From NCBI GenBank assembly GCA_903835065.1, contig CAILLO010000015.1, positions 1 to 55,015 on the forward strand: a DNA stretch of 55,015 bases, in the 5' to 3' direction. Under the pieces are notes generated by a model. It worked only from the letters and a program-made list of their open reading frames with translations, was not told the origin of the DNA and did not search any database. Made by a program: the position numbers and the translations under genes. This DNA comes from an uncultured Eubacteriales bacterium. GTDB lineage: Bacteria; Bacillota; Clostridia; Saccharofermentanales; UBA5734. Positions 1 to 55,015 of this stretch are shown here, in pieces. Each line of letters opens with the position of its first letter. Position 1 is the first letter of the stretch.

Positions 1-14
1 ATCAGGGTCTTCAT
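1..14 (-). CDS. 5' end of a gene cut by the window edge
   Basis: An ATG on the minus strand at 14-12 opens a frame reading Met-Lys-Thr-Leu before the window ends. A good ribosome binding site (GGAG within positions 22-27 of the plus strand) lies about 8 bases upstream, the usual spacing here. It lies downstream of pirin on the same strand, so it could be the next gene of that transcript. Nothing can be said about its product. Confidence 0.4.
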
Positions 15-38
15 CGGGCGTCTCCTTCATTGCCGGCT

Positions 39-54
39 GTCCGCTCGCGCGGAC
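39..54. terminator. short hairpin after pirin
   Basis: GTCCGC (39-44) and GCGGAC (49-54) form a perfect 6-bp stem around the loop TCGC, 14 bases beyond the pirin stop codon. No T-run follows on the minus strand, so it is at best a weak terminator, or only an mRNA 3' end structure. Confidence 0.25.
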
Positions 55-67
55 GCGTCCACGGATT

Positions 68-925
68 TTACTTGTGCTTCAGGAACGTCCCGTCCTCGAG
101 TTCGCGGAACGCCTCGCGCAGCTCCTCCTTGGTATTCATGACGATCGGGCCGCCCCACGCCACGGGCTCGCACAGCGGCTTGCCGCTGACGACCAGGACG
201 CGGGCCCCGGACGGTCCGGCGGTCAGTTCGACGCCGTCGCCCTCTCCGAACAGGACCACCCGTTCGTCGGGCACTTCTTCGACTCCGCCGTCCTCGCGAC
301 CGACCGAAAGGCTCCCCGTGACCGTCACGGCGAAGCAGGTGGAGTCCGGGGCGATCGGCAGCCAGCAGGAGGCGCCGGGTTCGAGGGACACGTCGAGGAA
401 GTTCGGCGCGGCCTCGATGCCGACGACGGGTCCGGTCACGCCGCCCCGGGACCCCGCGAGGACGCGGATTCCGACGCCGGGTTCCGCGACGACCGGAATG
501 AGGTCGGACGAGACGTCCTGATATCGCGGGGCGCTCATCTTGCGCGCGGCCGGAAGATTGACCCAGAGCTGCAGCCCCCAGTTCTCGGGGCTCTGCACGG
601 GCATTTCCTGGTGGATGATGCCGCTACCGGCGCTCATCCATTGGATATCGCCGCCGTGGATCGTGCCGGTGTGGCCGAGGCTGTCGCCGTGGGCGATCGA
701 GCCGGCCACCATGAACGTGACGGTCTCGATGCCGCGGTGCGGGTGCCAGGGGAAGCCCGGCATGTATTCCTTCGGGTCCGTGGAGCGGAACAGGTCCAGC
801 ATCAGGAACGGGTCGAAGGCCTTCGTGTCCTCGTGGCCGATCATCCTGCGCAGCTTGACGCCGGCGCCGTCCCGGGTCGGGAAGCCGGAGACGATGCGGA
901 CGGCCTTTCTCTTGTTCAGTGTCAT
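68..925 (-). CDS. pirin family protein
   Basis: A 285-residue protein of normal pirin length (bicupin). The N-terminal cupin carries HPHRGIETVT, containing the histidine metal ligands, and a later GIIHQEMP block supplying the next His and Glu ligands, so the metal site looks intact. The C-terminal cupin is less conserved, as usual. Pirins bind Fe or another metal; some bacterial members have quercetinase activity and others regulate metabolic enzymes, so the substrate here is unknown. The start is supported by AGGAGG nine bases upstream. It diverges from the methyltransferase gene; a plausible -10 box (TATGAT, plus-strand 970-975) lies 45 bases upstream. No signal peptide, so cytoplasmic. Confidence 0.93.
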   Translation of the reverse strand: MTLNKRKAVRIVSGFPTRDGAGVKLRRMIGHEDTKAFDPFLMLDLFRSTDPKEYMPGFPWHPHRGIETVTFMVAGSIAHGDSLGHTGTIHGGDIQWMSAGSGIIHQEMPVQSPENWGLQLWVNLPAARKMSAPRYQDVSSDLIPVVAEPGVGIRVLAGSRGGVTGPVVGIEAAPNFLDVSLEPGASCWLPIAPDSTCFAVTVTGSLSVGREDGGVEEVPDERVVLFGEGDGVELTAGPSGARVLVVSGKPLCEPVAWGGPIVMNTKEELREAFRELEDGTFLKHK

Positions 926-1020
926 CGTGGTATCCTCCTGCGCCGTCGTTTCTTCGTGGCGCCGATTCCATCATAGTCCCGACGGCGGCCGGAGACCGTC
1001 CCTGCGGTTACGGCACCCCG

Positions 1021-1057
1021 CCCTCGCGCGCCGGCGAGGGCTCCGGGATGGTATAAT
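1021..1057 (+). promoter_or_regulatory. promoter of the methyltransferase-CHR operon
   Basis: A perfect TATAAT at 1052-1057 is preceded by TG at 1049-1050, giving an extended -10 element. There is no good -35; instead a perfect 7-bp inverted repeat (CCCTCGC at 1021-1027, GCGAGGG at 1034-1040) occupies that position and could be an operator. Transcription would start near 1064, about 28 bases before the ATG. Confidence 0.6.
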
Positions 1058-1091
1058 CGGAACCTGCCCGACCGCGATAGGAGGACCCCCC

Positions 1092-1691
1092 ATGCACCGT
1101 TTCGACCCGCACGACGCGAACCGCCTCGACGACCCGTGGCGCCGGGAGGCGCTGCCCCCGTTGCCGACCCTGGAGCGCCTGGGGTTCCGCGAATCCGACA
1201 CGATGCTCGACTTCGGCTGCGGGATCGGTTATTTCGCCTTCCCCGCCGCCGTCTTCGTCGGCCCGAAGCGCAAGGTCTTCGCGCTCGACGTCTCGGAGGC
1301 GATGCTCGACGAGATGGACCGCCTCGTCCACCGGCTCGGCGCCTCGAACGTGGTCCCCCTCCTGTCCGACGGGACCGACTGGAAGGTGCCGGACGCCTCC
1401 GTGACCTTCGCTCTCTGTTCCTGTGTACTGCACGAGGTCGACGACAAGGCGGCGTTCCTGGCCGAGGCACGGCGCGTCCTGGCTCCGGGCGGCCGCATCG
1501 CCGTCGTCGAATGGCGGACGGACTACCCGGACCGCGGACCCTCCGCCGCCCTGCGGCTCGGTCCTGATGAGACCGCCGCCCTCCTCGCGGCGGCCGGATT
1601 CGTCCCGGAACCCGTCGTCGCGATCTCCGATGCCTACTACGGGCTGGCCGGCGTCCTCACGGGGACCGCGACCGCGCCGACCGGCGAATGA
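1092..1691 (+). CDS. class I SAM-dependent methyltransferase
   Basis: A 199-residue Rossmann-fold methyltransferase. Motif I is LDFGCGIGYFAFPA near residues 37-50, followed by an acidic residue at the end of strand 2 (ALDVSEAML) and a CSCVLHEVDD segment typical of the UbiE/Methyltransf_11 group. The start at 1092 is chosen because the frame opens much further upstream but homology begins here, and a GGAGG site sits just before it. The stop codon overlaps the ATG of the chromate-type transporter (ATGA), so the two are translationally coupled. The substrate is unknown; coupling to a CHR transporter hints at a link with oxyanion or metalloid handling, which is inference only. Confidence 0.85.
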   Translation: MHRFDPHDANRLDDPWRREALPPLPTLERLGFRESDTMLDFGCGIGYFAFPAAVFVGPKRKVFALDVSEAMLDEMDRLVHRLGASNVVPLLSDGTDWKVPDASVTFALCSCVLHEVDDKAAFLAEARRVLAPGGRIAVVEWRTDYPDRGPSAALRLGPDETAALLAAAGFVPEPVVAISDAYYGLAGVLTGTATAPTGE

Positions 1692-3253
1692 AGCCGCCCG
1701 TCCTCGCCTCGCTGGCCTCCGTCTTCGCGCGGATCGGCCTGGTCGGATTCGGCGGCGGCAGTTCGCTGGTGCCGATCATCGAGAAGGAAATCGTCGTCCG
1801 TCACCGCTGGTTCAGCGACAAGGAGTACCTGCGCCACGCGGTCGCGTCCAGCCTCACGCCGGGCGCGCTCGCCATCAAGATGGCCTCCGCCGCCGGCCTC
1901 GACATCGCCCGGACCCGCGGTGCCCTCGTGGCGCCCTACGCCGTCGTCCTGCCCGGCCTTCTCCTGTTGCTCGCGATCCTCAGCGTCTCCTCGGTCGTCG
2001 GCGGTGCCGCCGTCTCCCTGATCGAGCGCCTGTCCGTCGGCATCTTCCTGTTCATCGTCCTGGTGCTGGTCCTGTTCATCGAGAAGGTCCTGCGCGCCGC
2101 CCAGCGTCGCGGCGCCGCCCTGGCCGCCGCCTTCGCCGTCTTCCTGCTCACGGGCGGCCCGTCCGTCCGGCGCCTGGTCGCGACCGTCCTCTCGGTCCCG
2201 GTCGACGGCCTCCCGCCGGTCCTCCTCGGCCTCGGAGCCTCGGACGCCATGGTCGTCGTCTTCTTCCTCGTCCTCTACCTCGGCGGGTCCGCCGGCTGGC
2301 CGCGCAGGACCGGGGGCGCCGCCACGGCCCTCGCCTACGTCGCCTTCTCCGCGCAGGGGCTCGGACTGCCCGCGCTGCCGGGCGGACGCGCGATTCCGCT
2401 CGCCCTCCTCGCCCTGCTGGTCGTCTCCTCCGTGCTCTTCGACAGCGCGCGCGTCCGCAGGACCCGCGCCGGGACGCCGGCCGCCTCCGACGACGATCTC
2501 CCGCAGGTCTTCCTCCCGGACACGCCGACCTTCCTTCCCGTCACGTTCCGCTCGGTCCTCCCCGCCATCGCGCTGCTGCTCGCCGTCCCGGCGGTCCTGC
2601 TGCTGGCCGCGGCGCTCCTCTTCCCCGCCCTGTCCGCCCCCTCCGGCAGCGGCCCGAACGTGTTCGGCTACGCCTGGGCCTGTCTCGCCTCGACGGCGTC
2701 CACGTTCGGCGGCGGGTCCGCCTACCTGCCGATCGCGGAAGGCTTCTTCGTGCAGGGCGGCTTCGTTCCGCACGACGTCTTCTACGCCCAGCTCGTCACG
2801 CTCTCGAACGCCCTTCCGGGCCCGATCATCTCGGAACTGGCCCCCGGCGCCGGTTTCCAGTTCGCGCTGTCCGCCTCGGGCGGCAGCCTCGCCGCCGCCT
2901 GGACCGTCTCCCTACTCGGCGCCTCCCTGACCGTCGCCGCCTCCGTCCTCCCCATGTTCGCCTTCCTCGGCTTCTACGACCGCCTGCGCTCCTCGCCCCG
3001 CGTGCACGCGATCCAGTCCATCGTCCTGCCCGTCGTCTCCGGCCTGCTGGTCCCGACCGCACTCGCGCTGCTGGCCAGCGCGACCGGCGTGCTGAAGGCG
3101 CAGGGCGGCATCGCCCCCTGGTTCGGCGCGGTCCTCCTCGCCGCCGGCTTCTCGATCCTCCTCGTCCTCTCGAAATGGAAGAAGCCGGCCGACATCCTGC
3201 TGTTGGCCGGCTCCGCGGGAGCCTACTTCGTCCTCCTGACCTTCCTCGGCTGA
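1688..3253 (+). CDS. chromate transporter (CHR/ChrA family), two-domain form
   Basis: A 521-residue, very hydrophobic membrane protein with two homologous halves. The first half starts with GFGGGSSLVPIIEKEIV; the second repeats it as TFGGGSAYLPIAEGFF and carries ALPGPIISELA, the PGP signature. The first half has TPGALAIKMA, so PGP is degenerate there. About 10-12 membrane segments are visible. CHR proteins export chromate or other oxyanions, or serve sulfate-related roles; many anaerobe members are untested. It overlaps the methyltransferase by four bases. The central loop (about residues 250-290) is Arg/Asp-rich and likely cytoplasmic. It converges with the kinase gene, with only 16 bases between the stops and no clear terminator. 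Confidence 0.85.
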   Translation: MKPPVLASLASVFARIGLVGFGGGSSLVPIIEKEIVVRHRWFSDKEYLRHAVASSLTPGALAIKMASAAGLDIARTRGALVAPYAVVLPGLLLLLAILSVSSVVGGAAVSLIERLSVGIFLFIVLVLVLFIEKVLRAAQRRGAALAAAFAVFLLTGGPSVRRLVATVLSVPVDGLPPVLLGLGASDAMVVVFFLVLYLGGSAGWPRRTGGAATALAYVAFSAQGLGLPALPGGRAIPLALLALLVVSSVLFDSARVRRTRAGTPAASDDDLPQVFLPDTPTFLPVTFRSVLPAIALLLAVPAVLLLAAALLFPALSAPSGSGPNVFGYAWACLASTASTFGGGSAYLPIAEGFFVQGGFVPHDVFYAQLVTLSNALPGPIISELAPGAGFQFALSASGGSLAAAWTVSLLGASLTVAASVLPMFAFLGFYDRLRSSPRVHAIQSIVLPVVSGLLVPTALALLASATGVLKAQGGIAPWFGAVLLAAGFSILLVLSKWKKPADILLLAGSAGAYFVLLTFLG

Positions 3254-3269
3254 TCCGGGCGCCGCTCCG

Positions 3270-4394
3270 TCAGCGCGCCTGGCCCGTCTCCGCGAGGATC
3301 CGCCGCACGGAGGCCTCCATTTCGGCCTCGTGCCGCTCCATCTCGAGCAGCAGGCGCATCTGGCAACGCGCGCGGTCCAGGTTGTGGTTGGGCCGGTGGA
3401 TCCGGAAGTAGGGGTCTCCGGCGATGTGGTCCGACAGGAAGCGCAGGGCCAGCTCGTAGGTGATCAGGCGGGCGGAGAAGCAGAGCTGCCGGATCTCCTC
3501 CTCGGTCAGGACGGGACCCGCCGTTTCCAGGTAGCCGCGCGTGAAGTGCTCGAACATCGGGAAATCGAGCCCCACCCGGTCCAGGTCGGGCTCGTCCTCG
3601 ACGGCGGTGTTCGCCGCGAATCGGATCGCGTCCCCGAAATCGTAGAGCGACAGGCCGGGCATGACGGTGTCGAGGTCGACCACGCAGATCGCCTCTCCGC
3701 TGGCCGAGTCGAACAGGACGTTGTTCAGCTTCGTATCGTTGTGCGTCACGCGCAGGGGGAGCCGGCCCTGCCCCATCAGGTCGACCAGACGGCTGGCGTC
3801 GCCGCTCCTCTCTCGCAGGAAGCGGACGTCCTCGGCGATCGACGCGACGCGCCCCACGGCGTCCTCGGCCACGGCGCGCTCGAAGACGCGCAGGCGGACG
3901 GGCGTGTTGTGGAAATCCGGAATCGTCTCGTGGAGGCACTCGGCCGGGAAGTCCTCGAGCAGGCGCTGGAAATTGCCGAACGCCTTGCCCGCCTCGTACA
4001 GGTGCCGCACGTCCTCGACCTGGTCGATGCAGAGCGTGCCTTCGATGAAGACCTGCGCGCGCCAGAAGGTGCCGTCCTCGTGCTGGGTGAAGGAAGCCCC
4101 TTCGACGGTCGGCACGACCGTCACCAAGGATCGCGAGGCGTCGGCGCCGGTCGCGGCGACGCGGGTGCGGATGTGGTCGGACACCGCCACCATGTTCTGC
4201 ATCAGCCGCACGGGGTGACGGAAGACGTGGTGGTTGATCTTCTGCAGGATGTACCGGCGCGTGGAGCCGTCCTCGACGATCGTCCGGACGAGGTAGGTCT
4301 CGTTGATGTGTCCGTTGCCGTAGCGCTCCGCGGTGTGGAATCGCCCATCGAAGAGGAATCGCTCCGCGATCGGTCGGATGTCGTCCATGCCCAT
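3270..4394 (-). CDS. NahK-like aminoglycoside-phosphotransferase-fold sugar kinase
   Basis: A 374-residue APH-fold kinase. The catalytic loop is VTHNDTKLNN (HND at 218-220, Asn 224/225) and the metal-binding segment is VVDLDTVMPG (240-242), followed by YDFGDAIRF. The HND-TK-NN and DLDTVMPGL wording is characteristic of N-acetylhexosamine 1-kinase (NahK) and relatives rather than antibiotic kinases, so the likely reaction is ATP-dependent phosphorylation of an amino sugar or other small hydroxylated compound at C1. It is the last gene of a four-gene minus-strand operon, nine bases after the metallophosphoesterase. Substrate assignment is by motif resemblance only; there is no neighbouring sugar-1-phosphate pathway (no LNB phosphorylase or UDP transferase). 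Confidence 0.8.
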   Translation of the reverse strand: MGMDDIRPIAERFLFDGRFHTAERYGNGHINETYLVRTIVEDGSTRRYILQKINHHVFRHPVRLMQNMVAVSDHIRTRVAATGADASRSLVTVVPTVEGASFTQHEDGTFWRAQVFIEGTLCIDQVEDVRHLYEAGKAFGNFQRLLEDFPAECLHETIPDFHNTPVRLRVFERAVAEDAVGRVASIAEDVRFLRERSGDASRLVDLMGQGRLPLRVTHNDTKLNNVLFDSASGEAICVVDLDTVMPGLSLYDFGDAIRFAANTAVEDEPDLDRVGLDFPMFEHFTRGYLETAGPVLTEEEIRQLCFSARLITYELALRFLSDHIAGDPYFRIHRPNHNLDRARCQMRLLLEMERHEAEMEASVRRILAETGQAR

Positions 4395-4403
4395 CTTCTT
4401 CCT

Positions 4404-5030
4404 CTATTCGAACGTCAGGATGCGGTGCCGGTAGACGTTGACGATCGTCGTGGTCCCGAGGGCCAGCTCGGCCTTCGTGTTCGGCCGGTAGTTCAGGTGC
4501 TGGTGTCCGTGCAGGAAGTAGCGGGGGTGGTAGCGCTCGATGAGTCGGCGGAAGACCGCGAACCCGGTGTGGCAGGCGTCTTTCCCGTCTCCGAGCGCGA
4601 GGGCGGGGGCGTGCGCGACGAGGATGTCGAACCCGCGGTTCCACAGGAACGTCCAGCGCAGCTTGCGGACCCGCTGCGCCATCTCCTTCTCCGTGTACTG
4701 GTGCGGTCCCATGTTGTACCGGTTGCAGCCGCCGAAGCCCACGATGCGGAGGCCCTTGACCACGACGAGGCGGCCGTCGATGTCCTCGCAGCCCTCGGGC
4801 GGGTCGCGGTCGAAGCGGCCGTCGTGGTTGCCGGGGACGTAGAGGAGCGGTGCATGGATCATCGTGACGAGGAAGCGCAGGTACTCCGGCTTCAGGTCGC
4901 CGCACGAGATCACCAGGTCGATGTCGTGGTAGCGGTCCGGGTCGAAATGCTCCCAGATATAGGGGTCCTCGACGTCGGAGACGGCGAGGATCTTCACGGG
5001 GCCCGATCGCTGCGGGATCCGCCGGATCAT
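4404..5030 (-). CDS. calcineurin-like metallophosphoesterase
   Basis: A 208-residue phosphoesterase with the full di-metal motif series: SDVEDPYI, SCGDLKPEYL, VPGNHD, LVAHAP and LHGHQHLNY. It belongs to the YfcE/metallophos superfamily of small cytosolic phosphodiesterases or phosphatases; the substrate is unknown. The ATG at 5030 is preferred because it overlaps the TGA of the preceding BMP gene (ATGA) and has GAGG upstream; a GTG at 4997 would remove 11 residues and start just before the first motif. It forms an operon with the upstream hydrolase and BMP genes and the downstream kinase, giving a phosphatase and a kinase together with a ligand-binding protein. Confidence 0.85.
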   Translation of the reverse strand: MIRRIPQRSGPVKILAVSDVEDPYIWEHFDPDRYHDIDLVISCGDLKPEYLRFLVTMIHAPLLYVPGNHDGRFDRDPPEGCEDIDGRLVVVKGLRIVGFGGCNRYNMGPHQYTEKEMAQRVRKLRWTFLWNRGFDILVAHAPALALGDGKDACHTGFAVFRRLIERYHPRYFLHGHQHLNYRPNTKAELALGTTTIVNVYRHRILTFE

Positions 5031-6958
5031 CGGGTGACGTCCTCGGCCTGGTCCTGTTCCATCACGGGCGCCTGCGTCCGGATTCCCTCGACGAACCAGT
5101 CCATCGTGGAGATCTCGTCGAAGCCGGGCGTCACGCCCGGTGCGACCCGCATCCCGCCCTCCGCGTCGCGCAGGGGGCCGGAGAACGGGTGCAGGCGGCC
5201 TTCGACCAGCAGCGTCCGCATCCAGGAGACGAGGCGTCGCGTCGGGTCGGGGATGCGCGACTCGTCGAGCTCGAGGTCCACGAGCCCGGAGCCGATGCCC
5301 CACCAGAACGCGTTCGTCGAACCCCGGACGAGGAAGCGGTCGAGCGGGGTCGCCGGCCCTTCGGCCAGGACCTGCCGCAGGACGCGCTCGTAGAAGATGC
5401 CCCACTTCCACCGCGGCGCGGCGATGCTCTGCAGACGGGAGCCCGATTCCTCGGACCAGGACAGGCCGGTGCCGATCACGAGCCCGCGGCCGCCGAGGGT
5501 GCTCTGGCGCGAGATCAGGTCCACGCCCGCGTCGAGCAGGCGCTTCTCCTCCTGGAGCATCGCGGTCCGGGAGTGGGACTCCCAGTCCTTCGTCCATTCG
5601 ACGAGCACCTCCGCGTCCGGGTCGACCGTGCGGACGCCCAGCGCGAAGGCGTTGAGGCCGCTCACCACGTCCGGCACGGGCCACGTGGCGACGGCGCCGA
5701 TCCGGCCGGTGCGAGAGAGGCTTCCGGCGACGATCCCGAGCAGGAAGCGGGCCTCGTACATGCGCCCGAAATAGGTCTCGACGTGCGTGTAGGGGTGGGC
5801 TTCCGAACAGCAGTAGAAGCGGACCTCCGGGTGCTCGATCGAGGCGCGCAGCGTCGGGGCCAGCATGGCGGGCGTCGTCGCGAACACGACGTCGAGCCCT
5901 TCGCCGGCGAACTCGGAGATGACGTCCGCGGCGCCCGGTCCCTCCGGGACCTCCGTCCGGCAGACGGTTTCGATGCGCGCGCCGAGCGAGGCGACGGCCT
6001 CGAGCCGGCCCTCTTCGTGCGACCGCGACCAGAGCGAGGTCTCCGGCGTCTTCGCGTAGCAGAATCCGACCCGGAGCGGGCGCGGGGTTCCGAGCAGCGA
6101 GCCGAGCAGGCCGCCGCCGGAAGGCGCCGGCGTCTTCCCGGGCTCGACCGAGATATGCTCGGTCTCCGGCTCCCGCCGCGTCTTCAGTTCCTCGCCCAGT
6201 TGCTTCAGCCGCGCGGCGACCGCGTCCTCCTCGTCCTTGCCCCACATGCCGAACAGGCGGAGGTAGGCGAGCAGGATGTCGCCCGAGGAGTAGCGGGCAT
6301 CGATGCCGGCGGAGCCGTGCAGCACCCGTCGGAAGGCTTCGAACTCGGCCGCCTCGAACCGGCGGAACGTCTCCGGGCTCGAGTCGCCGAGCGCCATGCA
6401 GAGCCTGTCGTACAGCTCGTCGTAGCGGCCGGGCGTCGTCAGGCGGACGGAGTACGCCCCCGTCCTGCGGTGGAACTCGAGGAATTCGTAGTAGAGGCAG
6501 ATGTCGGAGTCCGATGCGTCGTATTCGGGGACCCAGCGGACGATCTCGGCGCGGACGCTGTGGACGTGGAAGTACTTGAGGACGCTGACGCGCTTGTTCC
6601 CCTCCTCCGCATAGAAGCGCCCGAGGTATTCCACCAGCTTGACCGGCGTGTGGAACCCTTCGGCCATGTGCGACTCGGCGAGGTGCGTCCATTTGTTCGC
6701 GAATTCCGTCCGGGTGTCCATCACGGGCAGGAACGCCGGGGAGAAGCCGATCGCGCGAGCCTGGGAGACCGTCCCGAAGACGAGGCGGGCGGGGATGTCC
6801 CGCACGTGGAGCGGAATGCGGGCGACGATCGTCCGGTCCCCGAGCAGCGCCTCGAGGTCGGCGAGGCGACCGGTGCCTCCCCGGGCGAGGTCGTGGGAGC
6901 GGTCCTTGCGGCCCTTCTTCAGGGCATCCGCGTACTGGCTCTGCGATTCGGCGGTCAT
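5027..6958 (-). CDS. BMP/PnrA-family ligand-binding protein with ParB-like N-terminal domain, apparently cytosolic
   Basis: A 643-residue protein without signal peptide, lipobox or membrane segment. Residues about 45-140 resemble a ParB/sulfiredoxin-type fold: ARIPLHVRDI, then FLPVMDTRTEFANKW, and FYAEEGNKRVSV (EGNKRVSV at 119-126), the signature of this class. A helical middle region follows, and from about 294 a BMP/PnrA periplasmic-binding-protein module (RVGFCYAKTPETSLW onward, with GRIGAVATW and STLGGRGLV). Normal BMP proteins are exported lipoproteins serving nucleoside ABC importers; here no transporter genes are nearby. ATG 6958 overlaps the upstream hydrolase stop (ATGA). Similar ParB-like/BMP proteins are, to my knowledge, annotated in Clostridia as transport proteins without direct evidence. 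A role as an intracellular nucleoside or sugar sensor is inference. Confidence 0.82.
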   Translation of the reverse strand: MTAESQSQYADALKKGRKDRSHDLARGGTGRLADLEALLGDRTIVARIPLHVRDIPARLVFGTVSQARAIGFSPAFLPVMDTRTEFANKWTHLAESHMAEGFHTPVKLVEYLGRFYAEEGNKRVSVLKYFHVHSVRAEIVRWVPEYDASDSDICLYYEFLEFHRRTGAYSVRLTTPGRYDELYDRLCMALGDSSPETFRRFEAAEFEAFRRVLHGSAGIDARYSSGDILLAYLRLFGMWGKDEEDAVAARLKQLGEELKTRREPETEHISVEPGKTPAPSGGGLLGSLLGTPRPLRVGFCYAKTPETSLWSRSHEEGRLEAVASLGARIETVCRTEVPEGPGAADVISEFAGEGLDVVFATTPAMLAPTLRASIEHPEVRFYCCSEAHPYTHVETYFGRMYEARFLLGIVAGSLSRTGRIGAVATWPVPDVVSGLNAFALGVRTVDPDAEVLVEWTKDWESHSRTAMLQEEKRLLDAGVDLISRQSTLGGRGLVIGTGLSWSEESGSRLQSIAAPRWKWGIFYERVLRQVLAEGPATPLDRFLVRGSTNAFWWGIGSGLVDLELDESRIPDPTRRLVSWMRTLLVEGRLHPFSGPLRDAEGGMRVAPGVTPGFDEISTMDWFVEGIRTQAPVMEQDQAEDVTR

Positions 6959-7794
6959 CCCTTGCCTCCCGGCGCCGTCTCGAGGCCCTGCAGGAAGGTC
7001 TTCATGGCCGCCACGACGGCCGCGCGCTGCTGCGCGCCGGAGATCGTCGCCGTTCCGTCGCCCTTCTGGGCGCCGTAGTCGCCGAATCCCGCGTGGTTGC
7101 CGCCGGGGACCACGACCGTGACGGCGTCCGCCGGCAGGTTCGCGCTCGCCTTGGCGACGGCGGAGAGGTCCAGCACCTTGTCCTCGGACCCGTAGATCGT
7201 CACGGCGGCGAACCCCGCCGGGCGGAGGTCCTTGTCTGTGTAGGCGGCCCAGAAGGCGACGCCGGCGAACCGCGAGGGTTCGGTCAGCGCGAATCGCGCG
7301 ACCATGACGCCGCCGAGCGAATGGCCGGCCGCCACGTAGCGGGTCGGGACGGGTTTCCCGGCCGCCGTCAGCGCGGCCTCGAGATCCGCGATTCCGTTCT
7401 TCCCGAGGCCGATGCCGAAGACGGCCAGCTTGAAGGGCATGCGCACGAGGGCGACCGGATACCCGGCCTCGGCGAGCGCCCGGCAGAGCGGCGCGTAGGC
7501 CTTCTCGTCGACCTTGCCGCCGGGGTAGACGACGAGTCCGAGGCCGCCGGCGCTCCGGACCGGGAGGAAGGCATAGCCGGACGGGACCTCGACGACCTGC
7601 ACGGCGGCGTCGGAGTCCAGCGCCGCGATGGCGGACGGTGTCGCCCGGGAGTAGCCCGCCACATAAGCGAAGAAGGCGCCGGCGAGCAGCACGACGACGG
7701 CGGCGACGGCGAGGAGGGCGACACGCAGCGCCTTGCCGCGCCTGCGGGGCCGCATGCCGGGTGCGTCCGGCGACCGTTTCGTGGAATCCTTCAT
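6955..7794 (-). CDS. membrane-anchored alpha/beta hydrolase
   Basis: A 279-residue protein with an Arg-rich N-terminus followed by one membrane segment (about residues 24-46), so an N-terminal anchor with the catalytic domain outside is likely. The hydrolase core shows the nucleophile elbow GHSLGGVM, an acid in YGSEDKVLD and the catalytic His in PGGNHAGFGDYG. It fits the dienelactone-hydrolase-like family PF12695; the substrate is unknown. The start has GAGGAG eight bases upstream. It is the first gene of the operon with the BMP, phosphoesterase and kinase genes (4-base overlap with BMP). A possible -10 (GACAAT with upstream TG, plus-strand 7846-7854) lies about 55 bases upstream. Confidence 0.85.
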   Translation of the reverse strand: MKDSTKRSPDAPGMRPRRRGKALRVALLAVAAVVVLLAGAFFAYVAGYSRATPSAIAALDSDAAVQVVEVPSGYAFLPVRSAGGLGLVVYPGGKVDEKAYAPLCRALAEAGYPVALVRMPFKLAVFGIGLGKNGIADLEAALTAAGKPVPTRYVAAGHSLGGVMVARFALTEPSRFAGVAFWAAYTDKDLRPAGFAAVTIYGSEDKVLDLSAVAKASANLPADAVTVVVPGGNHAGFGDYGAQKGDGTATISGAQQRAAVVAAMKTFLQGLETAPGGKG

Positions 7795-7882
7795 GGTCTG
7801 GCTCCTCTTCCGGGAGAGTCCTCCGCGGGCCGCTCTCCCTCTCGCATTGTCCCACATCCGGCGGGTTCCTGGCGAACCTTTC

Positions 7883-7912
7883 GTGACGGAATCCCCGCTC
7901 GTGGCGTAGAAT
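7883..7912 (+). promoter_or_regulatory. promoter of the nitroreductase gene
   Basis: A -10 like TAGAAT at 7907-7912 and a -35 like GTGACG at 7883-7888 are separated by 18 bases, upstream of the nitroreductase ATG at 7943. Both match four or five of six consensus positions. Confidence 0.4.
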
Positions 7913-7942
7913 GGGGAAAACCGCCGAAAGGATGGCCCGCCG

Positions 7943-8554
7943 ATGCCGAACCTGTTCGAAGACCGCCGCTCCTCCAGCGATTTCGATCCCGCGCGCCCCC
8001 TCCCCGACGGATTGCTGCGGGAGATCGTCCGCCTCGCCGCCTTCGCGCCCTCCGCGAACAACCTCCAGCCGTGGCGGCTGATCGCCGTCCGCACCGACGA
8101 GGCGAAGCGGCGCCTCCACGCCGTCGCCAACCGCCAGCCGCGGATCCTGCTGGCCCCCGTGACGCTGATCGTCGTCGCGGACTCCGAAGGGTTCGGCGCG
8201 AAGAACCCCTCCTGGGACGAACTGGTCGAGCGGGCCGGCGGCGACCGGACGAGGATCGAGCGCCAGATCGCGGTCACCGCGTCCCGATACGGGGTTTCGC
8301 CCGAGACCCGCACGAAGTTCGCCCACAAGAACTCCTCGCTGCTCGCGATGAGCCTGATGTATGCCGCGAAGAGCCTCGGGGTGGACTCCCACCCCATGGA
8401 CGGCTTCGACGTCGACGGCGTGGTGAAGGAATTCGCGCTGGCTCCCGGCGAGCAGCCCTCGATGCTGATCGCCCTCGGGTACCACGACGATGCGAAGCCG
8501 CTGGCGCCGCGCCGTCGCCGCAGGACCTACGACGAACTCGTCGAGGATCTCTGA
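7943..8554 (+). CDS. nitroreductase family FMN oxidoreductase
   Basis: A 203-residue nitroreductase. The N-terminal RRSSSDFDPARPLP and the APSANNLQPWRLIAV block are the FMN-binding signatures, and the C-terminal GYHDDAKPLAPRRRR is typical of the small clostridial subgroup. These enzymes use NAD(P)H and FMN to reduce nitroaromatics, quinones or flavins; the physiological substrate is unknown. A GAAAGGA site precedes the ATG. It is a monocistronic unit pointing toward the sulfotransferase operon, with only 12 bases between the convergent stops and no hairpin visible. Confidence 0.88.
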   Translation: MPNLFEDRRSSSDFDPARPLPDGLLREIVRLAAFAPSANNLQPWRLIAVRTDEAKRRLHAVANRQPRILLAPVTLIVVADSEGFGAKNPSWDELVERAGGDRTRIERQIAVTASRYGVSPETRTKFAHKNSSLLAMSLMYAAKSLGVDSHPMDGFDVDGVVKEFALAPGEQPSMLIALGYHDDAKPLAPRRRRRTYDELVEDL

Positions 8555-8566
8555 CCGGTCCACCCC

Positions 8567-10666
8567 CTAGGGAACGACCAGCTTGTATTCCGTCTTCGCG
8601 AACCCCTGGTGCAGGGGCCCGTGCGCGGCGTCGTTCCCCTCGCGGACGGCGCCGATCACCGAGACCTGGTATTCGCCCGACGGCACCGCCGTCGTGTCGA
8701 TGCTGGAGAAGAACCGCCCGTTCAGCCCGCTGTTGCAGGGATAGACGAACGTGTCCTTCCCGCTCCGCAGCACCAGATAGGCCCGGCCGAGCAGGAAGGT
8801 CCGGCCCTTCCAGGTGAGGCTACCGTCCACGACCAGGCGGCCGTGCTCGAGCACGAGCGTCGAGAAGGCGGCCGCGATGCCGCCCGCGAAGATCCCCGGC
8901 GCCTTCACCGCCTGGGTCGCGGGAATCGTGGAGGCGGTCCCCAGGCGCACGCCGTGCTGCGTGCCCAGCGGCGCCTCCGACGCCAGGACCGCCGGGACGG
9001 CCACGCGCTCCGCCTGGTACGTCTCCGCCGTCGTCGAATAGGCGTTCCCCTGGACCGAGACCTCGAAGACGACCCGTCCGCTCGCGTCGACCTCGACGAT
9101 GCGGGACCGCGTCTCGACCGTGCCGAGCACGCCCTGGATGATCTCGTCGACCGGCTTCCCGTCGACGCGCAACTGTCCGCCGAAGTCGATCAGCCGGTTC
9201 CCGGTCGTGGGCAGGAAGTCCGCGTCGCCGAGGAACGTCGCGTAGCATTCGGAGCCGCGGTCGGCGCCGTATTCCCAGACCTGCTCGACCGTGTGCGTCG
9301 ACAGGCGGATCCGGTACTGCACGCCGCGGGAGTGGTTCTGCGCCGCGGGGACCGCCCCGGCTTCCGTGAAGCTGCGGGCCTGCCCGTTGTCGAGCATCAG
9401 GAGGTCCATCGTGTCGGGGTCCCCGTCCTGGTCGGGCAGCAGGTCGATCCCGTGCTGTCCCCAGCTCCACGCGAAACCGGAGCCGACGGGGTCGAGCAGG
9501 TACGGCGCGAGTCGGGCGGACGACCCCGTGTAGCCGTCGTGCGGACCGAGGATCCACTGGATCGCGCCGGTCTCGGCGTCGATGGCGACCACCTGGCTCT
9601 GGATGGGCGAGGAGACGATGAGCCAGTCGTGCTCCGCGTCGTAGAGCACCGAATTCATGTGCATCCAGTCGACGTTCGTCGCGTTCAGGATGCCCGGGTT
9701 GAAGTGGTTGTAGGGGTCCCGCGCGTCGTCGAGGATCTTCCGGAAGTCGTATTCCTTCGCGACCGCGCCGGTGGTCCGGTCGACCACCACCGCGACGTCC
9801 TCGCGCGTGCCGGACGCGAAGAGGTCCTTCGCGTTCGAGGCGGCCAGGAAGTTTCCGTCGGGCAGTTCGACGAGGCTGTGGTGGATGCCGTTCGGAATCT
9901 CGTATTCCCTGAAGACCTTGCCGAGCCAGTCGAACTCCCACAGAGACGTCATGTTGTAGGGAATCTGCCGGTACTCGTCGCCGGTCGCGAGGAGGTGCCC
10001 GTTCCGCAGCGAGATCACGGGGGTGCCGTGGGCCATCTTCGTGTGGGAGAGGTAGCCGCGGACGTTCGCATCGGCGTCGATCAGCGCGGTGTAGGAATCG
10101 TCGAAGCAGGCGGTGCACAGCGTCAGCCCGGGCTCCATCCGGTCGGGCTCCGACGCGACGAGCGCGTAGACCTGGAAGTCGACCGGCAGGGGTTCGGTCG
10201 CCACGTCGAGCCGCTTGGACGTGCCGTCTCCGAAGGCGAGCAACACGTGGTTGGTCCTTCCGGCGTAGAGATAGAGGAGCGGGACCTCCTGGCGGGCGCC
10301 CGTGGAAGGCACCTTGTAGGTGAAGGTCGTCGCGGGTCCGTCGCCTTCCACCGTCACCGCCACGTCGGTCGGCGAGCCGCCGACCTCGAAGATCGCGAGC
10401 GCCGAGCAGGGGTTCATGCCATAGGGGTCGACCACGACGTACGGGGCCTGCGGCGTTCCCGGCGCGGCTTCGTAGTCGGCGAGGATCTCCTGTTCCCGGG
10501 CGGCCTGGAAGTCCAGGACGTCGTACGAGGGGATCGCCGTGAGCGCGGCGAGCGACTCCGCCGTCGGCCGGACGAGGACGCCCGAGGCGAGCGTCGCGAA
10601 GGCCGCGAGCGCCAGGACGAGCACGGCGGCGCCCCCCGCGAGGAGGATCCGGTTGCGGCGCTTCAC
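8567..10666 (-). CDS. aryl-sulfate sulfotransferase family protein, paralogue 1 (altered motif)
   Basis: A 699-residue exported or membrane-anchored protein: charged MKRRNR then a hydrophobic stretch to about residue 28. The ASST beta-propeller is recognisable from GIHHSLVELPDGN, DWMHMNSVLYD, WSWGQHGIDLLPD and NHSRGVQYRIRL. ASST enzymes move sulfate between phenolic compounds through a sulfohistidine intermediate. Where paralogue 2 has SSRHQS, this protein has SSPIQSQ (Pro354-Ile355), so an Arg expected at this family motif is missing; activity may be altered or lost. A C-terminal extension of about 120 residues has an Ig-like beta pattern. It is the last gene of the operon, 12 bases after the lipoprotein stop. 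Confidence 0.82.
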   Translation of the reverse strand: MKRRNRILLAGGAAVLVLALAAFATLASGVLVRPTAESLAALTAIPSYDVLDFQAAREQEILADYEAAPGTPQAPYVVVDPYGMNPCSALAIFEVGGSPTDVAVTVEGDGPATTFTYKVPSTGARQEVPLLYLYAGRTNHVLLAFGDGTSKRLDVATEPLPVDFQVYALVASEPDRMEPGLTLCTACFDDSYTALIDADANVRGYLSHTKMAHGTPVISLRNGHLLATGDEYRQIPYNMTSLWEFDWLGKVFREYEIPNGIHHSLVELPDGNFLAASNAKDLFASGTREDVAVVVDRTTGAVAKEYDFRKILDDARDPYNHFNPGILNATNVDWMHMNSVLYDAEHDWLIVSSPIQSQVVAIDAETGAIQWILGPHDGYTGSSARLAPYLLDPVGSGFAWSWGQHGIDLLPDQDGDPDTMDLLMLDNGQARSFTEAGAVPAAQNHSRGVQYRIRLSTHTVEQVWEYGADRGSECYATFLGDADFLPTTGNRLIDFGGQLRVDGKPVDEIIQGVLGTVETRSRIVEVDASGRVVFEVSVQGNAYSTTAETYQAERVAVPAVLASEAPLGTQHGVRLGTASTIPATQAVKAPGIFAGGIAAAFSTLVLEHGRLVVDGSLTWKGRTFLLGRAYLVLRSGKDTFVYPCNSGLNGRFFSSIDTTAVPSGEYQVSVIGAVREGNDAAHGPLHQGFAKTEYKLVVP

Positions 10667-10678
10667 GACGACGGTCCC

Positions 10679-11224
10679 CTAGCGGAGGGCCAGGCGGGTC
10701 ATCCCCGCGGCCGTCTCGTGCACCAGATAGAGCGGTCCGGCGGCGGCCGACTTCGGAATCTCGAAGCAGATGAAGCCGTCGTTCGTGCCGAAGGTGAGGT
10801 CGGTCGACTTGACCCGCGGGAAATTGAAGTTCTCGAGGAACGTGTCGTTGGCCATCCGGCTCCAGGAGTTCCCGGCCCGGTCCTCCACGCGGACGTCCGC
10901 CCAGCGGAACGCCGCGGCGCCCGCCTTGTTCTTCACGACGCCGATCTCGACCAGAAGGAAGGTGTTTCCGGACTCGGGCTTCTGCGCGTAGGTCGTGTCG
11001 ACCTTCTGCCCGTCGTAGAGCACGGCGGCCTTCGTGCCGCTCAGGTCGTCCGCGGACTCGTGGCTCAGGAGGGTCAGCGTCCAGTCGGTCTCGGTCCGGA
11101 CATCGGGGGCGGGCGTGGGTGTCGCGGACGGCGCGGCGCAGGAGGCGAGCACGGCGCAGGAGGCGAGCGCGGCGGCCAGGACCGCGCGCAGCGGAGCGAG
11201 GCGGGACGTTCTACGATCTGCCAT
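10679..11224 (-). CDS. small lipoprotein with an Ig-like (DUF4352-type) domain
   Basis: A 181-residue protein with a lipoprotein signal peptide. Two possible lipoboxes exist (Cys23 and Cys29, both LASC-type); the second is followed by a Pro/Thr linker (SATPTPAPD), fitting the start of a mature lipoprotein. The rest is a beta-rich domain with FLLVEIGVVKNKAG and VRVEDRAGNSW, the pattern of DUF4352/telokin-like lipoproteins; no catalytic residues are evident. Its ATG overlaps the end of sulfotransferase paralogue 2 by 14 bases and it lies 12 bases before paralogue 1, so it is co-expressed with both and may be an accessory or substrate-presenting factor. That role is inference. Confidence 0.75.
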   Translation of the reverse strand: MADRRTSRLAPLRAVLAAALASCAVLASCAAPSATPTPAPDVRTETDWTLTLLSHESADDLSGTKAAVLYDGQKVDTTYAQKPESGNTFLLVEIGVVKNKAGAAAFRWADVRVEDRAGNSWSRMANDTFLENFNFPRVKSTDLTFGTNDGFICFEIPKSAAAGPLYLVHETAAGMTRLALR

Positions 11225-12944
11225 ATTTCGCCAGCACCTCTTCGGGAATCAGGTCCAGGGCCGGCGTCGAGATCCGCGTCTCGGTCGTGCCCGGTTCGTA
11301 GATGGACATGCGCAGCGTGCGGTACGTCTCCAGGGTGCCGTCCGCCGATTTCGACGTGGCGAGCGACTGCCAGACGATCTCCCCGGCCCGCGAGACCTCC
11401 AGGACGACGCCCGAAAGCACCTTATCGTGCGTGACGGCGTAGGTCCCGAGGATCGTCCCGTTGGCGAGCAGGTCCGCGTCGCCCCGCCCATCCGAGTAAA
11501 GCAGGGACCCGGTGTCCTTGCCGTATTCCCAGATCCGGGCGACCGTCCCCGCTTTCTCGTCGATGCGGTACTGCACAAGGCGGCTGTAAGGCGTGGGCGC
11601 CACGACTTCGTTGGCGAGGATCCGCCGCTGCAGGTCCTTGTCGTAGGCGAAGCGCTGGTCACCGTTGTCGAAGAGGAGGATGTCCATCGTGTCGGGGTTC
11701 CCGTCCTGGTCCGGAAGGATCTCGGGGGCATGCTGGTTGAAGGCGTAGGCGAAGTCCGAGCCGGTCGGCTTCAGAAGGAATTTCTGGAAGAGAAAGGACC
11801 AGTCGTAGGGCGGGGCCAGCATCCAGTCGATCGCACCGGAGGGCCAGGCGATCCGCGCCACGACGGACTGGTGTCGCGACGAGATCAGGATGTCGTCCGT
11901 TCCCGGGACCTCCACGATCGCGTTCAGGTGCAGCCAGTCGGGACTGTCGACGGCTGCCAGGCCGGGACGCGAACGCTGCAGGACCGTCTTGAGGTCCAGT
12001 GTCTGCAGGATCTTCCCGGTATCCGGCGAGATTTCATAGACCAGGTCCTCCACCGTCGCTCCGGAGGAGCCGGCGAGCAGCAGCCGGTCTTCCTTGTACG
12101 TGAGGATCTCGTGGTGCGCCCCGTAGGGGGTGTAGAGGACCCGGTAGATCCGGCCCAGCGGGTCGATTTCGTACAGGAGAACGGCTCCTTCGGAAACGGC
12201 TCCCTCGGAGACGATGAAATGCCCGTGGAAGGTGAAGTCCGTCGGAATGAGGTACCAGTCCTTGAGATACCAGCGGAAGGCCCCGTTTTCGTCGTATGCG
12301 GTCTTGAACATGTCCATCGCATAGGGGAAATTGAGGCCCGGCTGGTAGAGGTCCGGTCTGCGCAAGTCGGTCTGGACCGTCAGGTTCGCGAGGTCCTGGT
12401 TCTCCGGCTCCGTCGCGATCCCGAGGGTCTTCGTCGTCGTGGAGCCCTGCCCGTCGCGGGAGTCGAGCGTCACTTCGTTGGTCCGTCCCGCATAGAGGCC
12501 ATAGACGGGCACGACGTGGTCGGTCTCGCTGTCCGTCAGCGTGGCGTCCACCGAGGACAGGACGTCGTCGCCTGCCACGTGGACGGACACGACGGTCGGT
12601 GTCGCGGTCCTGAACAGGACGACGGCCGTGAGAGGCGAGACGCCGTAGGGGTCGACGACGACGAGCGGGTCGTCGAGGGTGTAGACGCCGCTGGCGAGCT
12701 CCTTGGCCAGTCCTGCGTCGACCTCCGCCTGGTGCGCCAGCCGACGGTCGGCTTCGTCGAAGAGGGCGACCGCCGGCGAGGAATCCGGCGGGAGGGTCGG
12801 GGACAGACCTCCCAGCGAGGGCTTCGCGGCATCGATCGGGACGGGCGAGGACGACGTCGCGAGACTGAAGGCGCAGACGGCCGCCAGCAGAAGCACGGCC
12901 AGAACGCCGGGGACCAGGGTCCTGACAGGAATGGCGCTAGGCAT
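11211..12944 (-). CDS. aryl-sulfate sulfotransferase, paralogue 2
   Basis: A 577-residue protein with an N-terminal membrane segment (about residues 9-29), presumably exported. Family motifs are clear: GAHHEILTYKEDRLL, DWLHLNAIVEV, ISSRHQSVVARI (Arg357, His358), FNQHAPEILPDQDGN and LLFDNGDQRF. It keeps the SSRHQS motif that paralogue 1 lacks, so it is the better candidate for an active PAPS-independent aryl sulfotransferase. N-terminal domains of the two paralogues share a VVDPYG(V/M)(S/N)P block and LYAGRTN, so they arose by duplication. The start overlaps the stop of the small membrane protein by eight bases. Confidence 0.86.
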   Translation of the reverse strand: MPSAIPVRTLVPGVLAVLLLAAVCAFSLATSSSPVPIDAAKPSLGGLSPTLPPDSSPAVALFDEADRRLAHQAEVDAGLAKELASGVYTLDDPLVVVDPYGVSPLTAVVLFRTATPTVVSVHVAGDDVLSSVDATLTDSETDHVVPVYGLYAGRTNEVTLDSRDGQGSTTTKTLGIATEPENQDLANLTVQTDLRRPDLYQPGLNFPYAMDMFKTAYDENGAFRWYLKDWYLIPTDFTFHGHFIVSEGAVSEGAVLLYEIDPLGRIYRVLYTPYGAHHEILTYKEDRLLLAGSSGATVEDLVYEISPDTGKILQTLDLKTVLQRSRPGLAAVDSPDWLHLNAIVEVPGTDDILISSRHQSVVARIAWPSGAIDWMLAPPYDWSFLFQKFLLKPTGSDFAYAFNQHAPEILPDQDGNPDTMDILLFDNGDQRFAYDKDLQRRILANEVVAPTPYSRLVQYRIDEKAGTVARIWEYGKDTGSLLYSDGRGDADLLANGTILGTYAVTHDKVLSGVVLEVSRAGEIVWQSLATSKSADGTLETYRTLRMSIYEPGTTETRISTPALDLIPEEVLAKYGRS

Positions 12945-13245
12945 GCCGGCCTGGCTTCCGGAACAGGCTCTCGACGAGGAGGACGGCGTACGGCAGGGCG
13001 ACGGCGGTCAGCAGAGCGAGGGCGCCGTACTTGGTGAGCAGCGCGACGGCGGAGAACATGGACTCCAGGGGTGCCGTCCCGTGGCTCCGCAGGACGTCGG
13101 CGCCGATGACGAATGCATTGACGAGGAACACGGAGACCAGCCAATGGAAGAGGAATCCGAGGGACGCCATGGGGATCCCCTTCGCCCGGCAGTAGATCGC
13201 GGCGGAGACGAGCCCGGGCACGAGCATCAGGACGGTGACGTACAT
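12937..13245 (-). CDS. small integral membrane protein
   Basis: A 102-residue protein with three hydrophobic segments (about 3-20, 26-47 and 66-93) and a basic C-terminus (FRKPGRHA). The ATG at 13245 is chosen over the longer open frame because it follows an AAGGGGGG site and begins the hydrophobic region. It is the first gene of the sulfotransferase operon and overlaps paralogue 2 by eight bases. No family is recognised; conceivably a membrane anchor or partner for the exported sulfotransferases. Confidence 0.65.
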   Translation of the reverse strand: MYVTVLMLVPGLVSAAIYCRAKGIPMASLGFLFHWLVSVFLVNAFVIGADVLRSHGTAPLESMFSAVALLTKYGALALLTAVALPYAVLLVESLFRKPGRHA

Positions 13246-13285
13246 CTCGGTCCCCCCTTGCGGAACTGCGGAGCAAAGCGGAAAC

Positions 13286-13294
13286 AGTATACCA
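13286..13294 (-). promoter_or_regulatory. promoter of the sulfotransferase operon
   Basis: On the minus strand the sequence reads TGG followed by TATACT, an extended -10 element, about 40 bases upstream of the ATG of the small membrane protein. The -35 is not recognisable. Confidence 0.55.
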
Positions 13295-13346
13295 TCGGCA
13301 TTCGTCGCCCGGAAGGAGATGGGGTCCTGCGGAACGAGCGGAATGG

Positions 13347-13382
13347 ACGGGGCCGGCGGAACCTTCGTTCCACCGGCCCCGT
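13347..13382. repeat. 16-bp-stem hairpin between gnd and the sulfotransferase operon
   Basis: The arms 13347-13362 and 13367-13382 are 16 bases each and pair with a single mismatch around a four-base loop (CTTC). The stem is almost all G-C in its lower part. No T-run follows on either strand. It may be a U-less terminator for gnd readthrough or a structured 5' element. Confidence 0.55.
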
Positions 13383-13445
13383 TCCGAAGACTCGCCGTAG
13401 GCTGGAATCCGTGACCGTGCAACGGATTCCGCGACGGAGCGTCGT

Positions 13446-13530
13446 CAGCTTCAACGGAGAGTAGTTGCGAGTGGCCGTCACTCCGACCCTCGCGGGTCGT
13501 CGTACGCCACTCGACTCTCCGTAGAAGCTG
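13446..13530. repeat. 85-bp imperfect palindrome downstream of gnd
   Basis: Arms CAGCTTC-A-ACGGAGAGT (13446 onward) and its complement ending at 13530 (GTAGAAGCTG) pair with one mismatch. Inside are two small hairpins, GAGTG/CACTC and GACCC/GGGTC, so RNA could form a three-way junction. It begins 12 bases beyond the gnd stop on the minus strand. It may terminate or protect the gnd mRNA; no T-run is present. Confidence 0.6.
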
Positions 13531-13541
13531 TGCGCCGCTGG

Positions 13542-14996
13542 CTATACCGTGTACGTCGAGGCGGCGGTGTTGCCGCCGTGACCGGTCCAGTCGGTGTGGT
13601 GGAACTCGCCGCGGGCGCCGTCGGTGCGCTCGTAGGTGTGCGCGCCGAAATAGTCGCGCTGGCCCTGCAGCAGGTTGGCGGGCAACGACGCCGTGCGGTA
13701 GCCGTCGTAGTAGGCGAGCGCCGAGGAGAACGCGGGCACGGGCACGCCGGCTTCGACGGCCGCGGCCACGACCCGGCGCCAGCCGGCCTGGGCGGCGGCG
13801 AGGCGGTCGCGGAAGAACGGGTCGAGCATGAGGTTGGCGAGCTCGGGGTTCGTGCGGTAGGCGTCCGTGATCTTGTTCAGGAAGACGGAGCGGATGATGC
13901 AGCCGCCGCGCCACAGCGCCGCGATCGCCCCGAAGTCGAGGCCCCAGCCGTAGGTCGCGGAGGCGGAGCGCAGGAGCTGGAAGCCCTGGGCGTAGGAGAC
14001 GATCTTGGAGGCGTAGAGGGCGTCCTTCAGGTCGGCGATCAGGCTCGCGGCCTGGGCCTTCTTCGCGGTTTCGGGGGGACCGGCGAGGACCTTCGACGCG
14101 GCGACGCGCTCCTCCTTGAGGGCGGAGAGGCTGCGGGCGTAGACGGCCTCGGTGATCAGGGTCAGCGGGATGCCTTCGTCCATGGCGGCGAAGGACGTCC
14201 ACTTGCCGGTGCCCTTCTGGCCGGCGGCGTCGAGGATGCGGTCCACGAGCGGCGTGCCGTCGGTGTCCTTGAAGCGGAGGATGTCGGCCGAGATCTCGAC
14301 GAGGTAGCTCTCGAGCTCGCCCTTGTTCCATCCGGCGAAGATCTCGCCGATGCTCGGGGCGTCCATGCCGAGGAGTTCGCGGAACAGGTGGTAGGACTCG
14401 CAGATGACCTGCATGTCGCCGTATTCGATGCCGTTGTGGACCATCTTGACGAAGTGGCCGGCGCCGTCGGAGCCGATCCAGCTGCAGCAGGGCGTCCCGT
14501 CCGGAGCCTTCGCGGCGATCGCGGTGAGCAGCGGGCCGACGACCGGCCAGGCCGCCGCGGAGCCGCCGGGCATGATGCTCGGGCCCTTGAGCGCGCCTTC
14601 CTCTCCGCCGGACACGCCGGTACCGATATAGAGGAGGCCGGCCGACTCGACGCGCTTCATGCGGCGGATCGTGTCGGGGAAGTGGCTGTTGCCGCCGTCG
14701 ATGAGGATATCGCCGGGAGAGAGAAGCGGAATCAGGCTTTCGATCGTGTCGTCGACGGGCTTGCCGGCCTTGACCATCATCAGGATCTTGCGCGGGGATG
14801 CGAGCGACGCCACGAGCTCCTGCTGCGAGAAGGTGCCCTGGATCCTCAGGCCCTTGGCGCGGCCCGCGATGAAGTTCGTCACGCGCTCGGGACTGCGGTT
14901 GAACACGCTGACCGAGAATCCCTTGCTTTCGAGATTGAGGACGAGGTTCTCGCCCATCACGGCCAGACCGACCACACCGATATCCGACAGACTCAT
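13542..14996 (-). CDS. gnd: 6-phosphogluconate dehydrogenase, decarboxylating
   Basis: A 484-residue enzyme of the full-length (short-chain dimeric) Gnd family. The N-terminal Rossmann motif is VGLAVMGENLVLNLESKGF, with the NADP-discriminating NRSPERV after strand 2. Substrate motifs include IDGGNSHFPDTIRR, GTGVSGGEEGAL and KMVHNGIEYGDMQ with the catalytic Lys and Asn; the C-terminal tail contains HTDWTGHGG. It converts 6-phosphogluconate and NADP to ribulose 5-phosphate, CO2 and NADPH in the oxidative pentose phosphate route. GAAGGAGGAAT precedes the ATG. It stands alone between two structured regions and may be regulated by the inverted repeat in its leader. No zwf is seen in the window. 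Confidence 0.96.
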   Translation of the reverse strand: MSLSDIGVVGLAVMGENLVLNLESKGFSVSVFNRSPERVTNFIAGRAKGLRIQGTFSQQELVASLASPRKILMMVKAGKPVDDTIESLIPLLSPGDILIDGGNSHFPDTIRRMKRVESAGLLYIGTGVSGGEEGALKGPSIMPGGSAAAWPVVGPLLTAIAAKAPDGTPCCSWIGSDGAGHFVKMVHNGIEYGDMQVICESYHLFRELLGMDAPSIGEIFAGWNKGELESYLVEISADILRFKDTDGTPLVDRILDAAGQKGTGKWTSFAAMDEGIPLTLITEAVYARSLSALKEERVAASKVLAGPPETAKKAQAASLIADLKDALYASKIVSYAQGFQLLRSASATYGWGLDFGAIAALWRGGCIIRSVFLNKITDAYRTNPELANLMLDPFFRDRLAAAQAGWRRVVAAAVEAGVPVPAFSSALAYYDGYRTASLPANLLQGQRDYFGAHTYERTDGARGEFHHTDWTGHGGNTAASTYTV

Positions 14997-15011
14997 TTCG
15001 ATTCCTCCTTC

Positions 15012-15109
15012 GTGCGGCAGCCACAGGCTCCGCGTAGGTACTGGTTGCTACGGGTCCAGTATCCTACGCGCCGCACGGCGGTACAAGGCGCGGTCGGGGG
15101 CTGTGTCAA
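15012..15109 (-). promoter_or_regulatory. gnd promoter and long leader inverted repeat
   Basis: CGCGTAGG-TACTGG (15031-15044) pairs with CCAGTATCCTACGCG (15056-15070) with one bulged base, and outer arms GTGCGGC (15012-15018) and GCCGCAC (15070-15076) extend the stem across a one-sided loop. A perfect -35 TTGACA lies at 15104-15109 on the minus strand, with a poor -10 (TTGTAC) 17 bases on. A start near 15075 would place the whole hairpin at the 5' end of the gnd mRNA, ending 12 bases before the ribosome binding site. A second -10-like GATACT lies inside the repeat. Confidence 0.5.
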
Positions 15110-15151
15110 CTTCTGCATAGAACAAGGCAATTTCGACGCGTTTTCCTGCGG

Positions 15152-15835
15152 CTATGGCGCAATTTCGGCGCGGCCCTTGTCCGTGAGGGCGTAGAGATCC
15201 CGGCCGACGTGCTCGAACCAGCCGTAGTGGTTGTTCTCCAGGATGCCCAGCACCTTGTCCGGGTCGGCGCCGAGTTCCCGCAGGCGTCGGACCTTGCACG
15301 GCCCCTCGGCGGCGAGCAGGCGGGCGACCTCGAGGGCCATCTCCCGGTACACCGTGTACAGCTTGCGCCGGTTGACGCCGCCCGTGTTCCGGTCTCCCGT
15401 CCGGCCGGCGAACTCCTTGAGCAGCTCTGCGCGCCGGCGCTTTCCCGCGTCGTGGCTGCGCGTCCGGTCGAAGGGGACGGCCTCGACGGCGACCGTCGCC
15501 GCGAGGGTGGTCGGCGAGACCAGGATCAGCCCGATCTCGAGCCGCGCCAGCAGGTGCAGCAGCTTCGCCCAGCGCCGCGTCACGACCGTGCGGCCCTTGC
15601 GGGGCACGGCGACGTAGACCGCGTCGACGAGACGCTGCCGGTCGGCGGCCTGGAGCAGGAGGTCGAGGTTGAGGGAGGTCTTGAGTTCGACGGCCAGCGT
15701 CTCGTCGCCGCGCACGGCGAGGACGTCCACGCCGCGGACCTCGCCGCGGACCGTGTAGCCCTGCGCGGCCAGCAGGTCGCGGACGGGCCCGTACAGGTCC
15801 TCCTCGCGGAGCGGTGCCCGGGATGCGGCGGCCAT
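15152..15835 (-). CDS. DUF2161 family protein, predicted PD-(D/E)XK nuclease-like fold
   Basis: A 227-residue protein matching the DUF2161 pattern. Near the N-terminus GVDVLAVRGDETLAVELKTS gives the D-x(n)-E-x-K arrangement of the restriction-endonuclease-like fold, then LLLQAADRQRLVDAVYVAVP. The C-terminal half (LLAAEGPCKVRRLRELG, then GILENNHYGWFEHVGR) looks like a winged helix. Database names call such proteins phosphodiesterases, but no activity is established to my knowledge. It follows the thioredoxin gene by 22 bases and probably ends the glnN-amt-trx transcript; the link to nitrogen metabolism is not obvious. Confidence 0.75.
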   Translation of the reverse strand: MAAASRAPLREEDLYGPVRDLLAAQGYTVRGEVRGVDVLAVRGDETLAVELKTSLNLDLLLQAADRQRLVDAVYVAVPRKGRTVVTRRWAKLLHLLARLEIGLILVSPTTLAATVAVEAVPFDRTRSHDAGKRRRAELLKEFAGRTGDRNTGGVNRRKLYTVYREMALEVARLLAAEGPCKVRRLRELGADPDKVLGILENNHYGWFEHVGRDLYALTDKGRAEIAP

Positions 15836-15857
15836 GCGGCCCGGCCCGGCGGCCGGC

Positions 15858-16109
15858 CTATTCCGCGGCGCCGGAGCGGGTCCGGATCATCCGGACGATG
15901 TCGTCCTTCGAAGGAATACGGCCGGTGGAGACGACCTGCCCGTCGATCACGAGCGCGGGGGTGCTCATCACGCCGTAGGCGACGATGCGCATCATGTCGG
16001 TCGTCTTCTCGACCTTTGCGGAGACGCCCGTCTCGTCGACGGCGGCCTTCGCGGATTCATAGAGGTTCTCGCACTTGCGGCAGCCGGAACCCAGCACTTC
16101 GATGGTCAT
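15858..16109 (-). CDS. small thioredoxin-fold protein (redox-active disulfide family)
   Basis: An 83-residue protein with a Cys-x-x-Cys motif at the first helix (GSGCRKCENL, Cys10/Cys13) and the cis-proline loop STPALVIDG. It matches the MTH895-like/TIGR00412 group of minimal thioredoxins found in methanogens and anaerobes. The ATG at 16109 follows an AAGGGGGG site. It sits 47 bases after the ammonium transporter on the same strand. Its redox partner is not evident; no thioredoxin reductase is nearby. Confidence 0.85.
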   Translation of the reverse strand: MTIEVLGSGCRKCENLYESAKAAVDETGVSAKVEKTTDMMRIVAYGVMSTPALVIDGQVVSTGRIPSKDDIVRMIRTRSGAAE

Positions 16110-16156
16110 GTTCCGCCCCCCTTTTCCGTTCATCGTATCGAGAGGCCCGGGGGATG

Positions 16157-17407
16157 TCAATCGAGGCCCTCGAAGGAGGGGTACGCCGATTCCGCGTGCT
16201 GGGAGGCGTCGAGGCCGACGTTCTCGTCGTCCGCGGACACACGCAGGGGCAGGAACAGGCTGATGAGCTTCAGGATGCCGAATGTCATGCCGCCGGCGAG
16301 GACGACCGTGATGCCGATGGCGGCGAGCTGGGCGAAGATGAGCTTCGTGCCGCCGAAGAACAGCCCCTGGTCGACGACCGCGGGATTCACGAGATTCGTC
16401 GCGAACAGCCCGGTCGCGATGCCGCCCCAGATGCCGCCGATGCCGTGGCAGCCGAAGGCGTCGAGCGCGTCGTCGTAGTGCAGGCTGCCCTTGACCTTGA
16501 CGATCATGACCCAGCACAGGGGGCTGACCACGAGGCCGATGACGAGGGCGGCCCAGACGGGCACGAACCCTGCGGCGGGCGTCACGGCGACGAGGCCGAC
16601 CACGGCGCCCGTGGCCGCGCCGAGCGCGGTCGCCTTCCCGTTGAAGAGGCGCTCGGTCAGCATCCACGACAGCATGGCGCCGGCCGCGGCGGTGTTCGTG
16701 GTGACGAACGCCTGGACCGCGATGCCGTTGGCGGCGAGCGCGGAGCCGGCGTTGAAGCCGAACCAGCCGAACCAGAGAAGCCCGGCTCCGAGCAGCACGA
16801 AGGGCAGGTTGTGCGGCTTGTGGGTCTCCTCTCCGTATGCGCCGTTCCGGCGGCCGAGCAGCAGGGCCGCGACCAGGCCGGAGACGCCGGAGCTGATGTG
16901 CACGACGTTGCCGCCGGCGAAGTCCAGGGTGCCGAGGCCGCGCAGGAACCCGCCCGTCCCCCACACCATGTGGGCGAGAGGGTAGTAGACCAGCAGCGAC
17001 CAGGCGGCGACGAACAGCAGCAGCGCCGAGAACCGCATGCGCTCGGCGATGGCCCCGGTGATCAGCGCGGGCGTGATGACCGCGAACATCATCTGGAACG
17101 CCGCGAAGAGCAGGTGCGGGATGGTCCCGGCGTAGTCCGCGTTCGGCGTGGTCCCGACTCCGCCGAGGCCGAACCAGCGGAGGTCGCCGAGGATGCCGCC
17201 GAGGTTCCCGCCGAACGACAGCGAATAGCCGACCAGCACCCAGAGGACCGACGCGACGCCCATGATCGCGAACGACGAGACCATGGTGTTGAGCACGTTG
17301 CGGCGGGTGACGAGGCCTCCGTAGAAGAACGCGAGGGCCGGGGTCATCATGAGGACCAGGGCGCTGCAGATCAGGACGAATGCGGTGTCTCCGGTGTCGA
17401 GGATCAT
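16157..17407 (-). CDS. amt: ammonium transporter
   Basis: A 416-residue Amt/Mep channel with about 11 membrane segments. Recognisable are FFYGGLVTRRNVLNTM near the N-terminus, LLWFGWFGFNAGSA, and the pore motif FGCHGIGGIWGGIATGLF with one of the twin histidines. It conducts ammonium/ammonia into the cell for assimilation by glutamine synthetase. The ATG at 17407 has GAGGAG six bases upstream; homology begins exactly here. It lies 179 bases after glnN on the same strand, separated by two hairpins, and a PII protein that could gate it is encoded at 42.4 kb instead of next door. Confidence 0.95.
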   Translation of the reverse strand: MILDTGDTAFVLICSALVLMMTPALAFFYGGLVTRRNVLNTMVSSFAIMGVASVLWVLVGYSLSFGGNLGGILGDLRWFGLGGVGTTPNADYAGTIPHLLFAAFQMMFAVITPALITGAIAERMRFSALLLFVAAWSLLVYYPLAHMVWGTGGFLRGLGTLDFAGGNVVHISSGVSGLVAALLLGRRNGAYGEETHKPHNLPFVLLGAGLLWFGWFGFNAGSALAANGIAVQAFVTTNTAAAGAMLSWMLTERLFNGKATALGAATGAVVGLVAVTPAAGFVPVWAALVIGLVVSPLCWVMIVKVKGSLHYDDALDAFGCHGIGGIWGGIATGLFATNLVNPAVVDQGLFFGGTKLIFAQLAAIGITVVLAGGMTFGILKLISLFLPLRVSADDENVGLDASQHAESAYPSFEGLD

Positions 17408-17449
17408 CGTCTCCTCTTTCCGACCGGTCCTTCCGGTTCCGGATAAGGA

Positions 17450-17488
17450 CAGAGTCGCCCGATCCCTTTCGGGAATCAGGCGACTCTG
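17450..17488 (-). promoter_or_regulatory. strong GAAA-capped hairpin in the amt leader
   Basis: On the minus strand CAGAGTCGCC and GGCGACTCTG-type arms form a stem of about 17 bp with one mismatch and a bulge, closed by a GAAA tetraloop, 43 bases before the amt ATG. The following sequence is TCCTTATCC, not a full T-run. It may be an RNA processing site, an attenuator or a protein-binding leader element. Confidence 0.5.
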
Positions 17489-17551
17489 CCTCGGGTGTCT
17501 ATGCGCCGGGACCTCCCTGCATCGGGACGGAAGCGGGCGATTCTGGAAGGG

Positions 17552-17580
17552 AGCCGGCGCGGCCAGGGTCGGCGCCGGCT
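17552..17580 (-). terminator. hairpin just after glnN
   Basis: AGCCGGCGC and GCGCCGGCT form a perfect 9-bp stem with an 11-base loop, starting seven bases beyond the glnN stop; CCCTTCC follows. Its position fits a terminator or 3' stabiliser of glnN, though the T tract is poor. Confidence 0.5.
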
Positions 17581-17586
17581 TCGACG

Positions 17587-19686
17587 CTATACGCGGAACA
17601 GGAGATCGGCGTAGGTCGGGAAGGGCCAGATGGCGGCGTCGACGATGCCCTCGAGGCGGTCGGCGGCGGTGCGCACGGTGTTCATGCAGGGGATCACCTG
17701 GTCGCGGAAGTAGGTCGCATGCTCGAGCACGTTGCCGTGGACCTGTTCGGCGTCGGCCACCGTGCGGACCAGGCAGTCGAGCGAGGACTTCAGGTCGGTC
17801 GTGGACTCGGAGATCTCGCCGAGGACCTCCTCGACGGCGGCGTTCGACGCGCCGGCCGCCTTCAGGGCGGCGACGGTGTCGGCGGCCTGGCGGAGGGCCT
17901 TCATGGCGGCGGGGAGGATGCGGCGGCCAGACATTTCGACCATCGTGAGGGCCTCGATGTTGACGATCTTGACGTAGTTCTCGGCCATGATCTCGTAGCG
18001 GGAGTGGCTCTCGACGGCGGACAGGACGCAGTGCTTCGCCAGCACTTCGACGTTCTCGGGGGCGATCAGCTCCGGCATGGTCTCGACCGTCGTGCGCAGG
18101 TTCTTGAGACCGCGGCGCTTCGCCTCCTCGACCCACTCGCCGGCGTAGTTGTTGCCGTTGAAGACGATGCGGCGGTGCTTGCGCAGCAGTTCCTTCACGA
18201 CGACGTTGACTTCGGACTCGCAGTCCTTGGCCTTCTCGAGGCGGTCCGCGATGCGGGAGAGCGTCTCGGCGACGATCGTGTTGAGCACGAAGTTCGGCGT
18301 GGCGATCGAGGCGGAAGAGCCGACCATGCGGAACTCGAACTTGTTGCCTGTGAAGGCGAAGGGCGAGGTGCGGTTGCGGTCGGAGGTGTCCATCGGCAGG
18401 GAGGGCAGCGTCGAGACGCCGATTCGCAGGGTGGAGGGCTTGCCGTTGGATTTCGCGACGCCGGTCTCGATCTGGTCGAGGACGTCGGTGAGCTGCTCGC
18501 CGAGGTAGACCGAGATGATCGCGGGCGGAGCCTCGTTGGCGCCGAGGCGGTGGTCGTTGGCGGCGCTGGCGACGGAAGCGCGGAGCAGACCGCTGTATTC
18601 GTCGACGGCGGCGAGGACGGCGCTCAGGAAGACGAGGAACTTGGCGTTCGACTCGGGGGTCTTGCCGGGCTCGAGGAGGTTCTTGCCGGCGTCGGTGGCC
18701 ATCGACCAGTTGTTGTGCTTGCCGGAGCCGTTGACGCCCGCGAAGGGCTTCTCGTGCAGCAGGCAGGCGAGGCCGTGACGGACGGCGACCTTCTTCATGA
18801 CCTCCATGGTCAGCTGGTTGTGGTCGGTCGCGACATTGGCCGAGTTGAAGATCGGGGCCAGCTCGTGCTGGGCCGGCGCGACCTCGTTGTGCTTGGTGCG
18901 GGCGGACACGCCGAGCTTCCAGAGCTCCTCGTCCAGGTCGTGCATGTAGTCGGCGACGCGTTCCTTGAGGGAGCCGAAGTACTGGTCCTCCAGCTCCTGG
19001 CCCTTGGGAGGCTTGGCGCCGAACAGCGTGCGGCCGGTGAACATCAGGTCGGGGCGCTGCATGTAGAGCTTCTCGTCGACCAGGAAATACTCCTGCTCGG
19101 GGCCCATCGTGGTGATCACGCGCTGGGTCGCCTCGTCGCCGAAGAGGCGCAGGATCCGGATCGCCTGCTTCGAGAGGGACTCCATGGAGCGGAGCAGCGG
19201 CGTCTTGAGGTCGAGCGCCTCGCCGGTATAGGAGCAGAAGGCGGTCGGGATGAAGAGGGTCTGGTCCTTCACGAACGCGTTGGACGTGACGTCCCAGGCG
19301 GTGTAGCCGCGGGCCTCGAAGGTGGCGCGCAGGCCGCCGGAGGGGAACGAGGACGCGTCGGGCTCGCCCTTGATCAGCTCCTTGCCGGAGAACTCCATGA
19401 TCGCCTTGCCGTCTTCGGTGGGGGCGATGAAGGCTTCGTGCTTCTCGGCGGTGATGCCGGTCATCGGCTGGAACCAGTGCGTGAAGTGGGTGGCGCCCTT
19501 CTCGAGGGCCCAGTCCTTCATGGCGTTCGCGACGACTTCGGCGATCGCCGGGTCGATCGAGGTGCCTTCTTGCACCGACTTCATGAGCTGCTTGAAGATC
19601 ACCTTCGGGAGTCTCTCCCGCATCGTCGCCTCGTTGAAAACGGACGACCCGAACTTATCGGCCACGCTGGCGGTCTTCTCATCCAT
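17587..19686 (-). CDS. glnN: glutamine synthetase, type III
   Basis: A 699-residue type III glutamine synthetase, the length of this class (about 700, versus about 450 for type I). Core motifs are GPEQEYFLVD, NEVAPAQHELAPIF and NGSGKHNNWSMATD, with the type III N-terminus SSVFNEATMRERLPK. It makes glutamine from glutamate, ammonium and ATP. The ATG at 19686 is chosen because GGAGGAG lies eight bases before it; a longer frame exists but crosses the leader terminator. It is followed by the ammonium transporter, a usual pairing. An intrinsic terminator lies between promoter and start, so expression is probably set by attenuation. Confidence 0.96.
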   Translation of the reverse strand: MDEKTASVADKFGSSVFNEATMRERLPKVIFKQLMKSVQEGTSIDPAIAEVVANAMKDWALEKGATHFTHWFQPMTGITAEKHEAFIAPTEDGKAIMEFSGKELIKGEPDASSFPSGGLRATFEARGYTAWDVTSNAFVKDQTLFIPTAFCSYTGEALDLKTPLLRSMESLSKQAIRILRLFGDEATQRVITTMGPEQEYFLVDEKLYMQRPDLMFTGRTLFGAKPPKGQELEDQYFGSLKERVADYMHDLDEELWKLGVSARTKHNEVAPAQHELAPIFNSANVATDHNQLTMEVMKKVAVRHGLACLLHEKPFAGVNGSGKHNNWSMATDAGKNLLEPGKTPESNAKFLVFLSAVLAAVDEYSGLLRASVASAANDHRLGANEAPPAIISVYLGEQLTDVLDQIETGVAKSNGKPSTLRIGVSTLPSLPMDTSDRNRTSPFAFTGNKFEFRMVGSSASIATPNFVLNTIVAETLSRIADRLEKAKDCESEVNVVVKELLRKHRRIVFNGNNYAGEWVEEAKRRGLKNLRTTVETMPELIAPENVEVLAKHCVLSAVESHSRYEIMAENYVKIVNIEALTMVEMSGRRILPAAMKALRQAADTVAALKAAGASNAAVEEVLGEISESTTDLKSSLDCLVRTVADAEQVHGNVLEHATYFRDQVIPCMNTVRTAADRLEGIVDAAIWPFPTYADLLFRV

Positions 19687-19707
19687 GTCCTGCTCCTCCT
19701 TCAATCG

Positions 19708-19741
19708 AAAAAACGGCGCTCCAACCCCATGTTGAAACGCC
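19708..19741 (-). promoter_or_regulatory. intrinsic terminator/attenuator in the glnN leader
   Basis: On the minus strand GGCGTTTCAAC (ending at 19731) pairs with GTTGGAGCGCC in an 11-bp stem (two G-U pairs) with loop ATGGG, then G and six T residues (A-run at 19708-19713 on the plus strand). It ends about 20 bases before the glnN ATG and downstream of the only credible promoter, so glnN transcripts must pass through it. Confidence 0.75.
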
Positions 19742-19775
19742 ATCGTCCAAGCCCGTCTATGAAACTGTTGGCGAA

Positions 19776-19804
19776 ACAATACCACGATGCCCGGCGGCCG
19801 TCAA
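19776..19804 (-). promoter_or_regulatory. glnN promoter
   Basis: On the minus strand TTGACG (19804-19799), a 17-base spacer, and TATTGT (19781-19776) with TG one base before it. Predicted start near 19768, giving a leader of about 80 bases that carries the attenuator hairpin. Confidence 0.65.
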
Positions 19805-19812
19805 TCCCCTTT

Positions 19813-20508
19813 TCATGCGAGGTCGAGCAGTTCCTCGAGCCGACGGATCTCGAAGTCGATGCGCGGGGCGTCGGCAGGGCGGGGCAGCCCCTGCGGGTTG
19901 TACCAGCAGGTGGCGAGACCTGCTGCGGCGCCGCCCAGGATGTCGGTCGAGAGCTGGTCCCCGACCATGAGCACGTCGCGCTTGTCCGGGTTCCCGACCT
20001 GCGCGAGGGCGTACTCGAAGAACCCGGCCTCCGGCTTCTGCGACCCGGCGTCCTCCGACGTGGCGACGTAGCGGAAGAACGGGGCGAGTTCGGAGTTCGC
20101 GAGCCGCCGGTGCTGGGTCCAGCTGACGCCGTTGGTCGCGAGGAGCAGCGTCGAGCGCTCGGCGAGCGCCGCGCAGACCTCGACGGCGCCGTCGACCAGG
20201 AAGACGTTGTCGGCGAGAAGCTGCAGGTAGCGGGCGTTGATGGCATCCGGGTCGCCCGGCAGTCCCTGTTCCGCCAGCAGCGTCGAGAAGCGGGTCCGCT
20301 GCAGGTCCTTCTTGTCGACCGTGCCGAGTTCGAAACCGCGCCAGAGGGCCGAGTTGATCTCGTGGTAGCGAGCGTGGACGGCCTCGTCGTAGGGGAATCC
20401 GAACTCCTGGAAGACCAGGTGCAGCGCCTTGCCCTCCGAACGCTGGAAGTCGAACAGCGTCCAGTCGGCGTCGAGGAACAGGAACGGGAAGGCGGCCTTG
20501 CCCTTCAT
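19813..20508 (-). CDS. HAD-family hydrolase, YjjG-like nucleotidase
   Basis: A 231-residue HAD phosphatase. Motif I is FLDADWTLFDF (Asp13/Asp15), motif II is LLATNGVSWTQ, motif III Lys is in SEDAGSQKPEAGFF, and motif IV is LMVGDQLSTDILGG. FLDADWTLFDF and ATNGVSxTQxxRL are typical of the YjjG/YfnB group, which dephosphorylates noncanonical pyrimidine nucleotides. The start overlaps the stop of the HD-domain gene (ATGA). Together they suggest a small nucleotide-cleaning or housekeeping pair. Confidence 0.88.
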   Translation of the reverse strand: MKGKAAFPFLFLDADWTLFDFQRSEGKALHLVFQEFGFPYDEAVHARYHEINSALWRGFELGTVDKKDLQRTRFSTLLAEQGLPGDPDAINARYLQLLADNVFLVDGAVEVCAALAERSTLLLATNGVSWTQHRRLANSELAPFFRYVATSEDAGSQKPEAGFFEYALAQVGNPDKRDVLMVGDQLSTDILGGAAAGLATCWYNPQGLPRPADAPRIDFEIRRLEELLDLA

Positions 20509-21035
20509 CCGTCCGCCTCATCGGCGGAGACCGCCATGGACGGGTTGTACCCGTGGATCCGACCGAGCAGGCCGATGCCCGTCGCGGTGCGGAAGACCTT
20601 CCGTCCGACGGCCTGGATCTCGGCGGCGTCCATGTCCTCCTCGAGGACGTTCACGAGGAAGTCGGACTCGACCAGGATCTGGAAATCCGGGCCATCGATC
20701 GCGGCGTAGGTGTGGTGGTGTCCGACCAGGAAACAGACGCGCTCGACGAAGCCGTCCGGAAGGTCGAGGCCGTCGAGGAGGGTCCTCGCGACGGCCGGGC
20801 CTTCCTTTTCCTGCAGCTTGCCCGCGGTCGAGCCGTACTTGCGCTCGGCCTCGTGGATGCCGATGTCGTGCAGGAAGGCGGCCGCGACCAGCACCTGGAG
20901 GAGGTCGGCGGGCAGGTCCTCCCCGCCGGCGATCGCCCGGGCGAACCCCACGACCTTGAGCGCGTGGTGGATCCGCTTCGCGTCGAAGCCGAAATACCCG
21001 ATCATGCGGTGGCAGAGGACCGTCTCGACGTCCAT
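20505..21035 (-). CDS. HD-domain phosphohydrolase
   Basis: A 176-residue protein with an HD metal site: His24 in RIHHALKVVGFA, AAFLHDIGIHEAERKYGS (His56-Asp57), GHHHTY, and a late Asp in LVESDFLVN. Such small HD proteins hydrolyse nucleotides or other phosphate esters; the substrate is not predictable. It overlaps the downstream HAD gene by four bases and follows the cytochrome-b5-like lipoprotein by 12 bases. Confidence 0.85.
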   Translation of the reverse strand: MDVETVLCHRMIGYFGFDAKRIHHALKVVGFARAIAGGEDLPADLLQVLVAAAFLHDIGIHEAERKYGSTAGKLQEKEGPAVARTLLDGLDLPDGFVERVCFLVGHHHTYAAIDGPDFQILVESDFLVNVLEEDMDAAEIQAVGRKVFRTATGIGLLGRIHGYNPSMAVSADEADG

Positions 21036-21047
21036 GCGGTCTTCGGG

Positions 21048-21422
21048 TCAGCCGACGTAGGTCCCGACGTAGGGGATCTGCTGCAGAAGGGTCTCGGGGT
21101 GCGGGAACGCCGCGGTCAGGTCCTTGCCTGCCGAATAGCCGTGGTGGTGGCCGCCCGCCCACTGCGGGACGCCGGAGACGTCGTAGACCTTGCCGGCGAT
21201 CGCGATATAGGCCGGGTTGCCGTTCTGGCCGTTGTACTGGGCGAGCTGGGCGGCCGTGAAGGTCTTGCCGGCCGCGGAGGTCGGGGTGCCCGCGCCCGGG
21301 GTCGGGGTGGCGGCGGTGCCGCCGGCGCAGGACGTGACGAGCATCGCGAGCAGCAGGACGAGGACGAGGGCGCCGAGCTGGAAGACGGCCAGAGGTCTGC
21401 TATTCTTCGTTTCGGTCTTCAT
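21048..21422 (-). CDS. lipoprotein with a cytochrome-b5-like domain
   Basis: A 124-residue protein: signal peptide with lipobox VTSC (Cys at about 32), a Pro/Thr linker, then a small domain with FTAAQLAQYNGQNGNPAYIAIAGKVYDVS, the start pattern of cytochrome b5-like haem- or steroid-binding domains. A GGHHHGYSAGKDLT segment supplies a candidate axial His; the second is uncertain. An anchored extracytoplasmic electron-transfer or ligand-binding role is likely. ATG follows TAGGAGAACGAAC. It may share a transcript with the HD and HAD genes. Confidence 0.8.
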   Translation of the reverse strand: MKTETKNSRPLAVFQLGALVLVLLLAMLVTSCAGGTAATPTPGAGTPTSAAGKTFTAAQLAQYNGQNGNPAYIAIAGKVYDVSGVPQWAGGHHHGYSAGKDLTAAFPHPETLLQQIPYVGTYVG

Positions 21423-21516
21423 GTTCGTTCTCCTATCTTGTACGGATCATCTTGGGGGGCATCCGATACAGGTTCCTAAGACGGGTCTTCCTTTCCTGGT
21501 TCGATCGGGTCCCGGT

Positions 21517-22083
21517 TCAGGGGACCTGCATTTCGTCGGACAGTCGCTTCGCCGTTCCATCGCCCTTCAGCGCGGCGACGAGGGCGAGGGAGAAGGCGAG
21601 GGCGGTGCCGGCCCCGCGCGAGGTCACGATCCTGCCGTCGCGCACGACGGGTTCGGTCGACGTCACGGCGCCGAGGAGATCCTTTTCATACCCGGGGAAG
21701 CTCGTGGCGCGGCGGCCCCGGAGGAGGCCGAGGCGACCGGGGACCGAAGGCGCCGCGCAGATCGCGCCGAGCCAGCCGTCCGCAGCCCGGTGCCGCTCGA
21801 GGAGTGAGGCGAGCGGCGCGCTTTCCTGCAGCCGGCGCGTCCCCGGCATGCCGCCGGGCAGGACGATGAGGTCCTCCGCGGCGACCGCGATCCCTTCGAG
21901 ACGGAGGTCGGCGACGACGGGAATCCCGTGCGAGCCGGTCACGACGGCCGGGCCGGACGCGGCGCCCGGAAGCGGACCGACCGCGACGGTCGCGGTGTCG
22001 ACGGAGGCGCGGCGGAGGACGTCGACGGCGGTCAGCGCCTCGATCTCCTCGAATCCTTCCGCGAGCATCACGTACGCTTTCAT
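21517..22083 (-). CDS. DJ-1/YajL/PfpI family protein
   Basis: A 188-residue DJ-1 superfamily protein. The N-terminal MKAYVMLAEGFEEIEALTAVDVLRRA carries the conserved Glu, and GAICAAPSVPGRLGLL holds the nucleophile-elbow Cys at the expected site. LIVLPGGMPGTRRL is the other signature. Proposed roles include deglycase, chaperone or oxidative-stress sensing; the exact role is debated. ATG at 22083 has GGAGGTGGAG upstream. It diverges from the EamA gene. Confidence 0.92.
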   Translation of the reverse strand: MKAYVMLAEGFEEIEALTAVDVLRRASVDTATVAVGPLPGAASGPAVVTGSHGIPVVADLRLEGIAVAAEDLIVLPGGMPGTRRLQESAPLASLLERHRAADGWLGAICAAPSVPGRLGLLRGRRATSFPGYEKDLLGAVTSTEPVVRDGRIVTSRGAGTALAFSLALVAALKGDGTAKRLSDEMQVP

Positions 22084-22115
22084 CGGACTCCACCTCCCCT
22101 GCATCGTTTCCTGTC

Positions 22116-22124
22116 ATGATAGCA
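22116..22124 (-). promoter_or_regulatory. promoter of the DJ-1 gene
   Basis: Minus-strand TGC followed by TATCAT, an extended -10 element, about 33 bases upstream of the ATG. Confidence 0.5.
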
Positions 22125-22140
22125 CGATTTTTCCATGCCT

Positions 22141-22173
22141 CGGGAACATAGGTTCCCGTCCGCATGCTATACT
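22141..22173 (+). promoter_or_regulatory. EamA promoter with upstream palindrome
   Basis: TGCTATACT at 22165-22173 is an extended -10 element for the EamA gene. Just upstream, CGGGAAC (22141-22147) and GTTCCCG (22152-22158) form a perfect 7-bp inverted repeat spaced by four bases, in the position of a -35 or operator between two divergent genes. Confidence 0.5.
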
Positions 22174-22228
22174 CGGAACCGCGGTCGGCGACGAATCCGC
22201 CTCGTCCGCGGAAAGGGTCCCGGCAGTC

Positions 22229-23137
22229 ATGAAAGAACGTCGCCTCACCGGCATCGCCGCCGCCATCGGATCGAACCTGATCTTCGGGCTCAGCTTCCTG
22301 TTCTCGCGCACCGCGCTGACCCGGGGCGTCCCCGTGGCGACGCTGCTCGGCCTGCGCTTCTTCGTCGCGTTCCTCGCGATGACCCTCCTGATCGCCTTCG
22401 GCGTATTCCGCGTCGACTACCGCGGCAAGCGCCCCGTGCGCCTCCTGTCGCTCGTCCTGATCCAGCCGGTCCTCTACTTCCTCTGCGAGACCTTCGGAAT
22501 CCAGATGACCTCGTCGTCGGAGGCCGGCATCATCATCGCGCTGCTGCCCATCGTGTCGGTCCTGCTTTCGGCGCTCTTCCTGCGCGAGCGCCCGACGGGC
22601 GGACGCGTCGCGTTCGTTTTGCTGTCGATCGCCGGCGCCGTCCTGATCGTCGTCGTGTCCGGCTCGCGCCCTTCCTTCAACCTGCTCGGCACCGTGCTGC
22701 TGTTCGGCGCGGTGCTGTCCGCCGCGGTCTTCAACCTGCTGTCGCGGCACCTGTCGGAATCGTTCACCGCGGTCGAGATGACATACGCGATGATGGCCAC
22801 CGGCACGGTCGTCTTCGGCGGCGCCGCCGTCTACGGGACGGCGACGGGAGGAGGCCTGCCGGTCCTGCTGGGCTATCTCGCGGACCCCGTGTTCCTGGCC
22901 GCCCTGGGCTATCTCGGGCTGCTTTCGTCGGTCGCCGCCTTCATCCTGCTGCACCGGGCGGTCGAAGGACTCGGCGCGGCGCGCACGGCGTCCTTCGCGA
23001 ACCTCGCGACGGTGGTCTCGATCGCGGCGGGCACGCTGGTCCTGCACGAATCGCTGGCCTGGTACCACTTCGTCGGGTCCGCCCTGATCCTCGTCGGGGT
23101 CTGGGGCGCCAACCGGGGCCGGGCTCCGAAGACCTAG
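22229..23137 (+). CDS. EamA/DMT-family transporter
   Basis: A 302-residue protein with ten predicted membrane segments in two EamA repeats (about 5-140 and 150-295), ending with a short basic tail. Motifs such as AGIIIALLPIVSVLLSALFLRER and SVAAFILLHRAVEGLGAAR match the RhaT/EamA drug-metabolite transporter family. Substrates range from amino acids to metabolites and cannot be predicted. ATG 22229 is chosen by homology and hydrophobic start; the upstream ribosome site (GAAAGG) is a little distant. It converges on the SecA-like gene with 13 bases between stops. Confidence 0.9.
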   Translation: MKERRLTGIAAAIGSNLIFGLSFLFSRTALTRGVPVATLLGLRFFVAFLAMTLLIAFGVFRVDYRGKRPVRLLSLVLIQPVLYFLCETFGIQMTSSSEAGIIIALLPIVSVLLSALFLRERPTGGRVAFVLLSIAGAVLIVVVSGSRPSFNLLGTVLLFGAVLSAAVFNLLSRHLSESFTAVEMTYAMMATGTVVFGGAAVYGTATGGGLPVLLGYLADPVFLAALGYLGLLSSVAAFILLHRAVEGLGAARTASFANLATVVSIAAGTLVLHESLAWYHFVGSALILVGVWGANRGRAPKT

Positions 23138-23150
23138 CCCCGTCGGGCGG

Positions 23151-25556
23151 TCAGCGGCCGCTTCCGCCCTTCCCGCCCTTCTTCCCTTTCCCGAGGTACT
23201 TCAGGATCGCCGCGACCGTCCACAGGGGCGCCGCGACCGCCTGCGCGAGGCTGCCGAGCCCGTCGGCGATGCCGGTCCCGTCGTGTTCGTCGCGCACGAG
23301 GTAGGTCCACGTCGAGGCCGGCGCGGCAAGCCCTGCGGAGCCGAGGTCGATCCCGTCCGGTCCGATGCGGGCGGTCGCAAGAACCTCGACGACGGCGGCG
23401 CGGATGTCCCGCTGCAGTTCGGAGAACCCTTCCGCTGCGGTGCGGTTGAATTCCAGCAGGGGGTCCTTCCCCACCAGGTCCATCAGGTGGATGCTGTCGC
23501 GCAGGTACGCGACCGACTCGAGGAAGTCGGACCAGCCGCGGTCGAGGCAGCGGAGCAGGGCCCGGCGCTCGGCTTCGTCGACCGCCCGGGCGCCCCACTG
23601 CGCGACGGTCGCGGCGTGCCGTTCCGGAAGTGCCTCGCGGAAGAGACGGGGAGGCTCCTCGCGGCGCAGCACGCGCTCGCGGTATTCGGACAGGTGGAGC
23701 CACTGGCGCTCGACGACTGTCGTGTAGCGGCTGAGCATGCGGCGCGCGTCGAAGTCCTGGCCCTCGACGATGCGCTGCACGCGGGCGGCCTCGCGCAGGA
23801 CGACGGGGTCCTCGACCGGACCGTCGCGGCGGTGCAGGTCGACGCCCTGGGGCAGCAGGCCGGACAGGCGGAAGCGGACGAACAGGTCGTCGTCGAGGCC
23901 CAGGTAGAAGCGCGTCGCCCCGGGGTCGCCCTGCCGCCCGGCACGGCCGCGCAGCTGGTCGTCGATGCGACGGCTGTCGTGCCGCTGCATCCCCAGGACG
24001 AGCAGCCCGCCGACGCGGACGACGTCGTCGCGGCGCGCCTCGTCGGAGCCGCCGAGGCGGATGTCGGTGCCGCGTCCCGCCATGTTCGTCGATACGGTCA
24101 CGGCGCCCGGCGCTCCGGCCTCGGCGACGATCCGGGCCTCTTCGGCGTCGTTGCGGGCGTTGAGCGTGCGGCAGGCGACCCCGCGCTCCAGGAGCCGCGC
24201 GGCGAGCGCCTCGGAGGCCTCGACGCTCGCGGTGCCGACCAGCACCGGGCGTCCGGCGGCGTGGGCGTCGGAGATGGCCCGCAGCACCAAGGTCTCCTTG
24301 GCTTCCCGGTGCGTGAACAGCAGGTCCGGCAGGTCCTCGCGGATGCAGGGCTTTTCGGTCGGGACCACCGCGACGTCGCGACCGTAGAACTCGAACAGCT
24401 CCTCCGAGGAAGGGACCGCGGTGCCGGTCATCCCGGCGAGCCGCGGGTATCGCCCGAAGAATCCCTGCAGCGTCGTCTGCGCGAGGATGCGGCCGCGTCG
24501 GGACGGGGCGACGTCCTCTTTGGCCTCGATCGCCTCCTGGAGGCCGTACGGCCAGCGCCGGCGCTCGGCGACGCGGCCGGTCTGGGCGTCGATCAGCTCG
24601 ATCCGGCCGCCCCGCACGATGTAGTCGACGTCGCGGGCGAGCAGCGTCCGCGCGTGCAGGGCGTTCTGCAGGGCGACCAGCGACGGCAGGCTGCGGGTCT
24701 CGTAGAGATGGTTCGTGCCCGACAGCGCTTCGGCCTTCGAGACGCCCGCCTCCGTGAGGAAGACGTTGCGCCGGTACTCGTCTGTGTCGAAGTCCTCCCC
24801 CGGCGCGAGCGCGGCCGCGACGCCGTCCCAGAAGCGCGCGTCGTGCGTCCCGGGCGCCTCCTCCCCCGCCATGACCAGCGGGATGCGCGCCTCGTCGATC
24901 AGCAGCGAGTCGGCCTCGTCGACCAGCGCGAAGTGGAACGGCCGGTGCACCCGGTCGCCCTCCTCCATCGCGAGGGAGTCGCGCAGCAGGTCGAACCCGG
25001 CTTCCTTCGCGGTCAGGTAGGTCACGTCGGCGGCGTATGCGTCGCGGCGCTCCGCGGGCGTCGACCCCTCCTGGATCCAGGCGGCGCGCAGGCCCAGCCG
25101 CGCGTAGACGGGTCCCATCCAGAGGGCGTCGCGGCGGGCGAGGTAGTCGTTGAACGTGAGGACGTGGACGCCCCGGCCGGCGGTCGCGGCGAGGCTGGCG
25201 GGCAGGACGGCGGCGAGGGTCTTGCCCTCCCCCGTCTGCATCTCGATGATGCGCTGCTGCCGGAGGAGCAGCCCCGCGAGGACCTGGCCGTCGAACGGAC
25301 GCTGGCCGATCGCGCGGCGCGCGGCCTCGCGGACGAGGGCGAACGCGGGGACGGCGAGCTCCTCCTCGGATTCCCCGGCCCGGACCCGTGCGCCCAGCGC
25401 GGCGAACCCGGCCGCGATCGCGGCATCCGGCAGCGCGGCGCACCGCGGCTCCTCGCGCCTGACGGCGGCGACCTGCGGGGCGAGGGAGGAGACGTCGAAG
25501 AGGACATGCGGGTGGAGCCGGCGCTCGTGGAGCGAGGGCCTGCCGGGTCGGGTCAT
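23151..25556 (-). CDS. SecA-like preprotein translocase ATPase without zinc tail (SecA2-like)
   Basis: An 801-residue SecA homologue. [28 protein letters not shown] contains Walker A (about 107-113); [16 protein letters not shown] is motif II with the SecA-specific extension; [27 protein letters not shown] and [17 protein letters not shown] follow. The C-terminus ends in [13 protein letters not shown] and lacks the Cys-rich SecB/lipid-binding domain of SecA1. This and its length suggest an accessory SecA2 or a divergent sole SecA. Its GC-rich, Arg-rich composition matches the neighbours. The start overlaps the gpmA stop by four bases. No SecY2 or glycosylated-adhesin export genes are present. 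Confidence 0.82.
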
Positions 25557-26305
25557 CCGGGTCCCTTGGCCTTCCCCTGGGCCGCCACCTTGTCGAGGGC
25601 CGCCTTCAGCCGCTCGGGGTCGCCGAGGTACTCGTGCCCGACGACGCGCATCGCCGCGTCGAACTCATACACCAGCGGAATGCCGGTCGGGATGTCGAGC
25701 GCGACGACTTCCGCTTCGGTCAGCCCGTCGAGGTGCTTCACGAGGGCGCGCAGGCTGTTGCCGTGCGCGGCGACGAGAACGCGGCGCCCTGCGGCGACCT
25801 GCGGCAGGATCGTGCCGGTCCAGTACGGGAGGGCGCGAGCGACGGTCTCCTTGAGGCTCTCGGTCAGTGGGAGCAACGCGGGGTCGACGTCGCGGTAGCG
25901 GGCCTCGAGGGCCGGATTTCGCGGGTCCGCGGGGTCGAGCGGCGGCGGCGGCGTGGCGTAGCTCCGGCGCCAGACCTTGACCTGCTCCTCGCCGAACTTC
26001 GCGGCCGTCTCGCCCTTGTCGAGGCCCTGCAGCGCGCCGTAGTGGCGTTCGTTCAGGCGCCAGGACTTCTCGACGGGGATCCAGAGGCGGTCCATCCCGT
26101 CCAGCACGAGGTCGAGCGTCCGGATGGCCCGGCGGAGGTACGACGTGTACGCGAGGTCGAAGTCGAACCCGCCCGTAAGCAGCAGGCGTCCGGCTTCCTT
26201 CGCCTCCTCGGTGCCCTTCGCGGACAGGCCGACGTCGGTCCAGCCTGTGAAGCGGTTCTCCCGGTTCCATTCGGATTCGCCATGACGCAGGAAGACGACT
26301 TTCAT
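25553..26305 (-). CDS. gpmA: 2,3-bisphosphoglycerate-dependent phosphoglycerate mutase
   Basis: A 250-residue glycolytic mutase. The phosphohistidine motif is [34 protein letters not shown] and the second histidine motif [16 protein letters not shown] follow, with the full insertion region ([11 protein letters not shown]) of true GpmA. It interconverts 3- and 2-phosphoglycerate. GGGAGG precedes the ATG. It overlaps the SecA-like gene and is 60 bases after the amidase gene. Confidence 0.96.
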
Positions 26306-26365
26306 GAGAGGGACCTCCCTTTCCTCCGCGGGCGCCGCTTGCGGCGTCCGCCGGCGGCCCAGGAT

Positions 26366-27661
26366 TCAGCCGCCCTTGAAGTACTGGACCAGGCCTGCCG
26401 CGACGCCCTGGGCGATGCGGTCGACGCCGTCGTCGGAAAGCAGGACCTTCCGGTCCCGGTCGTTGGTGACGAAGCCCATCTCGACGAGCACGCCGACGAG
26501 GTTCTCCTCGCGCAGGACGGCGAGGTCCTGGTCGAAGATCGGGGCCATCCAGCCGTTGTTCGACAGGCCCGGCTCCTTCGCGACGATCGCGTCGAAGAGG
26601 TCCTGCGCGAGGCGCGTGCGCCCCGCGTCGTCGTAGAAGCGGTAGATCGGCGTGCCGCTGGTCGAGCGTTCCTCGTGGTAGATCATGTTGTTGCTCGTGT
26701 ACAGGACGGAGACGCCCTGCGCCTGGGCGCTGGCGTTGGAGTTGCAGTGCAGCGAGACGAACACGATGTCGGAGTGCTGGCGCTCGATGTCGAAGATCTG
26801 GCGCACGTCGGGCGTCACGCCGTAGCCCTTGAAGGGCCCGATGCCGGGGCCGTTCAGGTAGTCGCTGTTCTTGTCGAGGCAGATCTGGACGAGGCTGGAG
26901 AGGCGCATCGTCTCCGCTGCGTCGGGCCAGGCGCGGGACCCGGTGGTGGCGAGGAAGTCCGCATGGCGGCCGAGGACGTACTGGGCGACCTGCGCGACGC
27001 GGTGGTAGAGCGCGACCCAGCTGTCGTCGGAGCGGGTCGTCACGACCTGCGCCCCGAGCCCTTCGAGGAGCGTCTTGGCGCGCAGCGCGACGTTCAGCGC
27101 GACGGTCTTCTCGACGATGGTCGCGTCGCCGGTCATCGGGTAGACGGTGCCGCCGTCCGTACCGCCGTGGCCCGGATCGAGGATCACGGTGATGCCGGCC
27201 AGGGGCTTGTCCGCCTGGGCCGCCCGGGTCGCGAGCGTCGAGGCGTCGACGGAATAGGCCGGCGGATACATGGCGTCCGCCGCGAAGGCGAGGTAGCCGT
27301 GGGGCATCACAGTGACCTGCGGCGGGAGGTCGGGCGTCGGGGGCCGGGGCGACGGGGTCGCCGTGACGGCGTCGGTGGGCGGGAGCGTCGGAGCGCTCGT
27401 CGTCCGGGAACCGGCGGTGGGGGTCGCACCCGCGGCAGAGGCGCCGAAGACGCCGAGAAGTGCAGGGGTGGCGGCGGCGGCGACGACGACGACGAGGACG
27501 GCGGCGAGCGCGACGGAGGCGCGGCGCGTCAGGCGCAGGCGGCCGGTGCGGCGGCGCGGAGGGGTCCGGGCAGGGGCGCGCACGGAGGCGGGGCGCGTAG
27601 CAGGGCGCGCGGCGGGAGCCGGCGGCCTGCGGGTGTCGTGGGGTCCTTGCGCGCTTTTCAT
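26366..27661 (-). CDS. N-acetylmuramoyl-L-alanine amidase (Amidase_3), membrane anchored
   Basis: A 431-residue protein. A long basic N-terminus leads to a membrane segment (about residues 47-70) and a Thr/Pro-rich linker (to about 113). The catalytic domain begins near residue 150: ILDPGHGGTDGG (first zinc His), VEKTVALNVAL (Glu), FVSLHCNSNAS (second His) and VLVEMGFVTNDRD (catalytic Glu). It cleaves the peptide from muramic acid in peptidoglycan and likely works outside the membrane. It starts seven bases after the radical SAM gene stop, so it may be co-transcribed with the AmmeMemoRadiSam cassette. Alternatives such as a spore-cortex CwlD-like role are possible. Confidence 0.92.
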   Translation of the reverse strand: MKSAQGPHDTRRPPAPAARPATRPASVRAPARTPPRRRTGRLRLTRRASVALAAVLVVVVAAAATPALLGVFGASAAGATPTAGSRTTSAPTLPPTDAVTATPSPRPPTPDLPPQVTVMPHGYLAFAADAMYPPAYSVDASTLATRAAQADKPLAGITVILDPGHGGTDGGTVYPMTGDATIVEKTVALNVALRAKTLLEGLGAQVVTTRSDDSWVALYHRVAQVAQYVLGRHADFLATTGSRAWPDAAETMRLSSLVQICLDKNSDYLNGPGIGPFKGYGVTPDVRQIFDIERQHSDIVFVSLHCNSNASAQAQGVSVLYTSNNMIYHEERSTSGTPIYRFYDDAGRTRLAQDLFDAIVAKEPGLSNNGWMAPIFDQDLAVLREENLVGVLVEMGFVTNDRDRKVLLSDDGVDRIAQGVAAGLVQYFKGG

Positions 27662-27668
27662 GCGCCCA

Positions 27669-28571
27669 TCATATATTACCGACGTGCACCTCGTCCAGAA
27701 GATTCCGGGCCTCCGCGGCGAGCCGCAGCAGGGTTTCGGCGGGCGTCGGGGAGCGGTCCTGGTCGAAGCGTCGCGGGAAACTTCGCGTGATGTGGAGCGG
27801 GATGCCGCGGCCGAGCGACGCGAGCCACTTCGCGGCCTCGCGGACCTGTGCGTCGTCGTCGTTCGCGCCGTCCAGCACGAGGTACGTGACCTCGACGTGC
27901 ACGCCGTGCCGCACCGCCGACTCGACGTTGCGCATCACGCAGGCCAGCGCGCCGCGACCGGCGCAGCCCGCCGCCGGCTCCGGCGCGTCGCCGGGGCCGA
28001 GGAGGTCCGGCGCGCCGCACAGGTCGCGGTAGTATCCTTCCGAGAACGACTTGACGTCGAAGTTCGCGGCGTCGACCAGCGGCAGCAGCGCGTCGAATGG
28101 CTCGGGGCAGAGGTACGCGTTCGAGACCAGCACGTTGAGCAGGCCCGCCTTCCGGATCTCCCGGGCCGCGTCGCGCACGAACTCGTAGTTCACGAGCGGC
28201 TCGTTGTACGTGTAGGCGAGGCCGAGATTGGCTCTCGGGACCATCTCCCGCGCGAGGCCGGCGAGTTCGGCCGGCGTGGCCGAGCGGGCGGCGTCGGGCT
28301 CCTGGGGCTCGAAATCGCGGGAGATCGACGCGTTCTGGCAGAACACGCAGTCCAGGTTGCACCCGTAGGTGCCGACCGAGAGGATCGTCGACCCGGGATG
28401 GAAATGTGCGAGTGGCTTCTTCTCGATCGGGTCGAGCGCGAGCGACGAAAGGCGGCCGTAGTGGAGCGGGACGACCTGGCCGTCGCGTACGCCGCGGGCG
28501 CGGCAGAAGCCGGTGCCGCCCTCCGGGATGGGGCAGCGGCGGGGGCAGAGCGGACAGGTCCGCAGGTTCAC
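27669..28571 (-). CDS. AmmeMemoRadiSam system radical SAM enzyme
   Basis: A 300-residue radical SAM protein. The SAM cluster motif is CNLDCVFC (Cys71, 75, 78). An N-terminal set of cysteines (Cys6, 9, 13, 23) could bind another cluster or zinc. It resembles PflA-activase-like enzymes grouped as AmmeMemoRadiSam system RS proteins. The GTG at 28571 is preferred because it overlaps the upstream stop as GTGA and begins the family homology. Its partner gene directly upstream supplies the MEMO and AMMECR1 parts. The reaction is unknown; a role in modifying or repairing a conserved molecule has been suggested only from co-occurrence. Confidence 0.9.
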   Translation of the reverse strand: MNLRTCPLCPRRCPIPEGGTGFCRARGVRDGQVVPLHYGRLSSLALDPIEKKPLAHFHPGSTILSVGTYGCNLDCVFCQNASISRDFEPQEPDAARSATPAELAGLAREMVPRANLGLAYTYNEPLVNYEFVRDAAREIRKAGLLNVLVSNAYLCPEPFDALLPLVDAANFDVKSFSEGYYRDLCGAPDLLGPGDAPEPAAGCAGRGALACVMRNVESAVRHGVHVEVTYLVLDGANDDDAQVREAAKWLASLGRGIPLHITRSFPRRFDQDRSPTPAETLLRLAAEARNLLDEVHVGNI

Positions 28572-30037
28572 GTGAACCGCCTCGCTTCGAAGCGCTCGAG
28601 CCGGTAGTCCTCGTCCGGGGCGATGCCGGCCTTGCGGAGGGCGATCGACACCTGCTCGGAGACCGTATCGACCCCTTCGAGTGCCGGGAGCAGCAGGCCG
28701 CTGCGGAACCCCTTGCGCACGATCACCCCGTAGCGCGCGGGGTCGAGGAAGCCCTTCGAGGCGATGGGCTCGGGCGTGCCCATGACGTCGACGGTGATCT
28801 CGAGCCCGTCGAGCTCGCTTTCTTCGACCGGCGGGAAGCGCGGGTCGCGCAGCGCCGCGGACTCGGCGTTCTCCACGATCTCGCGGGCGAGGTCGTCGCG
28901 CTGCGGGAAGACCGTGCCGATGCACCCGCGCAACGACCCGTCCGGGGAATGGAGGCTGACGAACGCGCCGGCCGGAATGCCGAGCAGGTTCCGCTGGACG
29001 TCCGCGGTGTCGCCCACCGCCGTGCCGGCCGCTTCCCGCGCGTCTTCGGACGACAGCCGCCGGTGCCCGCGCAGCCGCGACTCGAGTGCCCGGCGCGCCA
29101 CCGTGACCAGCGGCCCTTCGCGGCGACGTCGTACCTTCGCCGTTTCGCCCTCGGCCGTCTCGAGGCCGAGCAGCGACGACGGCGCCTCGTCCCCCGCCAC
29201 CAGGCGCGCGACGCAGTAGCCGACGCCGAACGGCCCCTCGTGCGAGAGGACTTCGCCGTGCAGGCTGCGCCCGTCGTTCGCGCCAAACAGGAAGACGACC
29301 GAGCGGAGTCCGCACTCCCCGGCCTCGTCGCGCTGGTGCGCGGTCAGGCGGAGCAGCGGCGCGGGGTCGGCCGTGCGGAAGGCTTCGTCGACGAGGGCGT
29401 CGAACTTCGGGCCTTCGGGGTTGAATCCGTACGGGCCATCCTTCTTGAGGCAGTGGGACAGGTCGCCGCTCGCGAGCAACGCGACGCGCAGCTCGCGTCC
29501 GCCCTCGTCGGGCAGGCGCTTCACGGCTCGCGCCGCTGCCTGGCCGTAGCGATAGTGCGACATTAGGTCGAGGCCGGAGATGCTGAGCCGGACCAGGGCG
29601 GGCCTCGAGTTCTCGCCGAAGGCCTCCGCGAGGAAATGCAGGGGGACGACGGCGCCGTGGTCGAGCGCGTCCGGGCCGCCCCGGCCGGGGCGGTGGACGC
29701 CGAGCGCGGGGCCGGCGGGCAGTGCGTCCTTCCCGGCCTCCTCCGCGAGCAGGTCCGCGAAGGCGGGATGGCCTTGGAACGACAGGACGCCGCGGTCGCC
29801 GAACGCCGCCAGGTCGCCCGAGAGGACCGGCGGTGCGGAGATCTGGAAATAGTCGCTGAAGGCGGGCGCGTGGGGGGTGATCAGGACGAGCAGGTCCGGC
29901 AGCGCCGCGGCCAGGTCGGCGGCGGCGGTGCGCATGGCGTCGAGCGTAGGGCGGGCGCCCTCCTCCTGGCCTTTCCCGACGTCCGGCACGACCACCGGCG
30001 GGTGAGGAAGAAGAACCGAGGCGACGATGCGTCCCAT
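28568..30037 (-). CDS. MEMO-AMMECR1 fusion (AmmeMemoRadiSam system proteins B and A)
   Basis: A 489-residue fusion. Residues about 1-290 are a MEMO/LigB-type dioxygenase-like domain (LLPHPPVVVPDVG, LITPHAPAF, LLASGDLSHCL with metal-type histidines). Residues about 300-489 are an AMMECR1 domain with the invariant LRGCIGTV and IVRKGFRSGLLLP. In many genomes these are separate genes next to the radical SAM enzyme; here two are fused and the third overlaps by four bases. ATG 30037 is chosen over a GTG at 30046 because GGAGGTGG is spaced 8 bases before it. A perfect TATAAT lies at plus-strand 30093-30098, about 55 bases upstream. Confidence 0.92.
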   Translation of the reverse strand: MGRIVASVLLPHPPVVVPDVGKGQEEGARPTLDAMRTAAADLAAALPDLLVLITPHAPAFSDYFQISAPPVLSGDLAAFGDRGVLSFQGHPAFADLLAEEAGKDALPAGPALGVHRPGRGGPDALDHGAVVPLHFLAEAFGENSRPALVRLSISGLDLMSHYRYGQAAARAVKRLPDEGGRELRVALLASGDLSHCLKKDGPYGFNPEGPKFDALVDEAFRTADPAPLLRLTAHQRDEAGECGLRSVVFLFGANDGRSLHGEVLSHEGPFGVGYCVARLVAGDEAPSSLLGLETAEGETAKVRRRREGPLVTVARRALESRLRGHRRLSSEDAREAAGTAVGDTADVQRNLLGIPAGAFVSLHSPDGSLRGCIGTVFPQRDDLAREIVENAESAALRDPRFPPVEESELDGLEITVDVMGTPEPIASKGFLDPARYGVIVRKGFRSGLLLPALEGVDTVSEQVSIALRKAGIAPDEDYRLERFEARRFT

Positions 30038-30092
30038 GGAAGCCACCTCCCGACGAACGAAGGACCTACGGCCGACTCCACACTACGGTTCC

Positions 30093-30098
30093 ATTATA
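30093..30098 (-). promoter_or_regulatory. promoter -10 of the AmmeMemoRadiSam operon
   Basis: A perfect TATAAT on the minus strand 56 bases upstream of the ATG; no clear -35. This probably drives a long transcript through the radical SAM, amidase, gpmA and SecA-like genes. Confidence 0.5.
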
Positions 30099-30116
30099 CG
30101 CCCCCCCTCCGGTCAT

Positions 30117-30145
30117 TTGCACCGACGGGCGGGAAGGGCTATCCT
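30117..30145 (+). promoter_or_regulatory. promoter of the RlmI-type gene
   Basis: TTGCAC at 30117-30122 and TATCCT at 30140-30145 are separated by exactly 17 bases, with the ATG at 30178. Confidence 0.5.
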
Positions 30146-30177
30146 TGGCTTGCCGGAAACCGGCAGGAGGTGCGCCG

Positions 30178-31356
30178 ATGGGCGTCGTACGGGTCCAGGA
30201 AGGTCGTCTGCGCCGGATCGCCGAGGGTCACCCCTGGGTCTACCGGACCGAGATCGAAGGCGTCGACGGCGCGCCCGCCGACGGCGACCTCGTCGAGGTG
30301 CGCGGCCCGCGCGGCAAGCTCCTCGGCACCGGCGTCTACAACGCGAAGTCCATGCTGACCGTCCGCCTGCTCGTACACGGCGGCGGGGACGTCGACGACG
30401 CGCTGATCGAGTCGCGCGTCCGCAAGGCCGTCGCCTACCGCTCCTATTTCGCCGAGCCCGGCACGGACAGCGCCCGCCTCATCTTCGGCGAGGCCGACCT
30501 GCTGCCCGGCGTGATCGCCGACCGGTTCGCCGACGTCGTCGTCCTGCAGGTCCTCTCGCTCGGCATGGAGCGCTGGACCGACCTGATCGCCCGCACCCTC
30601 GTGGATCTCGTGGAACCGCGTTCGCTGCTGCTGCGCAACGACGAGCCGATCCGCCTGAAGGAGGGTCTCCCGCTTTACCGCCGCGCGTTCTTCGGGCCCG
30701 AGCCCGGCGAGACCGTGCTGCAGGAGAACGGCCTGAAGTACGCCATCGACCCGGCCGGCGGCCAGAAGACGGGCTACTACCTCGACCAGAAGGACAACCA
30801 TGACTACCTGCGGCGCTTCGTCGAAGGGAAGCGCGTGCTGGACTGCTTCACCTACTTCGGCGGCTTCGCGCTGAACGCGGCCGCGGGCGGTGCCTCCGAG
30901 ACCGTCGCGGTCGACATCTCCGACGAAGCGGTGGCCCGCGCGAAGGCCAACGCGGAACGCAACGGCCTGTCCGACCGGATCTCCTTCGTGACCGCCAACG
31001 CCTTCGACTACATGCGCGAGCAGGGCCGCGCCAAGGCGCGCTACGATGTCGTCGTGCTCGACCCGCCAGCCTTCACGAAGAGCCACTCCGCACTCGAGGG
31101 CGCGATCCGCGGCTACAAGGAGATCAACCTGAGCGGCATGCGCCTGCTGCCCGAAGGCGGCATCCTCGCGACGCACTCCTGCTCCTACCACATGCCCGAG
31201 CGCACGTTCGTCGAGACCGTGCTGTCCGCCGCGAACGACCTCGGCCGCGCGGCGCGCGTGATCGCGCTGCGGTCGCAGGCCCCGGACCACCCTGTCCTCG
31301 CGGGATATCCCGAGTCGCACTACCTGAAGAGCCTCTGGCTGCAGATGCTGGACTAG
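30178..31356 (+). CDS. class I SAM-dependent rRNA large-subunit methyltransferase, RlmI-like
   Basis: A 392-residue enzyme. An N-terminal PUA domain (about 1-75: LRRIAEGHPWVYRTEI), a central EEHEE-type linker domain, then a Rossmann methyltransferase with VLDCFTYFGGFALNAA (motif I), VAVDISDEAVARAKAN and VVLDPPAFTKS (motif IV), and HSCSYHM. This is the RlmI/YccW architecture that makes m5C in 23S rRNA; the target is inferred from family. ATG at 30178 has AGGAGG seven bases before it. Single gene diverging from the AmmeMemo gene. Confidence 0.92.
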   Translation: MGVVRVQEGRLRRIAEGHPWVYRTEIEGVDGAPADGDLVEVRGPRGKLLGTGVYNAKSMLTVRLLVHGGGDVDDALIESRVRKAVAYRSYFAEPGTDSARLIFGEADLLPGVIADRFADVVVLQVLSLGMERWTDLIARTLVDLVEPRSLLLRNDEPIRLKEGLPLYRRAFFGPEPGETVLQENGLKYAIDPAGGQKTGYYLDQKDNHDYLRRFVEGKRVLDCFTYFGGFALNAAAGGASETVAVDISDEAVARAKANAERNGLSDRISFVTANAFDYMREQGRAKARYDVVVLDPPAFTKSHSALEGAIRGYKEINLSGMRLLPEGGILATHSCSYHMPERTFVETVLSAANDLGRAARVIALRSQAPDHPVLAGYPESHYLKSLWLQMLD

Positions 31357-31371
31357 CCGGAGACCGCGCCG

Positions 31372-34194
31372 TCAGGAACCCACGGACACGTAGTTGAACC
31401 CGATTGAAACGACCTTGTCTTCTTCGAACCGGATCGTAGCGTTCGTCCCGTAGCCATAGAAGTCGGGATGAACGATGTCGAGCGTGGTGAGTCGCCCGTC
31501 GGCGCCGACCTTCGGCAGGAGGTACCAGTCGATCGATTCAGCAGCCGCGATCGCGTCCGTCGCCGACATTCCGATCCTCCATCCGAGCGTCGTCACCAAT
31601 GAGGAGTCGGTGGACGTTTCGTAAACGATTTCGTAGACGTCCTTGTCGGTGGCGTCGTCCAGCTGGTAGAGCTCGATCTCCAGATCTGAAAACGTCATCG
31701 ACCGGTGCCAGGCCTTCTTCTCTTCCCAATGGAGATTCGGCCCCTCCACGGTAGTATCCGAAATCGGAGCCCCGAAGGTCGCGATCATCTCGGATACCTT
31801 CACGTCGCCGCTCTGCTCCAGCACAAGACTTCCTTTCTGCAAAGCGAAACGGCTCCTGTCCGAGGGCGTCAAATGCGTTCGGTCGCCGGCCTTCCGGACG
31901 ACCGGACCGGAGCCATCGTCGACTGTGATGCCGATGACGGGGGTTCCCAACGTTTGGCCACTTTCGTCGTATGTGAACGTGACGGTGCCGCCCCCCTCGA
32001 GGAAGAAGACCGGGTCGCTCTTTTCCGTCTCGCCCGTGTCGTGCCCTGCCAACGCCATGACGTAGCTTCCCAACGTCCCGAATCCGATGTACTTCAGGTA
32101 CGCCTTGGGCATCGTGTAGCGCGGAGCCCGCGTCGGTTCGGGGGTCGGCGTATCGGAGTCGGGTGTGGTGATGTCGATGGACCGGTCCGCATGGAAGACG
32201 ATGTCATAGCCCAGGTAATTCATCAGATCGGTGATGCCGGCCTGATCCTTCATGTGGATCCTCCCGTGCCGGAAGAACGCGTGATAGGTCAGTCCCCTGC
32301 CCAGCACATGGTATTCCGCCGCGGCTTCGCCCTTCGAGGAATCCACGTTGGCTTCGCCCTGGAAAGCGACAGAGCGGTTGCCTTCGTATCCGATGGTGAA
32401 CTCGAGGGGAACAACGTCGGAGGAAGTCCCCATGGGGTTCGTGATCTTCTGGTACAAGACCCGCAATCCCGGAATGGCGCCCTGGCAGAGGCCATCCGGC
32501 GTGAAGCCGTACTCGTCGATCACGGCGGGATCCGAAAGGACTCTGACGCCGTCCACGCGCAGGACGTCCCAATCGAAGGAAAGGCCGGCGTCGGATTCAA
32601 CGGTCGGACCTGCGGTGGGCCCATCGGTGATCGCGGACGAGACTGTCGGCGTGGGGTCCGTGACCAGCGTCTCCATGGCCGTTCCGATTTCATCGAAGAA
32701 ACCGACGGGATCCTCCATGGCATTGCCTGCCGAGACGAAAAGGAAGACGTTTTCCGCCACAAAGGTCTTCTCCGGCCCCGTGTTGTTCGCCGTACGGGCT
32801 TCTTGGCTCCATTCCCTGACCCCGGTCCGACATTCCTCCGACGATGCGAACACGTACAGCACCAGTATCGCCGACTTCTGTCCTGCCACGTCGTACACGG
32901 TCGGATGCACGCCGACGAGTGTGCCGGTCTTGGGTTGCGGGAACCGCATGGATACGGGAATTCCCCCCTTCCGGAGCGCATTCGCGACATCGGACCGTGA
33001 CAAAGTTCGGGGCGCCTGTGCCGTGCAGCCCGTGAGCGTGAACGGCGCGAACTGCGGCAGAGGCACGACCAGGAGCAGCAGCAACGCCACAAGCCCGGCC
33101 GCCCGTTTTCGGCGGGGAGCGCCCTCCTGCTGGGAGATGACCCGCAGCCGCTGGTGGAGCCGACGACCGGACTCCGACAGCGCCTGCGTGCCCGGGAACG
33201 TGCGATAGGGCTTTCCGACGGCTTCCTGCAGCAGCACTTCTCCGTAACGGCGCCGTTCGCTCTGCTCGAGCCGTGCGCTGACCGACTCGTCACACGCCAG
33301 CTCGGTCGCCTCGGACAGTTCCCTGCGGATCAGGTACACGGCCGGATTGAACCAGTGCAGGGCGCACACCGCGTTCGACAGGAACTTCACGGCCAGGTCC
33401 CGGTGCTTCAGATGGCAGAGTTCGTGGTAAAGGACAAGACGGAGTTCCTCCCGTGTCCATTCGTGCGCGGGCAGGCAGAGAATCGGCCGGCGGATGCCGG
33501 TCAGGAACGGCGTCGGCGCGATGTCCGCGTGGAGCAGTTCGACGCGCTGCCGGACTCCGATCGCCCGTCTGCAGACCTCGAGCAGGGCGTGTTCCTCCCC
33601 CGTCGCCGGACGCGAACCCTTGCGCAGGGAATGCAGCAGCCGACGGTGGCGTGCGATTCCGAAGACCAGGCTGACGAGAGCGCCGACCAACCAGACGAGC
33701 AGCAGCGCGGTGGACGTCGGCCGGAGCGAGTCCAGCGCGGACGACACGGTGTCGTCGACCGCGTCGGACGCCTTCGTGAGAAGCGCGGTCAGCGCCCCGA
33801 TTCCCGTCGTGCCAATCCCGGTGCCTCCGATTGCGGAGGACGGGGTCGGCGTCGCGGCCGGCTGCGTCGGAGCGGGCGTCGCCGTCGCGGGCGTTCGGGT
33901 CGGCAACGTCGTCGTGGTGGAAGCGGGCGCCGTCGGGGCACGGGTCGTCGGCGGCTGCGTGACCGCCGGCCGCGTCACCGCCGCGGTCGGGGCGACCGGT
34001 GCGACGAGCGCGCCCGTGCCGACGCTCGCGACGCCGAACGGGACGACCATGCGCACCATAACGACGATCCAGAGAATGTAGAGGACCCGTCGCGAGACGA
34101 CCCACCGGAGCAGCGGCTGGAGGGCGAACAGCAGCAGGGCGAGCAAGGAAGCGGCGAACGACAGCAGGAGGAGCCGGACCACCCACTCACTCAT
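31372..34194 (-). CDS. BlaR1-like M56 sensor metallopeptidase with large non-PBP ectodomain
   Basis: A 940-residue membrane protein. N-terminal membrane segments (about 6-25, 36-56, 160-180), with a long Thr/Pro linker (65-118) between the second and third; the gluzincin motif YHELCHLKHRD (HExxH at 257-261) with DESVSARLEQSERRRYGEVLL; another membrane segment (about 366-390); then about 550 extracellular residues. The ectodomain has no SxxK/SxN/KTG penicillin-binding signature, so it is unlikely to sense beta-lactams; it has a PTPEPTRAP linker and beta-rich segments. It overlaps blaI by eight bases (ATGAG). It should sense an external signal and inactivate BlaI by proteolysis. Confidence 0.88.
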   Translation of the reverse strand: MSEWVVRLLLLSFAASLLALLLFALQPLLRWVVSRRVLYILWIVVMVRMVVPFGVASVGTGALVAPVAPTAAVTRPAVTQPPTTRAPTAPASTTTTLPTRTPATATPAPTQPAATPTPSSAIGGTGIGTTGIGALTALLTKASDAVDDTVSSALDSLRPTSTALLLVWLVGALVSLVFGIARHRRLLHSLRKGSRPATGEEHALLEVCRRAIGVRQRVELLHADIAPTPFLTGIRRPILCLPAHEWTREELRLVLYHELCHLKHRDLAVKFLSNAVCALHWFNPAVYLIRRELSEATELACDESVSARLEQSERRRYGEVLLQEAVGKPYRTFPGTQALSESGRRLHQRLRVISQQEGAPRRKRAAGLVALLLLLVVPLPQFAPFTLTGCTAQAPRTLSRSDVANALRKGGIPVSMRFPQPKTGTLVGVHPTVYDVAGQKSAILVLYVFASSEECRTGVREWSQEARTANNTGPEKTFVAENVFLFVSAGNAMEDPVGFFDEIGTAMETLVTDPTPTVSSAITDGPTAGPTVESDAGLSFDWDVLRVDGVRVLSDPAVIDEYGFTPDGLCQGAIPGLRVLYQKITNPMGTSSDVVPLEFTIGYEGNRSVAFQGEANVDSSKGEAAAEYHVLGRGLTYHAFFRHGRIHMKDQAGITDLMNYLGYDIVFHADRSIDITTPDSDTPTPEPTRAPRYTMPKAYLKYIGFGTLGSYVMALAGHDTGETEKSDPVFFLEGGGTVTFTYDESGQTLGTPVIGITVDDGSGPVVRKAGDRTHLTPSDRSRFALQKGSLVLEQSGDVKVSEMIATFGAPISDTTVEGPNLHWEEKKAWHRSMTFSDLEIELYQLDDATDKDVYEIVYETSTDSSLVTTLGWRIGMSATDAIAAAESIDWYLLPKVGADGRLTTLDIVHPDFYGYGTNATIRFEEDKVVSIGFNYVSVGS

Positions 34195-34570
34195 GGCGGT
34201 CCTCCCGGTCGAGAAGCGCGCGGAGTTCTGCGACGTCCTCGGCGCTCAGCCGCTTGTGGTGGTAGAGAGCCGACACGAGACCGGAGGCCTTGCCCGAATA
34301 GAAGGTGTCGATCAGGCGTCCCGTCTGGTAGTCGCCGAACTCGGCTTCGGTCACCAGAGGCGTATAGTGCAGGACGTCGCGCTTCTCGGAACGCAGGATA
34401 CCCTTGGCGACGAGGCGGTGGATCAGGGTCCGGATCGTGGTGTTCTCCCAGGGTGTGACGGCCGAGACGGCCTCGACGATCCGAGCGGCGGGGAGGGGCT
34501 CCCCGCTGGCCCAGAGCGCTTTCAGGATCTGCAGTTCGGATTCGGCGACCTTCTCGAAGGGACTCTTCAT
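34187..34570 (-). CDS. BlaI/MecI/CopY family transcriptional repressor
   Basis: A 127-residue winged-helix repressor. VAESELQILKALWASGEPLPAARIVEA and WENTTIRTLIHRLVAKGILR are the DNA-binding helices; the C-terminal half (LIDTFYSGKASGLVSALYH) is the dimerisation region whose Asn-Phe-type cleavage site is not obvious. It is coupled to the M56 gene by an overlap, the classic two-gene repressor-protease arrangement. The start has GGGAGG upstream. It probably represses its own promoter through two palindromes at 34604-34649. Confidence 0.93.
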   Translation of the reverse strand: MKSPFEKVAESELQILKALWASGEPLPAARIVEAVSAVTPWENTTIRTLIHRLVAKGILRSEKRDVLHYTPLVTEAEFGDYQTGRLIDTFYSGKASGLVSALYHHKRLSAEDVAELRALLDREDRHE

Positions 34571-34600
34571 CGGCGCACCTCCCGAAATGGATTCATCTTC

Positions 34601-34649
34601 ATGTTACGCTCGTAATATCACGGTGTCAATCGAAATATCACAAGTGTAA
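34601..34649 (-). promoter_or_regulatory. blaI promoter with two BlaI-type operators
   Basis: On the minus strand a perfect -35 TTGACA (34629-34624), 17-base spacer and -10 TAACAT (34606-34601). A perfect 12-bp palindrome TTACGCTCGTAA (34604-34615) overlaps the -10, and a second, TCACAAGTGTAA (34638-34649; TTACACTTGTGA on the other strand), lies just upstream of the -35. Both follow the TACA-NN-TGTA type of BlaI/MecI boxes and their centres are 34 bp apart. Occupation would block RNA polymerase. Confidence 0.7.
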
Positions 34650-34906
34650 TATCAAGGGAATCGAGGTCCAGTTTCTGCGCTGTCCAACTGACGTGGTAAG
34701 AATTTTTACCGGTTTGGCGTAAACCCAGCAAGAATACTTACCGGTTCCTTGCGTTCACGGCAAGAATCCAACACTACGAAAGGCGCCCCTTCGCGCGGAT
34801 CGCGCGATGGAACGCCTTCGGGTGCGAACCGGCTCTGCGGCCCGGCGAGCCCCCCGGTCTTCCCGGGATGGTCCGGAGCCGCGTCAGCCGAAGTCCCTGC
34901 GGGCCG
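34650..34906. repeat. intergenic region with 32-bp-period repeats upstream of blaI
   Basis: The gap of 336 bases between glutaredoxin and blaI contains no gene. AAGAAT occurs at 34698, 34730 and 34762, exactly 32 bases apart. The first two units share AAGAAT-nn-TTACCGGTT (15 of the first 17 positions); the third is truncated. GGTAAGAATTTTTACC (34695-34710) is also a small hairpin. The rest (34780-34906) is GC-rich and unremarkable apart from weak hairpins near the glutaredoxin 3' end. Confidence 0.6.
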
Positions 34907-35170
34907 CTACCCTTCGAACGCCCTCTTGTAGACCGCCTCGACGAGCGTCTTCGTGGCGGCGCCCTCGTGGACCTTCTCCTCGTCGACGTAATAGGTCGGC
35001 ACGTAGTAGTAGTCGTACTTCATGGCCCGCGCGCGGTCCCGGCCCTCGTCGACGTGCTCGATCTCGATCGCGGCGTACTCGGGGTGCTCCGCCAGGATCT
35101 CCTCCATGAAGCGCTTCGCCTCGCGACAATAGGGACAATAGGCGAGTTCGAACATCAGGATCTTCTTCAT
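34907..35170 (-). CDS. glutaredoxin/thioredoxin-fold protein
   Basis: An 87-residue protein with CxxC in FELAYCPYCREAKRFMEE and a cis-Pro segment in YYYVPTYYVDEEKVHEG. It is a small glutaredoxin-like disulfide reductase of the cytoplasm; the CPYC active site is the classic glutaredoxin motif. The true start is the ATG at 35170, with GGAGCC upstream. It follows the DEAD-box helicase by 11 bases and is probably co-transcribed. Confidence 0.88.
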   Translation of the reverse strand: MKKILMFELAYCPYCREAKRFMEEILAEHPEYAAIEIEHVDEGRDRARAMKYDYYYVPTYYVDEEKVHEGAATKTLVEAVYKRAFEG

Positions 35171-35181
35171 CGGCGCGGCTC

Positions 35182-36618
35182 CTATCTTCTGCGATGATGG
35201 ACCTTGTAGCCCTTTTTCTTGTAAGCGAACGGGCGGGTCTGCGCGGGCATCGCCTTCTCGACGACGGTGCTGGCGTTGATGTCCTCGGCGCCGGCCTTGC
35301 GGACGGTCTTGACGGGCTCGGCGTTGAGCGACGTGTCGACGATCTTGGCGAACGCGGCGGCGACCTCGACCGACGTGAAGTCCTCTTCCATCAGGGTCTC
35401 GACGATGCGGAGGCCGTCGTCGAGCTGGCCCTCGCGCAGGGCGGCCTTCGCGGCCTCGAGCGTGCGCTGGGAGCGGGTGTCGGCAATCTCGTCGCCGAAC
35501 GGGACGAGCTTGAGCTCGATGCTGGTGTTGATGAACCGCATGATGTCGCGCAGCTCGAGGATCTCGGCGCGGCCCACGACGAACGTGAACGAGCGGCCGA
35601 CCTTGCCCATGCGGCCCGTGCGGCCGATGCGGTGGACGTAGTACTCCTCGTCCTTGGGCACGTCGTAGTTGAAGACGGCGTCGATGTCGTCGACGTCGAG
35701 CCCGCGGGCGGCCACGTCGGTGGCGACGAGGATGTCGATCTTGCGGGTGCGGAAGCGGTCCATCACGCGGTCGCGCAGGGTCTGGCGCATGTCGCCGTGC
35801 AGCCCTTCGGCGGCGTAGCCGTTGGACACGAGATAGGTGACGAGGTCGTCGACCATGCGCTTCGTGTTGCAGAAGACCAGGGTGAGCTTCGGGTCGTACT
35901 GGTCGAGCAGGCGGCACAGGGCCTCCGGCTTGCGGCCCGGACGGACTTCATAGTAGGCTTGCTCGATGCTCGGCACCGTCAGCTGCTGGTGGAAGACCTT
36001 CACGAGCTCGGGGTCCTTCTGGTAGAGCTTCGTGATGGCGAGGATCTCCTTGGACATCGTGGCGGAGAACAGGATCGTCTGGCGCTCCACCGGGCACTCG
36101 CGGAGGATCGTCTCGATGTCCTCGCGGAAGCCGATGTTCAGCATCTCGTCGGCCTCGTCGAGCACCATCATCTTCAGGTTGGCGAGCCGGATCGTGCCGC
36201 GGCGCATGTGGTCCATCACGCGGCCGGGAGTGCCGACGACGATCTGTGCGCCCTGCTGGAGGCCGCGGAACTGGCGGTCGATCGGCTGTCCGCCGTAGAC
36301 GGGCAGCACGCGGATGCCGTGGCGGAACTTGGCGAACTTGCGGATCTCCTCGCTCGCCTGGACGGCGAGTTCGCGCGTGGGGCACAGGACCATCACCTGG
36401 ATGCGCCGGTCCTCGGGGTCCACCTGCGCGATCGCGGGGAGGCCGAAGGCGGCGGTTTTTCCGGTACCGGTCTGGGAGTGGCCGATCACGTCGCGGCCGG
36501 CCATGATCAGGGGGATCGTGGCGGACTGGATCGCGGTCGCCTCCTCGAAGCCCATCTCGTCGACGGCCTTCAGGAGTTCGGGGGACAGGTTCAGGTCCTG
36601 GAATTTCACATGTTCCAT
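35182..36618 (-). CDS. DEAD-box ATP-dependent RNA helicase
   Basis: A 478-residue DEAD-box protein with all motifs in order: Q motif (ATAIQSATIPLI), SQTGTGKTAAF, PTRELA, GTPGR, VLDEADEML, FSATM, LVFCNTKR, ATDVAARGLD and HRIGRTGRMG. The C-terminal extension to KKKGYKVHHRRR resembles the basic RNA-binding tails of CshA-like helicases. It likely serves mRNA decay or ribosome assembly. ATG 36618 is chosen: a 5' UTR hairpin (CGGCG-AAA-CGCCG) and GGAAGGAAG lie just before it, whereas the longer frame would need a TTG within the leader. Confidence 0.94.
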   Translation of the reverse strand: MEHVKFQDLNLSPELLKAVDEMGFEEATAIQSATIPLIMAGRDVIGHSQTGTGKTAAFGLPAIAQVDPEDRRIQVMVLCPTRELAVQASEEIRKFAKFRHGIRVLPVYGGQPIDRQFRGLQQGAQIVVGTPGRVMDHMRRGTIRLANLKMMVLDEADEMLNIGFREDIETILRECPVERQTILFSATMSKEILAITKLYQKDPELVKVFHQQLTVPSIEQAYYEVRPGRKPEALCRLLDQYDPKLTLVFCNTKRMVDDLVTYLVSNGYAAEGLHGDMRQTLRDRVMDRFRTRKIDILVATDVAARGLDVDDIDAVFNYDVPKDEEYYVHRIGRTGRMGKVGRSFTFVVGRAEILELRDIMRFINTSIELKLVPFGDEIADTRSQRTLEAAKAALREGQLDDGLRIVETLMEEDFTSVEVAAAFAKIVDTSLNAEPVKTVRKAGAEDINASTVVEKAMPAQTRPFAYKKKGYKVHHRRR

Positions 36619-36683
36619 ATTCTGCTTGGGACTTCCTTCCTTTGTCGGCGTTTCGCCGATTCCATCCAATTTTTGCTTCCTAT

Positions 36684-36689
36684 ACTATA
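36684..36689 (-). promoter_or_regulatory. promoter of the helicase gene
   Basis: TATAGT on the minus strand with a GAGACA -35-like hexamer 17 bases before it; start about 60 bases before the ATG, so the leader contains the CGGCG/CGCCG hairpin. Confidence 0.5.
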
Positions 36690-36753
36690 CATCCTTCGGC
36701 CGTCCGTGTCTCGCGGACCCCGCGCAGGGCTCCCGGTGCGCCCGCGCGCCCTG

Positions 36754-36762
36754 TGGTATAGT
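36754..36762 (+). promoter_or_regulatory. promoter of the membrane protein gene
   Basis: TGGTATAGT, an extended -10 element, 42 bases before the ATG at 36804; divergent from the helicase promoter. Confidence 0.5.
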
Positions 36763-36803
36763 CGATGCGGGCGGTCATCGCCCGCCGAGGAGGTGTCTTC
36801 CCG

Positions 36804-37541
36804 ATGAGCCCGAGATTCCGCCGGATGCTGCTCCTGTCGATCGGTCTGGTCGTCCCCTCCGCCGCGCTCTACGGCCTGCAGCTCGCCCTCTTCCCCGACC
36901 CGCGCACGGTCTGGCTCGGCCTGCTATCCCAGCTGGCGTTCCTGCCGCTGTACTACCTCTTCTCCACGATCGTCATCGAGGTCGCCCTCGACCGCAAGGG
37001 GCGGGAAGACCAGCTCCGCCGCGTCAACGTGCTCGTCGGCGTCTTCTTCCACGAGGTCGGGGACGCGCTGCTCGCGCTGTCCGTGGGCGATCTGTCCGCC
37101 GCCGACCGCGCGGCCTGCTCGGGACGCATCGACGCCGCCTGGACCGACGCCGACTTCGCGAAGGCGCGCCGCGACGTGGAGGCGGCCCATCCTCGCTTCG
37201 ACCTCGACGAACAGGCTTTTCTCGAGCTCGCCGCCCTGCTCGGCGCTCACCGCGACGGGCTGCTGCGCCTGATGCAGAACCCGAGCCTGCTCGAGCACGA
37301 GGGCTTCACGGAGCTCCTCCTCTCGGTCTTCCACCTCGTCGACGAGTTCGACCGGCGACCGCCGCCGAAGGAGTTCTCGGCGGCCGACGTCGCGCACCTC
37401 GAGGGCGACCTCCGGCGGGCCTACGTGCTGCTCCGGACGCAGTGGCTGTCCTACGTGCTGCACCTCAAGAAGGAGTATCCGTACCTGTATTCGCTGGTCG
37501 TCCGAACGGACCCCGGCGGGGCCGGTCCGGAGCTTCCGTAG
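36804..37541 (+). CDS. two-segment membrane protein of unknown function
   Basis: A 245-residue protein not recognised. The N-terminus has two hydrophobic stretches (about 8-28 and 36-56), then a soluble, mostly helical region rich in Leu, Asp and Arg (EDQLRRVNVLVGVFFHEVGDALL, later FLELAALLGAHRDGLLRLMQNPSLLEHEGF). The cytoplasmic part could be a four-helix bundle. ATG at 36804 has GAGGAGG nine bases upstream. It is a single gene between the helicase and the hydrogenase operon; a small GCCC-GATT-GGGC hairpin follows its stop. Confidence 0.7.
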   Translation: MSPRFRRMLLLSIGLVVPSAALYGLQLALFPDPRTVWLGLLSQLAFLPLYYLFSTIVIEVALDRKGREDQLRRVNVLVGVFFHEVGDALLALSVGDLSAADRAACSGRIDAAWTDADFAKARRDVEAAHPRFDLDEQAFLELAALLGAHRDGLLRLMQNPSLLEHEGFTELLLSVFHLVDEFDRRPPPKEFSAADVAHLEGDLRRAYVLLRTQWLSYVLHLKKEYPYLYSLVVRTDPGGAGPELP

Positions 37542-37647
37542 CCGGTCCGTCGCCCGATTGGGCAGAAGAGCGGTCCGCCGTTTCCGGGGCCGCCGATTTC
37601 CGTGTGATATGACCGGTATTCCGTCCATGCACTTGCAGGGCGTCGTA

Positions 37648-37656
37648 TGGTATCAT
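37648..37656 (+). promoter_or_regulatory. promoter of the hydrogenase operon
   Basis: TGGTATCAT, an extended -10 element, 137 bases before the predicted TTG start of hndA. Within the leader AACAT/ATGTT and CACG/CGTG arms (37678-37704) form a nested hairpin with a TGAAT loop. Confidence 0.5.
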
Positions 37657-37792
37657 GTCATCGGTCCGGTAATGTGTAACATCCGCCACGTGAATCGTGA
37701 TGTTCTGCAGGATCGGCTCCGACCGTTTCCGTCGTCGCAGCCGGCTCCGTCCGATCCCGGGAACCGGCGCATCCAGAGGGGAGGAACTCCGC

Positions 37793-38296
37793 TTGGCATC
37801 GACCACAATGACAGACGAAGCCCGCTACGAGGAACTCGACCGCTACATCGCGGATCTGCCGGACCACAAGGGTTCGCTGATCCAGGTGCTCCACGTCGCG
37901 CAGGACCTCTTCGGGTACCTCCCCCAGGACGTGCAGATGCACGTCGCGCGCAAACTCGCGCTGCCCGCCGCGAAGGTCTACGGCGTCGTCACCTTCTACT
38001 CCTTCTTCAACACCGAACCGCGCGGCACCTACACCGTCAGCGTCTGCCTCGGCACGGCCTGCTTCGTCCGCGGCTCCGAGGAGATCCTGAAGGAGTTCGA
38101 GAAGCAGCTCAAGGTCAAGAGCGACCAGACCACGCCCGACAACCTGTTCACCCTGACCACGATCCGCTGCGTCGGGGCCTGCGGGCTCGCGCCGGTCGTG
38201 ATGGTGAACGACCGCGTCTACGGGCGCGTCACGGCGAAGGACGTCGCGTCGATCATCGACGACTGCATGGCCAAGGGAGGTTCGGAGAATGGCTAA
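37793..38296 (+). CDS. hndA: [2Fe-2S] NuoE-like subunit of bifurcating hydrogenase
   Basis: A 167-residue thioredoxin-like ferredoxin of the NuoE/HndA family. Cysteines 85, 90, 126 and 130 (CLGTAC and CVGAC patterns) bind a [2Fe-2S] cluster. It passes electrons between the flavin subunit HndC and the hydrogenase. TTG at 37793 is preferred because GGGAGG lies eight bases before it; ATG 37808 would be too far from any ribosome site. It overlaps hndB by eight bases and is the first gene of the operon. Confidence 0.92.
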   Translation: MASTTMTDEARYEELDRYIADLPDHKGSLIQVLHVAQDLFGYLPQDVQMHVARKLALPAAKVYGVVTFYSFFNTEPRGTYTVSVCLGTACFVRGSEEILKEFEKQLKVKSDQTTPDNLFTLTTIRCVGACGLAPVVMVNDRVYGRVTAKDVASIIDDCMAKGGSENG

Positions 38297-38681
38297 ACTC
38301 AAGTCCATGGAGGAGCTCGCGAAACTCCGCGACGACATGAAGAACCGGACCGAGATGCGCGTCACCGGGACCAATCCGGACCGGATCGTGCTGTCGGTCG
38401 GCATGGCCACCTGCGGCATCGCCGCCGGCGGGCGCGACACCATGAAGACGCTGGTCGAGGAACTCGAAAAGCACGGCATCAACAACGTCTCCGTCGTCGC
38501 GACGGGCTGCCTCGGATACTGCTACGCCGAACCCGTCGTCGAGGTCCGCTTCCCCGACAAGGGGCCGATCCTCTACGGGGACGTCGACGTCAAGCGCGCC
38601 AGGGAAATCGTGGACCAGCATCTCGTGAAGGGCATCCTGCTCGACCACGCGATCATCGGGAAGGGGGCCGGACGCAGGTGA
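38289..38681 (+). CDS. hndB: (2Fe-2S) ferredoxin-like subunit HndB
   Basis: A 130-residue protein of the HndB family. Cysteines in MATCGIAAGG and TGCLGYCYAEP suggest a [2Fe-2S] thioredoxin-like ferredoxin. HndB is a constant member of the four-gene Hnd operon type. The start overlaps hndA by eight bases and its stop overlaps the GTG of hndC (GTGA), so stoichiometric synthesis is expected. Confidence 0.9.
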   Translation: MAKLKSMEELAKLRDDMKNRTEMRVTGTNPDRIVLSVGMATCGIAAGGRDTMKTLVEELEKHGINNVSVVATGCLGYCYAEPVVEVRFPDKGPILYGDVDVKRAREIVDQHLVKGILLDHAIIGKGAGRR

Positions 38682-40471
38682 ACCGCTATCGCATGCATCT
38701 CATGGTCTGCGGCGGCACGGGCTGCCGTTCCTCGCAGAGCGTCCAGATCGTCGAGAACCTGAACCAGGAGCTCAAGAAGGCCGGGATGGACCAGGAGGTC
38801 CAGGTCGTCACCACCGGCTGCTTCGGCTTCTGCGAAAAGGGTCCGATCGTCAAGATCTACCCGGACAATATCTTCTACGTCGAGGTCAAGCCGACCGACG
38901 CCGCCGAGATCGTCGCGGAGCACGTCGTGAAGGGCCGTACCGTCCAGCGCCTGGTCTACAAGGATCCGGCCGGCGGCAAGCAGATTCCCGCCTCGACCGA
39001 CATGCCCTTCTACGGCCAGCAGATCCGCATCGCCCTCCGCAACTGCGGCCTGATCGACCCGGAGAACATCGACGAGTACATCTCGGTCGACGGCTACCAG
39101 GCGCTCGGCAAGGCACTTTCCACGATGACCCAGCAGCAGGTCGTCGACACGCTCAAGAAGAGCGGCCTCCGCGGACGCGGCGGCGCGGGCTTCCCGACCG
39201 GCCTCAAGTGGCAGGCGGCGCTCAAGCAGAAGTCCGACAAAAAGTACATCGTCTGCAACGCCGACGAGGGCGACCCCGGCGCGTTCATGGACCGCAGCGT
39301 GCTCGAGGGCGACCCGCACAGCGTGATCGAGGCGATGGCGATCGCCGGCTACGCGACCGGCGCCGACGAAGGCATCGTGTACGTCCGCGCGGAGTACCCG
39401 CTGGCCGTCAAGCGCCTCAAGATCGCGATCGCCCAGGCAGAGGAATACGGCCTACTCGGCAAGGAGATCCTCGGGTCGAAGTTCAGCTTCCGCATCCGCC
39501 TCTCCCTTGGCGCCGGCGCGTTCGTCTGCGGCGAGGAGACGGCCCTGCTGAACTCGGTCGAGGGCAGCCGCGGCGAACCGCGCATGAAGCCCCCCTTCCC
39601 CGCCGAAAAGGGCCTGTTCGGCAAGCCGACGATCATCAACAACGTCGAGACCTTCGCCAACGTCTGCCCGATCCTGCTGAACGGGCCCGAGTGGTTCGCC
39701 TCGATCGGCACCGAGAAGAGCAAGGGCACCAAGGTGTTCGCGCTGTCCGGCAAGATCAACAACGTCGGCCTCGCCGAAGTCCCGATGGGCATCACCCTCC
39801 GCGAGATCGTCGAGAACATCGGCGGCGGCGTCCGCGACGGCCGCACCTTCAAGGCCGTGCAGATCGGCGGCCCGTCCGGCGGCTGCCTCCCGAAGTCGCT
39901 GCTCGACATCCCTATCGACTACGAGTCCCTGTCCGCCGCGGGCGCCATGATGGGCTCGGGCGGCATGATCGTCATGGACGACACCGACTGCATGGTCAAC
40001 ATCGCCAAATACTACCTCGACTTCACGGTCGACGAGTCCTGCGGCAAGTGCACGCCCTGCCGCGTCGGCAACAAGCGCCTGTTCGAGATCCTCGAGCGCA
40101 TCACCGACGGCAAGGGCACGATGAAGGACCTCGACGACCTCGAGGTGCTCGGCGGCACGATCCGCGACGCGTCGCTGTGCCAGCTCGGGCAGACCGCCCC
40201 GAACCCGGTGCTCAGCACGCTCAAGCACTTCCGCGACGAGTACATCGCGCACATCGTCGACAAGCGCTGTCCGTCCGGCGTCTGCCAGAACCTGATCCAT
40301 TACGTCGTCGTCGCCGACAAGTGCATCGGCTGCACCGTCTGCGCCCGCAACTGCCCGGTCTCCTGCATCTCCGGCGAACGGAAGACGGCCCACGTGATCG
40401 ACCAGGAACGCTGCACCAAGTGCGGCGTCTGCTTCTCGAAGTGCCCGGTCGATGCCATCGTGAAAGAATGA
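38678..40471 (+). CDS. hndC: NuoF-like FMN/NAD(P) subunit of bifurcating hydrogenase
   Basis: A 597-residue multidomain protein. N-terminal [2Fe-2S] thioredoxin-like domain (Cys11, 16, 48, 52); then the FMN/NADH core with GRGGAGFPTGLKW, CNADEGDPGAF and CGEETALL; an SLBB segment; ESCGKCTPCRVG for a [4Fe-4S] cluster; and a C-terminal pair of [4Fe-4S] motifs (DKCIGCTVCARNCP and ERCTKCGVCFSKCP). It is the NAD(P)-binding, flavin-based bifurcation site. Starts with GTG, overlapping hndB. Confidence 0.95.
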   Translation: MNRYRMHLMVCGGTGCRSSQSVQIVENLNQELKKAGMDQEVQVVTTGCFGFCEKGPIVKIYPDNIFYVEVKPTDAAEIVAEHVVKGRTVQRLVYKDPAGGKQIPASTDMPFYGQQIRIALRNCGLIDPENIDEYISVDGYQALGKALSTMTQQQVVDTLKKSGLRGRGGAGFPTGLKWQAALKQKSDKKYIVCNADEGDPGAFMDRSVLEGDPHSVIEAMAIAGYATGADEGIVYVRAEYPLAVKRLKIAIAQAEEYGLLGKEILGSKFSFRIRLSLGAGAFVCGEETALLNSVEGSRGEPRMKPPFPAEKGLFGKPTIINNVETFANVCPILLNGPEWFASIGTEKSKGTKVFALSGKINNVGLAEVPMGITLREIVENIGGGVRDGRTFKAVQIGGPSGGCLPKSLLDIPIDYESLSAAGAMMGSGGMIVMDDTDCMVNIAKYYLDFTVDESCGKCTPCRVGNKRLFEILERITDGKGTMKDLDDLEVLGGTIRDASLCQLGQTAPNPVLSTLKHFRDEYIAHIVDKRCPSGVCQNLIHYVVVADKCIGCTVCARNCPVSCISGERKTAHVIDQERCTKCGVCFSKCPVDAIVKE

Positions 40472-40486
40472 CGAGGTGAAACGCTC

Positions 40487-42223
40487 ATGGTGAATCTCAC
40501 GATCAACGGTTCCGCGCTCGTCGTTCCCGACGGCTCCACGATCCTCGAAGCCGCGAAGCGGGTCGGAATCCACATCCCCACGCTGTGCCACCTCGATCTC
40601 CACGAGATGAGGATGGTCAACCAGGTCGCGTCCTGCCGCGTCTGCATGGTCGAGGTCGAGAACCGCCGCGGTCTCGTCCCCGCCTGCTCCACGACCGTGA
40701 CCGAGGGCATGGTGGTCAAGACCGACACGATCCGGGCCCTGAAGGCCCGCCGCATCGTGGTCGAGCTGCTCCTCTCCGACCACCCGTCCGACTGCCTGAT
40801 CTGCGAGCGCAACCGCAACTGCGACCTGCAGTCGCTGGCGGCCGACCTCGGCATCCGCGAAGTCAAGTTCAAGGGCGCGATGTCCACCTACAAGCGCGAC
40901 GATTCGAGCTTCTCGCTGGTCCGCAACCCCGACAAGTGCATCCTCTGCCGCCGCTGCGAGACGATGTGCGGGGAAGTGCAGACCGTCGGCGTATACTCGG
41001 CCGTCGACCGCGGCTTCATGACCACGATCGGCACCGCCTTCGACCTGCCCATGAAGGACACCGCCTGCACGTTCTGCGGCCAGTGCGTGTCCGTCTGCCC
41101 GACCGGCGCCCTGACGGAAGTCGACAACACCCGCAAGGTGCTCGACGTCCTCAACCGGCCCGGCAAGGTCGTGATCGCCCAGACCGCGCCCGCGATCCGT
41201 GTCGCGCTCGGCGAGGAGTTCGGGATGGAGCCTGGCACCCGCGTGACCGGCAAGATGGTCTCGGCGCTTCGCCGCATCGGCTTCGACTACGTGATGGACA
41301 CCGACTTCGCGGCCGACCTCACGATCATCGAAGAAGCCTCGGAGTTCGTCCACCGCCTGCAGCACGGCGGCACCCTCCCGATCCTGACCAGCTGCTGCCC
41401 TGCGTGGGTCAAGTTCTTCGAGCACAATTTCCCCGACCTGCTCGACATCCCGTCGACCTGCAAGTCCCCGCACGAGATGTTCGGCGCGGTGGCCAAGACG
41501 TATCTCGCCACCAAGCTGGGCGTGGACCCCAAGAACCTCGTGATCGTCTCGATCATGCCCTGCCTCGCGAAGAAGTACGAGGCCGCCCGTCCCGAGCTGT
41601 CCGGCGAAGGCGAGCAGAACGTCGACTACGTCCTCTCCACCCGCGAGCTCGGCCGCATGATCCGCGAGTCCGGCATGGACTTCGCGAACCTGCCGGAAGA
41701 GGAATTCGACAACCCGATGGGCCAGTCCTCCGGCGCGGCCGCGATCTTCGGCACCACCGGCGGCGTCATCGAGGCCGCGTTGCGCACCGCCTACGAGTGG
41801 CTGACCGGCAACCGCCTCGAGAACGTCGAATTCGCGCAGCTCCGCGGCATGGAAGGCATCCGCGAGGCGACCGTCCGGATCAACGACCTCGACGTGAAGA
41901 TCGCGATCGCCCACGGCCTCGGCAACGCGCGCAAGTTGCTCGAGAAGATCCAACGCGGCGACGCGACCTATCACGCGATCGAGATCATGGCCTGTCCGGG
42001 CGGCTGCATCGGTGGCGGTGGACAGCCCTACCACCATGGCGACATCGAGATCCTCAAGAAGCGCGCCGCGGCGATCTACAGCGAGGACCGCGCCAAGACG
42101 ATCCGCCGCTCGCACGAGAACCAGGACGTGATGCGCCTCTACGGCGAGTTCCTGGGCACCCCGTACGGTGAAAAGGCGCATGAGCTGCTGCACACGAGCT
42201 ACACCAAGAGAGAGAAAGTCTAA
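40487..42223 (+). CDS. hndD: [FeFe]-hydrogenase catalytic subunit
   Basis: A 578-residue enzyme. N-terminal [2Fe-2S] (Cys34, 50, 53, 67), His-Cys3 [4Fe-4S] (His99, Cys103, 106, 112), two [4Fe-4S] clusters (Cys151/154/157/161 and 194/197/200/204), then the H-cluster signatures L1 TSCCPAW (Cys303), L2 [10 protein letters not shown] (Cys359) and L3 [14 protein letters not shown] (Cys503, 507). It uses electrons for H2 production or uptake; with HndABC it forms an NAD(P)H- and ferredoxin-linked complex. GAGGTG precedes the ATG. The H-cluster maturases HydE, F and G are not in the window. Confidence 0.97.
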
Positions 42224-42290
42224 CCCGATACTCGCTCTTGACGCTTACGGCACTTGGCGCACCAGCTTCCACGGACCGGAACGCAAAGCA

Positions 42291-42328
42291 GGAGCGGCCT
42301 CCTCGGGGATTCCCGAGGGGGCCGCTCC
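42291..42328. terminator. bidirectional terminator between hndD and glnB
   Basis: GGAGCGGCC/GGGCCGCTCC outer arms and CTCGGG/CCCGAG inner arms form a strong stem with a GATT loop, placed between the convergent hndD and glnB genes. The flanking T-runs are weak on both sides, as is usual in this GC-rich genome. Confidence 0.65.
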
Positions 42329-42356
42329 ATTGCGTGCGGGAGGAAGGACGCGGTCG

Positions 42357-42698
42357 TCAGCCGATCGCGTCTCCGCCCTCTTCGCCGGTGCGGATGCGGA
42401 TGCAGCGTTCGACGGGCAGCACGAAGATCTTGCCGTCGCCGATCGAGCCCGAGCGCGCGGCCCGGATGATGGCGTCGATCGTGGGCTGGACGTACGGGTC
42501 GTTGACGGCGATCTCGACGCGCACCTTCGGGAGAAGGTTGACGGTGTTGATCGAACCGCGGTAGTTCTCGGTATAGCCCTTCTGTTGGCCGCAGCCACGG
42601 ACGTTGTGCACCGTCATCTTGTGGATCTCGGCGTCGAACAGGCTCTGCTTCACGTTGTCGAGGGCTTCGGGGCGGATGATGGCGATCACGAGCTTCAT
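42357..42698 (-). CDS. glnB: PII nitrogen regulatory protein
   Basis: A 113-residue PII protein. The T-loop reads CGQQKGYTENYRGS and position 51 is Asn rather than the uridylylatable Tyr, so it is probably not controlled by GlnD; Tyr42 and Tyr46 remain. The B-loop GSIGDGKIFVLP is intact. PII trimers bind ATP/ADP and 2-oxoglutarate and control transporters and enzymes of nitrogen assimilation; an Amt and a glutamine synthetase are in this window but not adjacent. A -10 TATATT (plus-strand 42794-42799) precedes a leader containing a hairpin. Confidence 0.95.
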   Translation of the reverse strand: MKLVIAIIRPEALDNVKQSLFDAEIHKMTVHNVRGCGQQKGYTENYRGSINTVNLLPKVRVEIAVNDPYVQPTIDAIIRAARSGSIGDGKIFVLPVERCIRIRTGEEGGDAIG

Positions 42699-42725
42699 GA
42701 GCGGTATCCTTTCCTAGCAGAAGAA

Positions 42726-42755
42726 GGACGTCGTGCTGAAACCAGCCCGGCGTCC
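42726..42755 (-). promoter_or_regulatory. hairpin in the glnB leader
   Basis: GGACG/CGTCC outer and GCTG/CAGC inner stems (GTTT loop), followed on the minus strand by TTCTTCTGCT. It resembles a weak attenuator between the TATATT promoter and glnB, similar in position to the clear attenuator of glnN. Confidence 0.4.
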
Positions 42756-42842
42756 CTGCCTTGTCCCACCGGTGCGGCGGAACCGTCGAGGTCAATATAC
42801 CGCAAGCCCGCCCGACGCGCAATGCCTGCGTCGCACCAGCTT

Positions 42843-43001
42843 CTACTCCGCGCCGTCGGCGCCGTCGGCCTTCTTCCGGCGCTTGTAGGATCCGCGCCCC
42901 TTGGAGGGCGCATGGACCTGGGTGCCCGTGTTGAAGAGCACGCGCGTGCGCGCCTTCGCCTCGAGCCGCTTGTCGCGTTTCTTCCGCTGGCGCTGGTTCA
43001 T
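42843..43001 (-). CDS. 52-residue basic protein with an ArfA-like motif
   Basis: A tiny, very basic protein (MNQRQRKKRDKRLE at the start). It contains KGRGSYKRRKK near the C-terminus, matching the KGKGSYxRK core by which ArfA-type alternative ribosome-rescue factors are known, after a hydrophobic-containing segment RTRVLFN. The start overlaps the mannosidase stop (ATGA) and GAGGAGG lies upstream, so it is very likely translated. A ribosome-rescue role is inferred from one motif; it may instead be another ribosome-associated or nucleic-acid-binding small protein. Confidence 0.6.
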   Translation of the reverse strand: MNQRQRKKRDKRLEAKARTRVLFNTGTQVHAPSKGRGSYKRRKKADGADGAE

Positions 43002-45883
43002 GTCCCGCCCTCCTCGAAGCCGACGAGCAGCGAGACGACCTCGAAGGGCGCCAGCGGGCACTCCACGCGCGCGCCTTCCGCCTTCGGCACCGTTCCCGCG
43101 CCCTGCGGCAGCGGGCGTTCGTCCAGCCCGACGACGGCGACGGACCGGACCGGACGGCCGAACCGGAGGCGGGCGAGTCCCTCGAGCCCTTCGGTCTCGT
43201 GCAGGCGGACCAGGACGGACCGCCCGGAAGGGTCTCCCTCCGGTGGCTTCACGGCCGTGACGGCGGCCCGGCCGTCCTCGAGCGAGAGGAAGGAGGCGAC
43301 GGCGGGCAGATGCCCGGAGTGGACCGTGCCCGGCTGGTAGACGACCGGGTGGCTGAAGTCGTAGGACGTCTCGAGACCGGCGCGCCGGTCCTCGGGGTCG
43401 GCGACGGCGACGACGGCGAACCGGAAGCGGTGCGCGCCGTATTCCGGCGTCGGGTCGGGGTCGTAGGAGGCGCGGATCAGGGAGAGGGACAGAGACCCGT
43501 CGGATCCTCGGAAGCCGTGCCTGGCCTCGGCGAGGAGCATCAGGCCCGGCCCCCCCCCCTCCTGCGGCAGCGCGACGCCGAACGAGGCGGCGGGCACGTC
43601 GAGGTCGACGGGAACGCGGTCGATCGTGCCGAAGGGGATGTCGTAGCGGTAGCCGCGGACGGGATAGCCCAGGGGCAGCGTGAAGTCCAGGCGCGGGACG
43701 GACGTGCCGGGCACGGCGGTCTCGCGGTAGTCGCACGAGACGTCGAAGTCGAGGCGGGACGAGTCCTCCTCGAGCGAGATCTCGACGGACAGCCTCGAGG
43801 CGCCGAACGGGGCGATGTACGAGAAGACGCTGCGCATCGCGCCTTCGCCGCCGCGGACATGCTCGAGGCGGACGTTCTCCGCCACGGGCCGGACGTTCAT
43901 GGTACGGCCGACGACCCAGGCGGTCATCTGCTTCTTGTCGTCTTCGTCGATGCGACGGAAGCCCGCGAACCGACCCCCGTCGACCAGTTCGCGCCCGCTC
44001 GCCTTGTCGAGGAGCGACCGCAGCGCGGCCGTGGCCGGGTCGAACTCGGCGCGGAGCGCGGAGTTCTCGAGCACGTAGCCCTCCGGGCGGTCCAGTCGGG
44101 ACTTGTCGTACCGCGGCCGGTGCGAGGACTCGTCCCGCTCGCGCAGCACCGCGGTCGCGTACCCGAGCGCCGGCACCGGGACTTTCACGAACAGGCGGAA
44201 GTACTGGTGGTCCCAGTACGTGCCCTTCGGCCAGAACTTGTGGTCCTCCAGCGGCTCGAGCTGGAACGGAAGCTCGCGGCCGGAGGCATCCACCACCTCG
44301 ATGCGGCGGACGTCGCCCGGCCAGTCCCACACGGTCGCGGCCACCGCCTCGCGGCGTTCGTGGGCGGACGGGTTGTGGAAGTGCAGGATGCGCAGGCGTC
44401 CGCGCCCGCGTTCGGTCCGGGGCACGACGAAGTCCCGGAGCCCGAGGCCGGCACCGGCGCCTTCGGAGCACGAAGCGGCGCGCTCTCCGGGGGTATCCGC
44501 GCGTGCGTCCCGGACGGCCGGCAGCGCCGCGGTGTCGATGCGCGCCCCGATGCCGCGCAGGGCGGCCGTCGTTCCCGCGTCCGCCGACGCGAGGATCTCC
44601 TGGAACTGGCCCATCGCATGCTCCCGCGTCTCGATGGTGCCGGAGCCGGGCAGGATGTCGTGGAACTGGTTGAACAGGACCTTGCGCCACGCCTCCCGGT
44701 AGAGGTCGGCCGGATACGCTGCGCCGGCGGTGGCGGCCGCAGCCGCGCCGAACCGCTCGGCCATGTCCATGCGGGCTTCCGAGACGCGGTTCGCCGTCTT
44801 GAGGCGCGTCTGGGACGTGTAGCAGCCGGGGAAGACGAAGTTGAGCTCGCCCTCGAAGACGGGCAGCCCCGCGGCCGCCTTCCGCGCTTCGCCGAAGAAT
44901 TCGCGGAACGTGCCGAATCGGAGGGTCGGGAAGACCGGCCAGGTGGCCATGTCGAGCAGGCGCTCGACGTCGCGCCGCGTCGGCCCGCCGCCGTGGTCGC
45001 CGACCCCGTAGACCTTGAGGTGCATCGGGAAGCCGTTCGCAGCGCAGTTCTCCGGGACGGGCGAGGCGGACCAGGCGTCGATCGGCCCGCTGTACCACTG
45101 CGGCTCGCGGTAGGCGACCACCTCCGCGCCCGACGGGGCGCGCCAGCGGAACAGCGTGTGGCGGTCGAATCCGCGGCAGAAGTAGACCGCGCGGACGCCG
45201 GACTTCGAGAGGATCTCGGGGAGGTTCGCGTTGTGCCCGAAGGCGTCGGGCTCGAAATCGAGGTCGAGGGAGGCCGGATCGAGGCCCAGCGTTTCGCAGA
45301 GATACTGCCGGGCCTGCAGGACCTGGCGGCCGAAGCTCTCGCCGGACGGCAGGTTCCGGTCGGGCTCCACCCACGTCGAGGCCGTGACTTCCCAGCGCCC
45401 TTCGCGGACCCGGCCGCGGATCTCCTCCAGCATGCCGGGGTCGTACTGCTCGACGATCCGGTACGCGGCGGCCTGCGACTGCGAGAAGACGAAATCGGGG
45501 TACTCCTCGAGCAGACTCAGCATCGTGCGGAAGGTCGACAGCGTCGCGTCGACCGTCTCGTTCCAGCCCCACATCCAGTTCATGTCGGTATGCGCGTGCG
45601 CGGCGCACAGCATCGTCAGCGACTTCGCCTCCGCGGCGGCCGGGGCGAGCAACCGTTCGGTCTCCTCGGCCTCCGTCCTCCCCACCGCGCCGTCCGCCGC
45701 CACGGCCCGTGCGAGTGCGGCGAGCGCCCGTTCCACCGCGTCGTCGAACCGTCCCTCGCGGACGTCGGACAGGCGGGCGGCGTATTCCACCTGCGCGAGC
45801 GCCCGTTCGCCCCAGTATCCCGTGCAGGCGGAGCGCAGCGCGTCGATGCGCCCCGGGAGCCGGCTGGTCTTGCGTCTTTCCAT
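42998..45883 (-). CDS. glycoside hydrolase family 38 alpha-mannosidase
   Basis: A 961-residue GH38 enzyme. The catalytic-domain motifs are HAHTDMNWMW (zinc), DFEPDAFGHNANLPEIL (nucleophile Asp region), GDHGGGPTRRD and NQFHDILPGSGT. The rest is the beta-sandwich C-terminal part. It hydrolyses alpha-mannosides, probably inside the cell as there is no signal peptide. ATG 45883 follows GGAGGG; the frame continues upstream but overlaps MsrAB. It is two bases after the MsrAB stop and four bases overlap the small basic protein. Confidence 0.93.
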   Translation of the reverse strand: MERRKTSRLPGRIDALRSACTGYWGERALAQVEYAARLSDVREGRFDDAVERALAALARAVAADGAVGRTEAEETERLLAPAAAEAKSLTMLCAAHAHTDMNWMWGWNETVDATLSTFRTMLSLLEEYPDFVFSQSQAAAYRIVEQYDPGMLEEIRGRVREGRWEVTASTWVEPDRNLPSGESFGRQVLQARQYLCETLGLDPASLDLDFEPDAFGHNANLPEILSKSGVRAVYFCRGFDRHTLFRWRAPSGAEVVAYREPQWYSGPIDAWSASPVPENCAANGFPMHLKVYGVGDHGGGPTRRDVERLLDMATWPVFPTLRFGTFREFFGEARKAAAGLPVFEGELNFVFPGCYTSQTRLKTANRVSEARMDMAERFGAAAAATAGAAYPADLYREAWRKVLFNQFHDILPGSGTIETREHAMGQFQEILASADAGTTAALRGIGARIDTAALPAVRDARADTPGERAASCSEGAGAGLGLRDFVVPRTERGRGRLRILHFHNPSAHERREAVAATVWDWPGDVRRIEVVDASGRELPFQLEPLEDHKFWPKGTYWDHQYFRLFVKVPVPALGYATAVLRERDESSHRPRYDKSRLDRPEGYVLENSALRAEFDPATAALRSLLDKASGRELVDGGRFAGFRRIDEDDKKQMTAWVVGRTMNVRPVAENVRLEHVRGGEGAMRSVFSYIAPFGASRLSVEISLEEDSSRLDFDVSCDYRETAVPGTSVPRLDFTLPLGYPVRGYRYDIPFGTIDRVPVDLDVPAASFGVALPQEGGGPGLMLLAEARHGFRGSDGSLSLSLIRASYDPDPTPEYGAHRFRFAVVAVADPEDRRAGLETSYDFSHPVVYQPGTVHSGHLPAVASFLSLEDGRAAVTAVKPPEGDPSGRSVLVRLHETEGLEGLARLRFGRPVRSVAVVGLDERPLPQGAGTVPKAEGARVECPLAPFEVVSLLVGFEEGGT

Positions 45884-45885
45884 GA

Positions 45886-46950
45886 TCAGTCCCTCCGCTG
45901 CGATCCGATGTATTTCCGATAGGCGCCGTAGTCCTGCGCCTCCAGCTCCTCGAGCGGGATGAACCGAACCGCCGCGCTGTTGATGCAGTACCGGAGTCCT
46001 CCCCGGTCCTTCGGGCCATCGTCGAAGACGTGGCCGAGGTGGAAGTCCCCCGCCCGGCTGCGCACCTCGATGCGGCCCATGCCGAGCGTGCGGTCCTCCC
46101 GTTCCTTGATGGAGGCCTCGTCGACGGGCCGCGTGAAGCTGGGCCATCCGCAACCGGAGTCGAACTTGTCGCTCGACGAGAAGAGCGGTTCGCCGGTCCC
46201 ACGGTCGACGTACAGGCCGGGCCGGTGCTCGTTCCAGTACTCGTTGCGGAACGGCGGCTCGGTCGCGGCGTCGCGGAGGACCGAGACCTGCAGGTCCGTG
46301 AGACCGGCCCGGAGCTCCGCGTCCGACGGCCGTCGCCAGGCGAGCGGAGGCAGGGCCGCGGGCGCCGCGGGCGTCGCGGGCACCAAGAGCGGCGCGGGCG
46401 CGGGAATCCGCTTCAGCTGGCCGAAGTCGACGTGGCAGTATCCGTTCGGATTCTTCTCGAGATAGTCCTGGTGGTATTCCTCGGCGCGGTACCAGTTGCG
46501 CAGCGGCTCGAGCTCGGTCACGACGGGCTTCGCGTGCTTCTTCCGCTCCTCCTCGAGCACTTCGCGGGCGACCGCGGCGTCCGCTTCGTCCTTGTAGAAG
46601 ACGCCGGTGCGGTACTGCGTGCCGACGTCGTTGCCCTGCCGGTCGAGGACGGTCGGGTCGATGATCCGGAAATACGCCTCCAGCAGCGTGCGCAGCGTCA
46701 CGCGCGACGGGTCGTAACGGATCTCCACGGTCTCGGCGTGGCCCGTGTCGCGGCGGCAGACGTCCTCGTAGGTCGGGCGCTCCGTCTTCCCGTTCGCGTA
46801 GCCGGAGACCGCGTCGGCGACGCCGGGCACGCGGGCCATGAAGGCCTCGACGCCCCAGAAGCAGCCGCCGGCGAGCCAGATCGAGCGCAGGCGGGTCGGG
46901 TCGAAGGCGGCGTCGCGGTTGGGATTCTCGGGGATTCTTCCTTGGAACAT
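45886..46950 (-). CDS. msrAB: bifunctional methionine sulfoxide reductase MsrA-MsrB
   Basis: A 354-residue fusion. The MsrA domain (about 20-180) has the catalytic [10 protein letters not shown] and [13 protein letters not shown]. The MsrB domain (about 205-345) has GWPSF and the catalytic Cys in [12 protein letters not shown]; the zinc Cys pairs typical of some MsrB are absent. The linker is Ala/Pro-rich ([17 protein letters not shown]). It repairs both epimers of methionine sulfoxide in the cytoplasm. It follows the CcdA-like gene by 16 bases on the same strand. Confidence 0.95.
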
Positions 46951-46966
46951 GGCGATACCTCCTGAG

Positions 46967-47668
46967 TCAGGAAACGAGGGCGGCCAGCCAGGTCATCCGG
47001 TCGAGCAGCAGCAGGACACCCATCGCGACGATCAGGACGCCGCCGACGACGCGGAGCCAGCCGAGGTGGGGCGTGAGCCGCTGGAATGCGCGCAGGAAGA
47101 GACTGGAGGCGAAGGAGATCAGGACGAACGGCAGGGCGAGGCCCAGCGCGTAGACGAGGAGCAGGAAGGCGCCGTACAGGGCGCTGCCCTGCTGCGACGC
47201 GATGCCGAGCACGGTGGCGAGCACCGGGCCGGCGCAGGGCGTCCAGCCGATGCTGAAGGTGAAGCCGAGCGCGAGCGCTCCGAGGTAGCCGCCCGCCGTG
47301 GCGCGGCCGCTCTCCGGCTTCCACTCGCGCGACAGGAAGGGCAGCGGGACCAGGCCGGTCATGTAGATGCCCATGAGGACCACGACGACGCCCATGGCGA
47401 TGCGGAACACGGGCCCGGCGAGGACCGCGCCGACCGCGCCGGCGCCGAAGCCGAGCAGGAAGAAGGCCGTGGACAGCCCGAGCGCGAAGACGAGCGTCCG
47501 GGCGACCAGGCCGAGGTCGAGGCCCTTGCGCGGCGTCGCGGCGCGGCCGGCCGCCTCGCGCGACAGATAGCCGACGTAGACCGGCAGCAGCGGGACGGTG
47601 CAGGGCGAAAGGAAGGACAGGAGCCCTCCTGCGAAGACCGCGGCGAAGTAGAAGCCCCCGTCCGCCAC
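46967..47668 (-). CDS. ccdA: CcdA/DsbD-type membrane thiol electron transporter
   Basis: A 233-residue protein with six membrane segments. The two redox cysteines are in [15 protein letters not shown] and [15 protein letters not shown]. CcdA carries reducing equivalents across the membrane to extracytoplasmic thioredoxin-like proteins, for cytochrome c maturation or other disulfide reduction. No c-type cytochrome maturation genes are nearby; the MsrAB gene downstream is cytoplasmic. It overlaps closely with the ABC permease gene upstream (3-base gap). Confidence 0.92.
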
Positions 47669-47671
47669 GCG

Positions 47672-48709
47672 CTACATCCTCCGGTGCTTCTTGAGCGCGA
47701 TCACGTTGGCGACGGAGAACAGCAGCAGGAAGCCGACCAGCATGCCGATCCGCGGCAGGATCTCCACGAATCCGCCGCCCTTCACGAGGACGACGCGCAG
47801 CGCGTCGCACGCGTAGTAGACGGGCATGATGCGGGACAGGACGCCGAGCCCGAGCGGGATCGTGTCGAGCGAGATCATGCCGGAGAAGAAGAACTGGGGA
47901 ATGATGAACACCGGGATGAACTGCATGATCTGGAACTCGTTCTCCGCGAAGATCGAGGCGAAGGCGCCGATCGCGGTGGCGGAGAGGCCGAGCAGGACCA
48001 TCACGAGCACCGTCAGCGCGAGCGAGCCGTTGGTGTGCAGGCCGAGGACGGTCACGGCGAAGACGACCATGATCGTGCACTGGATCATCGCGAAGACGCC
48101 GAAGCCCGCGGTGTAGCCCGCCACGACCTGGCTGCGGCGCACGGGCGACGCGAGCAGACGCTCGAGCGTGGAGCCGGTGCGCTCGCGGACGAAGGCGATG
48201 CCGGAGAGAATGAACACGAAGAAGAAGGCGAGCACGCCGAGCAGGACATAGCCGAGGCTGTCGAACGAGCTGTCGGCGCTGCCGCCGTAGAGGTATTCGG
48301 GTTCGGGCGCCGCCAGGACGCCGGGGAGGCCGGTCGGAACCAGGGCCTTCATGGCGTTCTGCAGGGCCTTGAGCACCAGCGCGTCCTTGCCTGGGTCGCT
48401 CGATTCGAACAGGAGGCGGAGCTTCCCGTCCTCGAGCCACAGCGCGGCGTCGGACGTCCCGGACTTCACGCTTTCCCGGGCCTGCGCGACGGTCATCGGC
48501 GTCGCGGCGACGCCGCCGTCGTCGGCCAGGCGCGATTCGAGCGCGCTCGGCAGGTCGGCCGTCGCCAGGGTCGGGACGTATCCGGTCTTGCCGAGCAGCA
48601 GCCAGATCAGGGTCATCAGCAGCATCGGCACCACGAGGATCAGGCCGAGGGTCCTCTTGTCTCCCGTGATCTGCCGGATCACGCGGACCATGATTGCGAA
48701 CGTCGCCAT
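47672..48709 (-). CDS. ABC-2 type export permease
   Basis: A 345-residue permease of the ABC-2/DrrB-like type. A first membrane segment (about 20-40), an extracytoplasmic domain of about 130 residues, then five membrane segments; the ERTGSTLERLLASPVRRSQVVAGY box is characteristic of the ABC2_membrane family. It lies five bases after the ATPase gene. The substrate (drug, lipid or peptide) is not predictable. ATG has GAGGTG six bases before it. Confidence 0.92.
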   Translation of the reverse strand: MATFAIMVRVIRQITGDKRTLGLILVVPMLLMTLIWLLLGKTGYVPTLATADLPSALESRLADDGGVAATPMTVAQARESVKSGTSDAALWLEDGKLRLLFESSDPGKDALVLKALQNAMKALVPTGLPGVLAAPEPEYLYGGSADSSFDSLGYVLLGVLAFFFVFILSGIAFVRERTGSTLERLLASPVRRSQVVAGYTAGFGVFAMIQCTIMVVFAVTVLGLHTNGSLALTVLVMVLLGLSATAIGAFASIFAENEFQIMQFIPVFIIPQFFFSGMISLDTIPLGLGVLSRIMPVYYACDALRVVLVKGGGFVEILPRIGMLVGFLLLFSVANVIALKKHRRM

Positions 48710-48714
48710 GCCGG

Positions 48715-49419
48715 TCACCTCGCCGCCTGGAAGAACAGGTCTTCCAGGGTCCCGCCGGGGGACGACGCCTTGAGTCCGGCGACCTCCCCGCACGCGATCA
48801 GGTGCCCGCCGTAGAGCAGCCCGGCCCGGTCGCACCGGTCGGCTTCCTCCATGACGTGCGTGGTCACGACGAGCGTGCGGCCCTCCGCGCGCAGGCGTCC
48901 GAACTCCTCCCAGATCGTGCGGCGGAGCACGGGGTCGATCCCGACCGTCGGCTCGTCGAGCAGCAGCACGTCCGGCCCGTGGAGCAGGGCCGTCGCGAGG
49001 GAGAGGCGCTTCTTCATCCCGCCGGAGTAGAGGGCGACCCGCTTCTTCCGGTCGGCGCCGAGGCCGGTGAGTTCCAGCACGTCTTCGATCCGCGCCTTGA
49101 GGCGCTTCCCGTCCATGCGGTACAGGCGGCCGAAGAAGCGGAGATTGTCGAGCCCCGAGAGGTCGTTGTAAAGCGCGTCGTACTGGGGCATGAAGCCGAT
49201 CCGGGAGAGGCTCTTCCGGTCGGGTTGCCGGACCCCGTCGAGCGTCACCTCGCCCGCGTCGGCGGCGAGCGTGCCGGCGAGGATGCGGATCATCGTCGTC
49301 TTGCCGGAACCCGAGGGTCCCAGCAGGCCGAAGACCTCCCCCGCCGGAATCTCGAGGGTGATGCCCCGCAGAACCTGTTCCTTGCCGAAGGACTTGACCA
49401 CATTCCGCACGTCGATCAT
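48715..49419 (-). CDS. ABC transporter ATP-binding protein
   Basis: A 234-residue ATPase: Walker A GPSGSGKTTMI, Q-loop FMPQYDALYND, signature YSGGMKKRLSLATAL, Walker B VLLLDEPTVGIDP, H-loop VTTHVMEEADRCD. The DrrA/CcmA-like type pairs with the ABC-2 permease just downstream. Its promoter probably has an extended -10 TGATACGAT (plus-strand 49458-49466). It diverges from the rnf operon. Confidence 0.94.
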   Translation of the reverse strand: MIDVRNVVKSFGKEQVLRGITLEIPAGEVFGLLGPSGSGKTTMIRILAGTLAADAGEVTLDGVRQPDRKSLSRIGFMPQYDALYNDLSGLDNLRFFGRLYRMDGKRLKARIEDVLELTGLGADRKKRVALYSGGMKKRLSLATALLHGPDVLLLDEPTVGIDPVLRRTIWEEFGRLRAEGRTLVVTTHVMEEADRCDRAGLLYGGHLIACGEVAGLKASSPGGTLEDLFFQAAR

Positions 49420-49457
49420 CCGTCCACCTCATGCCTCGCTCACCCTGAACACAGCTT

Positions 49458-49466
49458 ATCGTATCA
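49458..49466 (-). promoter_or_regulatory. promoter of the ABC exporter-CcdA-MsrAB operon
   Basis: Minus-strand TGATACGAT, an extended -10 element, 39 bases before the ATPase ATG; divergent from rnf. Confidence 0.45.
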
Positions 49467-49532
49467 CTTCCAGGGCGGGGTCGCCATGTCGCGCCGGTTA
49501 CCGCGCCCGTTACTGTTTCGGCTATCAAAGGA

Positions 49533-49549
49533 TTGTGATATCATGACAA
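49533..49549 (+). promoter_or_regulatory. rnf operon promoter with a Rex-like palindrome
   Basis: TGATATCAT (49536-49544) is an extended -10 element, 66 bases before the TTG start of rnfC. It lies in TTGTGATATCATGACAA (49533-49549), an imperfect palindrome with TTGT and ACAA ends, similar to but one base shorter than Rex operators of NADH-sensing repressors. Confidence 0.5.
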
Positions 49550-49610
49550 AAGCGCCATCCGCCCGGACGTATTTCGCTACAACGTCCACAATCTGCGAGG
49601 AGGGATCCGC

Positions 49611-50966
49611 TTGGCCCTGACGTGGTCCTTTTCCGGCGGCACGCATCCGCGTTCCCGCAAGAGCACCGCTGAAAGCCCGACCGTGCGCCTCGACGGCTTC
49701 CGTCGCGTCGTCCTGCCGCTCAGCCAGCACACCGGCGCCCCATGCCGCTGTCTCGTCACCCCCGGCGACCTCGTGAAGGTCGGCCAGCGGATCGGCGAAC
49801 CCGTCGGCTTCCTTTCGGCCCCCGTGCACGCGACCGTCTCCGGCCGCGTCGTCGCGATCCGACGCGTCCTCGGCTACACGGGCATCCTCGGCGACGCCGT
49901 CGAAATCGAATCGGACGGCAACTACGAGATTCACCCGTCCGTCGTCCCGCCGACCGTCACCGACCGCGCCTCCTTCGTCGCCGCAATCGCGGCCTCGGGA
50001 CTCGTCGGACTCGGCGGCGCGAGCTTCCCGACGCACGTGAAATTCAGCCCGCCCGCGGACCGGCAGCCCGACACGCTGCTGATCAACGCCGCGGAGTGCG
50101 AGCCCTTCCTCACGTCCGACTACCGCCGCATGGTGGAAGACCCCGCCGCCGTCCTCGCCGGCGTCCTCCACGTGATGCACTACATGTCGATCCCCCGCGC
50201 CGCGATCGGCATCGAGAACGACAAGCCCGCCGCGATCGCCGCGCTGCACGCTGTGATCGACGGCAAGGCCGCCGCCGACCCGAACGGGCCCGCCGCCGCG
50301 ATCGAGGTCGTCCCGCTGCACACCCGGTACCCCCAGGGCGCCGAGAAGATGCTGATCTACGCCATGACCGGCCGCGAGGTCCCTTCCGGCGGCCTGCCGC
50401 ACGACGTCAAGGTGATGGTCCTGAACGTCAGCACCGTCGCCTTCATCGCCGACCACCTCCAGACCGGCGTCCCTCTCGTCCGCCGCCGCCTGACCCTCGC
50501 CGGCAGTGCGGTCGCCTCTCCGGCCAATCTCGACGTGCCGATCGGTGTCCCGGTGGCCGACCTCGTCGAAGCCGCCGGCGGCTTCGCCCGCACGCCCGCC
50601 AAGGTCCTCATGGGCGGCCCGATGATGGGCGTCGCGCTCGATTCGCTCGACACCCCCGTGATCAAGGCCAACAACGCGATCATCGCCTTCGACGAGAAGG
50701 AGGCGCGGATCCCCGACGAGTCCGTCTGCATCCGCTGCGCCCGCTGCGTCGAGGGCTGCCCGATGCACCTCCTGCCGACCTCGATCGACGCGGCGGCCCG
50801 CGAGGGCGACACCGAGGGGCTCGTCGAGTTCCACACGATGGACTGCATCGAATGCGGCACCTGCACCTACGTCTGCCCCGCCCGGCGCCACCTCGTCCAG
50901 AGCATCCGCAACGGCAAGGCCCTGCTGCGCAAGGCCGAAGCGAAGAAGAAGGAGGCGCGCGCATGA
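49611..50966 (+). CDS. rnfC: Rnf complex subunit RnfC
   Basis: A 451-residue subunit. Two [4Fe-4S] motifs near the C-terminus (SVCIRCARCVEGCPMHLL and DCIECGTCTYVCPARR), the SLBB/NADH-FMN-related region and GLGGASFPTHVKF near residue 125. It links NADH to ferredoxin via the membrane complex. TTG at 49611 is preferred because GAGGAGGG lies seven bases before it. It is the first gene of the operon. Confidence 0.96.
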   Translation: MALTWSFSGGTHPRSRKSTAESPTVRLDGFRRVVLPLSQHTGAPCRCLVTPGDLVKVGQRIGEPVGFLSAPVHATVSGRVVAIRRVLGYTGILGDAVEIESDGNYEIHPSVVPPTVTDRASFVAAIAASGLVGLGGASFPTHVKFSPPADRQPDTLLINAAECEPFLTSDYRRMVEDPAAVLAGVLHVMHYMSIPRAAIGIENDKPAAIAALHAVIDGKAAADPNGPAAAIEVVPLHTRYPQGAEKMLIYAMTGREVPSGGLPHDVKVMVLNVSTVAFIADHLQTGVPLVRRRLTLAGSAVASPANLDVPIGVPVADLVEAAGGFARTPAKVLMGGPMMGVALDSLDTPVIKANNAIIAFDEKEARIPDESVCIRCARCVEGCPMHLLPTSIDAAAREGDTEGLVEFHTMDCIECGTCTYVCPARRHLVQSIRNGKALLRKAEAKKKEARA

Positions 50967-51937
50967 GCGGTGAAGCCCGGCTCCTGGTCAGCTCCTCGCC
51001 CCATATCCGCGACCGCGCCTCCACGCGCTCGATCATGCTCGACGTCATCATCGCCCTGATCCCCTCCCTGGTCGCCAGCACGATTCTCTTCGGCCTGCGC
51101 GCCCTGACGCTGACGCTCGTCACCGTCGCCGTCGCGGTGATCGCCGAGGCGGTCTCCCGCAAGGTGATGAAGCGCGAGGACACGATCGCCGACCTCAGCG
51201 CCGTCGTCACCGGCATGCTGCTCGCCTTCAACCTCCCCCCGACGCTCCCCTACTGGATGGCCGCGGTCGGTGCCGTCGTCGCGGTCGTCGTCGTCAAGCA
51301 GTTGTTCGGCGGGCTCGGCGGGAACTTCGTCAACCCCGCCCTCGTCGGACGCGTCGTCCTCGTGATCTCGTTCCCCGTCGCGATGACCCGCTGGACCGTT
51401 CTGACGGGCTCCGACGTCGTCGCCACCGCCACTCCGCTCGCCCAGCTCAAGGCCGCCCTGGCCTCCGGCAGCGCCGTCCCGGGGACCGGGTCGCTGCCCG
51501 GCTACCTCGACCTGCTGCTCGGCACCCACGCCGGCTCCCTCGGCGAAGTCTCCGTGCTCGCCCTCCTCGTCGGCGCCGCCTACCTGCTCGCCCGCCGCGT
51601 GATCGCCCCCTGGGCCCCCCTCGCCTTCATCGGCACGGTCGGGCTCTTCGCCTGGGTCGCCGGCCAGCCGCCCCTCTACCACATGCTCTCCGGCGGTCTG
51701 ATCCTCGGCGCGTTCTTCATGGCGACCGACTACACCACCACGCCCCTGACCTGGAAGGGAAAGCTGCTCTTCGGGTTCGGCTGCGGCCTGCTGACCGGAC
51801 TGATCCGCATGTTCGGCGGCATGGACGAAGGCGTCTCCTACGCGATCCTGCTGTTCAACATCCTCACGCCCCACATCGACAAGTGGACCCGTCCGGTCCC
51901 GCTGGGAGGAGGTGCCCGCCATGCCCGAAATGCATGA
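50963..51937 (+). CDS. rnfD: Rnf complex subunit RnfD
   Basis: A 324-residue membrane protein with about eight to ten segments. Typical are SSPHIRDRASTRSIMLDVIIALIPS, LPYWMAAVGA and FFMATDYTTTPLTWKGK, containing the FMN-attachment-like Thr/Ser segment of RnfD. The start overlaps rnfC by four bases (ATGA). The C-terminus overlaps rnfG by 17 bases. Confidence 0.95.
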   Translation: MSGEARLLVSSSPHIRDRASTRSIMLDVIIALIPSLVASTILFGLRALTLTLVTVAVAVIAEAVSRKVMKREDTIADLSAVVTGMLLAFNLPPTLPYWMAAVGAVVAVVVVKQLFGGLGGNFVNPALVGRVVLVISFPVAMTRWTVLTGSDVVATATPLAQLKAALASGSAVPGTGSLPGYLDLLLGTHAGSLGEVSVLALLVGAAYLLARRVIAPWAPLAFIGTVGLFAWVAGQPPLYHMLSGGLILGAFFMATDYTTTPLTWKGKLLFGFGCGLLTGLIRMFGGMDEGVSYAILLFNILTPHIDKWTRPVPLGGGARHARNA

Positions 51938-52625
51938 CCACGCGCACATGCACGGCAGCTCCGCGCCCACGCCGCCGGAAGCGCCGCGCGAGCCGGGCGC
52001 CCGCCCGCGCCTGAAGGACCACCTCGTCTGGCCCGCGATCGCCCTCTTCATCATCTGCGCGATCACGACGGCCGCCCTCGGCGCGACGAACGCGCTCACC
52101 GCGGACCCGATCGCGAAGCAGCTGGCGCTCGCCAAGAACGAGGCCCGCCAGGCGGCCCTCCAGGCCGCGTCGTTCGAACCGATCGACCTCGCCGCCCTCC
52201 AGGCAGCCGACCCGAACGGCTATGCCGCCGCCCTCGGCACCGGCAAGCGCGCCTTCTCCGAGGCCTCGTACGGCAACGACGCGAGCGGTGCGACGACCGG
52301 CCTCGTGGTCCTCGTCGACACCCGCGGCTACGCGGACGGTCTCCAGATCATGATCGGCATCGCGGCCGACGGCACCGTGTCCGGCATCCGCGTCCTCGCC
52401 GACAGCGAGACCCCGGGTCTCGGCAAGAAGATCCGCGACGACGCGTTCCTCAAGGGCCTGCTCGGCAAGCCCACCGCGAACGGATTCGCGGTCGCGAAGC
52501 TGGCGACGGGCGACGTCGTCCCCGTCGACGCCGTCACGGGCGCCACCATTTCCTCCAAGGCGCTGATCGACGCCGTGAACGCGGTCGCGCGCCTGAATGC
52601 GCTGCTCCAGAAAGGAGGCGCCTGA
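51921..52625 (+). CDS. rnfG: Rnf complex subunit RnfG
   Basis: A 234-residue subunit with an N-terminal His-rich tail, one membrane segment (about 38-58) and an extracytoplasmic FMN-binding domain ending in DAVTGATISSKAL (S/TGAT flavinylation motif). Covalent FMN would be attached to the Thr by an ApbE-type flavintransferase, not seen in the window. ATG 51921 is chosen over a GTG nine bases before by the GGAGGAGG spacing. Confidence 0.94.
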   Translation: MPEMHDHAHMHGSSAPTPPEAPREPGARPRLKDHLVWPAIALFIICAITTAALGATNALTADPIAKQLALAKNEARQAALQAASFEPIDLAALQAADPNGYAAALGTGKRAFSEASYGNDASGATTGLVVLVDTRGYADGLQIMIGIAADGTVSGIRVLADSETPGLGKKIRDDAFLKGLLGKPTANGFAVAKLATGDVVPVDAVTGATISSKALIDAVNAVARLNALLQKGGA

Positions 52626-52628
52626 CCC

Positions 52629-53360
52629 ATGGCTGAGAAGAAGTCCTGGATCTCCGAAATCACGAAGGGATTCGTCAAGGAGAACCCCGTCCTCCGCCTG
52701 ATTCTCGGGACCTGTCCCACGCTGGCCGTCACGACGAGCGTGGAGAACGGGATCGGCATGGGCATCGCGGCCACCTTCGTGCTGATCGGCTCGAACGTCG
52801 CGATCTCCGCGCTCCGCAAGTTCATCCCCGACAAGGTCCGCATCCCGGCCTACATCACGATCATCGCCGGCTTCGTCACGATCGTCCAGCTGCTGCTCAA
52901 GGCCTTCGTCCCCGCGCTGGACAAGGCGCTCGGCATCTTCATCCCCCTGATCGTCGTGAACTGCATCATCCTGGCCCGCGCCGAGATGTTCGCCAACAAG
53001 AACCCCGTCGGCGCCTCCGCGCTGGACGGCCTCGGGATGGGCCTCGGCTTCACCACCGCCCTGATCGTCATGGGCACGATCCGCGAAGTGCTCGGCAACG
53101 GCACGCTGCTCGGCCACCCGATTCCCGTCCTCCAGAACGGCGGCATGATCGAGCCGATCCTGATCTTCGTCCTCGCGCCCGGCGGATTCTTCGTCTTCGG
53201 CCTCCTCGTCGCGACCGCCCAGCGGCTGTCCGACGGCATCGACCGGCGGGCCGTCGCGAAGGGCCTCAAGAAGGCAGGCGCCAGGCCCGAATGCGAGAAT
53301 TGCGCGGCGGCGCCGGGGTGCGCCGGCTGCGGACCGCTCCCGACCGGAGGTGAAGGCTGA
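52629..53360 (+). CDS. rnfE: Rnf complex subunit RnfE with a Cys-rich tail
   Basis: A 243-residue subunit with six membrane segments, Cys29 (LGTCPTLA) and Cys112 (VVNCIIL) forming half of the RnfA/E iron site. The C-terminus has an extra segment with Cys222, 225, 231 and 234 (ECENC then CAGC), outside the core fold, which could bind a metal. It overlaps rnfA by one base (TGATG). Confidence 0.95.
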   Translation: MAEKKSWISEITKGFVKENPVLRLILGTCPTLAVTTSVENGIGMGIAATFVLIGSNVAISALRKFIPDKVRIPAYITIIAGFVTIVQLLLKAFVPALDKALGIFIPLIVVNCIILARAEMFANKNPVGASALDGLGMGLGFTTALIVMGTIREVLGNGTLLGHPIPVLQNGGMIEPILIFVLAPGGFFVFGLLVATAQRLSDGIDRRAVAKGLKKAGARPECENCAAAPGCAGCGPLPTGGEG

Positions 53361-53950
53361 TGAAGGCGCTGATCGCGATCCTGTTCACGTCGATCCTCGT
53401 CGACAACTTCGTTCTCTCCAAGTTCCTCGGCATCTGCCCGTTCCTGGGCGTCTCGAAGAACCTCAACACCGCGATGGGCATGAGCGTCGCCGTCATCTTC
53501 GTCATGCTCCTGTCCACCGCGATCACCTGGCCGCTCTACATGCTCGTCCTCGTCCCGCTCCACGTCACGTTCCTCTACACCCTGGTCTTCATCCTCAGCA
53601 TCGCCGCCCTCGTCCAGTTCGTCGAGACGATCATGAAGAAGTCGATGCCACCGCTTTATAAAGCGCTCGGCATCTACCTCCCCCTGATCACGACCAACTG
53701 CGCCGTCCTCGGCGTCACGGTGCTGAACATCGACAAGCAGTACGACTTCCTCCAGTCCATGTTCAACAGCCTCGGCGTCGGCGTCGGCTTCATGCTCGCG
53801 CTGTTCCTGTTCGCCGGCGTGCGCTCGCGCGTCGACAAGGCGGACGTGCCGAAGTTCCTCAAGGGCCTGCCCATCACGCTGATCGCCGCGTCGCTCGTGT
53901 CCCTTTCCTTCTTCGGGTTCAAGGGCATGATCGAGAAGCTGTTCGGCTGA
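53360..53950 (+). CDS. rnfA: Rnf complex subunit RnfA
   Basis: A 196-residue subunit with six membrane segments; Cys residues in KFLGICPFLGVSK and LITTNCAVLG supply the other half of the intramembrane iron-sulfur site. Start overlaps the rnfE stop. RBS GGAGGTG lies before it. Confidence 0.95.
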   Translation: MKALIAILFTSILVDNFVLSKFLGICPFLGVSKNLNTAMGMSVAVIFVMLLSTAITWPLYMLVLVPLHVTFLYTLVFILSIAALVQFVETIMKKSMPPLYKALGIYLPLITTNCAVLGVTVLNIDKQYDFLQSMFNSLGVGVGFMLALFLFAGVRSRVDKADVPKFLKGLPITLIAASLVSLSFFGFKGMIEKLFG

Positions 53951-53980
53951 CCGGGCGCAGCAGAAGGAGGAACGAAAGAC

Positions 53981-54859
53981 ATGGTACCTGTGGTCGTCTC
54001 CCTGGCCTTCAACGCCGGCGACGTGCTGATCCCCGTCGCGATCACCGGCTTCCTCGCGATCTTCTTCGGCATCGTCCTCGTGATCGTGGCGAAGTTCTTC
54101 GAGATTCCCTCGAGCGAGAAGCTGACCCACGTCCGCGAGATGCTCCCCGGCGTCAACTGCGGCGCCTGCGGCTACACCGGCTGCGACGGCTACGCGGCGG
54201 CGCTCGCCGACGAGGGCGTCCCGACCGGCAAGTGCACCGTCGGCGGCGCTCCACTGTCGGCCGCGCTCGCCGAATACCTGGGCGTCGAGGCCCAGACCGT
54301 CGAGAAGCACGTCGCCTGCGTGATGTGCAACGGCGACACGGACAGCACCCGCACCCGCTACGAATACCAGGGCATCTCCGACTGCGTCACGGCGTCGATG
54401 ATGTTCGCGGGCCCCTGGGCCTGCACCTACGGCTGCCTCGGCCTCGGCACCTGCGTCAAGGCCTGCCCGTTCGGCGCAATCACAGTCGTCAAGGGCGTCG
54501 CGATCGTCGACAACGACAAGTGCACGTCTTGCGAACTGTGCGTTGCGTCCTGCCCCAAGGCCCTGATCGCCATGATTCCCCTGCGCGAGCACACCTACCA
54601 GGTCAAGTGCCGCAACACGACGAGCGGCGCCGACACCCGCAAGGTCTGCATCGTCGGCTGCATCGGCTGCCAGCGTTGCGTGAAGGCCTGCGGCGACGAC
54701 GCGATCCACATGCAGGGCCCGCTCGCGATCATCGACCAGGACAAGTGCACCGCCTGCGGCAAGTGCGAAGCCGTCTGCCCCACGAACACGATCCATCACT
54801 TCCACCCCGGCGTCGCGGAGCCCGCGGAGGTCGCGGCGACCGCGCAAATCGTCTCCTGA
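53981..54859 (+). CDS. rnfB: Rnf complex subunit RnfB
   Basis: A 292-residue subunit: an N-terminal membrane segment (about 16-38), the Fe-S domain with Cys60, 63, 68 and 85 (NCGACGYTGC), and four ferredoxin-type [4Fe-4S] motifs (for example DKCTSCELCVASCP and DKCTACGKCEAVCP). It accepts electrons from ferredoxin at the cytoplasmic face. AAGGAGG precedes the ATG. The last of six genes in the clostridial order CDGEAB. A short duplication lies across its stop codon. Confidence 0.96.
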   Translation: MVPVVVSLAFNAGDVLIPVAITGFLAIFFGIVLVIVAKFFEIPSSEKLTHVREMLPGVNCGACGYTGCDGYAAALADEGVPTGKCTVGGAPLSAALAEYLGVEAQTVEKHVACVMCNGDTDSTRTRYEYQGISDCVTASMMFAGPWACTYGCLGLGTCVKACPFGAITVVKGVAIVDNDKCTSCELCVASCPKALIAMIPLREHTYQVKCRNTTSGADTRKVCIVGCIGCQRCVKACGDDAIHMQGPLAIIDQDKCTACGKCEAVCPTNTIHHFHPGVAEPAEVAATAQIVS

Positions 54860-54874
54860 CCATCGTCTCCTGAC
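54848..54874 (+). repeat. 14-bp tandem duplication at the rnfB stop
   Basis: ATCGTCTCCTGAC occurs at 54848-54860 and 54862-54874, a period of 14 that duplicates the last codons (Ile-Val-Ser) and the stop. The first copy contains the working TGA in frame; the second copy lies beyond it in another frame. Confidence 0.85.
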
Positions 54875-54967
54875 GGTCGACTGCAATCCTTGACTCCTGA
54901 GTGAAGAAGTAACCTCCCGAATCGGACGGAACAGGGGTTTCAGGGCCAAGCGATCTGCTTAGCAACG

Positions 54968-54976
54968 TGCTATTCT
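54968..54976 (+). promoter_or_regulatory. promoter for a gene beyond the window
   Basis: TGCTATTCT, an extended -10 element like others here, 40 bases from the window end. The gap 54860-55015 holds no complete gene; the only start candidate is a TTG at 55005 preceded by AGGGGAAAAGGG, too short to judge. Confidence 0.4.
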
Positions 54977-55015
54977 AGGGGTGCATGAAGGGGAAAAGGG
55001 CGACTTGAACACAGG

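Follow-up and report, generated by a model that had tools for sequence, protein, structure and literature searches.

Organization of the locus

The window analyzed here, a stretch of 55,015 nucleotides from contig CAILLO010000015.1 of an uncultured Eubacteriales bacterium, carries four consecutive genes on its minus strand that encode, in order, an alpha/beta hydrolase (6955..7794), a 643-residue fusion protein (5027..6958), a metallophosphoesterase (MPE) of 208 residues (4404..5030), and a kinase resembling N-acetylhexosamine 1-kinase (NahK) (3270..4394). The order and boundaries of all four genes are as given in the first-pass annotation, which had also read ATGA overlaps throughout the cluster; such overlaps join the hydrolase stop to the fusion start (6955..6958, minus strand) and the fusion stop to the MPE start (5027..5030, minus strand), but the MPE and kinase genes are separated by a gap of 9 nt. 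Pfam profiles detect Abhydrolase_5 in the hydrolase (PF12695; E = 3.6e-45), Metallophos in the MPE, APH in the kinase, and in the fusion a BMP domain alone. The kinase also matches NahK 4wh1 (E = 7.5e-82). The hydrolase bears an N-terminal membrane anchor (Kyte-Doolittle 2.84) and is therefore more than one further cytosolic enzyme beside the fusion.

Elsewhere in the window, two neighboring genes on the minus strand (8567-10666 and 11211-12944) encode putative arylsulfotransferases, judged from sequence, and similar genes occur near the fusion of the sister species. A putative AmmeMemoRadiSam set (a radical SAM protein and its partner; 27669-30046, minus strand), of poorly known function, was recognized from the look of its sequence.

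Domains and cellular location of the fusion protein

The fusion comprises a ParB/sulfiredoxin (Srx)-like domain (about residues 45-145; 6524..6826, minus strand), a helical region (about residues 150-260; 6179..6511, minus strand), and a BMP domain of the AtzT/3s99 type (about residues 292-632; 5063..6085, minus strand). The first-pass annotation had proposed a ParB-like domain around the sequence EGNKRVSV (residues 119-126; 6581..6604, minus strand), and profile evidence bears this out. In hhalign comparisons the N-terminal profile aligned collinearly with canonical ParB of the phylum (P = 2.3e-5; best of 20 column-shuffled controls 0.014, reversed control 0.066), placing EGNKR over AGERR, so that EGNKRVSV corresponds to GxxR, the phosphate motif (Box II) of ParB. 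When the domain was searched against PDB sequences at E values up to 5, the only match was sulfiredoxin 6ky4 (E = 0.021), aligned at the same motif. A phylum-wide search with the N-terminal domain also recovered cousins, proteins that have no BMP domain; stand-alone cousins match the fusion profile over residues 27-229 (P = 2.5e-23). These cousins match ParB (TIGR00180; 5e-4) and, for the ferredoxin-type and minimal cousins, the ADP-dependent serine kinase SerK (E = 6.5e-4 and 8.7e-4); the lone domain matches SbnI with E = 0.21. Taken together, the alignment to ParB, the sulfiredoxin match, and the ParB, SerK, and SbnI matches of the cousins support assignment of the N-terminal domain to the ParB/Srx superfamily. 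The Pfam family PF02195 (ParB_N) gave no match at E values up to 1 in 17 fusion members, and it matches the cousins below its gathering cut-off. AlphaFold models of the full fusion and of the N-terminal domain (three sequences each) had a pLDDT of 42, too low to interpret.

Among 46 homologs, conservation of the fusion is highest in the N-terminal motifs. The stretch E119-G120-N121-K122-R123 is near-invariant, with histidine at position 121 in 1 of 23 sequences of another alignment, and the glycine and arginine of the Box II motif (G120-N-K-R123) are present in 46/46; G62, R68, F72, P78, E85, K89, W90, G101, E110, Y116, S125, R141, P144, and Y156 are likewise invariant or nearly so. In the region of the putative Box I C motif, a helix and an EG[IF]xxP loop are collinear with ParB, the position of the motif being taken from the alignment. 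The ParB alignment stops before the Box III P motif, which orphan ParB-like proteins frequently lack (PMC12704722). The fusion resembles ParB, Noc, and VirB, members of the ParB-CTPase fold surveyed in the same paper, in its collinear profile alignment including GxxR, but it differs from them in having no helix-turn-helix, no C-terminal dimerization domain, no PF02195 match, and no parA at the locus. A role in DNA segregation was rejected, given the lack of a helix-turn-helix Pfam match and of parA at the locus. With the free serine kinases SerK and SbnI and with sulfiredoxin the domain shares a fold superfamily by sequence and by the weak matches of its cousins, although the similarity is low, the motif residues differ, and the fusion adds a sensor domain and an MPE partner.

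The helical region is homologous to a region of the ferredoxin-type cousins that weakly matches DUF4032. The BMP domain, recognized by the first-pass annotation as a BMP/PnrA ligand-binding module, is present (PF02608; E = 2.9e-21); its relationship, however, is closer to the nucleobase binders AtzT (E = 1.7e-66), the structure of which holds guanine (PMC6834077), and 3s99 of Brucella (E = 2.8e-61), modeled with adenine, than to PnrA, which binds nucleosides. The stacking aromatic of AtzT, Tyr45, corresponds to W310, a tryptophan in 46/46 fusions, and Ser97 corresponds to T362 (serine in 36/46). Phe98 is replaced by P363 (proline in 42/46), Glu165 by D430 (glutamate or aspartate in 21/46), and Trp194 is matched by W459 (tryptophan in 16/46); the fusion counterparts of AtzT contact positions 218 and 220 vary with the alignment used. 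For the protein of the window, a planar ligand resembling a purine is plausible. Specificity has probably shifted relative to AtzT, and may differ between lineages. Because the guanine pocket is kept only in part, with Phe98 changed to proline and other contacts variable, the fusion may bind a ligand other than a purine, or some lineages may no longer have a working pocket. Homology to AtzT and 3s99 extends over the full length of the BMP domain, with the stacking aromatic and the small hydroxyl mostly kept; those proteins are periplasmic transport components, whereas the fusion is cytosolic with a ParB-like domain attached. Med (2hqb), a BMP-like activator of comK, has a BMP-type domain and is designated a regulator, but it has no ParB-like domain and its similarity is low (E = 1.9e-7).

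Proteins of this fusion type are usually annotated as “BMP family ABC transporter substrate-binding protein” (seen for the Collinsella homolog WP_320677882.1). The first-pass annotation had held that this fits poorly, the fusion having neither a signal peptide nor linked ABC transporter genes, and all of these points stood up. N-terminal alignment of the relatives and hydropathy gave no indication of a signal peptide: the relatives start at a methionine in almost the same place and share the same conserved N-terminal domain, and the most hydrophobic 19-residue segment of the fusion scores 1.17 (Kyte-Doolittle), versus 2.6 in an exported BMP paralog. A motif scan found no ABC ATPase across the window, and ABC genes are not consistent neighbors of the fusion at about 40 loci. 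The exported paralog, a second BMP protein of the same genome, lies on another contig (C47, about 631-7155), where genes for a Crp-like regulator and a xanthine-phosphoribosyltransferase-like protein are followed by the exported BMP gene and then by one gene for an ABC ATPase and two for permease-like proteins, all identified by sequence and motifs. This set (L182 and L002) is likely to be a complete purine-base importer operon; the arrangement is typical of a BMP transport locus, unlike the fusion locus. By these sequence features, the fusion is predicted to be a cytosolic protein and no transport protein.

Conservation of the fusion and metallophosphoesterase genes

Co-occurrence was assessed in 391 genomes across the class using a profile of full-length fusion homologs and a profile of MPE orthologs. 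The fusion was found in 39 of the 391 genomes and the MPE in 41, with both in 38; the two genes share a contig in 37 of these 38 genomes and are adjacent in 37/37, with 17-457 bases between the profile matches. At two loci (L081 and L095), the MPE beside the fusion was found by the MPE profile search. In the remaining genome with both genes (G264) they lie on separate contigs, and in the sole fusion genome lacking the MPE (G195) the locus is cut by a contig end. The MPE can also persist alone: three genomes (G175, G305, and G328; loci L177, L178, and L179) encode an MPE ortholog without the fusion and with no ParB-like gene nearby. In one family (f2), second, divergent copies of the fusion (L046, L047, L048, and L049) have a longer BMP loop and no adjacent MPE. 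Chance as the cause of the linkage was rejected by a co-occurrence test, the P-value of which ignores phylogeny. Among the 37 adjacent pairs, 20 are convergent and 17 are on the same strand (16 with the MPE downstream and one with it upstream), and since the linkage is kept in both convergent and same-strand orders, a shared transcript alone does not explain it.

The same pair, with a 4-nt overlap and the MPE annotated as “metallophosphoesterase”, occurs in a Collinsella record from another phylum. This record (NZ_OY725717.1; 900 kb) is labeled “plasmid 6”; it is probably a chromosomal piece despite that label, because it carries rplA, rplK, nusG, secE, and tuf. A scan of viral contigs found no relatives of the fusion.

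The hydrolase and kinase genes behave otherwise. Neither was found to adjoin the fusion in any other relative sampled, including the sister species (L003/L034), and in two genomes (G001 and G003) the NahK homolog is on a contig other than that of the fusion. Both are lineage-specific neighbors, and the first-pass view of a four-gene pathway accordingly fails; the neighborhood comparison that it had proposed upholds the MPE, which stays linked across the class, but not the hydrolase or the kinase. The conserved unit is the fusion and the MPE, rather than a four-gene operon, and the two probably make up a small unit of regulation or metabolism that has not been described.

In the MPE, the seven ligand-type positions (GD, GNHD, H, GHxH, and the aspartate of DxH) are invariant in 48/48 sequences, as are the further histidines H154 and H174. 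The histidine of the first motif, DxH, is glutamate in 40/48, so that the full ligand set departs from the usual one at this position. Because the usual metal ligands are otherwise invariant, enzymatic activity is plausible. By sequence, MPPED2 is its closest relative of solved structure (E = 6.5e-5), and TIGR00040 gives a weak match. Like the MPPED2-type metallophosphodiesterases and YfcE, the protein belongs to the calcineurin-like fold family and has GD-GNHD-H-GHxH ligands; unlike them, it forms its own tight subfamily with DxE for DxH, and its gene is linked to those of ParB-like proteins. The MPE also matches the PADLOC candidate defense family PDC-S10 (E = 4.6e-12); a defense role for the locus was rejected, as nothing besides this match points there.

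MPE orthologs adjoin cousins as well as fusions. Outside the class, most longer relatives carry a cysteine-rich ferredoxin-like domain behind the ParB-like and helical parts, and an MPE ortholog adjoins such ferredoxin-type cousins at loci including L157-L161, L166-L169, and L142; it also adjoins a shorter version at L173. No adjacent MPE was seen for four cousins of 125-157 residues (L170, L171, L174, and L175). At five loci (L157, L158, L159, L161, and L162), the ferredoxin-type ParB-like gene adjoins a putative endonuclease III gene, read from sequence. Because cousins without a BMP domain, from other Bacillota, also adjoin orthologs of the same MPE, the likely core is the ParB-like domain with the MPE, the C-terminal sensor being exchangeable. 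On the simplest reading, this pairing may be the older association, in which the C-terminal domain would have been swapped.

Proposed function and its significance

As a whole, the explanation that we find best, and hold with middling confidence, is a conserved two-gene cytosolic module in which a nucleotide-dependent switch or kinase is combined with a sensor of a purine-like ligand and an MPE. The ParB-like domain would bind a nucleotide at the GNKR motif and act as a switch or as a small-molecule kinase. The BMP domain would serve as an intracellular sensor, the closure of which on a purine-like ligand would set nucleotide binding or phosphotransfer at GNKR. The MPE might act hydrolytically on the phosphorylated product or on some related nucleotide; alternatively, it might itself be controlled by the fusion. 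The exchangeable C-terminal domain would provide the input, a purine-like metabolite for BMP versus redox or iron state for the ferredoxin-like domain. More tentatively, the module may represent an undescribed system, widespread in anaerobes, in which a ParB-fold NTP switch with interchangeable inputs (purine-sensing BMP or iron-sulfur) operates with its own dedicated phosphoesterase, by which the signal is produced or removed.

The main rival is that the two proteins form an enzyme pair, in which the ParB-like domain would be a SerK/SbnI-type kinase of small molecules, with its substrate supplied or gated by the BMP domain and with the MPE as the opposing phosphatase. A phosphatase partner suits a kinase, the cousins match SerK and SbnI as described above, and the DG(N/H)HR motif resembles VIDGVHR of SbnI; given the weak SerK similarity of the cousins, ATP/ADP chemistry is as open as CTP binding. 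However, the similarity is weak and covers the motif region alone, the fusions have EGNKR rather than DGxHR, and a catalytic glutamate could not be mapped; we regard this reading as rather doubtful. No free-serine kinase with a fused sensor of the BMP sort is known to us.

It is less probable still, and in our view unlikely, that the fusion works like LacI or Noc/VirB, as a gene regulator dependent on CTP or NTP, in which the BMP ligand would alter DNA or RNA binding by the N-terminal part. Both the ParB-type fold indicated by profiles and the LacI-like layout, a regulatory head joined to a periplasmic-binding-type domain, would suit such a protein, but neither helix-turn-helix nor other DNA-binding Pfam domains were found in 17 fusion members, the linker is not of a known DNA-binding type, and the conserved partner is an enzyme. 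The tight spacing and overlaps in this genome are what commend the first-pass reading of a hydrolase-fusion-MPE-kinase salvage operon, which we consider very improbable in light of the membrane anchor of the hydrolase and the separation of hydrolase and kinase from the fusion in the sister species and other lineages. Hardly credible is the current annotation, by which the fusion is a normal substrate-binding protein of an ABC transporter that happens to have an unusual N-terminus: the automatic assignment and the high similarity of the BMP domain to AtzT favor it, against which stand the missing signal peptide, an invariant N-terminal domain of cytosolic type, the approximately 40 loci without consistent ABC neighbors, and the separate, complete BMP importer of the same genome.

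The two-gene module appears to consist of parts of known kinds in a new combination with a new MPE partner. In keeping with the suggestion of the first-pass annotation that a signaling or salvage module here is possibly undescribed, searches of the literature for the domain combination and for DUF4032 gave no description of such a module, although the partial coverage of that literature makes this weak evidence. A survey of ParB-fold fusions that used PF02195 at its gathering cut-off mentions neither BMP nor metallophosphoesterase in its main text (PMC12704722), and such a PF02195-based survey has a blind spot here, as the 17 tested fusions gave no match. The transport annotation hides an intracellular module in about one-tenth of the sampled genomes of the class, and in Collinsella; the lineages that carry it include gut bacteria and anaerobes. 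Because the module has an MPE partner and exchanges its sensor domain, the question of its function lends itself to direct tests. If the proposed function is correct, the ParB fold would gain a family unconnected with DNA segregation, one that has an enzyme partner and a candidate sensor of metabolites.
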